Shown piece after piece: positions 1-49,451 of a DNA stretch of 49,451 nucleotides. The notes below the pieces were generated by a model. The model was not told where the DNA came from and did no database searches. It worked only from the letters and a program-made list of their open reading frames with translations. A program made the translations under genes and the position numbers. This DNA is from Candidatus Cloacimonadota bacterium (GTDB lineage Bacteria > Cloacimonadota > Cloacimonadia > Cloacimonadales > Cloacimonadaceae). Each line of letters opens with the position of its first letter. Position 1 is the stretch's first letter. Location of the stretch: NCBI GenBank assembly GCA_012522935.1, contig JAAYJN010000020.1:1-49451 (forward strand). The letters run 5' to 3'.

Positions 1-52
1 ATTTTATGTTGAGCTTATGTTGCATGAGGAACATGCCTCCCCATTCTTGCCC

Positions 53-119
53 ATTAGCCTCCCTTGTACCACCCTTGTCTCACCCTTGTCGAGACAAAGG
101 AGAGACAAGGGTGGTTAAC
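53..119 (+). repeat. 67-bp palindromic intergenic repeat, copy 1
   Basis: First of four copies of a 67-bp element. It starts ATTAGCC and ends GGTTAAC, so its ends are near-inverted. Inside, the arms CCACCCTTGTCTC and GAGACAAGGGTGG are perfect 13-base complements around a short core centred on TTGTCGAGACAA. The left arm holds three CCCTTGT-type units and the right arm two, which gives the element a direction. It lies in the leader region upstream of rpsO. The other copies are at 12395, 37487 and (inverted) 48744. No T-run follows the hairpin, so it does not look like an ordinary terminator. Confidence 0.9.
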
Positions 120-288
120 AGGGGAGCAGGCTGCAGCAAACTGGAATATTTATATATTTAACATACTTCTGATGGTTGATCAAGCCCAATTCCAACCGCC
201 TCCAAGACATAATTGAGGTGCTGCAAAATAAAGCTTTACAAAATAAGGTATTCTGAAATGATGACTCAAAATTCATCTGGAGGATGAA

Positions 289-558
289 ATGCCACTTACA
301 CCTGAGGCCAAAACGGCTATCATGGCAGAGTTTAAACTCCATGAATCAGACACAGGCTCGCCTGAAGTTCAGGTAGCTCTTTTGACACACCGGATCAATT
401 CCATTACCGGTCACCTGAAAGAGCATCCCAAGGATTTCAGCACAAGGCGTGGACTGTTGAAACTGATCGGGCAACGCAGGCGCCTCCTTGATTATCTGAA
501 GAAAGTAGATATCGAACGCTACCGCCAGTTAATCAAGGCTCTCGGCATCCGTAAATAA
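289..558 (+). CDS. rpsO: 30S ribosomal protein S15
   Basis: This is the 89-residue S15 protein, which binds the central domain of 16S rRNA early in 30S assembly. Its length is the family norm, and the conserved [16 protein letters not shown] region (about residues 18-32) and the [12 protein letters not shown] helix (about residues 61-72) are both present. The start at 289 is supported by GGAGG at 279-283. The gene is followed by a strong terminator at 579 and then by pnp, the same rpsO-pnp order as in many bacteria, including E. coli. S15 commonly represses its own translation through its mRNA leader; I did not work out such a structure in the roughly 170-base leader here. Confidence 0.98.
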
Positions 559-578
559 CTCAAGTCATGATACACAAT

Positions 579-623
579 GGAAAGCGGGCATCTGCACAGT
601 GCAAAGTCCGCTTTCCCCTTTTT
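579..623 (+). terminator. Rho-independent terminator after rpsO
   Basis: The arms GGAAAGCGG (579-587) and CCGCTTTCC (608-616) are perfect 9-base complements. A smaller nested hairpin (TGCACAGTGCA) sits inside the loop, and five T residues follow at 619-623. This should limit readthrough from rpsO into pnp. Confidence 0.85.
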
Positions 624-661
624 CAAATTTCGCTCCCCATGGAGTAAACCTATTATTAACA

Positions 662-732
662 ACCTCAGGAGTTTGAGCAATAAGCTAAAGGGCCACAATG
701 GCTTTTCAGCCTATTGCTTCATCTCCTGCGGT
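662..732 (+). promoter_or_regulatory. Long hairpin in the pnp leader, probable RNase III/PNPase control element
   Basis: Bases 662-732 fold about a centre at 697 into one long hairpin with no bulges. Of 33 opposed positions, 26 are Watson-Crick and 3 are G-T. The mismatches are 665/729, 672/722, 674/720, 683/711 and 687/707, although the first and last few can be placed differently. The loop is CAA at 696-698. The longest runs are AGCAATA with TATTGCT and CAGGAG with CTCCTG. No T-run follows, so it is not a terminator. It ends 10 bases before the AAGGAG (743-748) of pnp. A possible -10 box TATTAT at 651-656 would start the transcript right at the hairpin base. In E. coli, RNase III cuts such a hairpin in the pnp leader and PNPase then represses its own message; the same logic is inferred here. 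Confidence 0.7.
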
Positions 733-754
733 ACAAAAGTGCTAAGGAGAATAA

Positions 755-2983
755 ATGCACAACTTTAACATTATAAGCCGTGAAATCGAATTTTGCGGTC
801 GTACCCTCTACATCGAAACCGGCCGCATGGCAAAACAAGCCAACGGCAGCGTCTTCATCAGATACGGAGACAGCGCTGTTTTGGTGACCGCCAGCATGGG
901 CAAAGACCCTGTGGAAGGTCAGGATTTCTTCCCCCTCACCGTGGATTATATCGAAAAGATGTATGCCTCTGGCAAGATTCCCGGCGGTTTCTTTAAGCGC
1001 GAAGCCAAGCCCAGCACCAGCGCCACCCTTTCCGCACGCGTGATCGATAGATCCATCCGTCCCCTTTTCCCTGATGGATTCCGCAATCAAGTGCACGTGG
1101 TTTTGAACGTCCTTGCCTATGATGGCAAGACAGATCCTGAAGTATTGGGAATCTTGGGCGCATCACTGGCGCTCAGTATTTCTGATATTCCCTTTCATGG
1201 GCCCATCGCCGGTGTGACCGTTGGTTATATCGATAATGAACTGGTAGTTAATCCTTATTTGCCAGATCTGAACGAGCGCTCTACGCTCAACCTCGCCGTG
1301 GGTGGTTCAGCCACATCAGTGGTGATGATCGAATCCGCCGCTCAAGAACTGAGTGAGGACCTGATGTTGGACGCAGTTTATGCTGGCCATGAAGAGATCA
1401 AAAAGCTCTGTGCCCTGCAGGAAGACTTTATCAAAGAAGCCGGCAAGGAAAAGGTGGAAGTAACCCTGATCAGCATTCCGGAAGAATTGCTGCAGCGTGT
1501 GGATAATGATTATGGAACCCGCATCGTGGAATCTGCCATGATTATAGGTAAACAGGAACGTCAGGATGCCTTTGACAACACCGAAGAAGAGATGCTGGCA
1601 AAGTATCTGGAAAGCGATGGGGAAGAGGCTTTTGCTGAAAACGAGAAGTGGTATAAAGATGCCTATGAAGAGCTGATCCGCCGCTATGTGCGTGAATCCA
1701 TCCTCAAAAACAAACTGCGCGTGGATGGCAGGGGCTTTGACGATGTGCGTGATATCACCTGCGAAATTGACGTCCTGCCCATGGTTCACGGTTCGTCTTT
1801 ATTTACCCGTGGAGAAACCCAATCCCTGGGCACCCTCACCCTTGGTGGTGGCAGTGATGAACAGGTGATAGACGGGCTCGAAGAAGAATATAAGAAGAGT
1901 TTTTATCTGCATTACAACTTCCCTCCCTTCAGCGTGGGCGAAGCTGGCAGAATGGGTCCCACCGGACGCAGAGAGCTGGGACATGGCAATCTGGCAGAGC
2001 GCGCTCTGAAAGCAGTCCTGCCCGAAAAAGAGAAATTCCCCTACACCATTCGCATCGTGGCAGACACCCTGGAATCAAACGGTTCCTCCTCCATGGCTTC
2101 CATTTGCAGCGGCTGTATGGCGATGATGGCAGGTGGCGTGCCCTTGAAGGCAGCCGTTGCCGGTATTGCCAATGGCTTGATCATGGATGAAGCTGGAGAT
2201 TATGTGGTGCTCACCGATATCGTGGGCTTGGAAGACCATCTGGGCGATATGGATTTCAAATGCGCCGGAACTCGTGCCGGCATCACCGCCATGCAGATGG
2301 ATATCAAGATTGAGGGCATCACCAAAGATATCATGCGCATCGCCCTCCAAAAAGCCAACGTTGCCAGAATGCACATCCTGGATATCATGCATGGCTGTAT
2401 TGAAGAGCCGCGTGATGATCTGGCACCCACCGCTCCCCGCATCGAAGCCTTCCAAATCCCCGTGGATAAGATAGGCGAGGTAATTGGACCCAGCGGCAAA
2501 ATGATAAAATCCATCATCGAAAGCTGCAGTGTGGAAATAGATATCTCCGATGACGGCACCGTGCGCGTGCTTTCTCCTGATAAAGCCTCCATCATGCAAG
2601 CCAAAGAAATGATTATGGGCATTGCTGTGGAGCCGGAGATTGGTCAGCAGTTTAGCGGCCCCGTCACCAGAATCGAGCCCTACGGCGTCTTTGTGAAAAT
2701 CCTCAATGGCGTCAAAGAAGGCATGGTGCATGTATCCCAGATGCATCACTCCCGCGTGGAACATCCCGAAGATATGGTGAAACTGGGCGATATCGTGAAT
2801 GTGATATCACTTGGCTCTGAAAAGGGCAAGCTTTCCCTCACCATGAAAGGCGTGGAAGGCAATCCCGAGCCAAAACCGGGACAGCCTCGCGAGCGTACTT
2901 ATAGCAATCGTCGTGATGACAAAGGTTCAGACCGCGATCGTGGCAGACGCCCACAGGGCCGCAACGATAGATACCGTAGATAA
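755..2983 (+). CDS. pnp: Polynucleotide phosphorylase (PNPase)
   Basis: PNPase is a cytoplasmic 3'-to-5' phosphorolytic exoribonuclease and the core of many RNA-degrading complexes. The 742-residue protein shows the full family order: first RNase PH-like domain (from about residue 10), an all-helical linker, a second RNase PH-like domain (about 320-540, including FTRGETQSL and GPTGRRELGHG), a KH domain with the GPSGKMIK motif (about 579-586), and an S1 domain (about 625-695, GPVTRIEPYGVFVK). A basic, disordered tail rich in R, D and G closes it and may help bind RNA. The start is set by AAGGAG at 743-748. The gene follows rpsO across a terminator and sits behind a long leader hairpin that probably controls it. 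Confidence 0.98.
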   Translation: MHNFNIISREIEFCGRTLYIETGRMAKQANGSVFIRYGDSAVLVTASMGKDPVEGQDFFPLTVDYIEKMYASGKIPGGFFKREAKPSTSATLSARVIDRSIRPLFPDGFRNQVHVVLNVLAYDGKTDPEVLGILGASLALSISDIPFHGPIAGVTVGYIDNELVVNPYLPDLNERSTLNLAVGGSATSVVMIESAAQELSEDLMLDAVYAGHEEIKKLCALQEDFIKEAGKEKVEVTLISIPEELLQRVDNDYGTRIVESAMIIGKQERQDAFDNTEEEMLAKYLESDGEEAFAENEKWYKDAYEELIRRYVRESILKNKLRVDGRGFDDVRDITCEIDVLPMVHGSSLFTRGETQSLGTLTLGGGSDEQVIDGLEEEYKKSFYLHYNFPPFSVGEAGRMGPTGRRELGHGNLAERALKAVLPEKEKFPYTIRIVADTLESNGSSSMASICSGCMAMMAGGVPLKAAVAGIANGLIMDEAGDYVVLTDIVGLEDHLGDMDFKCAGTRAGITAMQMDIKIEGITKDIMRIALQKANVARMHILDIMHGCIEEPRDDLAPTAPRIEAFQIPVDKIGEVIGPSGKMIKSIIESCSVEIDISDDGTVRVLSPDKASIMQAKEMIMGIAVEPEIGQQFSGPVTRIEPYGVFVKILNGVKEGMVHVSQMHHSRVEHPEDMVKLGDIVNVISLGSEKGKLSLTMKGVEGNPEPKPGQPRERTYSNRRDDKGSDRDRGRRPQGRNDRYRR

Positions 2984-2997
2984 TACATATATAATAC

Positions 2998-3037
2998 TTT
3001 GGCTCCGTTTCCTTGTAATATTGGAGATGGAGCCAAA
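2998..3037 (+). promoter_or_regulatory. Stem-loop between pnp and ahcY
   Basis: TTTGGCTCC (2998-3006) and GGAGCCAAA (3029-3037) are perfect 9-base complements separated by 22 bases. No T-run follows, so termination is doubtful. It lies in the leader of ahcY, 24 bases before AAGGAG at 3061. It does not match the S-adenosylhomocysteine riboswitch core as I know it. It could protect the pnp 3' end or mark the ahcY leader. Confidence 0.4.
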
Positions 3038-3073
3038 GCAAACCCCAAGCTTTTAAGTCTAAGGAGATCAGAG

Positions 3074-4480
3074 ATGAAAAACTGGATCGCTGATCCGGCT
3101 CTGAGCGAGCTGGGACGTAAAGAGATTGCCCTTGCCGAGCTGGAGATGCCCGGCTTGATGGCACTTAGGGAAAAGTATGGCAGTCAGAAGCCGCTCGAGG
3201 GCGCCCGCATCACCGGCAGCCTCCACATGACCATCCAGACCGCCGTGCTGATAGAAACCCTGGAAACACTTGGCGCAAAAGTGCGCTGGGCAAGCTGTAA
3301 TATCTTTTCCACTCAAGACCATGCCGCAGCAGCCATTGCTGAAAACGGCACCCCCGTATTTGCCTTCAAGGGCGAAACACTGGAAGAATACTGGAAATGC
3401 ACCCTATTTGCGCTTAGCTGGCCAAATGAGGATACGCCTGATCTCATCATCGACGATGGGGGAGATGCCACCCTGATGGTGCACGAGGGATACCGTTTGG
3501 AAGAGCTTTATGCCTCCACGGGAAAGCTTCCCCTGCCTGATGCTGAAAACCACGAGCTGAGGCTGGTGCAAGAGCTGTTAATCTCTCAATTGGCAGATAA
3601 TCCCCAGAAATGGCACAAGATCGCCCAAAACATCCGTGGCGTAAGCGAAGAGACCACTACGGGTGTGCATCGGCTTTATCAGATGTTAGATGCCAACAAG
3701 CTGCTTTTCCCTGCATTCAATGTCAACGATTCCGTTACCAAATCCAAGTTTGACAACCTCTATGGCTGTAGGGAATCCTTGGCAGATGGCATCAAGAGAG
3801 GCACCGACGTGATGGTGGCAGGCAAAGTGGTGATGGTTTGCGGCTATGGAGACGTGGGCAAAGGCTGTGCCCAATCCATGCGAGGCTTTGGAGCCCGAGT
3901 GATAGTGAGCGAGATTGACCCCATCTGTGCTCTGCAGGCTTCCATGGAAGGCTTTGAGGTGAACACCGTGGAGAGCATGCTTTCCACAGCCGATATCTTT
4001 GTGACCGCCACTGGCAATTGTGATGTAATCAGCGTGGAGCATATGCAAAAGATGAAAGACCACGCCATTGTGTGTAATATAGGTCATTTTGATAACGAGA
4101 TCCAGGTGAACCAGCTCTATGCCTTGCCGGGCGTGCAAAAGATTAATATCAAACCCCAGGTGGATAGGATTGTGTTCCCGGATGGCAAATCCATTATTCT
4201 GCTTTCTGAAGGCAGATTGGTGAATCTGGGCAATGCCACTGGACATCCATCCTTTGTGATGAGCTGTTCCTTTACCAATCAGGTTTTGGCGCAAATGGCG
4301 CTTTGGCAGAATACACATCAATTGGGAGTCTATACACTTCCCAAAATCCTTGATGAAGAAGTGGCGAGGCTGCATCTGGGCAAGCTGGGTGTGGTTTTAA
4401 CCCAAATGACCACAGAGCAGTCAGATTATATTGGTTTCCCCATCCAAGGACCCTACAAACCCCATCACTATCGCTACTAA
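3074..4480 (+). CDS. ahcY: Adenosylhomocysteinase (S-adenosylhomocysteine hydrolase)
   Basis: This cytoplasmic, NAD-dependent enzyme splits S-adenosylhomocysteine into adenosine and homocysteine and so recycles the product of methyl transfer. The 468 residues include the substrate-domain start ([18 protein letters not shown]), the Rossmann motif [18 protein letters not shown], the downstream CDVISVEHM and CNIGHFDNE stretches, and the typical C-terminal KPHHYRY. I chose the ATG at 3074 because AAGGAG (3061-3066) precedes it and the protein then starts like other family members; an upstream in-frame start at 2999 would lie inside a stem-loop. The stop overlaps the next start by one base, so it is probably translationally coupled to the NusG-like gene. 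Confidence 0.96.
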
Positions 4481-5049
4481 TGTCCACCAACGCACCGGTA
4501 ATCATTGATGAGCTCTTTGGCGAGCTGGAATTGCCCACCGATGAGCGTCAATGGTTTGTGGCACGCACAAAGCCCCGCTGTGAAAAGAAACTGGCACAGC
4601 ATGCCCGCCGTAATGATATTCATTATTACCTGCCTCTGATGAAGAGCAAAAAGATATACCAAAAACGGAAGGTGGAATTTACCAAGCCGCTTTTCCCCGG
4701 ATACCTCTTTGTGTGTATGAATTTCAATCAGAAACAGACGCTTCTCATCTCCGGCTTTAGTGCTGGGATCCTTCCGGTAAAACATCAACAGCACTTGCTG
4801 GATGAGCTCAAAGCCCTGCATAAGATACCGGATGACAATATCAAGATTGGATACCAGTATTGGCTTTCCAGCGGCCTGGAGGTCAAAATTATAAGTGGCC
4901 CCTTTGCCGGCAGCATTGGCGTGGTGGAAAGCCATGATAAGATAGATGAGGTGAGGCTGCAGGTGGAAATCCTGCGTCAAGCCGTATTGGTGCGTATCGA
5001 CCCGCGTGATGTGGAGATTATTGGCAAATATGAGATTGTGGAAGTTTAA
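4480..5049 (+). CDS. NusG-family transcription antitermination protein (RfaH/UpxY-like paralog)
   Basis: This 189-residue protein has a NusG N-terminal domain (about residues 22-115, with QWFVARTKPRCEKKLA and the conserved PLFPGYLFV) and a C-terminal KOW domain (about 133-170, VKIISGPFAGSIGVVES). Such proteins bind the RNA polymerase clamp and help it read through pauses and terminators. The general NusG is usually encoded beside secE and ribosomal L11/L1 genes. This copy instead sits next to a GalE-like epimerase and UDP-glucose dehydrogenase, which is the setting of the specialised paralogs RfaH, UpxY and LoaP that drive long polysaccharide operons. The downstream unit here is only two genes long before a terminator, so its main target may be elsewhere. 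The start codon overlaps the ahcY stop. Confidence 0.85.
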   Translation: MSTNAPVIIDELFGELELPTDERQWFVARTKPRCEKKLAQHARRNDIHYYLPLMKSKKIYQKRKVEFTKPLFPGYLFVCMNFNQKQTLLISGFSAGILPVKHQQHLLDELKALHKIPDDNIKIGYQYWLSSGLEVKIISGPFAGSIGVVESHDKIDEVRLQVEILRQAVLVRIDPRDVEIIGKYEIVEV

Positions 5050-5088
5050 CAGTCACCGTATATTAACAAATCCTTTTGAGAGGACTAT

Positions 5089-6030
5089 ATGAAGATACTT
5101 GTAACAGGAGCAGCCGGCTTTATCGGCTCACACGTTGCCCAAGCGTATTTGGATCAGGGGCATGAAGTGGTGGTGGTGGATAACCTCTCCACCGGATATC
5201 AGCATAATGTGGATAAGCGTGCAAAGTTTTATAATATAGACATCCGCGATCCCCAGCTTTGCGAGGTGTTTGCCAATGAACAGCCTGATGTGGTGAACCA
5301 CCATGCGGCTCAGATATCCGTACCCCTTTCCATAGAAGACCCACGCCTTGATGCAGATATTAATGTATTGGGTTTTATAAACATTCTGGATTGTTGTATA
5401 AAGTATAAGGTTAAGAAACTTATCTATATCTCCAGTGGAGGAGCTATTTACGGTGAAGCAAAAGAGTATCCCACCACTGAAGAATACCATCCCCAACCAC
5501 TCTCCGTATATGCCATCAACAAGATGAGCGGAGAGCACTATCTGCAGCTTTACAGGCATCAATATGGCTTGGATTACACAGTCTTGCGCTATTCCAACGT
5601 CTATGGACCGCGTCAGGTATCCCATGGCGAAGCAGGGGTGGTATCCATCTTTATAGAAAAGCTGCTGCAAGGTTTGATCCCCACTGTTTACGCCTATCCG
5701 GACGAACCAGCAGGAATGATCCGAGACTATGTGTATGTGGCAGACGTGGTGCGCGCCAATGTGTTGGCTCTCACTGGTGGACACAACGATTACTTTAATA
5801 TCGGCACCTGCATCGAAACCACCACCATGCAGCTATATAACGCCATTCAATGGCAGCTGGGGCTGGATGTGCCTCCCCACCGTGGGGAAGCCCGCAAGGG
5901 TGACCTCCGCCGCTCTATGCTGGATGTCTCCAAAGCCTTCAAAGTATTGGGCTGGAGCCCCATCTACACCCTGGAAGATGGCGTTAAAGAAACCATCGCT
6001 TACTTTAAACAAAAGCAGGTGCAGCCATGA
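5089..6030 (+). CDS. NAD-dependent epimerase, UDP-glucose 4-epimerase type
   Basis: This is an extended short-chain dehydrogenase/reductase of 313 residues that probably interconverts UDP-hexoses or related nucleotide sugars in the cytoplasm. The NAD-binding motif GAAGFIGS is at about residues 7-14, the catalytic serine region YISSGGAIYGE lies near 120, and the catalytic tyrosine and lysine are in YAINK (about 145-149). RYSNVYGPRQ follows, as in GalE and similar enzymes. A GAGAGG ribosome site precedes the ATG. The gene overlaps the UDP-glucose dehydrogenase gene by four bases, so both probably supply UDP-glucuronate- or galactose-type precursors for surface polysaccharide. Substrate specificity (GalE versus UDP-glucuronate epimerase) cannot be fixed from sequence alone. 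Confidence 0.88.
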   Translation: MKILVTGAAGFIGSHVAQAYLDQGHEVVVVDNLSTGYQHNVDKRAKFYNIDIRDPQLCEVFANEQPDVVNHHAAQISVPLSIEDPRLDADINVLGFINILDCCIKYKVKKLIYISSGGAIYGEAKEYPTTEEYHPQPLSVYAINKMSGEHYLQLYRHQYGLDYTVLRYSNVYGPRQVSHGEAGVVSIFIEKLLQGLIPTVYAYPDEPAGMIRDYVYVADVVRANVLALTGGHNDYFNIGTCIETTTMQLYNAIQWQLGLDVPPHRGEARKGDLRRSMLDVSKAFKVLGWSPIYTLEDGVKETIAYFKQKQVQP

Positions 6031-7367
6031 AAATAACGATGATCGGCAGTGGCTATGTGGGCTTGGTGTCGGGCACCTGTTTTGCCGAAATGGGTAACTT
6101 CGTGATTTGTGTGGATAAAGACACAGACAAGATCAAGATGCTGCAGGCTGGTAAGATACCCATCTATGAACCCGGACTCACTGAGATGCTGGTTGCCAAT
6201 GCCCAAGCGGGACGCCTCAGCTTTAGCACCGATCTGGCTGCCGCTGTGCGCGCCTCTGAAGTGGTCTTTATCGCTGTGGGAACCCCTGCCGATGAAGATG
6301 GCTCTGCTGATCTTACTCACGTCTTGAGTGCAGCATCTGCCATCGCCACTTCCATGGATTCATACAAGATTATTGTCAACAAATCCACTGTTCCCGTGGG
6401 CACGGCAGACCTGGTCAAAGAGCGTATCGCCTCCATCTTGAAGTCCCGCGGGGTGGATATACCTTTTAGCGTGGTATCCAATCCCGAATTCCTCAAAGAA
6501 GGTGCCGCCATCCCAGACTTTATGCGTCCTGATAGAATCATCCTTGGCGTACAAGACGAAAGCAGCAGCAGGGTAATGAGGGAGCTCTACAAACCCTTTA
6601 ACCTCAGTGAAGACAGAGTGATTGAGATGAGCCCCCGCTCTGCAGAAATGAGCAAATACGCAGCCAACGCCATGCTTGCCACCCGCATCTCTTTTATGAA
6701 CGAACTGGCAAAGCTGTGTGAAACGATGGGTGCAGATATCTCTGAAGTGAGGACAGGCATCGGCTCGGATACCAGAATCGGACACAAATTCATCTATCCC
6801 GGTCTTGGCTATGGAGGCTCCTGCTTCCCCAAAGATATCAAGGCTCTCATCAGCATGCACCGCGACGCTGGTAGCAGCTCCCGCATTCTGGATGCTGTGG
6901 AGGAGACAAACCGCCTCCAGAAAGAGCTGTTGGTGAATAAGCTCATCGCCCTCTGGGGAGAGGATATGAAGGGCAAGATCGTTGCCCTCTGGGGGCTGGC
7001 ATTCAAACCGCAGACAGATGATATGCGGGAGGCTCCCTCAATTGTAATAGTCAATCAGCTTGCTGCCCTGGGTGCCCACCTGCAGGTTTACGACCCCATC
7101 GCCATGGACAATGCCCGGCGCATCTTCCAGGATATACCCAATATCACATTTATGCCGGATGAGTACGCAGCCCTGCAGGATGCAGACGCCCTGCTGCTCA
7201 TCACCGAATGGCGCCAATTCCGTTATCCCGATTTTGCAAGGATGAAATCCCTCTTGAAGAGTCCCCTCATCCTGGATGGACGCAATCAATACGATCCTGT
7301 CAGGATGCAGGAGCTGGGCTTTGGCTACTATGCCATTGGCAGACCCTCTTTACCTCCCAATTCTTAA
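6027..7367 (+). CDS. ugd: UDP-glucose 6-dehydrogenase
   Basis: This NAD-dependent enzyme oxidises UDP-glucose twice to UDP-glucuronate, a precursor of acidic surface polysaccharides. The 446-residue protein begins with the Rossmann motif GSGYVGLVSGTCFAEMG, carries the NKSTVPVGTAD strand (about residues 114-124), the central helix with EMSKYAANAMLATRISFMNE, and the catalytic cysteine in GYGGSCFPKDI. The C-terminal UDP-binding domain includes LWGLAFKPQTDDMREAPS. All these are family hallmarks and the length is normal. It overlaps the epimerase gene by four bases (ATGA), so the two are likely made in step. A bidirectional terminator follows it. Confidence 0.96.
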   Translation: MKITMIGSGYVGLVSGTCFAEMGNFVICVDKDTDKIKMLQAGKIPIYEPGLTEMLVANAQAGRLSFSTDLAAAVRASEVVFIAVGTPADEDGSADLTHVLSAASAIATSMDSYKIIVNKSTVPVGTADLVKERIASILKSRGVDIPFSVVSNPEFLKEGAAIPDFMRPDRIILGVQDESSSRVMRELYKPFNLSEDRVIEMSPRSAEMSKYAANAMLATRISFMNELAKLCETMGADISEVRTGIGSDTRIGHKFIYPGLGYGGSCFPKDIKALISMHRDAGSSSRILDAVEETNRLQKELLVNKLIALWGEDMKGKIVALWGLAFKPQTDDMREAPSIVIVNQLAALGAHLQVYDPIAMDNARRIFQDIPNITFMPDEYAALQDADALLLITEWRQFRYPDFARMKSLLKSPLILDGRNQYDPVRMQELGFGYYAIGRPSLPPNS

Positions 7368-7393
7368 GCCCCACCCAAAAGCACATTATAAAT

Positions 7394-7428
7394 AAAAAGC
7401 GCTGATCACAATAGACCAGCGCTTTTTT
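7394..7428. terminator. Bidirectional terminator between convergent genes
   Basis: AAAAAGCGCTG (7394-7404) pairs perfectly with CAGCGCTTTTT (7417-7427) around a 12-base loop. T-runs are present in both directions, so it can end the ugd transcript on the + strand and the yjbQ transcript on the - strand. Confidence 0.92.
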
Positions 7429-7447
7429 ACATCAATCTATAGAGGTG

Positions 7448-7864
7448 CTATTCACCGATGATTTTAATCATCAGTCTCTTGTCTCGTTTACCATCGTATT
7501 CCCCGTAAAATATCTGTTCCCAAGGGCCAAAATCCAGCTTCCCATCAGTGATAGCCACCACCACTTCACGCCCCATAATCTGTCGTTTCAGGTGGGCATC
7601 AGCATTATCTTCAAAGCCGTTATGTCTGTATTGGCTATGTGGTTTTTCAGGAGCCAGCTTTTCCAGCCACACCTCAAAATCGTGATGCAAGCCACTTTCA
7701 TCATCGTTGATAAATACAGAGGAGGTGATGTGCATGGCATTTACCAGGCACAAGCCTTCCTTGATGCCACTTTCGTGGAGTGCAGCTTGCACTTGAGGCG
7801 TGATATTGATATATTCCCGGCGCTGGGAGGTATTGATTACGAGGACTTTACGGTATGATTTCAT
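7448..7864 (-). CDS. YjbQ family protein (UPF0047, secondary thiamine-phosphate synthase type)
   Basis: This small cytoplasmic protein of 138 residues belongs to the YjbQ/UPF0047 family. Visible hallmarks are the [12 protein letters not shown] segment (about residues 45-56), the [12 protein letters not shown] stretch with its conserved histidine (about 87-98), and the C-terminal [13 protein letters not shown]. Some members show weak thiamine-phosphate synthase activity, but the physiological role is unsettled, so the name is only a family label. The gene overlaps the upstream HAD phosphatase gene by four bases and lies last in a three-gene minus-strand operon that ends at the bidirectional terminator at 7394. 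Confidence 0.9.
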
Positions 7865-8565
7865 GGCACCAGGGGTTTTTGATTTAGATACATGGCAAGG
7901 TCGGTGGGATTTTCAAAGATAAGATCTGCACCTGCTTTTTTCAGCTCGTCTATATTTCCATAGCCCCAGCCAGCTCCAATGGAGATCATACCGGCATTTT
8001 TGGCTGTTTGCATATCCACCACGCTATCACCCAAAAAGGCGATGTTTTCCACATTCACTTTCAGCCTGTCTGCCAGTTCCAAAGCTCTGGTGGGGTCTGG
8101 TTTCAAGGGCATATCCGGTTGCTCTCCGCTGTAGATGCCAAAGGGGTTTTTGCCTTGGTTTATCATCGCACCCCTAAAATAATGACGAATCATCTTTTTG
8201 GTAAAGTAGTGCACTTTATTTGAAAGTATCGCCACACGGATTTTACGAGATACACACAGCTGGATCAGATGCAAAATACCCGGATATGGTTTGGTGTTGA
8301 CGTGCCAGCCTTCGTCATACTTGTACCAAAACTTTTCCGCCAAATTATAGATTGCATCCTCAGTTCGTTTATCCTCGGGCAAAACTTTGGTTGAAAGGTC
8401 CTTCAGCCCATTACCCACATAATTCACATATTCTTCAATGGGGTGAGTGGGATAGCCCAATTCTTTCAATGCCAAATTCATGCTTTCTGCAATGTCGCGG
8501 ATACTGTCCAACAGTGTCCCATCCAGATCGAAGATGATTGCCCTGATATTGGGGATATCTTTCAT
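7861..8565 (-). CDS. HAD-family phosphatase, phosphoglycolate phosphatase-like
   Basis: This 234-residue haloacid dehalogenase-superfamily hydrolase has all four motifs: DLDGTLLDS near the N-terminus (nucleophile and acid/base aspartates), LSNK (motif II), the lysine of LKPDP (motif III), and [14 protein letters not shown] (motif IV, metal binding). The cap domain after motif I is helical, like Gph and PpaX. Family members remove phosphate from small metabolites such as 2-phosphoglycolate or pyrophosphate; the substrate here is unknown. The gene starts one base after the MscS stop codon and overlaps yjbQ by four bases, so the three are co-transcribed. Confidence 0.88.
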
Positions 8566-8566
8566 T

Positions 8567-9424
8567 TTATCCTTCCTTATTTTGGTTTGTTGTAATATTA
8601 CGTATTTCTTTGTCCATTGATTGATGGACAGTTATACTTGGTATTGGAATTTCCATTCCAGTTTTAATAAATTCTTGTTTAATTGTGAAGATCAATTCAT
8701 TTTGTAGGTCCCAATAATTCTTGGTTTCCGCCCACACGCCAAGGAGGATGGAAATGCCGTATTGCTCAAAACCCTGCAAAAGCACCAATGGCTGGGGATC
8801 TTTCAAAGAGAGGCTGGCTCCTTCAGCGATATCTCTCAAGAGCTGCATCGCCCTCTCCAAGTCATCATTGTAGGATACTATCATTTTTACATTTACCCTA
8901 CGAATGGGATAACGCGTGAGATTGATCACCTCAGATTTGATCATGGTTTCATTGGGAACCCTGATAAATCTATTGTCAGGTGTTTTCAGTTTTATGGATA
9001 AGAGGTCGATTGATTCGATACTGCCCACCACATCATCCACCTGCACAGAATCTCCCACGCCAAAGGGCTTTTCAGAGATCAAAAAGATACCGCTGATGAT
9101 ATTGGACATGCTGGTCTGTGATGCAAAAGAGATCGCCACACCAAATACGCCAGCCACGCCCAAAAGAGCAGATAGCTTGAATCCAAATTCATGCAAAACC
9201 ATCAATACCACAATGAGGAAGCTCACATAGCGAACCGTCTTCACCAATATCTGACCCACTTGCAGGGAGGGAATCCCCTTGCTAAGCTTTTTGATGCCTT
9301 TATTTAGCAGCGCCAGTATGGGTATGGCTACTATTATAATGAGCACAGCTCTTACTATTTGCGATATTAAGCCTGCCATCCCAACTTGATCGAATACCCC
9401 CGTGAGATATTCATTGACAGTCAT
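8567..9424 (-). CDS. Mechanosensitive ion channel, MscS family
   Basis: This inner-membrane channel of about 285 residues opens under membrane tension to release solutes after osmotic downshift. Three hydrophobic segments occupy roughly the first 130 residues. The third is the pore-lining helix, rich in glycine and alanine (GVAGVFGVAISFASQ), and is followed by the family signature around SEKPFGVGDSVQV and the beta domain. A cytoplasmic alpha/beta domain follows, to a charged tail. I place the start at 9424 because GGGAG sits about six bases upstream. An in-frame ATG four codons earlier (9436) has no good ribosome site. It is the first gene of the minus-strand operon with the HAD phosphatase and YjbQ. 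Confidence 0.92.
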   Translation of the reverse strand: MTVNEYLTGVFDQVGMAGLISQIVRAVLIIIVAIPILALLNKGIKKLSKGIPSLQVGQILVKTVRYVSFLIVVLMVLHEFGFKLSALLGVAGVFGVAISFASQTSMSNIISGIFLISEKPFGVGDSVQVDDVVGSIESIDLLSIKLKTPDNRFIRVPNETMIKSEVINLTRYPIRRVNVKMIVSYNDDLERAMQLLRDIAEGASLSLKDPQPLVLLQGFEQYGISILLGVWAETKNYWDLQNELIFTIKQEFIKTGMEIPIPSITVHQSMDKEIRNITTNQNKEG

Positions 9425-9579
9425 TAATACTCCCATTATCTATGATCAAGGATGATAGAACCCAAAAAGAATTATTCCTGTTTTTTGTCAATAAGTATTT
9501 ATGAATTCAATAAAATATCATTGAGTGATGAATCATTCCAACCACCCATTCCAAAGGAACCCTTTTTGGAAAACCCATA

Positions 9580-9606
9580 AAGACAAGGTATTTACTATCT
9601 TATAAT
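9580..9606 (+). promoter_or_regulatory. Possible promoter for the C25 peptidase gene
   Basis: TATAAT at 9601-9606 is a perfect -10 hexamer. The best -35 candidate, AAGACA at 9580-9585, matches four of six bases with a short 15-base spacer. It lies about 110 bases upstream of the peptidase start, in a 292-base divergent gap that holds no gene. Confidence 0.35.
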
Positions 9607-9716
9607 TAAACCCTTACAGATGCATCAAGGGAAAGCCTATGGATTTCATCGTTTTTAAGGAATGAAACATGCATCTATATATGGTCTTATTCTATCGCAA
9701 GGAGCCATGATATCCT

Positions 9717-12374
9717 ATGAAAAGCTATTTGGTTTTGCTATTGTTATTACCGGCACTACTTGGTGCCGCCACCCTTCATTATCAGTTGAATTTTGAGGAA
9801 GACAGCCCCAGCGGGTTTACCACCGCCCCCGCCCGCTTACATCTTCCCGCCTATGAAATCAACGTGCTCTTGCCAGCTGGCGCCTGTGTACACAGCTTTG
9901 ATCTTCAATTTACACACAGCAGCCCCCCTGTGCATTCTTATTCTCAGCTCAATCCGCCTTGGCATGATTCCTTTAATGTTTTGGATGCTGCTCCCTCATA
10001 TCGCACCCCACCCGCCTTTCAATATCTGGGCTTAAAACGCTGGGGTGATCTACATTATGCCTCCTTTGCCATCCTGCCTTATGACATGCAAACTGGTTTA
10101 TGGCGCCAGCAGGCAGAGCTCACCTTGTCTTACTCACAGGATAGATTCAGCCGCAACCTCATCCCCAACACCCTTTTGCAAAACGACTTTTTTATCAATC
10201 AAACAAAGATCCATGACTGGTATCAGAGGCAGACCACCCGCAATTATGACTTTTTAGTGGTGGGCAAATCCACTCATTTTCCTTATCTCAGCGAGTGGGA
10301 CGCTTTCCGCCAGAGCCAAGGCTTTATCATCGAATATGCAGATATCAACACCATCTTGGCAGAAACCAATGGGGTCAATGATGCCGATAAGCTGCGCAAT
10401 TATCTAAAATCCCAATACGAAGCCAGCCCTTTTACCTATCTGCTCCTCGTGGGTGATCATGACGTGGTGCCAGTTGCCTATCTCACTCCCGAGCCCAACG
10501 GCTATGACCTCGTCCCCAGCGATTTCTTCTACTGTGATCTATCCAGCGATTGGGATTCCAACGGCAATGGTAAATTCGGCGAATACTCAAGTGGAGTGGG
10601 GGAGGGCGATTGGCTGATAGATTTTACACCGGAGGTATTTGTGGGACGCCTCAGCACCAACAGTTTTATGGAATTGAGCAATATCGCCTCCCGTATTGTA
10701 GCCTTTGAAACGGATACCACCGGCTACCGCAATAAAGCGCTCTTGCCGGCTGCATATTTCAATTATGGAGGGGAGCCGCTGCAGCAATTTCCCCAAACCG
10801 ATGGCGGCGTAATGATGGAGCTATTCAAAAACACCGTTTTGCGCGATTATGAGTGCACCACGCTCTATGAACAAGCCGGATATCTTCCCTCCCTCCCCAG
10901 CGATTACCCTTTGGATTATGATATCCTCAACGATCAAATCCGCAACCACGATTATGGCATCATCTCCTGGGCTGCCCACGGTTCAGCCACCTCCAGCTCT
11001 CGCAAGGTATGGATGAATGACGACAATGGCAACAACCTCCCTGATCCTTACGAAATGCAATGGTTTCAGATGGTGGATTTGGATAGCTTTGGATCCATCA
11101 CCACCTCGGGTGGCAGCGTGATTTTCGCCGCCTCCTGCTACAACGGTTATATAGATACCAGCCTCAGTTCCCTGGCAGAGCACGCCCTCGCCCGCAAGGG
11201 TGTGGGTGTAATTGCCGCTACCCGCACCGGATGGTACAAACCGGGTTGGGCAAATCCCGGCTGGGGCGGCATCTCCAGCTACAACTATCACTTTTTGGAA
11301 CAATACGCCCAAAACAGGCTCAGCTTAGGCGCTTCACACGCCCACACAAACCTCCTCCACACCCGCTATTACCTCTTTGGCGATCCCCTGGATTCTGACG
11401 GCATTATATGGCCGGAATTGCAAAACGTATATACCTATCTCCTCTTTGGCGATCCCGCGGTGGGGCACACGGAAATGGAATATCCTGCGGGAGAAATCCT
11501 GGTTTATATCCCGGATGGCGAGGTAGATTACCGCCTGGTAAACACTCTCAGCGATGTAAGCAAAATGAACGTAGTTTACAGCAACCGCCTGATTGAGGAT
11601 TATGACTATCTCTCAAACTTTACAGCTGTATTTGCCATCATAGATGACTACCAGCTTTCCCCTTGGGAGGAAGATGCACTGGATGGCTATCTAACCAGCG
11701 GCGGCATGCTTTATATGGAGGGTGACGGGGTGGATTGGAATAAAAACCACCCTTTGTATCAGAAGTTTAACGTTGTGAGCTATGCTCCCATCAGTGAACC
11801 AGTAGAGTTTGTAAGTTCAAGGTCTAAAACTTGGGATAATTGGGCAAACCATCCCGCCTACCGCAATTTATATAATCAAAGTGGTAATACTGAGAGAATC
11901 CTGTGGGGAGGATCCGTGACGGGAACTGATTTTGATTTAGCCTATTTCAACAACCAAGATGAATACAAAACGATTGCCTCCACTTTTTTCTTGCGTGAGA
12001 TAGTGGAAGACACGCCCAATAGCCCTGCAAACAGTTTTGCAGAACTAATCACTTTTATTCTCACCAAACTGGAGGTGCTTGCCCATACCCCCAATGCCCA
12101 AGAAACCGTTCCAGCTGTCATTCCAATCCTATCCGCATACCCCAATCCGGCCCGAGGGCAGCTTACTATTCAGTTGGAAAACCCCGCCAAAGGAAATCAG
12201 ATTTTAGCCATTTACAACTTGCGTGGGCAAAAGGTAAACAGCCTTACTTTGGATGAAAGGAACATCTACACCCAATCCTGGGATGGCAAAGACACGGCAG
12301 GACGCCAGTGTCCTCCCGGAATTTACATCCTCAAAAGCGGCAATCTCCACAAAAAAATCACCCTTATCCCATAA
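9717..12374 (+). CDS. Secreted C25 (gingipain-type) cysteine peptidase with type IX sorting domain
   Basis: This 885-residue exported protein starts with a signal peptide (about residues 1-18, a leucine-rich core ending GAA). The peptidase C25 domain follows. Its catalytic dyad is probably H421 in WAAHGS and C474 in AASCYNG, both on expected strand ends, with YLLLVGDHDVVPV upstream. The last 85 or so residues form a type A C-terminal sorting domain of the type IX secretion system (AYPNPARG, then IYNLRGQKV and the final GIYILK). Gingipain relatives are exported by that system and cleaved at or attached to the surface. AAGGAG at 9699-9704 precedes the start at a long 12-base spacing. No type IX secretion components are in the window. 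A copy of the 67-bp repeat follows the stop by 20 bases. Confidence 0.88.
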   Translation: MKSYLVLLLLLPALLGAATLHYQLNFEEDSPSGFTTAPARLHLPAYEINVLLPAGACVHSFDLQFTHSSPPVHSYSQLNPPWHDSFNVLDAAPSYRTPPAFQYLGLKRWGDLHYASFAILPYDMQTGLWRQQAELTLSYSQDRFSRNLIPNTLLQNDFFINQTKIHDWYQRQTTRNYDFLVVGKSTHFPYLSEWDAFRQSQGFIIEYADINTILAETNGVNDADKLRNYLKSQYEASPFTYLLLVGDHDVVPVAYLTPEPNGYDLVPSDFFYCDLSSDWDSNGNGKFGEYSSGVGEGDWLIDFTPEVFVGRLSTNSFMELSNIASRIVAFETDTTGYRNKALLPAAYFNYGGEPLQQFPQTDGGVMMELFKNTVLRDYECTTLYEQAGYLPSLPSDYPLDYDILNDQIRNHDYGIISWAAHGSATSSSRKVWMNDDNGNNLPDPYEMQWFQMVDLDSFGSITTSGGSVIFAASCYNGYIDTSLSSLAEHALARKGVGVIAATRTGWYKPGWANPGWGGISSYNYHFLEQYAQNRLSLGASHAHTNLLHTRYYLFGDPLDSDGIIWPELQNVYTYLLFGDPAVGHTEMEYPAGEILVYIPDGEVDYRLVNTLSDVSKMNVVYSNRLIEDYDYLSNFTAVFAIIDDYQLSPWEEDALDGYLTSGGMLYMEGDGVDWNKNHPLYQKFNVVSYAPISEPVEFVSSRSKTWDNWANHPAYRNLYNQSGNTERILWGGSVTGTDFDLAYFNNQDEYKTIASTFFLREIVEDTPNSPANSFAELITFILTKLEVLAHTPNAQETVPAVIPILSAYPNPARGQLTIQLENPAKGNQILAIYNLRGQKVNSLTLDERNIYTQSWDGKDTAGRQCPPGIYILKSGNLHKKITLIP

Positions 12375-12394
12375 ACGAAAAATGCATCTTGCCT

Positions 12395-12461
12395 ATTAGC
12401 CTCCCTTGTACCACCCTTGTCTCACCCTTGTCGAGACAAAGGAGAGACAAGGGTGGCTAAT
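12395..12461 (+). repeat. 67-bp palindromic intergenic repeat, copy 2
   Basis: Same element as at 53-119, in the same orientation. Here the ends are exact inverted repeats, ATTAGCC and GGCTAAT, and the 13-base inner arms are intact. It begins 20 bases after the C25 peptidase stop, so the hairpin would form in that gene's 3' untranslated RNA. Confidence 0.9.
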
Positions 12462-12681
12462 GGGGGAGACCTAACAAAATAAGCAGTTAACTGAAGGCAC
12501 AAAACTGCTGATCTTGTATTTCACTGCAAAACAAATAAATAGGATTGCAAGTTATCTTTTGGCAAAACTCCACCATAAGTTGTAACATACTGGTAAATAT
12601 GGATGCTACCGTGATAATGACACACAACAATCATCCTGATATTTGCCCTCAAATACCACAATTCTTCTTTAATCCTTTATT
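12462..12681. other. Intergenic stretch without a recognised gene
   Basis: I see no credible gene between the repeat and the thiolase promoter. The only structure noticed is a 7-base perfect inverted repeat, AGCAGTT (12482-12488) and AACTGCT (12503-12509), with no clean T-run after it. It could be a weak terminator for the upstream C25 gene. Confidence 0.4.
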
Positions 12682-12710
12682 TTGGCTTGACCGATTTTGG
12701 CACTTATAAA
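12682..12710 (+). promoter_or_regulatory. Possible promoter for the thiolase operon
   Basis: TTGGCT (12682-12687) and TATAAA (12705-12710) are separated by 17 bases and match the sigma-70 consensus at four and five of six positions. The element is about 90 bases upstream of the thiolase start. Confidence 0.4.
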
Positions 12711-12800
12711 AATAGTGTTTTAAAGCGTGTTTGCAAAAGAGTGCCAAACATGCAAAGCTGATAAGATATTGAAATATAATAAAGATAAATGGAGGTACCC

Positions 12801-13997
12801 ATGAAAAAAACGGTGGTGGTAAGTGCGAAACGCGCCGCTATTGGCAATTTTGGTGGCGTCTTCAAAGACGTTTCCGCCGTCCAGCTTGGAGTTGCCGTAG
12901 CCAAAGCCGTATTTGAAGAAACCGGTATCAAGCCAGAGATGATCGACGAGGTAATCGTTGGTAACGTTTGTGGCGCCGGTTATGGTCAAAATCCAGCCCG
13001 CCAGATTGCCATTCACAGTGGCATTCCAGCCCACATCCCTGCCTATACTGTAAACAAAGTATGCGGTTCCGGCATGAAGGCAGTCACCCTGGCTGCTCTC
13101 ATGATTGCATCCGGAGAGGCAGATATCATCTTGGCAGGTGGTGCCGAGAATATGAGCCAGATACCTTACGTCTTGATGGATGCCCGTTGGGGCGCCAGAA
13201 TGGGCAACAAGGAAATGGTGGACCTGATGATTCGTGATGGTCTCAGTGATATCTTCAACGATTATCACATGGGCGTCACAGCCGAGAATCTGGTGGAGAA
13301 ATTTCAGCTGAGCCGCGAAGAGCAAGACGCCTTTGCCGCAGCCAGTCAAAACAAAACTGAAGCAGCCATGCAGAGTGGCAGATTCAAAGATGAGATTGTG
13401 CCCGTAATCATCCCCCAAAGAAAGGGTGATCCCCTCGTAATCGATAAGGATGAAATGCCCCGCGCTGGCGTAACGGCAGAGGGCTTGGCAAAATTGCGCC
13501 CCGCCTTCAAAAAAGATGGCTCCGTGACAGCTGCCAATTCTTCCGGTATCAACGACGGTGCAGCCCTCCTGCTACTGATGAGTGAAGACAAGGCAAAAGA
13601 ACTGGGATTGCCAATTTTGGGCACCCTGGAAAACTATGCTTCAGCCGGAGTGGATCCCTCAATAATGGGATACGGTCCTGTGCCTGCCATCAAGGAAGCG
13701 CTGGATAAGGCGGAATGGAAACTTTCCGACGTCCAGCTTGCCGAGCTGAATGAGGCATTTGCCGCTCAATCTTTGGCAGTATTGAAAGGCTTGGAACAAG
13801 ACGGCGTGGGCAAGATAGACCCCGCCATCGTAAACGTAAATGGCGGCGCCATCTCTTTGGGGCATCCGATAGGAGCCAGTGGCGCCAGAATCATAGTAAC
13901 CTTGCTGCACGAAATGAAAAAGCGTGAGCTATCCAAAGGCTTGGCATCGCTTTGCATTGGCGGCGGCATGGGAATCACAACATTATGGACCAGATGA
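12801..13997 (+). CDS. Acetyl-CoA acetyltransferase (thiolase II type)
   Basis: This cytoplasmic 398-residue thiolase interconverts two acetyl-CoA with acetoacetyl-CoA plus CoA. The acyl-accepting cysteine is in [11 protein letters not shown] (about residue 88), the catalytic histidine in [11 protein letters not shown] (about 355), and the second cysteine in SLCIGGGMG near the C-terminus, plus NEAFAAQ. These mark it as a biosynthetic/degradative AtoB-type thiolase. GGAGG at 12791-12795 fixes the start at 12801 rather than at the ATG that overlaps that site. In lysine fermentation, acetoacetyl-CoA thiolysis is the last step, so this gene may serve the same route as Kce (27553), though they are 15 kb apart. 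It lies 10 bases before the aminotransferase gene and is probably co-transcribed with it. Confidence 0.94.
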
Positions 13998-14007
13998 GGT
14001 AAAATAA

Positions 14008-15252
14008 ATGGCAGAAAAACTTAAACTCGACAAAAGCATGGCAATGTTTGCCGAAGCTCAAAAACTCGTTCCCGGCGGCGTTGCCGGCATTCGCAGACCC
14101 TACAACTTTGTTATTGGTGAATATCCCATCTTTTTTGAAAATGGCAAAGGCGGCAGAATTGTGGACGTTGATGGCAATGAATACATAGACTATCTATGTG
14201 CTTATGGTCCCATCAGCATCGGATATCGTGAAGAAGAAATCGATGATGCCGTGATTGAACAGATCAAAAACAAGGGCTTTTGCTTTTCCCTCACCCAATC
14301 CATCCAGAATGTACTGGTAAACAAACTGAAAGAGATCATCCCCTGCTGTGAAATGGCAGCCATCGTGAAAACCGGCTCAGACGCCACCACTATCGCCATC
14401 AGGGCAGCCCGTGCATTCACCGGCAAGCTGAAAGTGGCACGTTGCGGCTATCACGGCTGGCACGACTGGTGTGTGGAAGTGAAGGGCGGAATCCCGGAAA
14501 AATTGTATGAAGACGTAATTGAATTCCACTACAACGACCTGGACCAGGTGGAAGATATCTGCAAAAAGCATGCAGACGATCTTGCCGCCATCATCGTGAC
14601 CCCCGTTGGTCACCCCCTTGCAGCAGAAGTGGAAATGCCCAAACCCGGCTATCTGGAAGGCTTGCGCAAGCTGGCAGACCAATACGGCTGTGTGTTGATA
14701 TTCGACGAGATCCGCACTGGATTCCGTTGCCATATCGGTGGCGCCCAGGCTCTCTTTGGCGTCACTCCAGACCTTGCCACCTTCGGCAAAGCCATGGCAA
14801 ACGGTTATGCCATCGCCGCCTTGGTGGGCAGGGCAGACATCATGAATGTGATGGCAGACAATGTGTTTTTGTCTTCCACCTTCTTCCCCAATAGCGATGC
14901 CCAGATTGCCGCTCTGAAGACCATTGAGCTTTTGGAACGTGACAAGATGCTGGATGTGATCGCCGCAAAAGGCAACAAATTTGCCCAAGACGTGGAGAAA
15001 GTGGTGGATGATTCCGGTATCAACTGCCGTTTCAGCGGTGCACCCTGGATGCCCTATATCACCTTCCCGCGTGATGATGAAGGCTTGTACAAGAAATTGA
15101 GAACGGAGTTTTATACCCAATTGATCCGCAGAAAGGTATTCCTGCAGCCCTACCACCACGGCTATATCTGCTACCGTCATACAGACGAAGACCTGGCTTA
15201 TACCGTGCAGGCTATCAAGGAATCTCTTGACGCGCTCAAATCCCTAACCTAA
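14008..15252 (+). CDS. Class III PLP-dependent aminotransferase, glutamate-1-semialdehyde aminomutase-like
   Basis: This 414-residue fold-type I enzyme uses pyridoxal phosphate. The Schiff-base lysine is K261 in FGKAMANGY, the cofactor aspartate is in LIFDEIRTGFR (about residue 233), and the phosphate-contacting KTGSDATTIAIRAAR segment is present. The early part (LVPGGVAGIRRPY) resembles glutamate-1-semialdehyde aminomutase, the HemL of tetrapyrrole synthesis. No other tetrapyrrole gene is nearby. The partner genes are a thiolase and CTP synthase, so a catabolic amino-group transfer from an amino acid or beta-amino acyl compound is also possible. The real substrate cannot be read from the sequence. 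Confidence 0.8.
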   Translation: MAEKLKLDKSMAMFAEAQKLVPGGVAGIRRPYNFVIGEYPIFFENGKGGRIVDVDGNEYIDYLCAYGPISIGYREEEIDDAVIEQIKNKGFCFSLTQSIQNVLVNKLKEIIPCCEMAAIVKTGSDATTIAIRAARAFTGKLKVARCGYHGWHDWCVEVKGGIPEKLYEDVIEFHYNDLDQVEDICKKHADDLAAIIVTPVGHPLAAEVEMPKPGYLEGLRKLADQYGCVLIFDEIRTGFRCHIGGAQALFGVTPDLATFGKAMANGYAIAALVGRADIMNVMADNVFLSSTFFPNSDAQIAALKTIELLERDKMLDVIAAKGNKFAQDVEKVVDDSGINCRFSGAPWMPYITFPRDDEGLYKKLRTEFYTQLIRRKVFLQPYHHGYICYRHTDEDLAYTVQAIKESLDALKSLT

Positions 15253-15270
15253 ACCCTTGCTTGTAGAAGC

Positions 15271-16887
15271 GTGGCAAAATATATATTCGTTATGGGCGGT
15301 GTCCTTTCCTCTTTGGGAAAGGGCATCGCCACCGCTACCATTGGTCTTTTGCTAAAAGAAATGGGGTACAAGGTATCCCTGCAAAAATATGATCCATACC
15401 TGAACGTGGATCCCAGTATGATGAGCCCCTTCCAGCATGGAGAGGTGTTTGTAACTGATGATGGGGCAGAAACTGATCTGGATTTGGGACACTATGAACG
15501 CTTTGTAGATGTGGTGCTCACCCGGGATTCCAGCTGTTCCGCAGGGCAAATATACGAAACCGTGCTCGATAATGAGCGCCGCGGTATGTATAGCGGCATG
15601 ACGGTGCAGGTGATTCCCCATGTGACGGATGAGATTAAGAAACGTATCAAAAAGCTGGATCGCCACTTTGATGTGATCATTACGGAAATTGGGGGAACGG
15701 TTGGTGATATTGAAAGCCTGCCGTTTTTGGAGGCTGTGCGTCAGCTGCGTTTGGAACTGGGCACCAAGAACTGCCTGTGCGTGCTGCTCACCTATGTGCC
15801 ATACATCAAAACTGCTGGTGAATTGAAGACAAAGCCCTCCCAACACAGCACTTATAAGCTGCGTGAGATCGGTATCCAGCCGGATATCCTCTTGTGTAGA
15901 AGCGAAATGCCCTTTGAAGAGGAAATCTACAGCAAAATTGCCCTGTTTACCAACGTTCCCACAAAAAACGTCTTCAACGCCATCGATGTGGATTGTGTGT
16001 ATGAAGTTCCCCTGGTGTACCAGCAGGCTGGCTTTTCCAAGGTGATTTGTGATCATTTTGACCTGGAATACCGGGAACCGGAATTGAAGCTGTGGCATCA
16101 ATTTCTAAAGTCCGTCCATAGGGCAGAGGAAGAAATCAATATCGCCATTTGCGGACAATACGTAAGGCATCAAGATTCTTACAAAAGTGTAAGAGAAGCA
16201 TTGCTACATGCCGCCGCAGCTAATCAGCGCAAAGTGAATATCCGCTGGATAGAAACAGAGCACAGCCTGAGTGATGAAGAATTGAAACAAGAGCTGGCTG
16301 ATATTGATGGCATCATCTTGCCCGGTGGTTTTGGGATGAGTGATATCGAAGGCAAGATCATCATTGCCGGCTATGCCAGAGAGCATAATATCCCGTTTTT
16401 TGGCATCTGCCTCGGCTTGCATGCGATGGTGATAGAATATGCCAGAAATGTATGTGGATTGACAGACGCTCACAGCACCGAATTTGCTCCCCATTCTCCG
16501 CATCCCGTGCTCCATCAAATCGATACTGCCAAGTATAAAAGAATGGTGGGCGGCAATATGCGTTTGGGAGCCTATCCCTGTAGTGTGCAAAAAGGCAGCT
16601 TGGCGTATGAAGCCTATCAAATGGAGCAGATCAGCGAAAGACACCGCCACCGCTATGAAATCAACAATACCTATAACCCACAGCTCAATTCACGGGGGAT
16701 GATGGTTTCTGACACCTCACCGGATGGAATGCTGATCGAAATTATGGAATTGAAAACTAACGACTTTTATATTGGCGTTCAGTTTCATCCAGAATTCAAA
16801 TCACGTCCGCAAAGACCGCATCCGCTATTCAATGCCTTCATTGCCGCCGTCATCAGGCATGGCACAAGGCACCAAAAGTCACATTAG
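15271..16887 (+). CDS. pyrG: CTP synthase
   Basis: This cytoplasmic enzyme aminates UTP to CTP using ATP and glutamine. The 538-residue length is normal. The N-terminal synthetase domain starts KYIFVMGGVLSSLGKG, where family members usually have TGG in place of MGG. EIGGTVGDIESLPF follows at about residues 139-153. The C-terminal glutamine amidotransferase domain shows the nucleophile cysteine in FFGICLGLHAM and the histidine/glutamate of QFHPEFKSRP. Translation starts at GTG (15271) with only a weak ribosome site, but the homology-supported N-terminus begins exactly there, 18 bases after the aminotransferase stop. It closes the thiolase operon before the tRNA-Asp gene. Confidence 0.96.
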   Translation: MAKYIFVMGGVLSSLGKGIATATIGLLLKEMGYKVSLQKYDPYLNVDPSMMSPFQHGEVFVTDDGAETDLDLGHYERFVDVVLTRDSSCSAGQIYETVLDNERRGMYSGMTVQVIPHVTDEIKKRIKKLDRHFDVIITEIGGTVGDIESLPFLEAVRQLRLELGTKNCLCVLLTYVPYIKTAGELKTKPSQHSTYKLREIGIQPDILLCRSEMPFEEEIYSKIALFTNVPTKNVFNAIDVDCVYEVPLVYQQAGFSKVICDHFDLEYREPELKLWHQFLKSVHRAEEEINIAICGQYVRHQDSYKSVREALLHAAAANQRKVNIRWIETEHSLSDEELKQELADIDGIILPGGFGMSDIEGKIIIAGYAREHNIPFFGICLGLHAMVIEYARNVCGLTDAHSTEFAPHSPHPVLHQIDTAKYKRMVGGNMRLGAYPCSVQKGSLAYEAYQMEQISERHRHRYEINNTYNPQLNSRGMMVSDTSPDGMLIEIMELKTNDFYIGVQFHPEFKSRPQRPHPLFNAFIAAVIRHGTRHQKSH

Positions 16888-17000
16888 AGAGGATGTGACC
16901 TCCTTTCTTTGCAAGAATGATAAGTTTATTTATTGCATGATGTTGGCTATGTGTTATGCTGCTTTACAAAGAAAATATGAGGCAAATGCGCATATTTGTC

Positions 17001-17028
17001 TTGACAGAAAATGCATATTCAAAATGAT
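17001..17028 (+). promoter_or_regulatory. Promoter for tRNA-Asp
   Basis: TTGACA (17001-17006) is a perfect -35 hexamer. AATGAT (17023-17028), 16 bases on, matches the -10 consensus at four of six positions. A start near 17035 would give a short leader before the mature tRNA at 17061. Confidence 0.5.
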
Positions 17029-17060
17029 GCTCAAACAACACAGTTCAATCGAACAACGCT

Positions 17061-17138
17061 GGGGGCGTAGTTCAGTTTGGTTAGAACGCTTGCCTGTCAC
17101 GCAAGAGGCCGCGAGTTCGAGTCTCGTCGCTCCCGCCA
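17061..17138 (+). tRNA. tRNA-Asp (GTC anticodon)
   Basis: A full cloverleaf can be drawn. The acceptor arms GGGGGCG and CGCTCCC pair with one G-T. The D arm runs GTTCAG...GAAC. The anticodon stem CTTGC/GCAAG holds loop CTGTCAC with anticodon GTC. A five-base variable loop is followed by the T arm GCGAG-TTCGAGT-CTCGT. The discriminator is G, and CCA is encoded at 17136-17138. It stands alone, with its own promoter-like element and a terminator five bases downstream. Confidence 0.97.
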
Positions 17139-17142
17139 TTTT

Positions 17143-17168
17143 TGGACGCCTATCAAGGCGTCCATTTT
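17143..17168. terminator. Terminator after tRNA-Asp
   Basis: TGGACGCC (17143-17150) and GGCGTCCA (17157-17164) pair perfectly around a 6-base loop, followed by TTTTCTTT. T residues also lie on the other strand side (TTTTT before the hairpin is AAAAA when reversed), but the + direction is the clear one. It sits between the tRNA and the Kdo transferase start. Confidence 0.88.
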
Positions 17169-17184
17169 CTTTCATAGGGCAAAA

Positions 17185-18432
17185 ATGATGGCTTACCTGC
17201 AATTGGCTTTTCTTTATCTGTTTAACCTCGTTATCGAAGGTTTATTCCTCATCTTCAAACCAGTGTTGTGCTTCTTTTTGAAGCGCATCAAATATCAGGA
17301 TTCACTGATAGCTGAAGGTCAAGCCCTCGATGGCGGCATATTGTTTCATGCGGCATCAATGGGGGAGGTAAACGCCTTAAAGCCTTTGATCCTGGCTTTG
17401 CTGAAACAAAAACCCAATACCAAGATCGCCGTCACCACAACTACGGTCAATGGGCTGAAAGCGGCATCAGTCATACATCCTTCAGTTTACTCCAGGCTTA
17501 GTGTGTTTGATATTTACAGCCTCAGGAAAAAGCAATTGAAAACCTTTAATCCGGGACTCTTGTGTGTGATGGAGACAGAGATCTGGCCAAATCTATTGCT
17601 GTTGGCGCGCTCACAAAAGATCCCCGTGCTCTTTATCAACGCCCGCCTCAGTGAACGCAGCGTGAAAAGGCTGCGGGCAATACGCCCTTTATTGAAGATT
17701 TTAGAGCGCCCCATCTGTGAGATCATGGCAAAAAGCGAAGAAGATGCACAGCGTTTTGAGCAGCTTTTTGACACCAAAATAACTGTGGCAGGAAATCTCA
17801 AATTTGCCGCCTTACCCATCGAGATTGATGCCGCTGGATTAAGGCAAAAGTGGGGCTTTGCCACCTCTGATCTCATCATCTGTGCCGGCAGCACCCGTCC
17901 CGGTGAGGAACAGCTATTGCTAAAGGCATTTTCCAAGCTACAGCATGAATATCCACATGTAAAGCTGATCATAGTGCCGCGCCATTTGAACAGGATGGAT
18001 GAGATAGTCAAGCTGTTGGAAGGCTTTTCATATCGACTGTTTTCAGACGAGCGAGAGCAGGCAGGCAGCGCTCCCATCTTCGTCCTGGATGCGATGGGCT
18101 GGCTCAATCACGCTTATAGCATCTGTGATATCGCCGTTGTGGGAGGGTCTTTCTACAATTTTGGCGGACACAATCCCGTGGAGCCGGCAAACTTTGGCAA
18201 ACCCATCTTGATGGGTCCTCATCATAGCTCCTGCGTGGAATCAGTGGAGGCACTTTTGCAGGATGAGGCGATTTTAGTAGTGGACAAAAAAGAACTGGAT
18301 GATAAATTGACATTTCTATTGGATAATCCTCTGCAAAGAGAAAAGATGGGGGAGCGTGCGCGCAAGGTGATCTCCCGCTTTCAGGATTCTTTGGACAAAT
18401 ACCTGCAAGGAGTGAAAAGATGCAAGAACTAA
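17185..18432 (+). CDS. waaA: 3-deoxy-D-manno-octulosonic acid (Kdo) transferase
   Basis: This GT-B glycosyltransferase adds Kdo from CMP-Kdo to the lipid A precursor on the cytoplasmic face of the inner membrane, which indicates a lipopolysaccharide-bearing outer membrane. The 415-residue protein has an N-terminal membrane anchor (about residues 5-32) and the key acid/base glutamate in HAASMGEVNALKP (E61, matching E60 of the E. coli enzyme). It also has METEIWPNLL, CAGSTRPGEE and the C-terminal nucleotide-binding GGSFYNFGGHNPVEPA. The start at 17185 (or the adjacent ATG at 17188) follows AGGG; a longer reading from 17077 would run through the tRNA gene and is rejected. The 3' end overlaps the radical SAM gene by 13 bases. 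Confidence 0.94.
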   Translation: MMAYLQLAFLYLFNLVIEGLFLIFKPVLCFFLKRIKYQDSLIAEGQALDGGILFHAASMGEVNALKPLILALLKQKPNTKIAVTTTTVNGLKAASVIHPSVYSRLSVFDIYSLRKKQLKTFNPGLLCVMETEIWPNLLLLARSQKIPVLFINARLSERSVKRLRAIRPLLKILERPICEIMAKSEEDAQRFEQLFDTKITVAGNLKFAALPIEIDAAGLRQKWGFATSDLIICAGSTRPGEEQLLLKAFSKLQHEYPHVKLIIVPRHLNRMDEIVKLLEGFSYRLFSDEREQAGSAPIFVLDAMGWLNHAYSICDIAVVGGSFYNFGGHNPVEPANFGKPILMGPHHSSCVESVEALLQDEAILVVDKKELDDKLTFLLDNPLQREKMGERARKVISRFQDSLDKYLQGVKRCKN

Positions 18433-19445
18433 GGCGAGAAGCTATGTTTTGGGAAAAGGCGGACGATCTGGGCGCAAAAGCTGTGCGCTGTCTGCTGTGT
18501 CCCCATCATTGCATCATCAAGGTAGGGGAGAGGGGGATTTGCCGCGGCAGGTATAATCATGATGGCACCTTGTACGCCATCAACTATGGCAAAACTATCG
18601 CCTTCAATATTGATCCCATAGAAAAGAAGCCTTTATATCACTATCATCCAGGCTCTGCCATCATATCCATCGGACCCAACTCCTGCAATCTGGGCTGTTT
18701 CTTTTGTCAGAATGCTGAGATTTCTCAAAAAGACACTGGCTCTGCAGAGCTTACTTTTTCCGATATTCGCACATATTTTCATCAGTATCCATCTCTGCCT
18801 CGCCAAATCGCAATCACCTATACGGAACCCTTTACCTGGTATGAGTATATTTATGATCTGGCACAGGAAATCCCCGATCTGGCAATCGTGCTTATCACCA
18901 ATGGATATGTGGAGAGCCAGCCCTTGCAACAGCTCTTGCCATATCTGGATGCCATGAATATCGACCTCAAATCCATCCAGGATAGTTTTTATCGTCAGCA
19001 TTGTAATGGCGGTTTGCAGCCTGTATTGGACACCATAAAGATGGCACACGCGCATGGTGTGCATCTGGAAATAACCAACCTCCTGATTCCGGGGCTGAAT
19101 GACTCTCCGCTGGAAACCGAAGAACTTGCCCTTACCATAGCCAAAATCGATAGGGAAATCCCCTTGCACCTTTCCCGCTATTATCCGGCTTATAAAGCCC
19201 AAATCCACCCCACTGAGATACAGGCGGTGTTGGATGCCAGAAAGATCGCTCAAAAGCATTTGCGCTGGGTTTATGCGGGGAATATAGGGTATGGAGAACA
19301 TTACAATAGCATCTGCGCCAAATGTGGCAAACCTATCATTACACGTGGGGTTGAAGAAGTGAAGCTCAATCTGCTGAGCGATAAAGCAGGTAAGGCGATA
19401 ACTGGGTGTTGCAAAGAGCCTTTCCGAGGGAAGTTTGAAAAGTAA
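18420..19445 (+). CDS. Radical SAM protein of the AmmeMemoRadiSam (AmrS) / PFL-activase-like type
   Basis: This 341-residue protein has the radical SAM cluster motif CNLGCFFC (about residues 82-89; three cysteines that bind a 4Fe-4S cluster). Before it is a cysteine-rich N-terminal region (CLLCPHHCIIKVGERGICRG), as in the radical SAM member of the AmmeMemoRadiSam trio and in distant pyruvate-formate-lyase activases. More cysteines (CAKCGKP, GCCKEP) at the C-terminal end may bind a second cluster or zinc. The Memo and AMMECR1 partner genes are not in the window, and the substrate is unknown. GGAG about eight bases upstream supports the start inside the end of the Kdo transferase gene. Its own end overlaps the next gene by 11 bases. 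Confidence 0.85.
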   Translation: MQELRREAMFWEKADDLGAKAVRCLLCPHHCIIKVGERGICRGRYNHDGTLYAINYGKTIAFNIDPIEKKPLYHYHPGSAIISIGPNSCNLGCFFCQNAEISQKDTGSAELTFSDIRTYFHQYPSLPRQIAITYTEPFTWYEYIYDLAQEIPDLAIVLITNGYVESQPLQQLLPYLDAMNIDLKSIQDSFYRQHCNGGLQPVLDTIKMAHAHGVHLEITNLLIPGLNDSPLETEELALTIAKIDREIPLHLSRYYPAYKAQIHPTEIQAVLDARKIAQKHLRWVYAGNIGYGEHYNSICAKCGKPIITRGVEEVKLNLLSDKAGKAITGCCKEPFRGKFEK

Positions 19446-19815
19446 AGCCTGGTATAGGGAACTCACTATTGCCGATCTTATCCTGGTCTTCGTGATCATG
19501 ATGGCAATCGTATTTTCCGCTGTATTCCTGTGGAGAAAGCGCGATTTGAAACAGGATGCACTTTTGTATGTGTACAAAAATGATATATTGTGGAGCATCT
19601 ATCCCATGGATAAAAACCAGGTGGTGAAAGTGGACGAGCATAATAGCTTTGAGATTCGTGATCAGCAGGTGGGGATGATCTTGGCAGATTGCCCGGATAA
19701 ACGCTGTATTAAACAAGGATTCACCTCCATACTGCCCATAATATGCCTCCCTAACAAGCTGGTTTTGGAAGTTAAGAGTGGGGAAGAGGCAGAAACGCCT
19801 CATATTCTATATTAG
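19435..19815 (+). CDS. Membrane-anchored NusG domain II-containing protein
   Basis: This small protein of 126 residues has one N-terminal membrane helix (about residues 12-33) followed by an extracytoplasmic domain. The domain resembles the stand-alone NusG domain II family (Pfam NusG_II): beta-rich, with the typical CPDKRCIKQGF segment, here giving a Cys-x4-Cys pair. Despite the name, this family is not known to act in transcription, and its function is unsettled. It often accompanies ApbE/Rnf-related or thiol/redox genes. Translation appears to start at TTG (19435), with GAGGG six bases upstream, overlapping the end of the radical SAM gene. That placement suggests co-translation and perhaps a shared job. 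Confidence 0.75.
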   Translation: MKSKAWYRELTIADLILVFVIMMAIVFSAVFLWRKRDLKQDALLYVYKNDILWSIYPMDKNQVVKVDEHNSFEIRDQQVGMILADCPDKRCIKQGFTSILPIICLPNKLVLEVKSGEEAETPHILY

Positions 19816-19822
19816 AGGATTT

Positions 19823-21760
19823 ATGCTTAGAATCGCCATTTATATCTCAGATCACGGATTCGGCCATGCCGCGCGGATGGCGGCTCTCAGCGATGAGCTC
19901 ATCAAGCTGGGCGTGCAGGTGCTCTTGAGAACCCAGCGGCGTAAATTTCTATTTTCCTGCCTGCAGAGCCCATTCTGTGAACTTCATCCGGCACAGATGG
20001 ATTTTGGTGTACTGCACAAAGAAGACTTGAAATCTGATATTCCTGCCACCAGAGAGGCTTTGCTGGAACTATTTGGCAAACGCAATGAAATCGTGGAAAG
20101 AGAAGTAAACTGGCTGCGCAATCATGCCATTGATCTGGTGATAGCTGATATTCCATTCTTGGTGATGGAGGCATGTAGTTATGCCAAAAAACCTATATTT
20201 GCCATTTCTAACTTTGATTGGGTATATATATATCAGCATCTGTTTAAGGATGAACCTCAGATATATCCGCTTATCAACACTATTTACAGTCTTTACCAAC
20301 ATTCAGATATGGTTTTTCGCCTGCCTTTCAGCACACCGCGCAGCATGCTTTCTTTTCCCAAAAGTATTAAAACTGGACTGTTGGCACGCCGCAAAGAGAC
20401 TTATGAAGATATCCGAACAAAATATAATATAGATGATGGCACGCCTATTCTGGCTTGTAGCTTTGGGGGACAACCCGGAAAGAGCATAGACTTCCCATCG
20501 CTCTGTAAGGCTTTTGAGGGTGTGGTTATCAGCACAAATCAGGAATATCAAGCATCCAATCACATTTGTGTATCCAAGGAGACAGACTGGCTGGATATTA
20601 TTCATGGCTCCGATCTGCTTGTCACCAAGCCCGGATACTCCACCTTCGCAGAGGCAACCCAGTTTAATAAACCCATCCTCTACAGTCCACGTGAGGAATA
20701 TCCGGAAGAGAAGGTGCTGATTGATGGATTGAAGAGTTATCCGGCAAAGCTGGCTTTTTGCTCTGATACCAGAGGTGTCAGCGCTTGGCGCCGGCTGCTT
20801 GATCAAATCCCCAAGGCAGAGGCACGCAAAGCCACATTTCGCAATCAAAACCCGCAGGTTGCGGCAGCTATCATGCAGTCATTTTGGAAGCTAAAAGGGG
20901 GAAATGGAAATCTGGTAAGCGTGTTTGATATCGGTTCCAATAACCTCAATTATATATTGCAAGATGTGGAGCGCAATAAAACAGTGCACGTGGCTCACTA
21001 TAATACACGCTTGGCAGCGAACATGAATGCCAAGGCCTTAAGCCTGTTGAAGAGCAAGGTTGGCTCACTCCTTAAAATGCAGGGTGATGCCATAAAGACA
21101 AACTTTATATCTACCGCTTTGGCAAGGGAAAGACCGCAGTTTTCCACCTTTGAAAGCTGGTTGGAATCCCGGCATCACGCCAAGGTAAAGGTTCTGAGCC
21201 AAAACCAAGAAGCAAGGCTTGCCTTTTTGGCTGCCACAAACAGTCTTCATAGTGATAAAGAGATGCTGGTAATTGATATTGGCGGCCTCAGCACAGAGTT
21301 TATCTGGGGATTGGGCAAGGATAAATGGCAGGGCATCCCCTACGGACTCCTCAGTCTGAAGGAGGGTATTTATCAAGAAATTCTGCCTCTGGTGGTAGAA
21401 TCCTTACCGGATCTTCCTGATCTTAAAGATAAAGAATTGGTGCTTGTGGGGCTTACCGGAGCCTTTTTTGCCAAAGTAATATATAGACAAAAGCAGGCGC
21501 ATCCTTGGCTGCTTCACGGCAAGGCCATTACCAAGGCAGACCTTGAGGAATTGGGAATTGCGCTGGAAAACAAAGATTCTTCCCGCTGGTTACCCTACTT
21601 ACAGCGTCCGAAAGACGAGGATATACTCCACATTAGTCATGCGTTCCTCCGTTTAATACTGGACAAATATCAGGCATCCCGCTTTTTGGTATCTTATTAT
21701 GGTATATCTTATGGATTCTATTATCAAAAAACAATGCACAAGCAGAGGCAAAAGCGATGA
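19823..21760 (+). CDS. Glycosyltransferase-like / Ppx-GppA phosphatase-like fusion protein
   Basis: This 645-residue protein joins two domains. Residues 1 to about 340 form a GT-B-type glycosyltransferase-like part starting AIYISDHGFGHAARMAA, with SFGGQPGKS near 220 and KPGYSTFAEA near 275. It resembles the N-terminal region of plant arabinokinases and MurG-like enzymes. From about residue 362 an ASKHA-fold part resembles exopolyphosphatase/pppGpp phosphatase: VFDIGSNNLNYIL (phosphate 1), STALARERPQF, SQNQEARLAFL and VIDIGGLSTEFIWG (phosphate 2). The usual EEAR is QEAR and GGGS is GGLS, so catalysis is uncertain. No membrane segments are visible. GAGG at 19815-19818 sets the start at 19823 rather than 15 codons upstream. 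It overlaps miaB by four bases. Confidence 0.8.
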   Translation: MLRIAIYISDHGFGHAARMAALSDELIKLGVQVLLRTQRRKFLFSCLQSPFCELHPAQMDFGVLHKEDLKSDIPATREALLELFGKRNEIVEREVNWLRNHAIDLVIADIPFLVMEACSYAKKPIFAISNFDWVYIYQHLFKDEPQIYPLINTIYSLYQHSDMVFRLPFSTPRSMLSFPKSIKTGLLARRKETYEDIRTKYNIDDGTPILACSFGGQPGKSIDFPSLCKAFEGVVISTNQEYQASNHICVSKETDWLDIIHGSDLLVTKPGYSTFAEATQFNKPILYSPREEYPEEKVLIDGLKSYPAKLAFCSDTRGVSAWRRLLDQIPKAEARKATFRNQNPQVAAAIMQSFWKLKGGNGNLVSVFDIGSNNLNYILQDVERNKTVHVAHYNTRLAANMNAKALSLLKSKVGSLLKMQGDAIKTNFISTALARERPQFSTFESWLESRHHAKVKVLSQNQEARLAFLAATNSLHSDKEMLVIDIGGLSTEFIWGLGKDKWQGIPYGLLSLKEGIYQEILPLVVESLPDLPDLKDKELVLVGLTGAFFAKVIYRQKQAHPWLLHGKAITKADLEELGIALENKDSSRWLPYLQRPKDEDILHISHAFLRLILDKYQASRFLVSYYGISYGFYYQKTMHKQRQKR

Positions 21761-23043
21761 GATTCTTCGTTGAAACCTACGGCTGCCAGATGAATGTGGC
21801 AGATAGCGAGATGGTGACATCCATGCTCATCCAAGCCGGTCATACGCCTGCCACCAATATCGATGATGCCCAGCTGATTGTGTTCAATACATGCAGTGTG
21901 CGTGAACATGCAGAGCAGCGCGTCTTGGGACGCATTGCCAACGAAAAGCATCGCAAACAGCAAAATCCCGATCTAAAAATCGCAGTGGTTGGTTGCATGG
22001 CACAAAGGATGGGGAAGAGGCTGATGGAGCTGGAAAGCGGTGTGGACTTCGTGTTTGGCGTGGATCAATATGATAAGCTTGCTGAAATCCTGGCAAATGA
22101 CTCTCCCATTCAAAACCACTGGACAGAGATGGATAATGAGCAAGTCTATCATGGCATCTTGCCCACCCGGTTGAACAGGCATTGCGGTTTTGTGACCGTC
22201 ATGCGTGGTTGTGATAATTTCTGTTCCTATTGTATAGTGCCTTATGTACGCGGCAGGGAACGTAGCCGACCTGCATCCGATATTGTCAAGGAAGTTGAAG
22301 AGGCTACCTTGGAAGGGTTTAGAGATATTACCCTTCTGGGGCAAAATGTTAATTCCTATCAAAATGAAGGGATGGACTTTGCGTCTCTTTTAAGAGAGCT
22401 CAATCAGATAGATCCTCTCTGGCGTTTGCGCTTTGTCACCTCTCATCCCAAAGACCTGTCTGATAACCTGATCCAAACCATGGCAGATTGTGATAAGATA
22501 TGCGAACACATCCATTTACCTATGCAATCCGGCGATGATGATGTTTTATTTAGAATGAATCGCGGCTATGGTAGCAGGCATTATTATGACCTCATAACAA
22601 GATTGAGGACTGCCATACCAGATATAGCGCTCACAACAGACGTTTTGGTGGGCTTTCCAGGAGAAACAGAAAGGCAGTTTGAAAACACGCTGGAGCTTAT
22701 GAGGCAGATTCAGTTCGATTATGCCTTCTGCTTCAAATACAGCCCCAGAGAAGGAACTGCTGCCGCCAAGTCCACTGATCAGATTCCAGAAGAACTGCGC
22801 TTGGAGCGTCTGCAAAAGACTATTGATCTACAGCGGGAGATTACCTTGCACAAGTTCCGCTCTCAGATCGGGAAACGAGTGGAAGTTTACGTGGAAGACT
22901 TCAGCAGGAAATCTCATGAACAAGTCTCCGGGAAAACTCGAGACTTTAAGATAGCAGTTCTCAGTGGAACCTCTGATCAAATAGGCAGCCTGGTGGAGGC
23001 AAAAGTGATTGATGCCACCGCCGGCACATTGATCTGCTTATGA
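21757..23043 (+). CDS. miaB: tRNA-2-methylthio-N6-dimethylallyladenosine synthase
   Basis: MiaB adds a methylthio group to i6A at position 37 of tRNAs reading UNN codons. The 428-residue protein has the N-terminal methylthiotransferase domain with three cluster cysteines (YGCQMN, NTCSVRE, GCMAQR), the radical SAM motif CDNFCSYC (about residues 152-159) with IVPYVRGRERSR after it, and a C-terminal TRAM domain (from about 365) for RNA contact. The start overlaps the preceding fusion gene by four bases (ATGA), so the two are coupled. MiaB needs i6A made by MiaA, which is encoded elsewhere. MtaB and RimO are close relatives, but the NTCSVRE and IVPYVRGRE sequences fit MiaB best. Confidence 0.95.
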   Translation: MRFFVETYGCQMNVADSEMVTSMLIQAGHTPATNIDDAQLIVFNTCSVREHAEQRVLGRIANEKHRKQQNPDLKIAVVGCMAQRMGKRLMELESGVDFVFGVDQYDKLAEILANDSPIQNHWTEMDNEQVYHGILPTRLNRHCGFVTVMRGCDNFCSYCIVPYVRGRERSRPASDIVKEVEEATLEGFRDITLLGQNVNSYQNEGMDFASLLRELNQIDPLWRLRFVTSHPKDLSDNLIQTMADCDKICEHIHLPMQSGDDDVLFRMNRGYGSRHYYDLITRLRTAIPDIALTTDVLVGFPGETERQFENTLELMRQIQFDYAFCFKYSPREGTAAAKSTDQIPEELRLERLQKTIDLQREITLHKFRSQIGKRVEVYVEDFSRKSHEQVSGKTRDFKIAVLSGTSDQIGSLVEAKVIDATAGTLICL

Positions 23044-23085
23044 CACAGAGGCTTATGAATAAGGAACGTTATGTAAACTACTGCT

Positions 23086-23115
23086 TATTTGGGTTAAGCT
23101 GCAGTTGTCCAAATA
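23086..23115. other. Short stem-loop between miaB and yicC
   Basis: TATTTGG (23086-23092) and CCAAATA (23109-23115) are perfect 7-base complements with a 16-base loop. No T-run follows directly. It lies in the only gap over 100 bases in the front half of the large plus-strand operon, so it may be a processing or weak attenuation site. Confidence 0.3.
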
Positions 23116-23161
23116 GATGCCTATGCATCTTCCCCACTCTTTTTATACTAAGGAGAACCAA

Positions 23162-24040
23162 ATGCAGAGCATGACCGGTTACGGAAAAGCAAGATACAAT
23201 CAAGATGGTATCAGCCTGGAAATTGAAATCAAATCCATCAATGGGCGCTACCTTGATTTAAAAATCTCGTCACCCAGGGAATTGAGTTTTTATGAACATA
23301 CCATCCGCACAAAGATCGGGCATATCCTCCCCCGCGGCTCCATGGAAGTTAAAATCAATTACCATGATTCCCGCGAGCCTGAAATTCAGATTGACAGTGC
23401 CCGCTTGAAGAAATATCATGATGTCCTCAGAACAGCCCTCGATGATGTGGGCATTGATGAATCCATCCCTTTGCAATTGCTCTTGGCAGATACCGATATC
23501 ATCTACATCCCCAATAACCTCGATGAGGATACCCTGTTACTGCGCTCTCTTAATGAAACATTAGAACATGCCATTGACAGGATTATGGAATCCTTAAATG
23601 CAGAGGGCGTACAGATCAAAGCCGAGTTTGAGACCTCAATCACCAAGATCCAAGATGCTCTTGCCCATATAGAAACGCATATAGAGCCCTATAAGAAGGA
23701 ACTCTTGCAGCGCCTGATGCAAAGAATAGCTGAGCTTTTGGATGCCGCCAATATGGAAAACATGGAGCAACGTCTGATGCAAGAGGCTGCCATCTATGTA
23801 GATAAGTATGACGTGCAGGAGGAAATCAGCCGCTTAAAAAGCCACCTGCAACGCTTTTCGCAGACCATCCAGTTAGAAAGTAAAGAAGTTGGTAAAACGC
23901 TTAATTTCATTCTGCAGGAAATGCACCGTGAAGCCAATACCCTCGGCTCCAAGTTTGAACTAATTCAGACCTTTGATGATATCCTGATCATCAAGGATGA
24001 GATAGAAAAATGCCGGGAGATGAGCCAGAATGTCTGCTAA
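23162..24040 (+). CDS. YicC/YloC family endoribonuclease
   Basis: This 292-residue protein begins with the family signature MQSMTGYGKARY and has the conserved EIKSINGRYLDLKI (about residues 22-35). The C-terminal domain carries EEISRLKSHLQRF and the closing GKTLNFILQEMHREANTLGSK motif with SQN near the end. YicC of E. coli and YloC of B. subtilis act as endoribonucleases; a role in small-RNA turnover was shown for YicC. AAGGAG just upstream supports the ATG at 23162 rather than one 15 codons earlier. The end overlaps a small membrane protein gene by 11 bases, with RNase R next, forming an RNA-decay group. Confidence 0.93.
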   Translation: MQSMTGYGKARYNQDGISLEIEIKSINGRYLDLKISSPRELSFYEHTIRTKIGHILPRGSMEVKINYHDSREPEIQIDSARLKKYHDVLRTALDDVGIDESIPLQLLLADTDIIYIPNNLDEDTLLLRSLNETLEHAIDRIMESLNAEGVQIKAEFETSITKIQDALAHIETHIEPYKKELLQRLMQRIAELLDAANMENMEQRLMQEAAIYVDKYDVQEEISRLKSHLQRFSQTIQLESKEVGKTLNFILQEMHREANTLGSKFELIQTFDDILIIKDEIEKCREMSQNVC

Positions 24041-24467
24041 TACCCTCTTAAAATGGCGCTCCTGGCCTCTTGTTGACAGGGGCAAAACCTCAATAATCCT
24101 GATTGTCTTTTTAATTTTACTTGCTGTGCTGCTGTGGCATATCACTGTAAATGTATGGGAAACGCCGTTTTATTACTATTTGGGAATGCTCTTGGTGCTG
24201 GCAAACCTGATGCCATGGTTCATTCCCACGGATTATGAGCTGGGTGAATACGAGATCAAGGTGCGCTACCTCTTCATCACCGTTAGGCGTAAATACACAG
24301 ACTTTGGCTGTTATTATGAAGACAAACATGGCATCATGCTCAGCACCTTCAAGATGCCCAGAAGGCTGGATCCCTTCCGGGGACAATCCCTCCGCTTCTC
24401 TGCCAATAGAGAGGAAGTGGAAGAATTAAATAACATACTACACAAGAAAATAGGTAAGAAATACTAA
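24030..24467 (+). CDS. Small membrane protein with two helices, possibly a bacterial PH-like domain
   Basis: This 145-residue protein has two hydrophobic helices (about residues 20-40 and 46-66). A roughly 75-residue soluble part follows, with alternating short strands and a final amphipathic helix (SANREEVEELNNILHKKI). The helix-pair plus small beta domain plus terminal helix is the pattern of YdbS/PH-like membrane proteins, but I cannot name the family with confidence. The start lies inside the end of yicC, and rnr begins nine bases after its stop, so it is translated with two RNA-decay genes. Whether it tethers them to the membrane is speculation. Confidence 0.65.
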   Translation: MSANTLLKWRSWPLVDRGKTSIILIVFLILLAVLLWHITVNVWETPFYYYLGMLLVLANLMPWFIPTDYELGEYEIKVRYLFITVRRKYTDFGCYYEDKHGIMLSTFKMPRRLDPFRGQSLRFSANREEVEELNNILHKKIGKKY

Positions 24468-24475
24468 AGGAATAA

Positions 24476-26722
24476 ATGAGATACGAACAGATAAAAGAAT
24501 TATTATTAAATCATTTCAAGAAGGACAGAACCCCTTCTTCATACACTGAGCTGGTGTCAAAGTTGCGCATTACACGTAAAGACAAGGGCTTCTTGAAGCG
24601 GGCTTTGGAGGAACTGTATCGCAATGGTGAATTGATTAGCAGAAAGAGACGCTACTCTCCCCCACCTCGCGCAAAGAGACAAGTCAACACAGAGACCGCC
24701 AAAGAGCAATTGCCTTCCAGCTTGTTGAGTGGTATTTTTGACGCCACTCCCCTCTCGCGTGATCGTTCTTTTGCCTTTGTGCGCACTGCTGAAGGAGATT
24801 TCTATATAGATGCCGAGAATACATTTAATGCTTTTCATAATGACAAAGTGGCAATACAGATTATCAGACGCAACCCCAAAGACCTGCAGGCAAGGGTAAC
24901 CCGCATCCTCAAGCGTGCCAACCAGTCAATGGCTGGAGACATCCATTTCAATCGGGGTAAGGCAGTCTTCGTCTGCAGCAACCCCAAAATCCATAAATGG
25001 TTCAACGTCTCCGACTCTGGCAAAGCCAAAGAAGGCGATAAGGTTGTATTAAAGGTCACAAACTGGGGCTCTCCAGCCATGGGCAAGCTTCCCATGGGCA
25101 AAGTGAGTGAAATACTGGGACCTTCCGGCGATCCCCAAGTGGAGCTAATCGCCGTTATCAAGCAATTTGACCTGCCTCTTGAATTTGATCCCGCCATTCT
25201 TGCAGAAACAGACAAGCTGTCTGAAGCCATCTCCTATACTGAAATAGCCAAACGTGAGGACTTGCGAGATTTGCTCACCTTCACCATAGACCCAGCTTCT
25301 GCCAAAGACTTTGACGACGCCATCTCCATCAAGAAAGATAAAAACGGCTTTACCCTCTGGGTTCATATCGCTGATGTATCACACTATGTTACTCCCAAAA
25401 CCGAGACCTTCATTGAAGCCACAAAGCGGGGAAACAGCTTCTACTTTCCCAAGAAGGTAATCCCCATGCTGCCAGAGCGTATTTCCAACAGTATCTGCAG
25501 CTTACGCCCCAATGAAGACAAGCTCTGCCTCTCTCTGATGACGATGTTTGATCCCAAGGGTCGTATCAAGCAACAACGCTTGGTAGAAAGCGTAATACGT
25601 TCTGATGCAAGACTTAGCTATGAGGATGTGGATGTATTGTATAATGAAGAACCATCTAAGATTCCCCCCAATATACAAAAAGCTCTGTGGTGGGGTCTTG
25701 AATTGTCTGGCTATTTGAGTAAAAAACGCCTGAGCGAGGGCTATATCTTTTTCGATCTTCCAGAGCTGGAATATGAATACGACGAGAATGGCTTCATCAA
25801 GCGCTTGAGCCTATCTGCCGAAACACCCTCCCACAAACTGATAGAAAACTTTATGTTAGTGGTAAACGAGTATGTGGCCACCCGGCTTGGCATCCACTCC
25901 CCCACCTCGCTCTATCGCATTCATGAAGAGCCAGATAGCTACAAGCTACAACGCTTGGACACACTGCTTTCCCACTATGGGCTGGAATTGAACCTCAGCC
26001 AAAACCTCAACCTTTCCCTTCAGTACCTCCTCAATTCCATGCCTAACGAAGACTATCATAAGGTTTTTGACCGCATGGTATTACGCAGCCTAAAAAAGGC
26101 AAAATATACCGTGGAGCACAAAGGCCACTTTGGCTTGGGCTTAAAAAACTACACCCATTTCACCAGCCCCATCCGTCGGCTTTGTGACCTCGTAATCCAC
26201 ATTTTATGCAAAGACCACCTCTTGAAAAGCACAAAGAATTCGCTGAACAAGAAACAGCTTACCCTCTATGCAGAAACAGCATCCAATCAGGAACTCTTGG
26301 CAGATGAAGCAGAAAGAGAGATAGAGCGCATCTACAGCCTTGCTTTCATAAAAAAGCATATTGGTGATCAGTTCAATGCCACGGTGATCAGCACCAATTC
26401 ACAATCCCTGATCGTCCGCTTGGAAGAAATCCCCATTTCTGCCGTGCTCAATATTGCAACTCTTCCTGGTGGACCATGGATCTATCAGCAGGAATCTATG
26501 CGCTTTATAAACCGCAACACATCAGCATATTACCAGCTGATGGATAAACTAAAAGTGCAGGTGGTAGAAGTAACAGACGACATATATGTGGGATTGGCAA
26601 AAGCTAAGGATGCCCACACTCATCCTCCGTTGCTGCGCGCAAAAAACAATAGGATTGACGCAAAAGCCCCTTCCTCAAAAATGGCACGACGCAAGATAAA
26701 GAATAAAAGGACATCCAGATAA
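24476..26722 (+). CDS. rnr: Ribonuclease R
   Basis: RNase R is a cytoplasmic hydrolytic 3'-to-5' exoribonuclease that can degrade structured RNA. The 748-residue protein shows an N-terminal helix-turn-helix-like region (about 1-60), two cold-shock domains, and the catalytic RNB domain with the metal-binding TIDPASAKDFDDAIS (about residues 274-288). SFYFPKKVIPMLPE and the late HFTSPIRRLCDLVIH follow. A C-terminal S1-like domain and a lysine/arginine-rich tail close it. These fit RNase R better than RNase II. AAAGGAA precedes the start. The stop overlaps the murI start by one base. With PNPase at 755, the cell has both main processive exoribonucleases. Confidence 0.95.
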   Translation: MRYEQIKELLLNHFKKDRTPSSYTELVSKLRITRKDKGFLKRALEELYRNGELISRKRRYSPPPRAKRQVNTETAKEQLPSSLLSGIFDATPLSRDRSFAFVRTAEGDFYIDAENTFNAFHNDKVAIQIIRRNPKDLQARVTRILKRANQSMAGDIHFNRGKAVFVCSNPKIHKWFNVSDSGKAKEGDKVVLKVTNWGSPAMGKLPMGKVSEILGPSGDPQVELIAVIKQFDLPLEFDPAILAETDKLSEAISYTEIAKREDLRDLLTFTIDPASAKDFDDAISIKKDKNGFTLWVHIADVSHYVTPKTETFIEATKRGNSFYFPKKVIPMLPERISNSICSLRPNEDKLCLSLMTMFDPKGRIKQQRLVESVIRSDARLSYEDVDVLYNEEPSKIPPNIQKALWWGLELSGYLSKKRLSEGYIFFDLPELEYEYDENGFIKRLSLSAETPSHKLIENFMLVVNEYVATRLGIHSPTSLYRIHEEPDSYKLQRLDTLLSHYGLELNLSQNLNLSLQYLLNSMPNEDYHKVFDRMVLRSLKKAKYTVEHKGHFGLGLKNYTHFTSPIRRLCDLVIHILCKDHLLKSTKNSLNKKQLTLYAETASNQELLADEAEREIERIYSLAFIKKHIGDQFNATVISTNSQSLIVRLEEIPISAVLNIATLPGGPWIYQQESMRFINRNTSAYYQLMDKLKVQVVEVTDDIYVGLAKAKDAHTHPPLLRAKNNRIDAKAPSSKMARRKIKNKRTSR

Positions 26723-27528
26723 TGAAGCGCCCCATAGGGATTTTCGATTCCGGTGTGGGTGGTTTGACCGTATATAAAGCCATCCGTGAGTGCTTTCCAA
26801 ATGAGGATTTGATCTATTTTGGAGACACTGCCAGGGTTCCGTACGGACCCAAAAGCAAGGAAACGATCATAGAGTATAGTGTGCAAAATGCACGCTTTTT
26901 GTTGCAGCACAATGTGAAAATCATCATTGTTGCCTGCAACACCTCTTCCGCGGCTGCCATCCATCATCTATCCAAAATAACTTCCATACCGGTTATGGGA
27001 GTGATAGAACCCGGAGCGCAGCAAGCCGTTGAAAGCAGCTCAAATCACCGTATCGGCGTGATTGGAACAGAAGGTACAGTTCGCTCTGGTGCCTATTCCC
27101 GAGCTATTCACCAGCTTGCTCCCATCACTCAGGTTTTTTCATTGGCATGTCCCCTATTTGTGCCGCTTGCCGAGGAAGGCTGGCTGGATCACCCTGTCAC
27201 CAAAACGATAGCAGCAGAATATCTTGGCTTTTTCAAAGACAAAGATATCGATACCCTTGTGTTGGGCTGCACCCATTACCCGCTTCTGGCACCTGTGATC
27301 CAAGAGGTGATGGGAGAAAACACACGCCTGGTGGATAGCGCCCAGGCCATCACCACCCATCTTGGGACGCTTCTTACTGATGAAGAAGAGACCCAGTCTG
27401 GCAAAGACAGCTTTTTCGTGAGCGATAATGAACAGAAATTCTCAAGCATTGCCTCACGCATTCTGGGATACGAAATCACCCAGCTCAAACGTGTGCGCAT
27501 GTTTGAAAGCTGGTTTGCAGAAGAATAA
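26722..27528 (+). CDS. murI: Glutamate racemase
   Basis: MurI converts L- to D-glutamate for peptidoglycan, without a cofactor, in the cytoplasm. The 268-residue length is normal. The two catalytic cysteines are C72 in VACNTSSAAA and the one in LGCTHYPLL (about residue 184). The N-terminal IGIFDSGVGGLTV with its conserved aspartate and serine, and YFGDTARVPYG, complete the family pattern. It starts on the last base of the rnr stop codon and is followed after 24 bases by kce, which has its own ribosome site. Its presence shows that the organism makes a peptidoglycan wall. Confidence 0.97.
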   Translation: MKRPIGIFDSGVGGLTVYKAIRECFPNEDLIYFGDTARVPYGPKSKETIIEYSVQNARFLLQHNVKIIIVACNTSSAAAIHHLSKITSIPVMGVIEPGAQQAVESSSNHRIGVIGTEGTVRSGAYSRAIHQLAPITQVFSLACPLFVPLAEEGWLDHPVTKTIAAEYLGFFKDKDIDTLVLGCTHYPLLAPVIQEVMGENTRLVDSAQAITTHLGTLLTDEEETQSGKDSFFVSDNEQKFSSIASRILGYEITQLKRVRMFESWFAEE

Positions 27529-28380
<852 letters not shown>

Positions 28381-28388
28381 AGGTAAAA

Positions 28389-30629
28389 ATGATATTGAGC
28401 GAAAACGCTCTTTTAGTGCTGGAAAAGCGCTACTTTAAAAAAGACGAAGCTGGCAATATCATTGAAGACTGGGATACTTTGATCACCCGCGTGGCGAATA
28501 ATATCGCCCAGGGTGATCAGAGTAAGCAAGATGAATACAGGGAGCTCTTGGCTTCCGGTAAATTTTTGCCCAATTCCCCCACCTTGATGAATGCAGGCAA
28601 CGATCTGCAACAGCTTTCCGCCTGTTTTGTGCTGCCCATCGATGATAGCATGGAAAGCATCTTTGAAACCCTGAAGAATGCTGCCCTTATCCACAAGAGT
28701 GGTGGCGGCACCGGCTTTTCCTTCAGCCGCCTCAGGGAAGCCAATTCCCGCGTGCGCTCCACCAATGGTGTATCCAGCGGCCCGCTATCCTTCCTCAGGG
28801 TTTTCAATGCCGCTACGGATGCCGTAAAGCAAGGCGGCACTAGACGTGGCGCCAATATGGCAATCTTGGACGTCAGCCACCCACAAATCCTGGAATTTAT
28901 CACTGCTAAGGCCGATACCCGCGAACTCACCAATTTCAACCTCAGCGTGGGCATCACCGAAGATTTTATGCAAGCGGTGAAAGAGGACGAGGATTACGAG
29001 CTGGTATCGCCCCACACCAAAGAGGTGGTTGAAACCCAAAACGCCCGCGAGGTCTTTAACCTCATCGTGGAAATGGCACACAAAAACGGCGAGCCCGGCA
29101 TTGTTTTCCTGGACCGCATCAATAGAGACAACCCCACCCCCGCTTTGGGTGATATCGAATCCACCAACCCCTGTGGAGAGCAGCCACTCTTACCCAATGA
29201 AGCCTGCAACCTCGGCTCCGTCAACCTCGCCAGCTTTGTAAAAGACAACGCTGTTGATTGGGACGATCTCAAAAGAGTAATTAGGCTCAGCATAGACTTT
29301 TTGGATGATGTGATTGATGTCTCCAGCTTTCCCCTGCCCCAGATTGATGAAATGGTAAAAGCCAACCGCAAGATAGGTTTGGGACTAATGGGGTTCAGCG
29401 ATATGCTTTACCAGCTTGGCATCCCCTATGCCTCGGAAGATGGAATCCAGCTGGCATCCCGCCTCATGGAATTTATCGATTATTATGCCAAAGAACGCTC
29501 CATGGAACTTGCCATCCAGAAAGGTCCTTTCCCCGGTTTTGCCCACAGCACATACGCTTCCGGAATCTCGAACAGACAGCAGATTGATCTGGATTGGAAT
29601 ACACTTTCTGAAAAGATAAAAGAAAACGGCATCCGTAATGCTACCATCAGCACCATCGCTCCCACGGGAACCATCAGCATGATTGTGGATACCTCCAGTG
29701 GGATAGAGCCCCAATTTTCTTTGGTTTACACCAAAAACGTGATGGATGGCGAAAAGCTCTATTATATCAATAAATACTTTGAACAGGCTTTGTTGGATGC
29801 CGGCATCTTCAGTCCGGAGCTGCTGGAACAAGTAGCCCAAACCGGCTCCATTGCCCATCTTGAGGAGATCCCCCAATCCATCAGAGATTTATTCCAAACT
29901 GCCCACGATATCAGCCCCGAGTGGCATATCCGCATGCAAGCCGCTTTTCAGGCATACACGGATAACGCCGTCAGCAAAACCATCAATTTCCCCAATACTG
30001 CCACCAAAGAAGATATCCAAAGCGCCTACGAGCTTGCCTATCAGCTTGGTTGTAAGGGCGTAACTGTTTACCGGGATGGCAGCAGGGAAAACCAGGTGCT
30101 CAGCACCCAGGCCAGCACGCAACCCAAACGTAAGCTTGCCCCCAGAACGCGCCCGGAAGTAACCCGCGGCATCACGCAACGCCTGGAAACCGGCTGTGGC
30201 CACATGTATGTTACCATCAATACTGATGATCAGGGAGCCTGTGAGGTCTTTGTGCAAATGGGCAAGGTGGGCGGCTGTGCTTCTGCCCAGCTGGAAGCCA
30301 TTGCCAGGCTTTCCTCTTTGGCTCTGCGTTCCAGCATCCAATTGGAAGCCCTCATTCGCCAATTGCGCGGCATCCGCTGCCAATCCCCCATGTGGCATAA
30401 AGGGCAAATGATTACCTCCTGTGGAGACGCCGTGGGACGCGCCTTGGAAAGCTTCCTCACCTTACACAAAAATGGCGAAATCAATACCGTGAATTTTAAG
30501 GTGGATTCAAACCCCGCTTCCAACCCCAAACCAACCACCGGCCACGCCTTATGCCCGGATTGTGGTAGCACCGTGGAACACAGTGAGGGCTGTCTGAAGT
30601 GCCCCGCCTGTGGATGGTCTAAATGTTAA
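28389..30629 (+). CDS. nrdJ: Adenosylcobalamin-dependent (class II) ribonucleotide reductase
   Basis: This enzyme reduces ribonucleotides to deoxyribonucleotides using vitamin B12 to generate a thiyl radical, and works with or without oxygen. The 746-residue protein has the N-terminal substrate cysteine (LSACFVLP), the loop STNPCGEQPLLPNEACNLGS holding the radical cysteine and its redox partner, and IAPTGTISMI near the phosphate site. The C-terminal TSCPD-type domain (GCGHMYVTINTD, about residues 600-700) and a final zinc ribbon, CPDCGS with CPACGWSKC, carry cysteines likely to re-reduce the active site. It follows kce by eight bases. No class I or III reductase is seen in the window. Confidence 0.97.
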   Translation: MILSENALLVLEKRYFKKDEAGNIIEDWDTLITRVANNIAQGDQSKQDEYRELLASGKFLPNSPTLMNAGNDLQQLSACFVLPIDDSMESIFETLKNAALIHKSGGGTGFSFSRLREANSRVRSTNGVSSGPLSFLRVFNAATDAVKQGGTRRGANMAILDVSHPQILEFITAKADTRELTNFNLSVGITEDFMQAVKEDEDYELVSPHTKEVVETQNAREVFNLIVEMAHKNGEPGIVFLDRINRDNPTPALGDIESTNPCGEQPLLPNEACNLGSVNLASFVKDNAVDWDDLKRVIRLSIDFLDDVIDVSSFPLPQIDEMVKANRKIGLGLMGFSDMLYQLGIPYASEDGIQLASRLMEFIDYYAKERSMELAIQKGPFPGFAHSTYASGISNRQQIDLDWNTLSEKIKENGIRNATISTIAPTGTISMIVDTSSGIEPQFSLVYTKNVMDGEKLYYINKYFEQALLDAGIFSPELLEQVAQTGSIAHLEEIPQSIRDLFQTAHDISPEWHIRMQAAFQAYTDNAVSKTINFPNTATKEDIQSAYELAYQLGCKGVTVYRDGSRENQVLSTQASTQPKRKLAPRTRPEVTRGITQRLETGCGHMYVTINTDDQGACEVFVQMGKVGGCASAQLEAIARLSSLALRSSIQLEALIRQLRGIRCQSPMWHKGQMITSCGDAVGRALESFLTLHKNGEINTVNFKVDSNPASNPKPTTGHALCPDCGSTVEHSEGCLKCPACGWSKC

Positions 30630-30658
30630 TACTTTGGTACTAAAAAAGGAGATGCACG

Positions 30659-31441
30659 ATGCGCTGTAAACACTGTAATGCCCGCTTGGCACCACATGAT
30701 ATCTGGTGTGTCAATTGCCGCAGACGCACCCAACTGGTCACAAACGAACTGGCTGCCACCAAAAGCCTTGCAAAAACTTGGCAAACCCTGAAACAGAGCT
30801 TGGGGATAAATGTACCTCTGGCAGCTGTAGCCACGGTTGCTGGGATTATTCCGATAGCGATAATCATCTGGCTTCTCAACAGCATCCTTGTGATACCCCA
30901 AAATACTGTAGCCTCATTGTTGCTATCTCTTTTTACCAAGGGCATTGCGATCAGCATATTTTTGCCCTTTACACTATTGGGCTTTCATGCAGTTAGTTTG
31001 GAAGAGGGTTACAGCGCGGGGCGTTCCCGCCTCATGGATGCCTTCAAGGCTTACCCTCGCTATCTGCTTTTCAGCTTGTTAAACAGCCTTTATTTTGTGA
31101 TCATCTACCTAATCTGTTTTGGCTTCCCTGGTTTTGGCAGCGATCCCATCCTCAGGTTGGTTTGGATAGTATTGGTCAATTACTGGGTGGCAGTTGTTTT
31201 GCCCTTGCCCATTGTGATGGATAGGCGCCAGCTCGGCTTCTTCTCTGCTTTACGCTTGGTTTACCGCCATTTCCAGCCCGTACGCTGGAACCTCTTTTTA
31301 TTGGCAGTGATTCTGGCAATCTTGAATAGCATTGCCGCCCTCCTCCTCATCTTCCCCCTGGTTATCACCATCCCGCTCACCTGGTATGCCATCAGGGATT
31401 ACACTGATCTCTTGCTGGAATACGAGCTTGATTTGCAATAG
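30659..31441 (+). CDS. Polytopic membrane protein with an N-terminal zinc ribbon
   Basis: This 260-residue protein starts with a compact zinc ribbon (C3, C6, C17, C20: CKHC and WCVNC, ten residues apart) and continues with about six hydrophobic helices between residues 45 and 255. The family is not recognised. Similar ribbon-plus-membrane proteins are common and mostly uncharacterised. AAGGAG sits eight bases before the start. It lies 29 bases after nrdJ and 9 bases before apbE. The cytoplasmic ribbon could bind nucleic acid or a partner protein, but nothing in the sequence decides this. Confidence 0.75.
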   Translation: MRCKHCNARLAPHDIWCVNCRRRTQLVTNELAATKSLAKTWQTLKQSLGINVPLAAVATVAGIIPIAIIIWLLNSILVIPQNTVASLLLSLFTKGIAISIFLPFTLLGFHAVSLEEGYSAGRSRLMDAFKAYPRYLLFSLLNSLYFVIIYLICFGFPGFGSDPILRLVWIVLVNYWVAVVLPLPIVMDRRQLGFFSALRLVYRHFQPVRWNLFLLAVILAILNSIAALLLIFPLVITIPLTWYAIRDYTDLLLEYELDLQ

Positions 31442-31450
31442 GAAAAGTGC

Positions 31451-32479
31451 ATGAGCAAAAAAGAAATCATCTCACTGATCATCCTGATAGCCGTGGTTGC
31501 CTACGGAGCATGGCAGTTTTTCAACAGCTCTTTTACCAAAACCAAATCCCAGCACCTGATGGATACCGTGGTCAATATCACTGCCACTTCAAAGAGCAAA
31601 AATATCGGAGCCACCATCGATTCCGTGTTTGCCTATATCCAAAGGATGGAACAGAAACTGGATGAATACTCCCCGGAATCCCTCCTTTGGCAGATCAACC
31701 ACTCCTCAGAAGTCACCTTCCCCATGGATGCAGACCTCTACCAATTGATGGTAATTGCCGATAGCCTTTACAAAATAACTGATGGCCATTTTGATCCCAC
31801 CATCAAACCTGTCTTTGATCTATGGGGTTTTGGCAATACAGATATTGCGGCTCTGGAGCCCCAGCAAAGAAGCGTGCCAGATACAGCTGAGCTGGCTAAC
31901 GCCCTGGAGCTTGTGGACTGGAATAAAATCAGGTTTGACCAAAATAAACTGCATAAACCAGTCGCCATGAAGCTGACCTTTGGCGCCATTGCCAAGGGCT
32001 ATATCCTGGATAAAGCTCGTGAATATATGAAATCCCTGGATGTCATCAGTGGCAATATAGATTGCCGCAGCAGCATGACCTTTTTTGGCGGCAAATTGTT
32101 CCAACAGGTTTATATCCAGCATCCCATGCTCAAGCAGGATGATTTTATTGCCTCCTTCAAAATCAAGGATGGCTCCATCGGCACCTCCGGAAACTATCAG
32201 CAATACTTTGAAATTGATAATGTGCGCTATCATCATATCATCGATCCCTTCACCGGCTATCCCACCCCCGATGTATATTCCAGCACGGTGATCCACCCTT
32301 CGGCAGCTTGGGCGGATGGCCTATCCACTGCCCTCTTCCTCTTGGCGCCAGAGCGTGCCATAGAGATTGCCAAAACAATTCCCAATTGTGAGGCAGTGAT
32401 ATATTGCCAACAAGAAGATCAGACCATTTCCTTCAAAACAATGGGCATGAAGGATCTGGCTTTTAGCGAGAAACTATGA
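31451..32479 (+). CDS. apbE: FAD:protein FMN transferase (ApbE family)
   Basis: ApbE-type enzymes attach FMN from FAD to threonine residues of extracytoplasmic flavoproteins such as RnfG/NqrC. The 342-residue protein has an N-terminal membrane anchor (about residues 5-24). The ApbE body includes MDTVVNITA, KITDGHFDPTIKPVFDLWGFG, the GAIAKGYILD motif and HHIIDPFTGYPTP. The usual glycine-rich N-x-GG-x-I segment after that motif appears as ISGNIDCRSSMTFFGGK, which is unusual and may affect FAD binding. No lipobox cysteine is seen, so it is probably an uncleaved anchor. It overlaps folE2 by four bases. Its Rnf-type targets are not in the window. Confidence 0.88.
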   Translation: MSKKEIISLIILIAVVAYGAWQFFNSSFTKTKSQHLMDTVVNITATSKSKNIGATIDSVFAYIQRMEQKLDEYSPESLLWQINHSSEVTFPMDADLYQLMVIADSLYKITDGHFDPTIKPVFDLWGFGNTDIAALEPQQRSVPDTAELANALELVDWNKIRFDQNKLHKPVAMKLTFGAIAKGYILDKAREYMKSLDVISGNIDCRSSMTFFGGKLFQQVYIQHPMLKQDDFIASFKIKDGSIGTSGNYQQYFEIDNVRYHHIIDPFTGYPTPDVYSSTVIHPSAAWADGLSTALFLLAPERAIEIAKTIPNCEAVIYCQQEDQTISFKTMGMKDLAFSEKL

Positions 32480-33264
32480 CAATCCCCGATATTCAATCCC
32501 AACCAGACGAACGCAAAATTAATATTGATAAAGTGGGAGTAAAATCCCTGCGTTATCCCATCTTGGTGGAAGACCGGCAAAACCAGGTGCAACACACCGT
32601 AGCAAATCTAAACCTCTATGTGGACTTGCCCCACCACAGACGCGGCACACATATGTCACGCTTTGTGCAGGTATTAAACAACTACCATCAGGATATGATT
32701 ATAGACCAATTGGACACCTTTTTGGACGAGCTGAAAAGCGTGATGAATGCAGAGGCAGCATACGTGGATATCTGCTTTCCATACTTTATCCAAAAACAGG
32801 CGCCCATCTCCAAAATCAATTCCCTGATGAGCTACGACTGCTGTTTTAACGCCTCCTTCAAAGAGGATTACGAGCTGTGGATTGGCGTCACAGTGCCCGT
32901 CACCACCCTCTGCCCCTGCTCCAAGGAAATCAGCGAAGCAGGAGCCCACAACCAGCGCACCCATATCACCATCAAGCTCCAATACATAGATTTTATCTGG
33001 CTGGAAGAGCTGGTGGAAATAGCCGAATCCGTTGCCTCTTGTGAGATTTATCCCCTTCTCAAGCGTCCTGATGAAAAGTACGTCACAGAGCGCGCCTATT
33101 CCCGTCCCCGCTTTGTGGAGGATATCACCCGCGAGATTGCCCAAATCCTCCAAAATGATAAACGCATCAAAAGATTTATTATCGAAGCCGATAGCATAGA
33201 ATCCATTCACGATCACAACGCTTATGCATTGGTGAGATCAAACGGCTACGACACCAACAGTTGA
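32476..33264 (+). CDS. folE2: GTP cyclohydrolase FolE2
   Basis: FolE2 (type IB GTP cyclohydrolase, COG1469) turns GTP into dihydroneopterin triphosphate for folate and queuosine precursors; it can use metals other than zinc. The 262-residue protein has the early VGVKSLRYPILVEDR, the LPHHRRGTHMSRFVQ stretch with its histidine, and the metal/catalytic cysteine in TTLCPCSKEISEAGAHNQR. A late glutamate-rich GVT/KRPDEKYVTERAYSRP region is present. It overlaps apbE by four bases and the next gene by one base, so it is translated in a chain. FolE1 was not seen here. Confidence 0.94.
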   Translation: MTIPDIQSQPDERKINIDKVGVKSLRYPILVEDRQNQVQHTVANLNLYVDLPHHRRGTHMSRFVQVLNNYHQDMIIDQLDTFLDELKSVMNAEAAYVDICFPYFIQKQAPISKINSLMSYDCCFNASFKEDYELWIGVTVPVTTLCPCSKEISEAGAHNQRTHITIKLQYIDFIWLEELVEIAESVASCEIYPLLKRPDEKYVTERAYSRPRFVEDITREIAQILQNDKRIKRFIIEADSIESIHDHNAYALVRSNGYDTNS

Positions 33265-35927
33265 TGTCCACCCCCATCCCCACCTCCGCCGGCACCATCT
33301 GCAGGGCAAGCTCCCACACTTTGCCCAATGGTCTCAAATATATTCTTCATTACGACCCCTCCGAGCCCATAGTGTGTCTGCAAGCCGTCATCAAAAGCGG
33401 CAGCGCCAACGAGCGCACACCAGAGGCAGGCTTTTCTCACTTTATAGAACACCTCGCCTTCAAAAGCAGCAAGCACTATGGCTTCAATCAAATCGCCAGC
33501 GTAATTACTGATCTGGGTGGCTCCCTCAACGCTTATACGGATTTTGATAGCACCTGCTATTATCTTCTCCTACCCTCCGAACACCTGCAAGTGGGATTAA
33601 AGGTATTAACTGAGCTGGTGATGAATGCACGCTTTTCTGCAGATGACGTAAAAACAGAAAAAGAAATCATCCAAAGCGAAATAGAGCAATATCGCGATGA
33701 TCCGGAAACAGACTTTTTGGAATATATCCAAATGCGCTTTTTTAGACGCAGCCCCCTGCGCAAACCAATAGCCGGAACTGTTCAGGATATACAGGCTGTC
33801 ACCTACACCCAGCTCAAATCCTTTTATAAAAGGCGCTATCACCCTGCAGCCTGTTTCTTTGTAGCAAGTGGCAATGCCCAGCCCAAGTTGCTACACTCCA
33901 CCCTGGCAGAGCTAACCCAAAGGTGGAAGATCCCGCAACGTGCCTACAGGGGAACAAATTCAGCCTGGATAGAACCGGAAATAGGCAGAACTGGTCTGCA
34001 CTGGCAAAAGGCACCCCAAAACCTCTTTGCCCTTGTCTTGCCAGAGCTCAGTGAATTGCACCCTCAGTCTGATGCCCTTCTGGCGGCAATCCGTTATCTG
34101 GCAATTGGCAGAGCTTCCAAGCTGCACAAAATATTGGTGGAAGAAAAAAAGCTTTGTTCTGCCCTCAGGGTCAATTCCCTTTGTGGAGTGATGAGCGGTG
34201 CCTCGGCAATCGTCTTTATCACCTCACGCACCAAATCAATTCCCGCCATAGCCAAGATTATCCGTCAGGAACTCAGCAAATTGTGGCATAGCCCCATCTC
34301 TGAAGCGGAATGTGAGCTTATCCGCAGGGATATCATCCACTCCTGGATTTATGGCTTTGAAGCTCGGGAAAATATAGCCAACCTCCTGGTGGCAGAAGAG
34401 CTTTTGGGAGATTACAACACTCTTTACGATTATGATAAGAGGATCAACCCGCTCACTGCCAAGCTGATCCATACTGCCGTCAGGGATTATTGGAAACCAG
34501 AAAACCTGGCTTTGTTTTTCAGAGGGCCCTCTCCCCTATCGTTACCAAAGGAATTGATCCCCGGCAAAAACAAAGATTATATATTGGAACCCAAATCTTT
34601 ACGCCTCTCAAACGCCATTGCCATCACCGAGGCAAAACCGGATTGCTCCAATATTGATGGCATCCCCACACCCCAATCCAAGCTAATCCAGCTGGACGAA
34701 CGTCACTATCAGGGACGGCTGGATAATGGAATTAGTTTTATCTACAAATGCCTGTCTCCAAACCCCATTACCGGCGTTGCCCTTTCCTCCCCCATATCAC
34801 AGCTGTGGGAAAACACAGAGCAGCGTGGCAGCAACTTCTTTCTCTCCACCTCCCTGCTTTACCAAAGCGCCAAAATGTCTCATCAGGAAATAATGGACCT
34901 CTCTCGCAGGCTGGGGATGAATATCCGTGTAAACCACAATCTGGATACCACCACCTACAGAGGCAAATGCTTTGCAGCGGATACCCAACAGGCTTTGGGG
35001 CTGCTGGCAGAGCTGCTCTCTCAGATCCATTTGGATAAAGACTATTTCTCCACCCTCAAGGCTGCCGCCAGCGATGCCATCAGACGCGAACAGGACAATC
35101 CTCCTGGTTGGGGATATCTGATGTGGCTCAGGATGGCTTTTGGCATAGACAGCCCCATCCAGCGCTCCACTGGCACCCTCACCAGCATCCGGGAATTGGG
35201 CATTGGCGATCTGTGGGATTGGTATGATGCCCACTATCACCCCGCCAATTACCATCTTTCCATCTGCTCAGCGCTGGACCCAGAATATGCATGGGATTTG
35301 GCAAACCGCTGCCTGGGTGAAATATATCCCAAAGACAATCCCATCCAGCCCCAGGAGCGTGAAATAAAACCCAGAGGTCCCCGCTCCAAATCCACCACTG
35401 GAGATAATGGCCAGTGTGTTATACACATGGGAGCACCTGCCACCTCGTCTTTGGATAGAATCTCCACCACCGCCAGCCATCTTTTGGCTCAGATCATCGG
35501 TGGCGAGATAAACTCCCGCTTTTTTGATATTATCCGCGAGAAATATGGCATCGCCTATCAGGTGAGCATGGAGGTGCTCACCCTACGCCAATTGGGCTAT
35601 TGGACTGCCTATGCCTTCTGTAATCACGATGATAAGGATACCTGTTTCGACCTTATGCAAGAGATCATCCAGGATGTGGCACACAGGGGCGTCACCCCTC
35701 AGGAATTGCAAAAAGCAAAGAACTATATGAAAGGAATGCAACGCTTTGATTGTGAAAGCGTTAGCTATCAAGCGGCAGCCCTTGCCAGCCTTTCTGCTTT
35801 GGAATATCCCATCAGTCATCTTTTGGAAAGAGACCAGCGCATAGATTTCATAGATTTGGATACTATCAACGCAGTGGCCGCCAAATGGCTGGGCAATCCC
35901 GCATATTGGGTGCATATACAGCAATGA
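33264..35927 (+). CDS. M16 family zinc metallopeptidase (two-domain, pitrilysin-like)
   Basis: This 887-residue protein contains two M16-type halves, as in pitrilysin and PqqL/insulysin-like enzymes. The active half carries the inverted zinc motif HxxEH (HFIEHLAF, about residues 60-64) with the third ligand glutamate in EKEIIQSEIEQYRDDPE about 80 residues later. The second half (from about 480) lacks the motif and would shape the substrate chamber. I see no signal peptide, so a cytoplasmic peptidase that clears small peptides is likely; some relatives are periplasmic. The ATG at 33264 overlaps the folE2 stop; a TTG one codon earlier is less likely. Its stop overlaps the next gene by four bases. 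Confidence 0.9.
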   Translation: MSTPIPTSAGTICRASSHTLPNGLKYILHYDPSEPIVCLQAVIKSGSANERTPEAGFSHFIEHLAFKSSKHYGFNQIASVITDLGGSLNAYTDFDSTCYYLLLPSEHLQVGLKVLTELVMNARFSADDVKTEKEIIQSEIEQYRDDPETDFLEYIQMRFFRRSPLRKPIAGTVQDIQAVTYTQLKSFYKRRYHPAACFFVASGNAQPKLLHSTLAELTQRWKIPQRAYRGTNSAWIEPEIGRTGLHWQKAPQNLFALVLPELSELHPQSDALLAAIRYLAIGRASKLHKILVEEKKLCSALRVNSLCGVMSGASAIVFITSRTKSIPAIAKIIRQELSKLWHSPISEAECELIRRDIIHSWIYGFEARENIANLLVAEELLGDYNTLYDYDKRINPLTAKLIHTAVRDYWKPENLALFFRGPSPLSLPKELIPGKNKDYILEPKSLRLSNAIAITEAKPDCSNIDGIPTPQSKLIQLDERHYQGRLDNGISFIYKCLSPNPITGVALSSPISQLWENTEQRGSNFFLSTSLLYQSAKMSHQEIMDLSRRLGMNIRVNHNLDTTTYRGKCFAADTQQALGLLAELLSQIHLDKDYFSTLKAAASDAIRREQDNPPGWGYLMWLRMAFGIDSPIQRSTGTLTSIRELGIGDLWDWYDAHYHPANYHLSICSALDPEYAWDLANRCLGEIYPKDNPIQPQEREIKPRGPRSKSTTGDNGQCVIHMGAPATSSLDRISTTASHLLAQIIGGEINSRFFDIIREKYGIAYQVSMEVLTLRQLGYWTAYAFCNHDDKDTCFDLMQEIIQDVAHRGVTPQELQKAKNYMKGMQRFDCESVSYQAAALASLSALEYPISHLLERDQRIDFIDLDTINAVAAKWLGNPAYWVHIQQ

Positions 35928-36694
35928 AAACACTCGGCATCGATATCGGCTCCCGCAATACCAAAACCCTCATCTTTGATGTGGAACACCAGCAGATCGC
36001 ACACTACGCTTGGCAAACCACGGATATCAATCCCCTCAGCTCCGTGGAAGCTTTATTACAGCAAGCAGAGCTGGCAACAGGGATAAAGATGCAGCAAATC
36101 TCTGCCACCGCAGTAACAGGGTATGGCAGGAAGCTTTACAAAAAAGCCGATCGTATTCTCTCTGAAATCAGCTGCCATGCCGCGGGCTCTCTATTTTACT
36201 ATCCCACTGCCCATACTGTTATCGATATTGGCGGTCAGGATAGCAAGATAATCTGCCTCTCTGATGAAGGCAAGGTGCTGGATTTTGTGATGAACGATAA
36301 ATGTGCGGCAGGCACGGGACGCTTTTTGGAGATGACCGCCATCAGGCTGGGCGTGGATGTATCCCAGCTCTCGGATATGGCAAAGGAGGCGGATAAAGAG
36401 CTCACCCTCAATTCCACCTGTGTGGTCTTTGCCGAGTCTGAAATCATCGGCATGATGGCTGATAATCAAAGTGCTGCCAATATCGTCCGCTCCGTGCATC
36501 GATCCATTGCCAAACGCATCTTTTCTCAGATGAGTGCCTTAAATCATCACCCACCCTATGTATTCACCGGTGGGGTGGCACAAAACCCCGATCTAACCTG
36601 GTGTTTGGAGGCTGAACTAAATAGCGGTCTGCTGTTGCCTCCCGAACCCGAAATCACCGGCGCATTGGGCGCTGCAATCTTGGCAAACAAATGA
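35924..36694 (+). CDS. BadF/BadG/BcrA/BcrD-type ATPase, 2-hydroxyacyl-CoA dehydratase activator-like
   Basis: This 256-residue ASKHA-fold ATPase resembles HgdC, the homodimeric activator (archerase) that uses ATP to push an electron into 2-hydroxyacyl-CoA dehydratases or aromatic-ring reductases. Motifs are GIDIGSRNTKTLI (phosphate 1), IDIGGQDSK (phosphate 2), and the two cysteines that bridge a 4Fe-4S cluster between subunits, in NDKCAAGTGRFLEM and STCVVFAESE. The length equals the HgdC norm. The ATG at 35924 overlaps the M16 stop; a longer reading inside the M16 gene is rejected. No dehydratase subunits are nearby, so its client is encoded elsewhere or it is an orphan with a different client. 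Confidence 0.9.
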   Translation: MKTLGIDIGSRNTKTLIFDVEHQQIAHYAWQTTDINPLSSVEALLQQAELATGIKMQQISATAVTGYGRKLYKKADRILSEISCHAAGSLFYYPTAHTVIDIGGQDSKIICLSDEGKVLDFVMNDKCAAGTGRFLEMTAIRLGVDVSQLSDMAKEADKELTLNSTCVVFAESEIIGMMADNQSAANIVRSVHRSIAKRIFSQMSALNHHPPYVFTGGVAQNPDLTWCLEAELNSGLLLPPEPEITGALGAAILANK

Positions 36695-37458
36695 TTTTGA
36701 CAGACTATCATATTCATACACAATACAGTTGGGATAGCAAACTTGAGATAGATGATGTAATAGCAAAGGCTATCTCCCTCAATAATGATATTATCGCGAT
36801 TACAGAACACTTGGACCTCCTGCCTTGGGAGGTAAACGCACATGGTATATTTTCCCTCAGGCAATACTCTGCTCATATTGACGATCTTAAAGCACAACAC
36901 CCCCGGCTAAGGATCATCAAGGGAGTGGAAATAGGAGACTATCATCTCACCAAAGATTATGCCTTGGCTATGTTGGAAGATTATCCAATGGAAATGATTT
37001 TGGGTGCAGTCCACTTTCTGTCAGACCGCACCAATATCGCCTCTCCACGCCTGAAGCCAATTTCCAAAGAACAGATCATTGATTATTACAAGCTGCATTT
37101 ACAACTGGTATCCACCTGTGAGATGGACATCCTGGCTCATTTGGGTGTGTATAAACGTCATTACCAGCAGCCGCCTGATGAGAGCTTTGCCATGCCCATC
37201 ATCAAAGATATCTTGCAGGTTATCATCCAGAAGGGCATTGCCTTGGAAATCAACTTTTCCCCGTTTCGTAAAGCCTATGCCTGCAGCATTCCGGAAAACT
37301 GGATGATTGATCTGTACCGTGATCTGGGCGGGAATCTCTTTAGCATTGGCGGGGATTGCCATCATATAGACCACTTTCACGATTTTAGACATCTCTTGCC
37401 AGAGTGGATAAACGATCTGGAATTGACCACCAACAATCTCCTCCTGCTCCCCGACTAA
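36691..37458 (+). CDS. PHP-domain phosphatase, histidinol-phosphatase-like
   Basis: This 255-residue protein has the PHP (polymerase and histidinol phosphatase) metal-binding pattern: DYHIHTQYSWD at the N-terminus, ITEHLD near residue 37, GVEIGDY near 78, LGAVHF, ILAHLGVYKR, and GGDCHHIDH at the C-terminal end. These histidines, glutamates and aspartates would bind three metals. Histidinol phosphatase HisK (K/J type) is the closest named family, but no other histidine-synthesis gene is here, so the substrate is open. It overlaps the activator gene by four bases and is the last gene of the long plus-strand operon. Confidence 0.86.
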   Translation: MILTDYHIHTQYSWDSKLEIDDVIAKAISLNNDIIAITEHLDLLPWEVNAHGIFSLRQYSAHIDDLKAQHPRLRIIKGVEIGDYHLTKDYALAMLEDYPMEMILGAVHFLSDRTNIASPRLKPISKEQIIDYYKLHLQLVSTCEMDILAHLGVYKRHYQQPPDESFAMPIIKDILQVIIQKGIALEINFSPFRKAYACSIPENWMIDLYRDLGGNLFSIGGDCHHIDHFHDFRHLLPEWINDLELTTNNLLLLPD

Positions 37459-37486
37459 TTCCCTCTTTCTTTCCCACTGCTTCCTC

Positions 37487-37553
37487 ATTAGCCACCCTTG
37501 TACCACCCTTGTCTCTCCCTTGTCGAGACAAGGGAGAGACAAGGGTGGCTTAT
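37487..37553 (+). repeat. 67-bp palindromic intergenic repeat, copy 3
   Basis: Same element and orientation as copies 1 and 2. It differs from them at a few positions, and the core GACAAGGGAGAGA makes the inner stem better paired than in copies 1 and 2. The right end is GGCTTAT. It lies between the convergent PHP phosphatase and peroxiredoxin genes. Confidence 0.9.
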
Positions 37554-37622
37554 GGGCAAGCTATAGGGAAGCAGATATCTTTTTCCTCTATTTTCTCCCA
37601 AAATTCATAGATTTTTTTACAA

Positions 37623-37660
37623 ATAAAAAACGGTGCCGAATTGTTTGAATCCGGCACCGT
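37623..37660 (-). terminator. Rho-independent terminator after the peroxiredoxin gene
   Basis: ACGGTGCCG (37630-37638) and CGGCACCGT (37652-37660) are perfect 9-base complements around a 13-base loop. Read on the minus strand the stem is followed by TTTTTTATTT, so it ends the peroxiredoxin transcript. In the plus direction the T-run is poor. Confidence 0.88.
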
Positions 37661-37684
37661 GCTCTATTTCACGAAGGAGTAGGC

Positions 37685-38350
37685 TTAGATTTTTCTGTGG
37701 CAGAACCACCAGTCATAGCATTCCATCTCGCCAGCTTTGGCTTTTGCTTTGCGTTCGTTGGCAGTATCAACATCAGTGGCAGGAGGAATAATCACATTGG
37801 ATCCCACCAGATCGTTGTTTGGCCAATCTGCGGGCATGGCGCATTTGTTGTTGTCAGAGAATTGCATTGCTTCCACAGCGCGCAGGATTTCTTTCATATT
37901 ACGTCCCAATTCCTGAGGATAGTAGAAGATAATCCTGATAGTACCTTTATCATCCACGATGAAGACGGCGCGCACGGTGTTTGTGCCTTTGCCGGGATGC
38001 ACGATGCCAAGCTTGGTTGCCACGGCGCCAGTATCAGCAATAATGGGGAATTGTATTTCCACTCCGATGTTTTCCTGAATCCACTCTTCCCATTTGATGT
38101 GGGAAAATACCTGGTCAACACTCATTCCAATGAGCTCGGTATTCAGTTTCTTAAATTCGGGATACAGCTTTTGAAAAGCTACAAATTCAGTGGTGCATAC
38201 AGGGGTAAAATCTGCTGGATGGCTAAATAATACAAACCATTTGCCTGCCATATCGTTAGGCAGAGTCATCATGCCACGTGTTGTCTGAACCTTCATTTCG
38301 GGAAACTTGTCACCCAAAAGAGGCATTCCTTGTTTTTCCTTGTTTTCCAT
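37685..38350 (-). CDS. Peroxiredoxin, archaeal-type Prx6 family
   Basis: This cytoplasmic 221-residue thiol peroxidase reduces hydrogen peroxide and organic peroxides. The peroxidatic cysteine is C52 in [10 protein letters not shown]. Two C-terminal cysteines, C211 and C217 ([11 protein letters not shown]), match the spacing of archaeal Prx6-like enzymes such as the Aeropyrum pernix one, in which a C-terminal cysteine resolves the sulfenic acid. AGGAG nine bases upstream supports 38350 as the start; an upstream in-frame ATG adds 18 residues that do not fit the family. It is monocistronic, with a terminator after it at 37623. A peroxide scavenger suits an anaerobe exposed to traces of oxygen. 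Confidence 0.95.
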
Positions 38351-38378
38351 TTGGTTTCTCCTATGTTTATTAGTTTTT

Positions 38379-38384
38379 ATTATA
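38379..38384 (-). promoter_or_regulatory. Possible -10 element of the peroxiredoxin promoter
   Basis: On the minus strand this reads TATAAT, a perfect -10 hexamer, 28 bases before the start codon in an A/T-rich stretch. No good -35 hexamer stands at the right distance. Confidence 0.35.
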
Positions 38385-38469
38385 ATATACGTCAATATAA
38401 TCAAAAACCAAATGGAAATTTTATTTGGATTGGGTTAATAGGTACTATGTGCCCAATTCCCTGCAAAGC

Positions 38470-38501
38470 AAAAGGCGCAAGAGCATGCTCTTACGCCTTT
38501 T
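38470..38501 (-). terminator. Terminator after the giant C25-type gene
   Basis: AAAAGGCG (38470-38477) and CGCCTTTT (38494-38501) pair, and inside them AAGAGC pairs with GCTCTT across one A-C mismatch, giving a nearly perfect 15-base hairpin with a two-base loop. On the minus strand it is followed by TTTTGCTTT. It lies 20 bases past the final stop of the sorting-domain fragment. Confidence 0.8.
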
Positions 38502-38521
38502 ATTATTTGTGTTTGATTGGT

Positions 38522-39220
38522 TTATTTCATCAATAACATTTTGTTTGTCTTTCTGTATCCGCCCGTATCCAGCTTGTAATAATAGATACCGGAGGCTACT
38601 GGACGGTTGCTTTCATCGCGTCCGTTCCATACTATTTTATGGTTTCCACTGGCAAGCGGGGCATTGTGGAGCCTGCGCACCAATTGTCCTTTGATGTTAT
38701 AAATGCTTAGTTTTACGTTGCCGGCTTTGGCAAGGTCAAAGCTGATGGTGGTGCTGGGGTTGAAGGGGTTGGGGTAGTTGTTATTCAACTTTGTGACCAT
38801 TGCAGGGCTGTTTACATCATCTGTGCTGGTTTCGTAGGGGAAGGTAAAGGAGACCATATTACTGGGCTGCCCTTCGGTATGCAGATATTTGGCAACCACA
38901 TAATATTGATACTCACCTTCCAGACTGATCATGTCTGTATAATCCATGGAGGTGGTTTCCTGCACCATTTCAAAGGGTCCTGTATTGAATCTTTTATATA
39001 CCCTGTATGAAGCGATGTCCAACACGGGGTCTATTGGAAGCTCCCACGTCAAGCCCACCAAGCCAATATCATTATCCACGGTAAAGTGGATATCATGGGG
39101 TCTGGGCAGATTGATCAATGTGTATTCCGTATAATAATTGGGAGTGGCTGGCATGATATTGATGCCATGGATTGAGGATGGCTGATGGTGGGGCAAAGAT
39201 GCCGTTACAGAGTATGTTCC
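38522..39220 (-). pseudogene. Severed C-terminal part of the C25-type surface protein, with type IX sorting domain
   Basis: This fragment continues the frame of the large gene at 39221-43984 directly after its TAA. The eight codons after the stop read GTYSVTAS, the natural end of the carboxypeptidase-regulatory-like domain that begins just before the stop. They are followed by a fibronectin type III-like domain (ITFTVDNDIGLVGLTWELP-like region) and a type A sorting domain with NYPNPFNPSTTISFDL, IYNIKGQLV and SGIYYYKL. A TTG at 39196 is the only nearby possible restart, with no convincing ribosome site and no signal peptide, so independent translation would not yield an exported protein. I treat it as the detached end of a broken gene unless the stop is read through or is a sequence error. 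Confidence 0.8.
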
Positions 39221-42200
39221 TTAGGGCAGGAAGAGCTTGAAGGCTCCATCTTCGTCGGGATTGGTGGCGTAGGAATTGTTTGCCTGTACCACAGCTTCCT
39301 GTACGGGGAAATCAGAGATGGGCACCACGCTGCCATGCACATATCCCACCTTCTGGGCTACGTTGGTGATCTCAAAGTTGTCGATAAACCAACCAATATT
39401 GTTTACGGAGCCGTCGCTGCCCAAACAGAATTTGAACATCACGCGATGGTTTGCCCAGGCGCTGAGATTGAATTTTGCTTCTATCCAGTTGTTGGTGGTG
39501 CCGGAGTAACCGGGTTGGTAAGTTAAGCCAGCCAAAGAATTGGAGGGGTAACCTCCCACGGGTTGAATTACACTCCAGGTTTCCCCACCATTGACAGACA
39601 TACTTACGTTGCCGCCGTCATAATTAGTCTCAAAGCCATAGCGATGTCTGAAGCTCATCTGAGACCCTGTTTCCAATGAATACTCAGGCGTGTAAAGGTT
39701 GTAGGTAACCAAATCTGGATAGTTTCCGGTGAGGTTGCTTGCCCAGAGTTTCATGCCGGAGAATGGGGTCACTTGAGTGGGTGTTCCCCACGCCCATCCT
39801 GTTTCTGATACAAAGCCGCCGTTTTCTGTTTCAAAATCGCTGAAGATATTGTTCATATTGAAGGGTACGGCGATTGTGGCACTGGCGGGCATTCCGTTTT
39901 CAGCGGAAACATTGAATTGGAAGGATTTGTAATGGTTTTCCGTATTGGTGCCAATGTAATTGATATTAAAGCCAAACTGCATCACATCATCTGGATTAAT
40001 GGTGTCTTTGAAGATAATGGGATCGGCTATGACGATATCAGGATCACCGCAACTGAGGGTTGCCATGATATTTTGGGCAGCCACCTCTGCATGGTTGCGT
40101 ACGTTTAAGACCAGGTTGATGGATTCGCCGGGATCAATTACGCCATCATAGTTTTCATCAGAATCGTCTATCAAAAAGCCCAAGTATTCCAGGTTTGAGG
40201 CATTTACTTTGAGGCTGAAGCTTCTTTCCCAGACGTCTTCATCAGAGATGATTTCCAGACCGAAATTGATCACGGTCTCATCAGGGCAATTGGGGGCGAT
40301 TGTGAAGACAAAGGGGGTGCGGTTGACGCCGTTGTTATCCCCTTCTATGGGGAAGTAAACGGATTCGTTGTTGATCATCGTCACATAAGTGCTGTTTGTG
40401 GAGATGGTGGCAACTGGTTCCAGGGCGGTCATATTGCCGATGTTGTTGATCAGGATTCCCAGTTCCACGGTCTCTCCGGGTTCACAAACGCCGTTGCCGT
40501 TGGGATCGTTCACATAGGTCTCCCCCACCACCAAGTGAGCTTCCTCATAGTGGATGGGGATATTTGTGATATAAAGGGCTCTGCTGTTTCCCAAAGGCGA
40601 GGCTGCTGTGGGATATACGTTTGCATAGGAGTATTCCAAGCCAACGGTGCCGGTGTGGTCTTTGATGCCGATGGTGGCATATCTGCCATGCTTTGTGCCA
40701 GCTGAAGTGGCATCCACATTATTGAAGGTGTGATATTGGATTTTGATGGGACCATCGCCCAAGGAGCCGGCATGGATGGCAGGATCGTAAAGGATCACCT
40801 GGAAGGTTTCTGGAGAAGAGCCATTGGAGCCATTTCTCATATTGTACCATTCGATCACAAAGGCGTGGTTGCCACGGTCGAACCAAGTATAAATCCCGCT
40901 GCCGGAATGGGTGGCAAGATCATCCCAGAAGGGTGCTATCATGGGGCTGGGACCCATGGGGCCAGGCAGCCTGTAGTTTCTAAACTCTCCATTTTCAGAT
41001 TCACCCATGGCAATGAAGCCGTTGGAGCAGACGGTGATTTGATTGTAGATAAGCCCATAAAACTGGAAGGGGAAAGGCAGATCCACTATCGCTGTGGATG
41101 TGGCGCCCACCTGGTCTCCCTCATCATTGCTGGCATAGCCGTCAGAGATGGCAAGTGCAGTGCCTGATCCTCCCTCTGCAGGGGCAATTCCCACCCAGTT
41201 GTAGGTGGGGCATTCCGGGTAGCCGTAATCCTGATCATCATAGATCACATAGCCGTAGCTGCAGGGACCCAGAGGATCATTCACGGTTACATGCCCTATC
41301 GTGAAGGTAAAATCCACCCATTGCTCAAAACCATCATCGTTGTATAGCTTTATCTGCATGGGGATGGTCATGCCGGGTAAGGATTGGGGACGGGCATACA
41401 GCACAAAGTTTGCATTCTGTGGCAATACCTGGATGTTTTGCAGCATATCTCCATAATAGACGGTGTGTTCCATTACGGAAACAAGATCGTTCATGGTGTA
41501 AAGGCGGGCATAGACGTCCGTTACGCCTACCGCACCGATGTTGCTGAGAGTAACTATCAAGCCGGCTGATTCACCGGGATTGAGGGCGTTATTGTTGCCG
41601 GCATTTTCCAAGATGTAGCTGTGATAGCGAATCTTGGCGTTTGCCACGGGAAAGTATTCTGAGATATCGTAGGAGTTTCCTCCGGTATCGGTGAGCAGCA
41701 AGTTGAATCTAAGCATATATTCATGAGGAGTATCAGGATGTACATAGATGACGGCAGGAGTGGGATTGAAGCCAACTTCGCCGGCAAAGATGGGATTGTA
41801 GCTCACCAAGGAATCAATGATGGTCACATAAGGGCTGGTGCTGGTGAGATGGCCGGTGATGCCAGCCAAGGTGCCGTCTGTGGTGTTTTTAAGGCTAAAC
41901 AACAGCTCCAAAGTTTCTCCCCCATTGGCAACTCCGTCTGCATTACCTTGGGATTGACCAGTATTATCATCAACGATAATGATATTATCTGCAATCAGTG
42001 TGCCGGATGTATCAACGTTGATGGTGGTTTGCAGTGGTTTGTAGTTATGCATGGAAACCGTGAGCACGCAGTCTCCTGCGCCCATGGAAGAGGGAAGCTG
42101 GAGGATGAGACTACCCTCGCTATCTGTATATCCTCTACTGAGGATGCTGCTTCCTTGGGAAAGGGTGACGCTGGCGCCCTCTAAATATGCCATGTCTTCA

Positions 42201-43984
42201 TCCATTATGCTCACATCCAAAAGCTTTAGACCAAGCGGGATGGTATCCTGAACCATGACATTGAAGGTCTGGGGGATGCCAAAGAATACTTCCATGGTGG
42301 GATCGCCCATCAGGTTGAACCAATGGCAGTGATTGGTTACCAAAGAAGTGGCAGATGCGCCATAAATCTGGTGGGTAAAAACCTTGGCGTTGAGGAGTGC
42401 TTCGCCCATGGTGCGCATACCATAGTGCAACATTCCTCCCCACATACCGCCATGCAATGAATTGTTGAATACGGTATTCGTGCTGGAGGTAGCCATTCCT
42501 GTGGCAGTGACAGCTCCCTTGGGTTGGGCAGCAGAGCCAAGCCGGATGAATGACTCGGTGGTGGCAAGGCTGTTAAAGTTTCCAGTTCCACAGGTGGGGA
42601 TGATGGCATGACACAGCCTGTAAGCGTTGTTGAGGCTTTCTGAGGGGGACCAGCCGTTCATACCAATCCAACCACGGAAGCTGAAGAAGCCTATGCCTTG
42701 GTTGATGGCAGTATTCATCGAAGATGAGGAAGGGTCTGAGCCATACAGCTCTGTGAATGTATAATCCGGGTTCAGCTTCAGAGCGGCTTCTTTGATATAT
42801 CTGCTGATATACACGGTGGAGATGCCGGAGGGGCTCCAGTCTGCCACCAAGAGCATCCTGTTCAGCCAGCCGGCGGTGGCAATGTTGATATCCCTTTCAT
42901 AGAGGTATATTTTGGATAACACCGTTTGGAACTGTGCCAGGTTTTCCACGGAAATGCGGCCGATAAAGCAATCGCCCACCAGGTCGTTGCCTTCCAGATG
43001 GGTGTAGGCATAATCCCCCACGCCACTGGGTGAAGTGAAAGCGGGGATGGGATAGCTGCCGGTGGTATCACCAATGAGGATCACATAGTCTGGGCGGGTG
43101 ACGGGGTTATTGTAGGCCGCCTGGATATAGTTTTTGATGGTGGTGGTGGAGTTGCCAGCTTGGTTGGTAGCAGTGGACGCCACATCCACGTCTGCACCTT
43201 TCTGACGTTTCCACAACACATATTCATCCAGGGCATTATGGAAGTTTTGGTCTGTGGTTTGGCCATGGATGATGAGATAACGAGGGGGGTAGTTTGAGAA
43301 CATCTGGTAACGGTAGTCATCAAAGTTGAAGATACTGGCTTCGTATATCTTCTCAAACACCGGGGAGTAAGTGCTGTAATCCCCTTCCATCTCATTGATG
43401 CCTGGTTCATTGCTAAAATCTATCTCCAAATCCAGGTCTTGGTAGATGGTAAGCTCCTGAGTGTATGGATTGTAGCTAAAGGGATTTACCTGGATATTAA
43501 TGAGGCGAAAATCCCTCAGAATATAGGGGTCTCCATATTCCACCACTGCCTGAGGGTAGTTTGTGTTTGAAGAGTAGAAATCTGCATCATACACCAGGCT
43601 TTTGGGGCCTTCATCTGCTTTTTCAAGCTGTTGAGGATATGCCCTAAAGGATTGCAGCTGGCTGTTTTGGAGCCCGGAGACTGATAGCTGGGGGGTTCCT
43701 TTCTTGGGGATTGCCAGGCTGATGGTTATATTGGGCAATTCCGGCAAGCCCGCATCCAGGGTGCTGCCTGAATTGGGAATAATAATTCTGTGAAATACTT
43801 GATCTGCTTCATTTACTTCCTCCACCTCAAATTCTGGCAGACTAAAGTGCAGGGAAATGCGGTCAGCTTGTTTTTGTGTGATTGTAAATGCCTGTTTGCC
43901 GATGTTAGTGGCATTTTGTTCCACAGCAGCAAAAGCCATGCAGGCAAAGAGTGCAATCACAAGTAATAACATGTTTCTTTTCAT
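39221..43984 (-). CDS. Giant secreted C25-type (gingipain-like) protein, cut short by an in-frame stop
   Basis: This 1587-residue protein has a signal peptide (about 1-19, MLLLVIALFACMAFAA core) and a gingipain-type propeptide (about 30-230). The peptidase C25 domain (about 235-570) includes YVILIGDTTGSYPIP. The nucleophile would be C465 in IPTCGTGNF. The position where gingipains have the catalytic histidine appears as W439 in FSFRGWIGMNGW, so activity is doubtful. Several beta-sandwich and Big-like domains follow. Near 1400-1550 is a MAM/immune-inhibitor-A-like domain (FETENGGFVSETG, GWFIDNFEI), then the start of a carboxypeptidase-regulatory-like domain that stops at TAA (39221). The sorting domain lies beyond that stop. 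GAGGTATC precedes the ATG. Confidence 0.85.
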   Translation of the reverse strand: MKRNMLLLVIALFACMAFAAVEQNATNIGKQAFTITQKQADRISLHFSLPEFEVEEVNEADQVFHRIIIPNSGSTLDAGLPELPNITISLAIPKKGTPQLSVSGLQNSQLQSFRAYPQQLEKADEGPKSLVYDADFYSSNTNYPQAVVEYGDPYILRDFRLINIQVNPFSYNPYTQELTIYQDLDLEIDFSNEPGINEMEGDYSTYSPVFEKIYEASIFNFDDYRYQMFSNYPPRYLIIHGQTTDQNFHNALDEYVLWKRQKGADVDVASTATNQAGNSTTTIKNYIQAAYNNPVTRPDYVILIGDTTGSYPIPAFTSPSGVGDYAYTHLEGNDLVGDCFIGRISVENLAQFQTVLSKIYLYERDINIATAGWLNRMLLVADWSPSGISTVYISRYIKEAALKLNPDYTFTELYGSDPSSSSMNTAINQGIGFFSFRGWIGMNGWSPSESLNNAYRLCHAIIPTCGTGNFNSLATTESFIRLGSAAQPKGAVTATGMATSSTNTVFNNSLHGGMWGGMLHYGMRTMGEALLNAKVFTHQIYGASATSLVTNHCHWFNLMGDPTMEVFFGIPQTFNVMVQDTIPLGLKLLDVSIMDEDMAYLEGASVTLSQGSSILSRGYTDSEGSLILQLPSSMGAGDCVLTVSMHNYKPLQTTINVDTSGTLIADNIIIVDDNTGQSQGNADGVANGGETLELLFSLKNTTDGTLAGITGHLTSTSPYVTIIDSLVSYNPIFAGEVGFNPTPAVIYVHPDTPHEYMLRFNLLLTDTGGNSYDISEYFPVANAKIRYHSYILENAGNNNALNPGESAGLIVTLSNIGAVGVTDVYARLYTMNDLVSVMEHTVYYGDMLQNIQVLPQNANFVLYARPQSLPGMTIPMQIKLYNDDGFEQWVDFTFTIGHVTVNDPLGPCSYGYVIYDDQDYGYPECPTYNWVGIAPAEGGSGTALAISDGYASNDEGDQVGATSTAIVDLPFPFQFYGLIYNQITVCSNGFIAMGESENGEFRNYRLPGPMGPSPMIAPFWDDLATHSGSGIYTWFDRGNHAFVIEWYNMRNGSNGSSPETFQVILYDPAIHAGSLGDGPIKIQYHTFNNVDATSAGTKHGRYATIGIKDHTGTVGLEYSYANVYPTAASPLGNSRALYITNIPIHYEEAHLVVGETYVNDPNGNGVCEPGETVELGILINNIGNMTALEPVATISTNSTYVTMINNESVYFPIEGDNNGVNRTPFVFTIAPNCPDETVINFGLEIISDEDVWERSFSLKVNASNLEYLGFLIDDSDENYDGVIDPGESINLVLNVRNHAEVAAQNIMATLSCGDPDIVIADPIIFKDTINPDDVMQFGFNINYIGTNTENHYKSFQFNVSAENGMPASATIAVPFNMNNIFSDFETENGGFVSETGWAWGTPTQVTPFSGMKLWASNLTGNYPDLVTYNLYTPEYSLETGSQMSFRHRYGFETNYDGGNVSMSVNGGETWSVIQPVGGYPSNSLAGLTYQPGYSGTTNNWIEAKFNLSAWANHRVMFKFCLGSDGSVNNIGWFIDNFEITNVAQKVGYVHGSVVPISDFPVQEAVVQANNSYATNPDEDGAFKLFLP

Positions 43985-44051
43985 GTTTTGATACCTCTAT
44001 TTTCCAAGGTTGAGTTGTTTATTCATCTTATAATGTGCAAATATCATTCCA

Positions 44052-44069
44052 AAATACAGGGCTGTATTT
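44052..44069. promoter_or_regulatory. Perfect 18-base palindrome upstream of the C25-type gene
   Basis: AAATACAG and CTGTATTT are exact inverted arms around GG. The site is about 70 bases upstream of the C25-type start codon, near where a -35 region could be, and between the minus-strand M50 gene and that start. It has the form of a dimeric repressor or activator site; the regulator is unknown. Confidence 0.4.
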
Positions 44070-44137
44070 GATAAATAACAGGATGCCCTTATGCCCATTA
44101 AACTTATAGCATTTTTTTGAGAACAAAATGCCCCGGA

Positions 44138-44788
44138 TCAAAGCCCCAATAGATTCATCAGCATCCTCACGGGGGGTAGTACAATCCTGCCAAAAAGATT
44201 GAAACCCATGAAGTTGGATGCCAGTATGATAATAAACAGCACCATCATACCTTTGCGTTCCTGGGCAGTCCAGCGGAAGTATGCATTATCAGACAGGAAC
44301 ATCCCCAATACCTTGGAGCCATCCAAAGGTGGAATGGGAATAAGGTTAAAGAATGCCAGCAGGAAATTGAAGTAGATTATCATATAGCTAAATTGTTGGA
44401 TGAGCAGGAAGCCATTGGCAAGATGGTAGATGATGGCAAAGAAGAACCCTATCAGGATATTGCTGAGCGGTCCTGCCAATGCTGATATCCCCATATCTCT
44501 TTTATAATTATTAAAGTTATATGGATTGATGGGAACCGGCTTGGCATATCCCCAGATAAATCCTGCTGAAAAGTAGAGCAACAGCGGCAGTATCACCGTG
44601 CCAAACCAATCTATATGCTTGAGAGGATTGAGGCTGAGCCTGCCCTGACGTGAGGCGGTATCATCTCCCAGCCAGCGTGCCACCAGGGCATGGCTTACCT
44701 CATGGATGATGATGGAGTAAAACACCACCCCTATTATCATCGCAGTGGTAATGCTGCTGATCAGCTTTAAACTAAGTTCCGTGCCCAT
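44138..44788 (-). CDS. Site-2 protease family (M50) zinc metalloprotease
   Basis: This 216-residue inner-membrane protein has about six helices and the rhomboid-like M50 zinc motif HEVSH (H29, E30, H33). The second conserved aspartate is in NLIPIPPLDGSKV, near residue 150. It is the short soluble-domain-free type (SpoIVFB/YwhC-like), which cleaves membrane-embedded proteins in regulated intramembrane proteolysis; no substrate is evident. The start codon follows the tyrS stop directly, so it is co-transcribed with tyrS, an arrangement with no obvious functional link. Confidence 0.92.
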   Translation of the reverse strand: MGTELSLKLISSITTAMIIGVVFYSIIIHEVSHALVARWLGDDTASRQGRLSLNPLKHIDWFGTVILPLLLYFSAGFIWGYAKPVPINPYNFNNYKRDMGISALAGPLSNILIGFFFAIIYHLANGFLLIQQFSYMIIYFNFLLAFFNLIPIPPLDGSKVLGMFLSDNAYFRWTAQERKGMMVLFIIILASNFMGFNLFGRIVLPPVRMLMNLLGL

Positions 44789-45991
44789 CTATTCTCTGAT
44801 TAACCTTAAATAACGTCTTTTCCCTGCCTTCAACACTGCCTCTTGCGCAACGCTGATTTCTGCATCCCAAGAGCCAATGCGCTCACCATCCACACTCACT
44901 CCTCCACCGGAGATCAGCCGCTTGGCCTCACCCATGGTGGAGCATACACCGCTATCCACCAGGATATTGCACACTCGGATGGAATCTTCCGCCACTTTAA
45001 ACTCTGGCATCTCATCCGGTAACTCTCTTTGGGAGAACTGTTTGGCAAAGCCATCAGCGGCAATCTGAGCATCCTCCTCACCATGATAGAGGGAGACCAC
45101 GCTGTGTGCCAGTTGCTTTTTGAGCAGCATGGGGTTGACACCAGCTGCCAAATCTGCCTTCACCTTCTCAATGGCGGCAGCATCGGCATAAGCGGCATAT
45201 TCATAGTAGTTTATCAAGAGGCTATCAGGAATGGACATCACCTTGCCATACTTCTCGGCGGGAGGATCAAAGACGGCAATATAATTGTTCATGGATTTGC
45301 CCATTTTGTTTACACCATCGGTGCCCGTCAGAATGGGAGTAAGCACAGCCACCTGCTCTTCCTGGCCATAATGACGCTGCAAATCCCTGCCACACAGGAT
45401 GTTGAACTTCTGCTCTGTGGCGCCAAGCTCCACATCACTTTGGATGGCAACGGAGTCATAAGCCTGCAGCACAGGATACATCAATTCGTGCATACCCAGG
45501 GATTGTCCCTTTTCATAACGGCTGCGGAAGGTATCATGTGCCATAAACTGCGCCAAGGTGAATTTGCCCAGGAGCTGCAGAATGTCATTGAGCCCCAGTT
45601 TGGGGAACCATTCGCTTTGGTAGCGGACTTCTGTGCGATTGGGGTCCAAAACGGTATAGAGCTGCTCCATATACTTTTCACTGTTGGATTTGATCTGCTC
45701 CGGCGTGAGCGGAGGACGAGAGGCATCGCGCCCGGTGGGGTCTCCAATCCGAGCGGTAAAATCTCCTATAATAATCACACCTATATGCCCCATATCCTGG
45801 AACTGACGCATTTTGCGGATGGGGACGAGGTGCCCCAGATGCACGTCAGAACCGGTGGGATCAATGCCATATTTGATTCTGAGAGGCACGCCGGTCTTTT
45901 TACTTCTTTCCAGTTTGGTGACCAATCCTTCCAAAGGAACGATCTCCTCCACTGCGGTCTGTATCATTTTCAATTCTTGTGATATATCCAT
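44789..45991 (-). CDS. tyrS: Tyrosyl-tRNA synthetase
   Basis: This cytoplasmic class I aminoacyl-tRNA synthetase charges tRNA-Tyr. The 400-residue protein has the HIGH-type motif as HLGHLVPI (about residues 41-48), the KMSKS-type loop as KMGKSMNN (about 231-238), and a C-terminal S4-like RNA-binding domain (about 335-400, with AKRLISGGGVSVDGERI). HLGH and KMGKS, together with the 400-residue length, fit the TyrRS subgroup seen in Gram-negative bacteria (TyrRZ-like) rather than the classic E. coli form, though I did not test this. No T-box leader was seen upstream. Confidence 0.96.
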   Translation of the reverse strand: MDISQELKMIQTAVEEIVPLEGLVTKLERSKKTGVPLRIKYGIDPTGSDVHLGHLVPIRKMRQFQDMGHIGVIIIGDFTARIGDPTGRDASRPPLTPEQIKSNSEKYMEQLYTVLDPNRTEVRYQSEWFPKLGLNDILQLLGKFTLAQFMAHDTFRSRYEKGQSLGMHELMYPVLQAYDSVAIQSDVELGATEQKFNILCGRDLQRHYGQEEQVAVLTPILTGTDGVNKMGKSMNNYIAVFDPPAEKYGKVMSIPDSLLINYYEYAAYADAAAIEKVKADLAAGVNPMLLKKQLAHSVVSLYHGEEDAQIAADGFAKQFSQRELPDEMPEFKVAEDSIRVCNILVDSGVCSTMGEAKRLISGGGVSVDGERIGSWDAEISVAQEAVLKAGKRRYLRLIRE

Positions 45992-46029
45992 TGTTAATCC
46001 TTGTTTATCATCTATCTATCGTGTTCAGC

Positions 46030-46058
46030 ATTGATTTTATGCATCTTGATTTTGTCAA
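46030..46058 (-). promoter_or_regulatory. Possible promoter for tyrS
   Basis: On the minus strand TTGACA (46058-46053) is a perfect -35 hexamer and ATCAAT (46035-46030) lies 17 bases on, matching the -10 consensus at only three positions. It is about 40 bases upstream of tyrS, just outside the 2-oxoacid oxidoreductase beta gene. Confidence 0.4.
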
Positions 46059-46106
46059 GCCCTTAGTGTGTGACTGGTCGGGCATAACATGTCTGGTATC
46101 ATAAAA

Positions 46107-46922
46107 TCAGATCACGCGCTCTGCCGATGCCTTTCTATCCATCGCCGGGTTGTGAGAACCATACAGCTCTTCATGATAGACGGGTTTTGTCTCTTCCAGA
46201 AATACGCCTATATAAAAAGCTTCTTCAGCGGTGGCAAGCTGCAGAGCCAGATTGCGGTTGTAGGGCACGATCTCCAGCTCTTTCACCATCTTGTTATAAA
46301 GGCTGTAGGTATTGTAGTATGTCACACAAGGCTGCAGTACTTCCACTATGGAAAAGCCTTTGTGGTTCACCGCTCTTTGGATGGTGTGTGCCAAATGATC
46401 CAAGCGCGCACTGTAGGAACGGGCGATAAACGTGGCTCCTGCCTCCAAGAGCAAGGGAATGGGTCTGAAAGGCGTTTCAATGCTGCCCTTGGGGGTGGAA
46501 AGCCCCTTATAACCACGGGGAGAGAGAGGAGAGAATTGTCCGGTGGTGAGCCCATAGGTGCCGTTGTTGTGCAGGATAAGGGTGATATCCATATTTCTTT
46601 TGGCGGCAAAGAGGGTATGTTCCAGGCCTTCGCCCAGGCTGTCTCCATCGCCTCCAAAGCAGATCACCTTCAGATCAGGATTTGCCAGCTTGATGCCCTG
46701 AGCAGACGCCAGCGCCCTGCCATGCAGGCCATACATGCCACTCATATTCAGATAGTCGAATATCTTGCCATGACAGCCAATGCCACAGGTCATTACGATA
46801 TCATCCAAAGAGATGCCAGCTTCCACCATCATCGCCACACTCTTCTTAAAAGCATTGAGGATGCCAAAATTGCCACATCCCGAACACCAAGTGTTTTCTT
46901 TATCTGTATTAATATCACGCAT
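46107..46922 (-). CDS. 2-oxoacid:ferredoxin oxidoreductase, beta subunit
   Basis: This 271-residue protein is the thiamine diphosphate-binding half of a 2-oxoacid:ferredoxin oxidoreductase (KorB/VorB type), which decarboxylates 2-oxoacids to acyl-CoA and passes electrons to ferredoxin. It shows WCSGCGNFGI near the N-terminus and TCGIGCHGKI (about 45-55), whose cysteines may hold a 4Fe-4S cluster. The thiamine diphosphate motif is GDGDSLGEGLEHTLFAA, followed by the aligned HNNGTYGLTTGQ. The ATG at 46922, with GAGGAG about ten bases upstream, fits the family start; it overlaps the alpha stop by eight bases. Oxoglutarate, branched-chain oxoacids or pyruvate are all possible substrates. Confidence 0.93.
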   Translation of the reverse strand: MRDINTDKENTWCSGCGNFGILNAFKKSVAMMVEAGISLDDIVMTCGIGCHGKIFDYLNMSGMYGLHGRALASAQGIKLANPDLKVICFGGDGDSLGEGLEHTLFAAKRNMDITLILHNNGTYGLTTGQFSPLSPRGYKGLSTPKGSIETPFRPIPLLLEAGATFIARSYSARLDHLAHTIQRAVNHKGFSIVEVLQPCVTYYNTYSLYNKMVKELEIVPYNRNLALQLATAEEAFYIGVFLEETKPVYHEELYGSHNPAMDRKASAERVI

Positions 46923-48588
46923 CTTGCAACTCCTCAATTTGTTTTGCCAGCTCAATGGGGTCAAACGCCCTGCCATCATATTTATTGATAAGGTGCTTTA
47001 CTTGCACATCCAGCTTGATTTTTAGGAATTGGGCAAAAAGCCCGGACTGGCTGTGCTCCACCACAACCACCTCTTTGCCCCGATACTGTTCCAATTTCTC
47101 ATGGGGGAACGGTTCCAAATAGATGGGGGCAATTATCTTGAAGGGACGCTGGCTATATTTCTGCGCCTCACGCAATTCCAACACTGTGGAACCGTAGGCA
47201 AATACCAACAGCTCCCCTTCGCCATACTCTGCCGTTGTCTGATAACGTTTACACGCCTCTTGGATGGCTTTGGCTTTGATGCCCCTCTTGTCTTTCATGG
47301 CTTTGATATCAGCAGCACTATCGGAGCGTACACCATTTTCCAGATGTTCCAAGGTGGTCCATTTCACAACCGTATCAGGAGCGCATTTATGCCCCGGAAA
47401 CACAAGCGGAGACACGCCATTGGGGGTGGCAGCGTATCTTTGATAAGAGGCGCCGGCAGTTCCTGGAAGCTCCTTGGCTTCCGGCAGTTCGGGGTGGTTC
47501 ATGCCAATATCTGCCATACCTTCGGAGAGGTGCTTTTCCGTGAGCAAGATCGTGGGGATTTGCAGCTCCCATGCCAATGCCAACAGCTCTGCAGACAAGC
47601 TCAAAGCTCTGTTGTTACTATCGGGAGAAGCCACCACTCTGCCAAATTCACCATGCCCCTGATGCAGGGCAAAAAAGAGGTCTTCCTGGGCAGTATAGGT
47701 GGATGCCCCGGTGGCAGGACCAGGACGGCTGGAAAGTATGCACAATAGCGGTGCTTCCACCATCCCTGCCGCTGAAAAGCCTTCCTGCATCAAGGCAAAC
47801 CCTCCGCCACTGCTGCCAACGGCGGTGCGGCATCCAGCCATGGCAGAGCCCAGTGCCATATTGATGGCAGCCAGCTCGCTCTCGGCATGAATGGCAAAAA
47901 GATTGAGGCTCTCCTGCTTGAGCGCAGCGTAATGTAACAAGGAAGATGCAGGCGTCATGGGATATCCATAAAAGAAATCCAACCCTGCTTTGCTGGCGCC
48001 AAGGATGATGGCCTGGATTCCGGATACAAAGTGGAAGGGCTTGTTCACGCTCCAATCCAATCCATAATCACACCTCTGGCTCACCATGCCATATATCTCC
48101 ATAGCATACGCCGTGTTTTCCTCGATATCACGCCTGTATTGCTGTACTATTTGCTCTTGTAGCTGCTCCTGTGTCATCCCTGCCAATGCCGCAAAGATAG
48201 CAAGTGCTGCCAAACTGACATTGGATGCGCCATGATAATGCTTTTTCATGAGGCTATTCATGGGGATGGGAATGCCCTGTTCACACTGTGCCTCATCTGA
48301 ATTATAAAATAGCAAGGCTCCATCCTTGAGCCGTTTGAGGTGTTTATCTATACTCCTCTGATCAAAGCAGATAAGAAGGTCATGATTTTGGTGGGCACAA
48401 TAAACCGGTGTTTGGGATGTGCTGACGGTGCTAAAGTTGTGTCCGCCCCTGATGAGGCTTTGATAATCATCAGCCTGGCATACATTCCAGCCGGCAGCAC
48501 AGAAAATGTGGGCAATCACCTGTGCGGCTTTCTTGACGCCTTCCCCTGCTCTGCCCCCCACTGTGATGGTGAAAACTCTCTCGTCCAC
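46915..48588 (-). CDS. 2-oxoacid:acceptor oxidoreductase, fused gamma-alpha subunit
   Basis: This 557-residue protein joins the gamma domain (about 1-180, with VGGRAGEGVKKAAQVIAH) to the alpha domain (from about 195, with GNxxxALGAxxAG-like AINMALGSAMAGCRTA and the FALMQEGFSAAGMVE loop), as in KorA-type enzymes. Together with the beta subunit it forms the complete enzyme; a separate delta (ferredoxin) subunit is not encoded here. In amino-acid-fermenting anaerobes it yields reduced ferredoxin and an acyl-CoA for ATP synthesis. Translation starts at GTG (48588), with GGAG about five bases before it. The operon is just korA-korB. Confidence 0.93.
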   Translation of the reverse strand: MDERVFTITVGGRAGEGVKKAAQVIAHIFCAAGWNVCQADDYQSLIRGGHNFSTVSTSQTPVYCAHQNHDLLICFDQRSIDKHLKRLKDGALLFYNSDEAQCEQGIPIPMNSLMKKHYHGASNVSLAALAIFAALAGMTQEQLQEQIVQQYRRDIEENTAYAMEIYGMVSQRCDYGLDWSVNKPFHFVSGIQAIILGASKAGLDFFYGYPMTPASSLLHYAALKQESLNLFAIHAESELAAINMALGSAMAGCRTAVGSSGGGFALMQEGFSAAGMVEAPLLCILSSRPGPATGASTYTAQEDLFFALHQGHGEFGRVVASPDSNNRALSLSAELLALAWELQIPTILLTEKHLSEGMADIGMNHPELPEAKELPGTAGASYQRYAATPNGVSPLVFPGHKCAPDTVVKWTTLEHLENGVRSDSAADIKAMKDKRGIKAKAIQEACKRYQTTAEYGEGELLVFAYGSTVLELREAQKYSQRPFKIIAPIYLEPFPHEKLEQYRGKEVVVVEHSQSGLFAQFLKIKLDVQVKHLINKYDGRAFDPIELAKQIEELQDA

Positions 48589-48743
48589 TTACTCTCCTTG
48601 TCAATTGATAATATGGCCAAATCTTGACAAGGGCTTTGGGTGTCAATGAAAATCAGCTTTTACACCTTTTTTGCTTTGTAAATCAACACCCTTTTTCCCG
48701 CAAAAATGGTCAAAACTACTTCAGGATGGGGTGCTGCTCCCTT

Positions 48744-48810
48744 ATTAACCACCCTTGTCTCTCCTTTGTCTAGGCAAGGGTGAGACAAGGGTGGTACAAG
48801 GGAGGCTAAT
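48744..48810 (-). repeat. 67-bp palindromic intergenic repeat, copy 4 (inverted)
   Basis: Reverse complement of the element at 53, 12395 and 37487: on the minus strand it starts ATTAGCC and ends GGTTAAT with the same inner arms. Its core reads CTTGCCTAGACAA instead of CTTGTCGAGACAA. It lies in the divergent gap between korA and the lipoprotein gene. Confidence 0.9.
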
Positions 48811-49071
48811 GGGCACGGAGTGATAAAACTGAGGTGATTTGCAGAGGTTTAATTGATTTTGCTTTATAAGATACAGGTATTCTTAGAGGGAAACAGATGT
48901 GGCAGCTGTCTCTTTTTTTCCACGGACAGGATGAGTTTCTCTATGGGTTTGTCTATTTTTACATTGACAGATAAAGCTATGCGTCTGTTCATTGTTTAGC
49001 CTTATATGGGTTTACGTTAATTAGTAACCTTCCGCCCATATTTGGTAAATATATTTGACGTTGAGACAAGG
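48811..49071. other. Upstream region of the NMT1-like gene, no further gene seen
   Basis: No gene is visible between the repeat and the lipoprotein start, nor in 48589-48743 before it. TTGACA occurs at about 48965, but no fitting -10 element stands 16-18 bases away, so I do not call a promoter. Confidence 0.4.
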
Positions 49072-49451
49072 ATGAAAGGCTCGCTTTATAAACAGTTACA
49101 AATTCTTATGACTATGCTGGCTGTAGGCTTTATTTTGCTATTTTCTTTTGCCTGTAAGGCGAAGGGCAAGGAGAATAACGTAGCTGCCACCCACCAAAAA
49201 AGCAAGACTTTTCCTCATCAAGATTCTAAATTGTTCACAATCCGCTATTCTCCCAAATGGAATCATCAATCCCAATTTGCCGGTTTTTATATGGCGCGAG
49301 AAAAGGGGATTTATAGAAAGTATGGCTTGAATGTGGAGATATTAGCCCTCGAGCCCGGCAATTCTGTGGTCGAATTGTTGCGTACGGGTGAAGCCGATGT
49401 GACCACAATGATGTTATTAACCGCCTTGAACAATCATGGGAAAAACATTGA
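49072..49451 (+). CDS. NMT1/THI5-like substrate-binding lipoprotein, 5' part (runs off the window)
   Basis: The first 126 codons of this gene are visible. A hydrophobic signal segment (about residues 10-26) ends in the lipobox-like LFSFAC, so C28 would be lipidated. A low-complexity linker follows, then the start of an NMT1/THI5-like periplasmic ligand-binding domain: RYSPKWNHQSQFAGFYMA, KGIYRKYGLNVEI and ADVTTMMLL. Such domains bind thiamine precursors (HMP), nitrate, sulfonates or other small molecules in ABC transporters, or sit in front of sensor kinases and diguanylate cyclases. Which of these it is depends on sequence beyond the window. The ribosome site is weak. Confidence 0.8.
   Translation, partial: MKGSLYKQLQILMTMLAVGFILLFSFACKAKGKENNVAATHQKSKTFPHQDSKLFTIRYSPKWNHQSQFAGFYMAREKGIYRKYGLNVEILALEPGNSVVELLRTGEADVTTMMLLTALNNHGKNI

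What the first reader, a model, noticed from the sequence alone, without database searches (positions are those of the whole stretch)
662..732. The pnp leader folds into one long hairpin like the RNase III/PNPase autoregulatory element
Between the rpsO terminator and pnp, 71 bases fold symmetrically about position 697 with 26 Watson-Crick and 3 wobble pairs of 33, and no T-run follows. The gene order (rpsO, terminator, hairpin, pnp) matches E. coli, where RNase III cleaves such a hairpin and PNPase then removes the short duplex strand to repress its own message. Finding it in a distant phylum would suggest an old or convergent control system. A TATTAT box at 651-656 would start transcription at the hairpin base.
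Basis: partly seen in the sequence, partly recalled or inferred. Interest (0 to 1): 0.66.

Follow-up and report, generated by a model that had tools for sequence, protein, structure and literature searches.

The report
Conserved RNA hairpin before pnp gene
Just ahead of the gene for an RNA-degrading enzyme (PNPase), these Cloacimonadota bacteria carry an RNA hairpin that has been kept for a very long time with an almost unchanging central sequence, so it is very probably a switch by which the enzyme limits its own production, like a known switch in E. coli but with its own distinctive design.

Summary
The hairpin is real (662-732, -37.5 kcal/mol, z -8.4; 26 Watson-Crick + 3 G-U pairs) and is the best palindrome of its size in the window. 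It lies in pnp leaders throughout the order: 79 of 101 leaders from Cloacimonadota have it, including 71 of 71 in the two best-sampled families; the sister lineages f12/f13 lack it. Pairing is preserved by compensatory change in both stems (12 of 20 pairs; covariation 0.384 vs 0.158 shuffled), and the sense strand scores far better than the antisense (71 vs 37 bits), so it acts as RNA. Unexpectedly, the middle is nearly frozen in sequence: AGCAATA/TATTGCT plus a mismatch kept in 77 of 79 (A.C in 66). Genome searches find it essentially once per genome, at pnp; none was found at pnp outside the phylum; it matches no Rfam family, Actino-pnp included. RNase III is present in 70 of 71 good genomes. 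Best reading: a cis-acting pnp autoregulatory leader, cut by RNase III and then attacked by PNPase, as in E. coli. The cleavage and feedback are inferred, not shown. A new RNA family of a known functional kind, with an unexplained sequence-specific core.

The parts
662..732 (+). pnp leader hairpin (whole element), about 28 base pairs
   Evidence: relatives
666..671 (+). lower stem, 5' arm CAGGAG (pairs with 723-728)
   Evidence: own arms -14.3 vs swapped arms -9.9 kcal/mol, 0 of 200 swaps
723..728 (+). lower stem, 3' arm CTCCTG
676..682 (+). near-invariant core, 5' strand AGCAATA
   Evidence: alignment A1 columns 31-37
712..718 (+). near-invariant core, 3' strand TATTGCT
   Evidence: alignment A1 columns 90-96
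683..683 (+). conserved mismatch, A side
   Evidence: A.C in 66, C.C in 7, other non-pairs in 4, A-U in 2 of 79 leaders
711..711 (+). conserved mismatch, C side
684..710 (+). upper stem and loop, variable in sequence, with many compensatory changes
579..623 (+). rpsO intrinsic terminator (stem, long loop, T-run)
   Evidence: sequence, folds as a stem in the whole intergenic region
289..558 (+). rpsO, ribosomal protein S15
   Evidence: rpsO precedes pnp in all but one of the phylum's fetched loci
744..750 (+). pnp Shine-Dalgarno AAGGAGA; TCTCCT at 722-727 in the 3' arm is complementary to its AGGAGA
   Evidence: sequence
755..2983 (+). pnp, polynucleotide phosphorylase, 742 aa with KH, S1 and an Arg/Asp-rich tail

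Best explanation
A cis-acting RNA element in the pnp mRNA leader that lets PNPase limit its own synthesis. SHOWN here: a conserved sense-strand hairpin with covarying stems and a near-invariant mismatched core, found at pnp and essentially nowhere else. INFERRED by analogy with E. coli: RNase III cuts the roughly 28-bp duplex on both strands (on readthrough and pnp transcripts); PNPase enters at the new 3' end of the upstream strand, strips it from the duplex, and the unprotected pnp message is then poorly translated or decayed; low PNPase leaves the duplex in place and the message active. The frozen core (7 bp plus an A-U pair about one helical turn away, with a mismatch between) most likely fixes where a double-strand-reading protein, RNase III or PNPase itself, sits and cuts.
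For: Fold and chance. Present in 42/42 f1, 29/29 f10, 2/2 f3, 2/2 f4, 1/1 f6, 3/4 f11 leaders. 12 of 20 pairs with double changes, covariation 0.384 vs 0.158. Alignment-free swap test of the lower arms 0/200. Sense 71.1 vs antisense 37.5 bits. One site per genome, at pnp. rnc in 115/125 genomes, 70/71 good ones. PNPase with KH and S1, the domains tied to autoregulation (PMC10126417). E. coli control leader has the same layout: terminator, 37-bp hairpin, pnp. Mechanism in E. coli: RNase III cuts the leader stem-loop and PNPase degrades from the new 3' end (PMC7866481).
Against: No RNA data. rnc is also present in f12/f13 without the hairpin, so its presence does not discriminate. RNase III mutation does not change pnp mRNA in Rhodobacter sphaeroides (PMC7866481), so the circuit cannot be assumed. 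A plain RNase III substrate would not need a frozen sequence, and the one 16S processing stem examined (genome G006) lacks the core. Families f5 and f9 of the same order lack the motif.
Confidence: 0.66

Rival explanations
1. A sequence-specific RNA operator: a protein (PNPase through KH/S1 or its Arg-rich tail, or another regulator) binds the intact core and represses translation, without RNase III cutting being the key step.
For: The core is frozen in sequence, not only in pairing; the invariant pairs span about one helical turn; the order's PNPases carry a 38-69 aa Arg/Asp-rich tail, while f12/f13, without hairpin, have tails of 2-23 aa.
Against: Two leaders (L111, L136) have a long hairpin at the same place without the core, so the duplex itself seems to matter; the tail also occurs in f5/f9 without the motif, so it follows the tree.
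Confidence: 0.2
2. A Shine-Dalgarno switch: removal of the 5' arm frees CTTCTCC of the 3' arm to pair with the pnp ribosome site GGAGAAG.
For: In f1 the 3' arm pairs with the pnp ribosome site by about 5-9 bp, mean -10.2 kcal/mol.
Against: Swapping arms among f1 species does about as well (28 of 300), and complementarity is lost in L110, L114, L116, L117 and several f10 although the hairpin is kept.
Confidence: 0.1
3. A 5' protective stem or simple stabiliser of the pnp message, no feedback.
For: Any strong 5' hairpin can stabilise an mRNA (general knowledge).
Against: Would not need an invariant core or restriction to pnp.
Confidence: 0.06
4. Transcription terminator/attenuator or a dispersed DNA palindrome.
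For: Palindromic; the genome does carry a dispersed palindrome nearby.
Against: No T-run; single copy; compensatory changes and strand asymmetry; a separate rpsO terminator lies upstream.
Confidence: 0.02

Closest known systems
E. coli rpsO-pnp intergenic hairpin (RNase III / PNPase autoregulation)
   Same: Same gene order, own upstream terminator, one long leader hairpin of similar size just upstream of pnp
   Different: No shared sequence; here a near-invariant mismatched core across six families; cleavage and feedback not tested
Actino-pnp RNA motif (Rfam RF01688, Actinomycetales)
   Same: Cis-regulatory structured RNA named for pnp (PMC2864571)
   Different: Window gives no match to RF01688 at E up to 5, and eight leaders incl. 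the window's none at E up to 1
Streptomyces coelicolor rpsO-pnp hairpin
   Same: Intergenic hairpin cut by RNase III, rnc loss stabilises transcripts (PMC10126417)
   Different: Cut at a [4/4] internal loop; here a 3x3 internal loop (in the window) and a single conserved mismatch, cutting unknown
Ribosomal S15 leader (RF00114)
   Same: Same operon; weak sub-threshold match upstream of rpsO
   Different: Different place (231-345) and gene; the pnp hairpin does not match it

Membership tests
E. coli-type RNase III/PNPase pnp autoregulatory leader | rpsO-terminator-hairpin-pnp order | tested here: met
E. coli-type RNase III/PNPase pnp autoregulatory leader | Long leader duplex able to be an RNase III substrate | tested here: met
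   about 28 bp
E. coli-type RNase III/PNPase pnp autoregulatory leader | RNase III and PNPase with KH/S1 present | tested here: met
E. coli-type RNase III/PNPase pnp autoregulatory leader | RNase III cleaves the hairpin in vivo | not testable with these tools
   needs RNA-seq or in vitro cleavage
E. coli-type RNase III/PNPase pnp autoregulatory leader | PNPase represses its own expression through the cut duplex | not testable with these tools
   needs reporter/genetics
E. coli-type RNase III/PNPase pnp autoregulatory leader | Sequence homology of the hairpin | tested here: not met
   E. coli intergenic region has neither GCAATA nor TATTGC
Actino-pnp RF01688 | Score above the family's covariance model threshold | tested here: not met
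   no match reported
Intrinsic terminator | T-run after the stem | tested here: not met
   ACAAAAG follows 732; scan
Dispersed repeat/REP | Many copies in the genome | tested here: not met
   single copy

The most novel reading that the evidence does not exclude
An order-wide RNA family of Cloacimonadota in which PNPase synthesis is set by sequence-specific reading of a double-stranded, mismatched core (by PNPase, its Arg/Asp-rich tail, or an RNase III with unusual sequence specificity), i.e. a double-stranded RNA operator rather than a merely structural RNase III target.
Probability: 0.35. Interest if true: 0.65.

Novelty: new variant of a known kind. Interest (0 to 1): 0.5.

Why it matters
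It extends pnp leader control to a deep, mostly uncultivated phylum with comparative evidence that the RNA is under selection, defines an RNA family absent from Rfam, and supplies a natural data set (79 leaders) for asking what a bacterial RNase III or PNPase reads in a duplex. The same wiring with unrelated hairpins in different phyla suggests that this feedback is easily reinvented, which is testable.

Tried and rejected
Promoter at TATTAT: not flagged and not conserved. SD/anti-SD switch as the general mechanism: swap test not significant in f1 and lost in other families. Core as a general RNase III consensus: absent from the 16S processing stem of G006; only that one genome of ten had an rRNA match. 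Core elsewhere in bacteria: 94 stretches in about 85,000 species, 80 read; every Cloacimonadota match lies at pnp or beside rpsO, none of the others has pnp nearby. rnc presence as a discriminator: present with and without the hairpin. Arg/Asp-rich PNPase tail as partner: long in all motif-bearing genomes checked but also in f5/f9. One survey script timed out; its rerun also timed out after 22 of 28 loci, so that survey is partial. The original E. coli and Streptomyces papers are not held, so those details come from later papers and reviews.

Full report
WHAT IS THERE. The window (genome G000, a Cloacimonadota assembly) carries rpsO (289-558), an intrinsic terminator (579-623), a 71-nt hairpin (662-732) and pnp (755-2983). 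Counting pairs about 697 gives 26 Watson-Crick and 3 wobble pairs, exactly as claimed (over 35, not 33, facing positions), and no other centre in the window scores as high. The RNA fold is one unbranched hairpin of about 28 pairs, -37.5 kcal/mol, z -8.35. It is single copy in the genome.

CONSERVATION. PNPase was found in 106 of 125 genomes of the phylum at the cut-off used, and 101 leaders were read. rpsO lies upstream in all but one, where the contig ends first. 79 leaders carry the same element, by family: f1 42/42, f3 2/2, f4 2/2, f6 1/1, f10 29/29, f11 3/4; f2, f5, f8, f9, f12, f13 0/21. Two of the leaders without the motif (L111 of f2, L136 of f11) nevertheless have a long hairpin of different sequence at the same place (z -5.6 and -8.3). 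f13 mostly has short gaps or unrelated sequence.

IT ACTS AS RNA. On a 75-sequence alignment 93% of cells pair, 12 of 20 pairs show double compensatory changes, and the covariation score is 0.384 against 0.158 in shuffles and at most 0.158 in slid controls. Without any alignment, lower arms pair better with their own partner (-14.3) than with those of other species (-9.9; 0 of 200 swaps), also within f1, f10 and the rest separately. The model scores the sense strand at 71 bits and the antisense at 37, as G-U pairs would make it.

THE UNEXPECTED PART. The middle of the hairpin is nearly frozen in sequence: AGCAATA opposite TATTGCT, then a position that stays unpaired in 77 of 79 (A.C 66, C.C 7), and one more nearly invariant A-U pair five pairs further up. 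The motif search required GC[AG]ATA and TATTGC, but in f1 and f10 every one of the 71 leaders read has it, so this is not only a selection effect; between those families PNPase itself is only about 60-64% identical. The invariant positions span about one helical turn, as expected if a protein reads one face of the duplex (inference). The 16S processing stem of genome G006 does not contain the core, so it is unlikely to be just what RNase III prefers everywhere in these cells; only one genome could be checked.

SPECIFICITY. A covariance model finds the element in 87 of 125 genomes, essentially once each (the second match is usually the reverse strand of the same place); the few extra weak matches at E up to 0.05 are about what chance gives over 125 genomes. 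A pattern scan over about 85,000 species found it in Cloacimonadota beside pnp (or beside rpsO where the stretch held ends) and elsewhere only in places without pnp. Rfam has no match, including Actino-pnp.

MECHANISM. The layout equals that of E. coli, used as a control. There RNase III cuts the leader stem-loop and PNPase degrades the new 3' end, lowering pnp mRNA stability (PMC7866481); S. coelicolor has a comparable hairpin (PMC10126417), and RNase III repression of pnp is reported for B. burgdorferi, S. coelicolor, S. pyogenes and C. jejuni (PMC8708148). Here an intact RNase III gene (273 aa, with ERMEFLGDSILG) is present, as in 70 of 71 good genomes, and PNPase has KH and S1. I therefore take the E. 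coli-like circuit as most likely, with the core as positioning or recognition site.

OLD OR CONVERGENT. In a partial survey of other phyla and of 30 Gammaproteobacteria plus Colwellia and E. coli, long pnp-leader hairpins are patchy (E. coli, Colwellia, L303 and L304 are the clearest in the latter) and share no sequence. Together with absence from f12/f13 this favours repeated origin, with the Cloacimonadota form arising within its order. Losses cannot be excluded, and the alternative of very fast sequence turnover remains.

VERDICT. Observation confirmed; interpretation partly supported; a new, well-supported RNA family of a known functional kind with a sequence-specific core that the known model does not explain.

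Noticed in passing
window 46-129 (also 12387-12468 + and 48734-48815 -): A near-perfect palindrome of about 85 bp just upstream of the rpsO leader is a dispersed genome-wide repeat: 40 places at 90-100% identity scored out of 134 candidates. REP- or MITE-like, origin unknown.
   Followed up: partly
window 231-345: Weak sub-threshold match to the ribosomal S15 leader (28 bits, threshold 39.5), with similar weak scores in other Cloacimonadota loci: probably a divergent S15 autoregulatory leader.
   Followed up: no
window 2855-2980 (PNPase C-terminus): PNPases of the order end in a 38-69 aa Arg/Asp/Gly-rich, probably disordered tail; f12/f13 have tails of 2-23 aa and G060 (f8) about 20. Possible RNA-binding or condensate tail.
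   Followed up: partly
window 632-645 and the same place in f1 relatives: A second small hairpin between the rpsO terminator and the pnp hairpin recurs in many f1 leaders with different sequences (e.g. CTCC/GGAG, GTCCGG/CCGGAC).
   Followed up: no
L303 (Gammaproteobacteria), pnp leader: Predicted 54-bp hairpin directly upstream of pnp, longer than that of E. coli (37 bp).
   Followed up: no
L203, L204, L232, L234, L236, L244: Flavobacterium and other Bacteroidota carry AAGCAATAAGC...GCCTATTGCTTA sequences, some in repeat arrays, that mimic the core pattern but are not near pnp.
   Followed up: no
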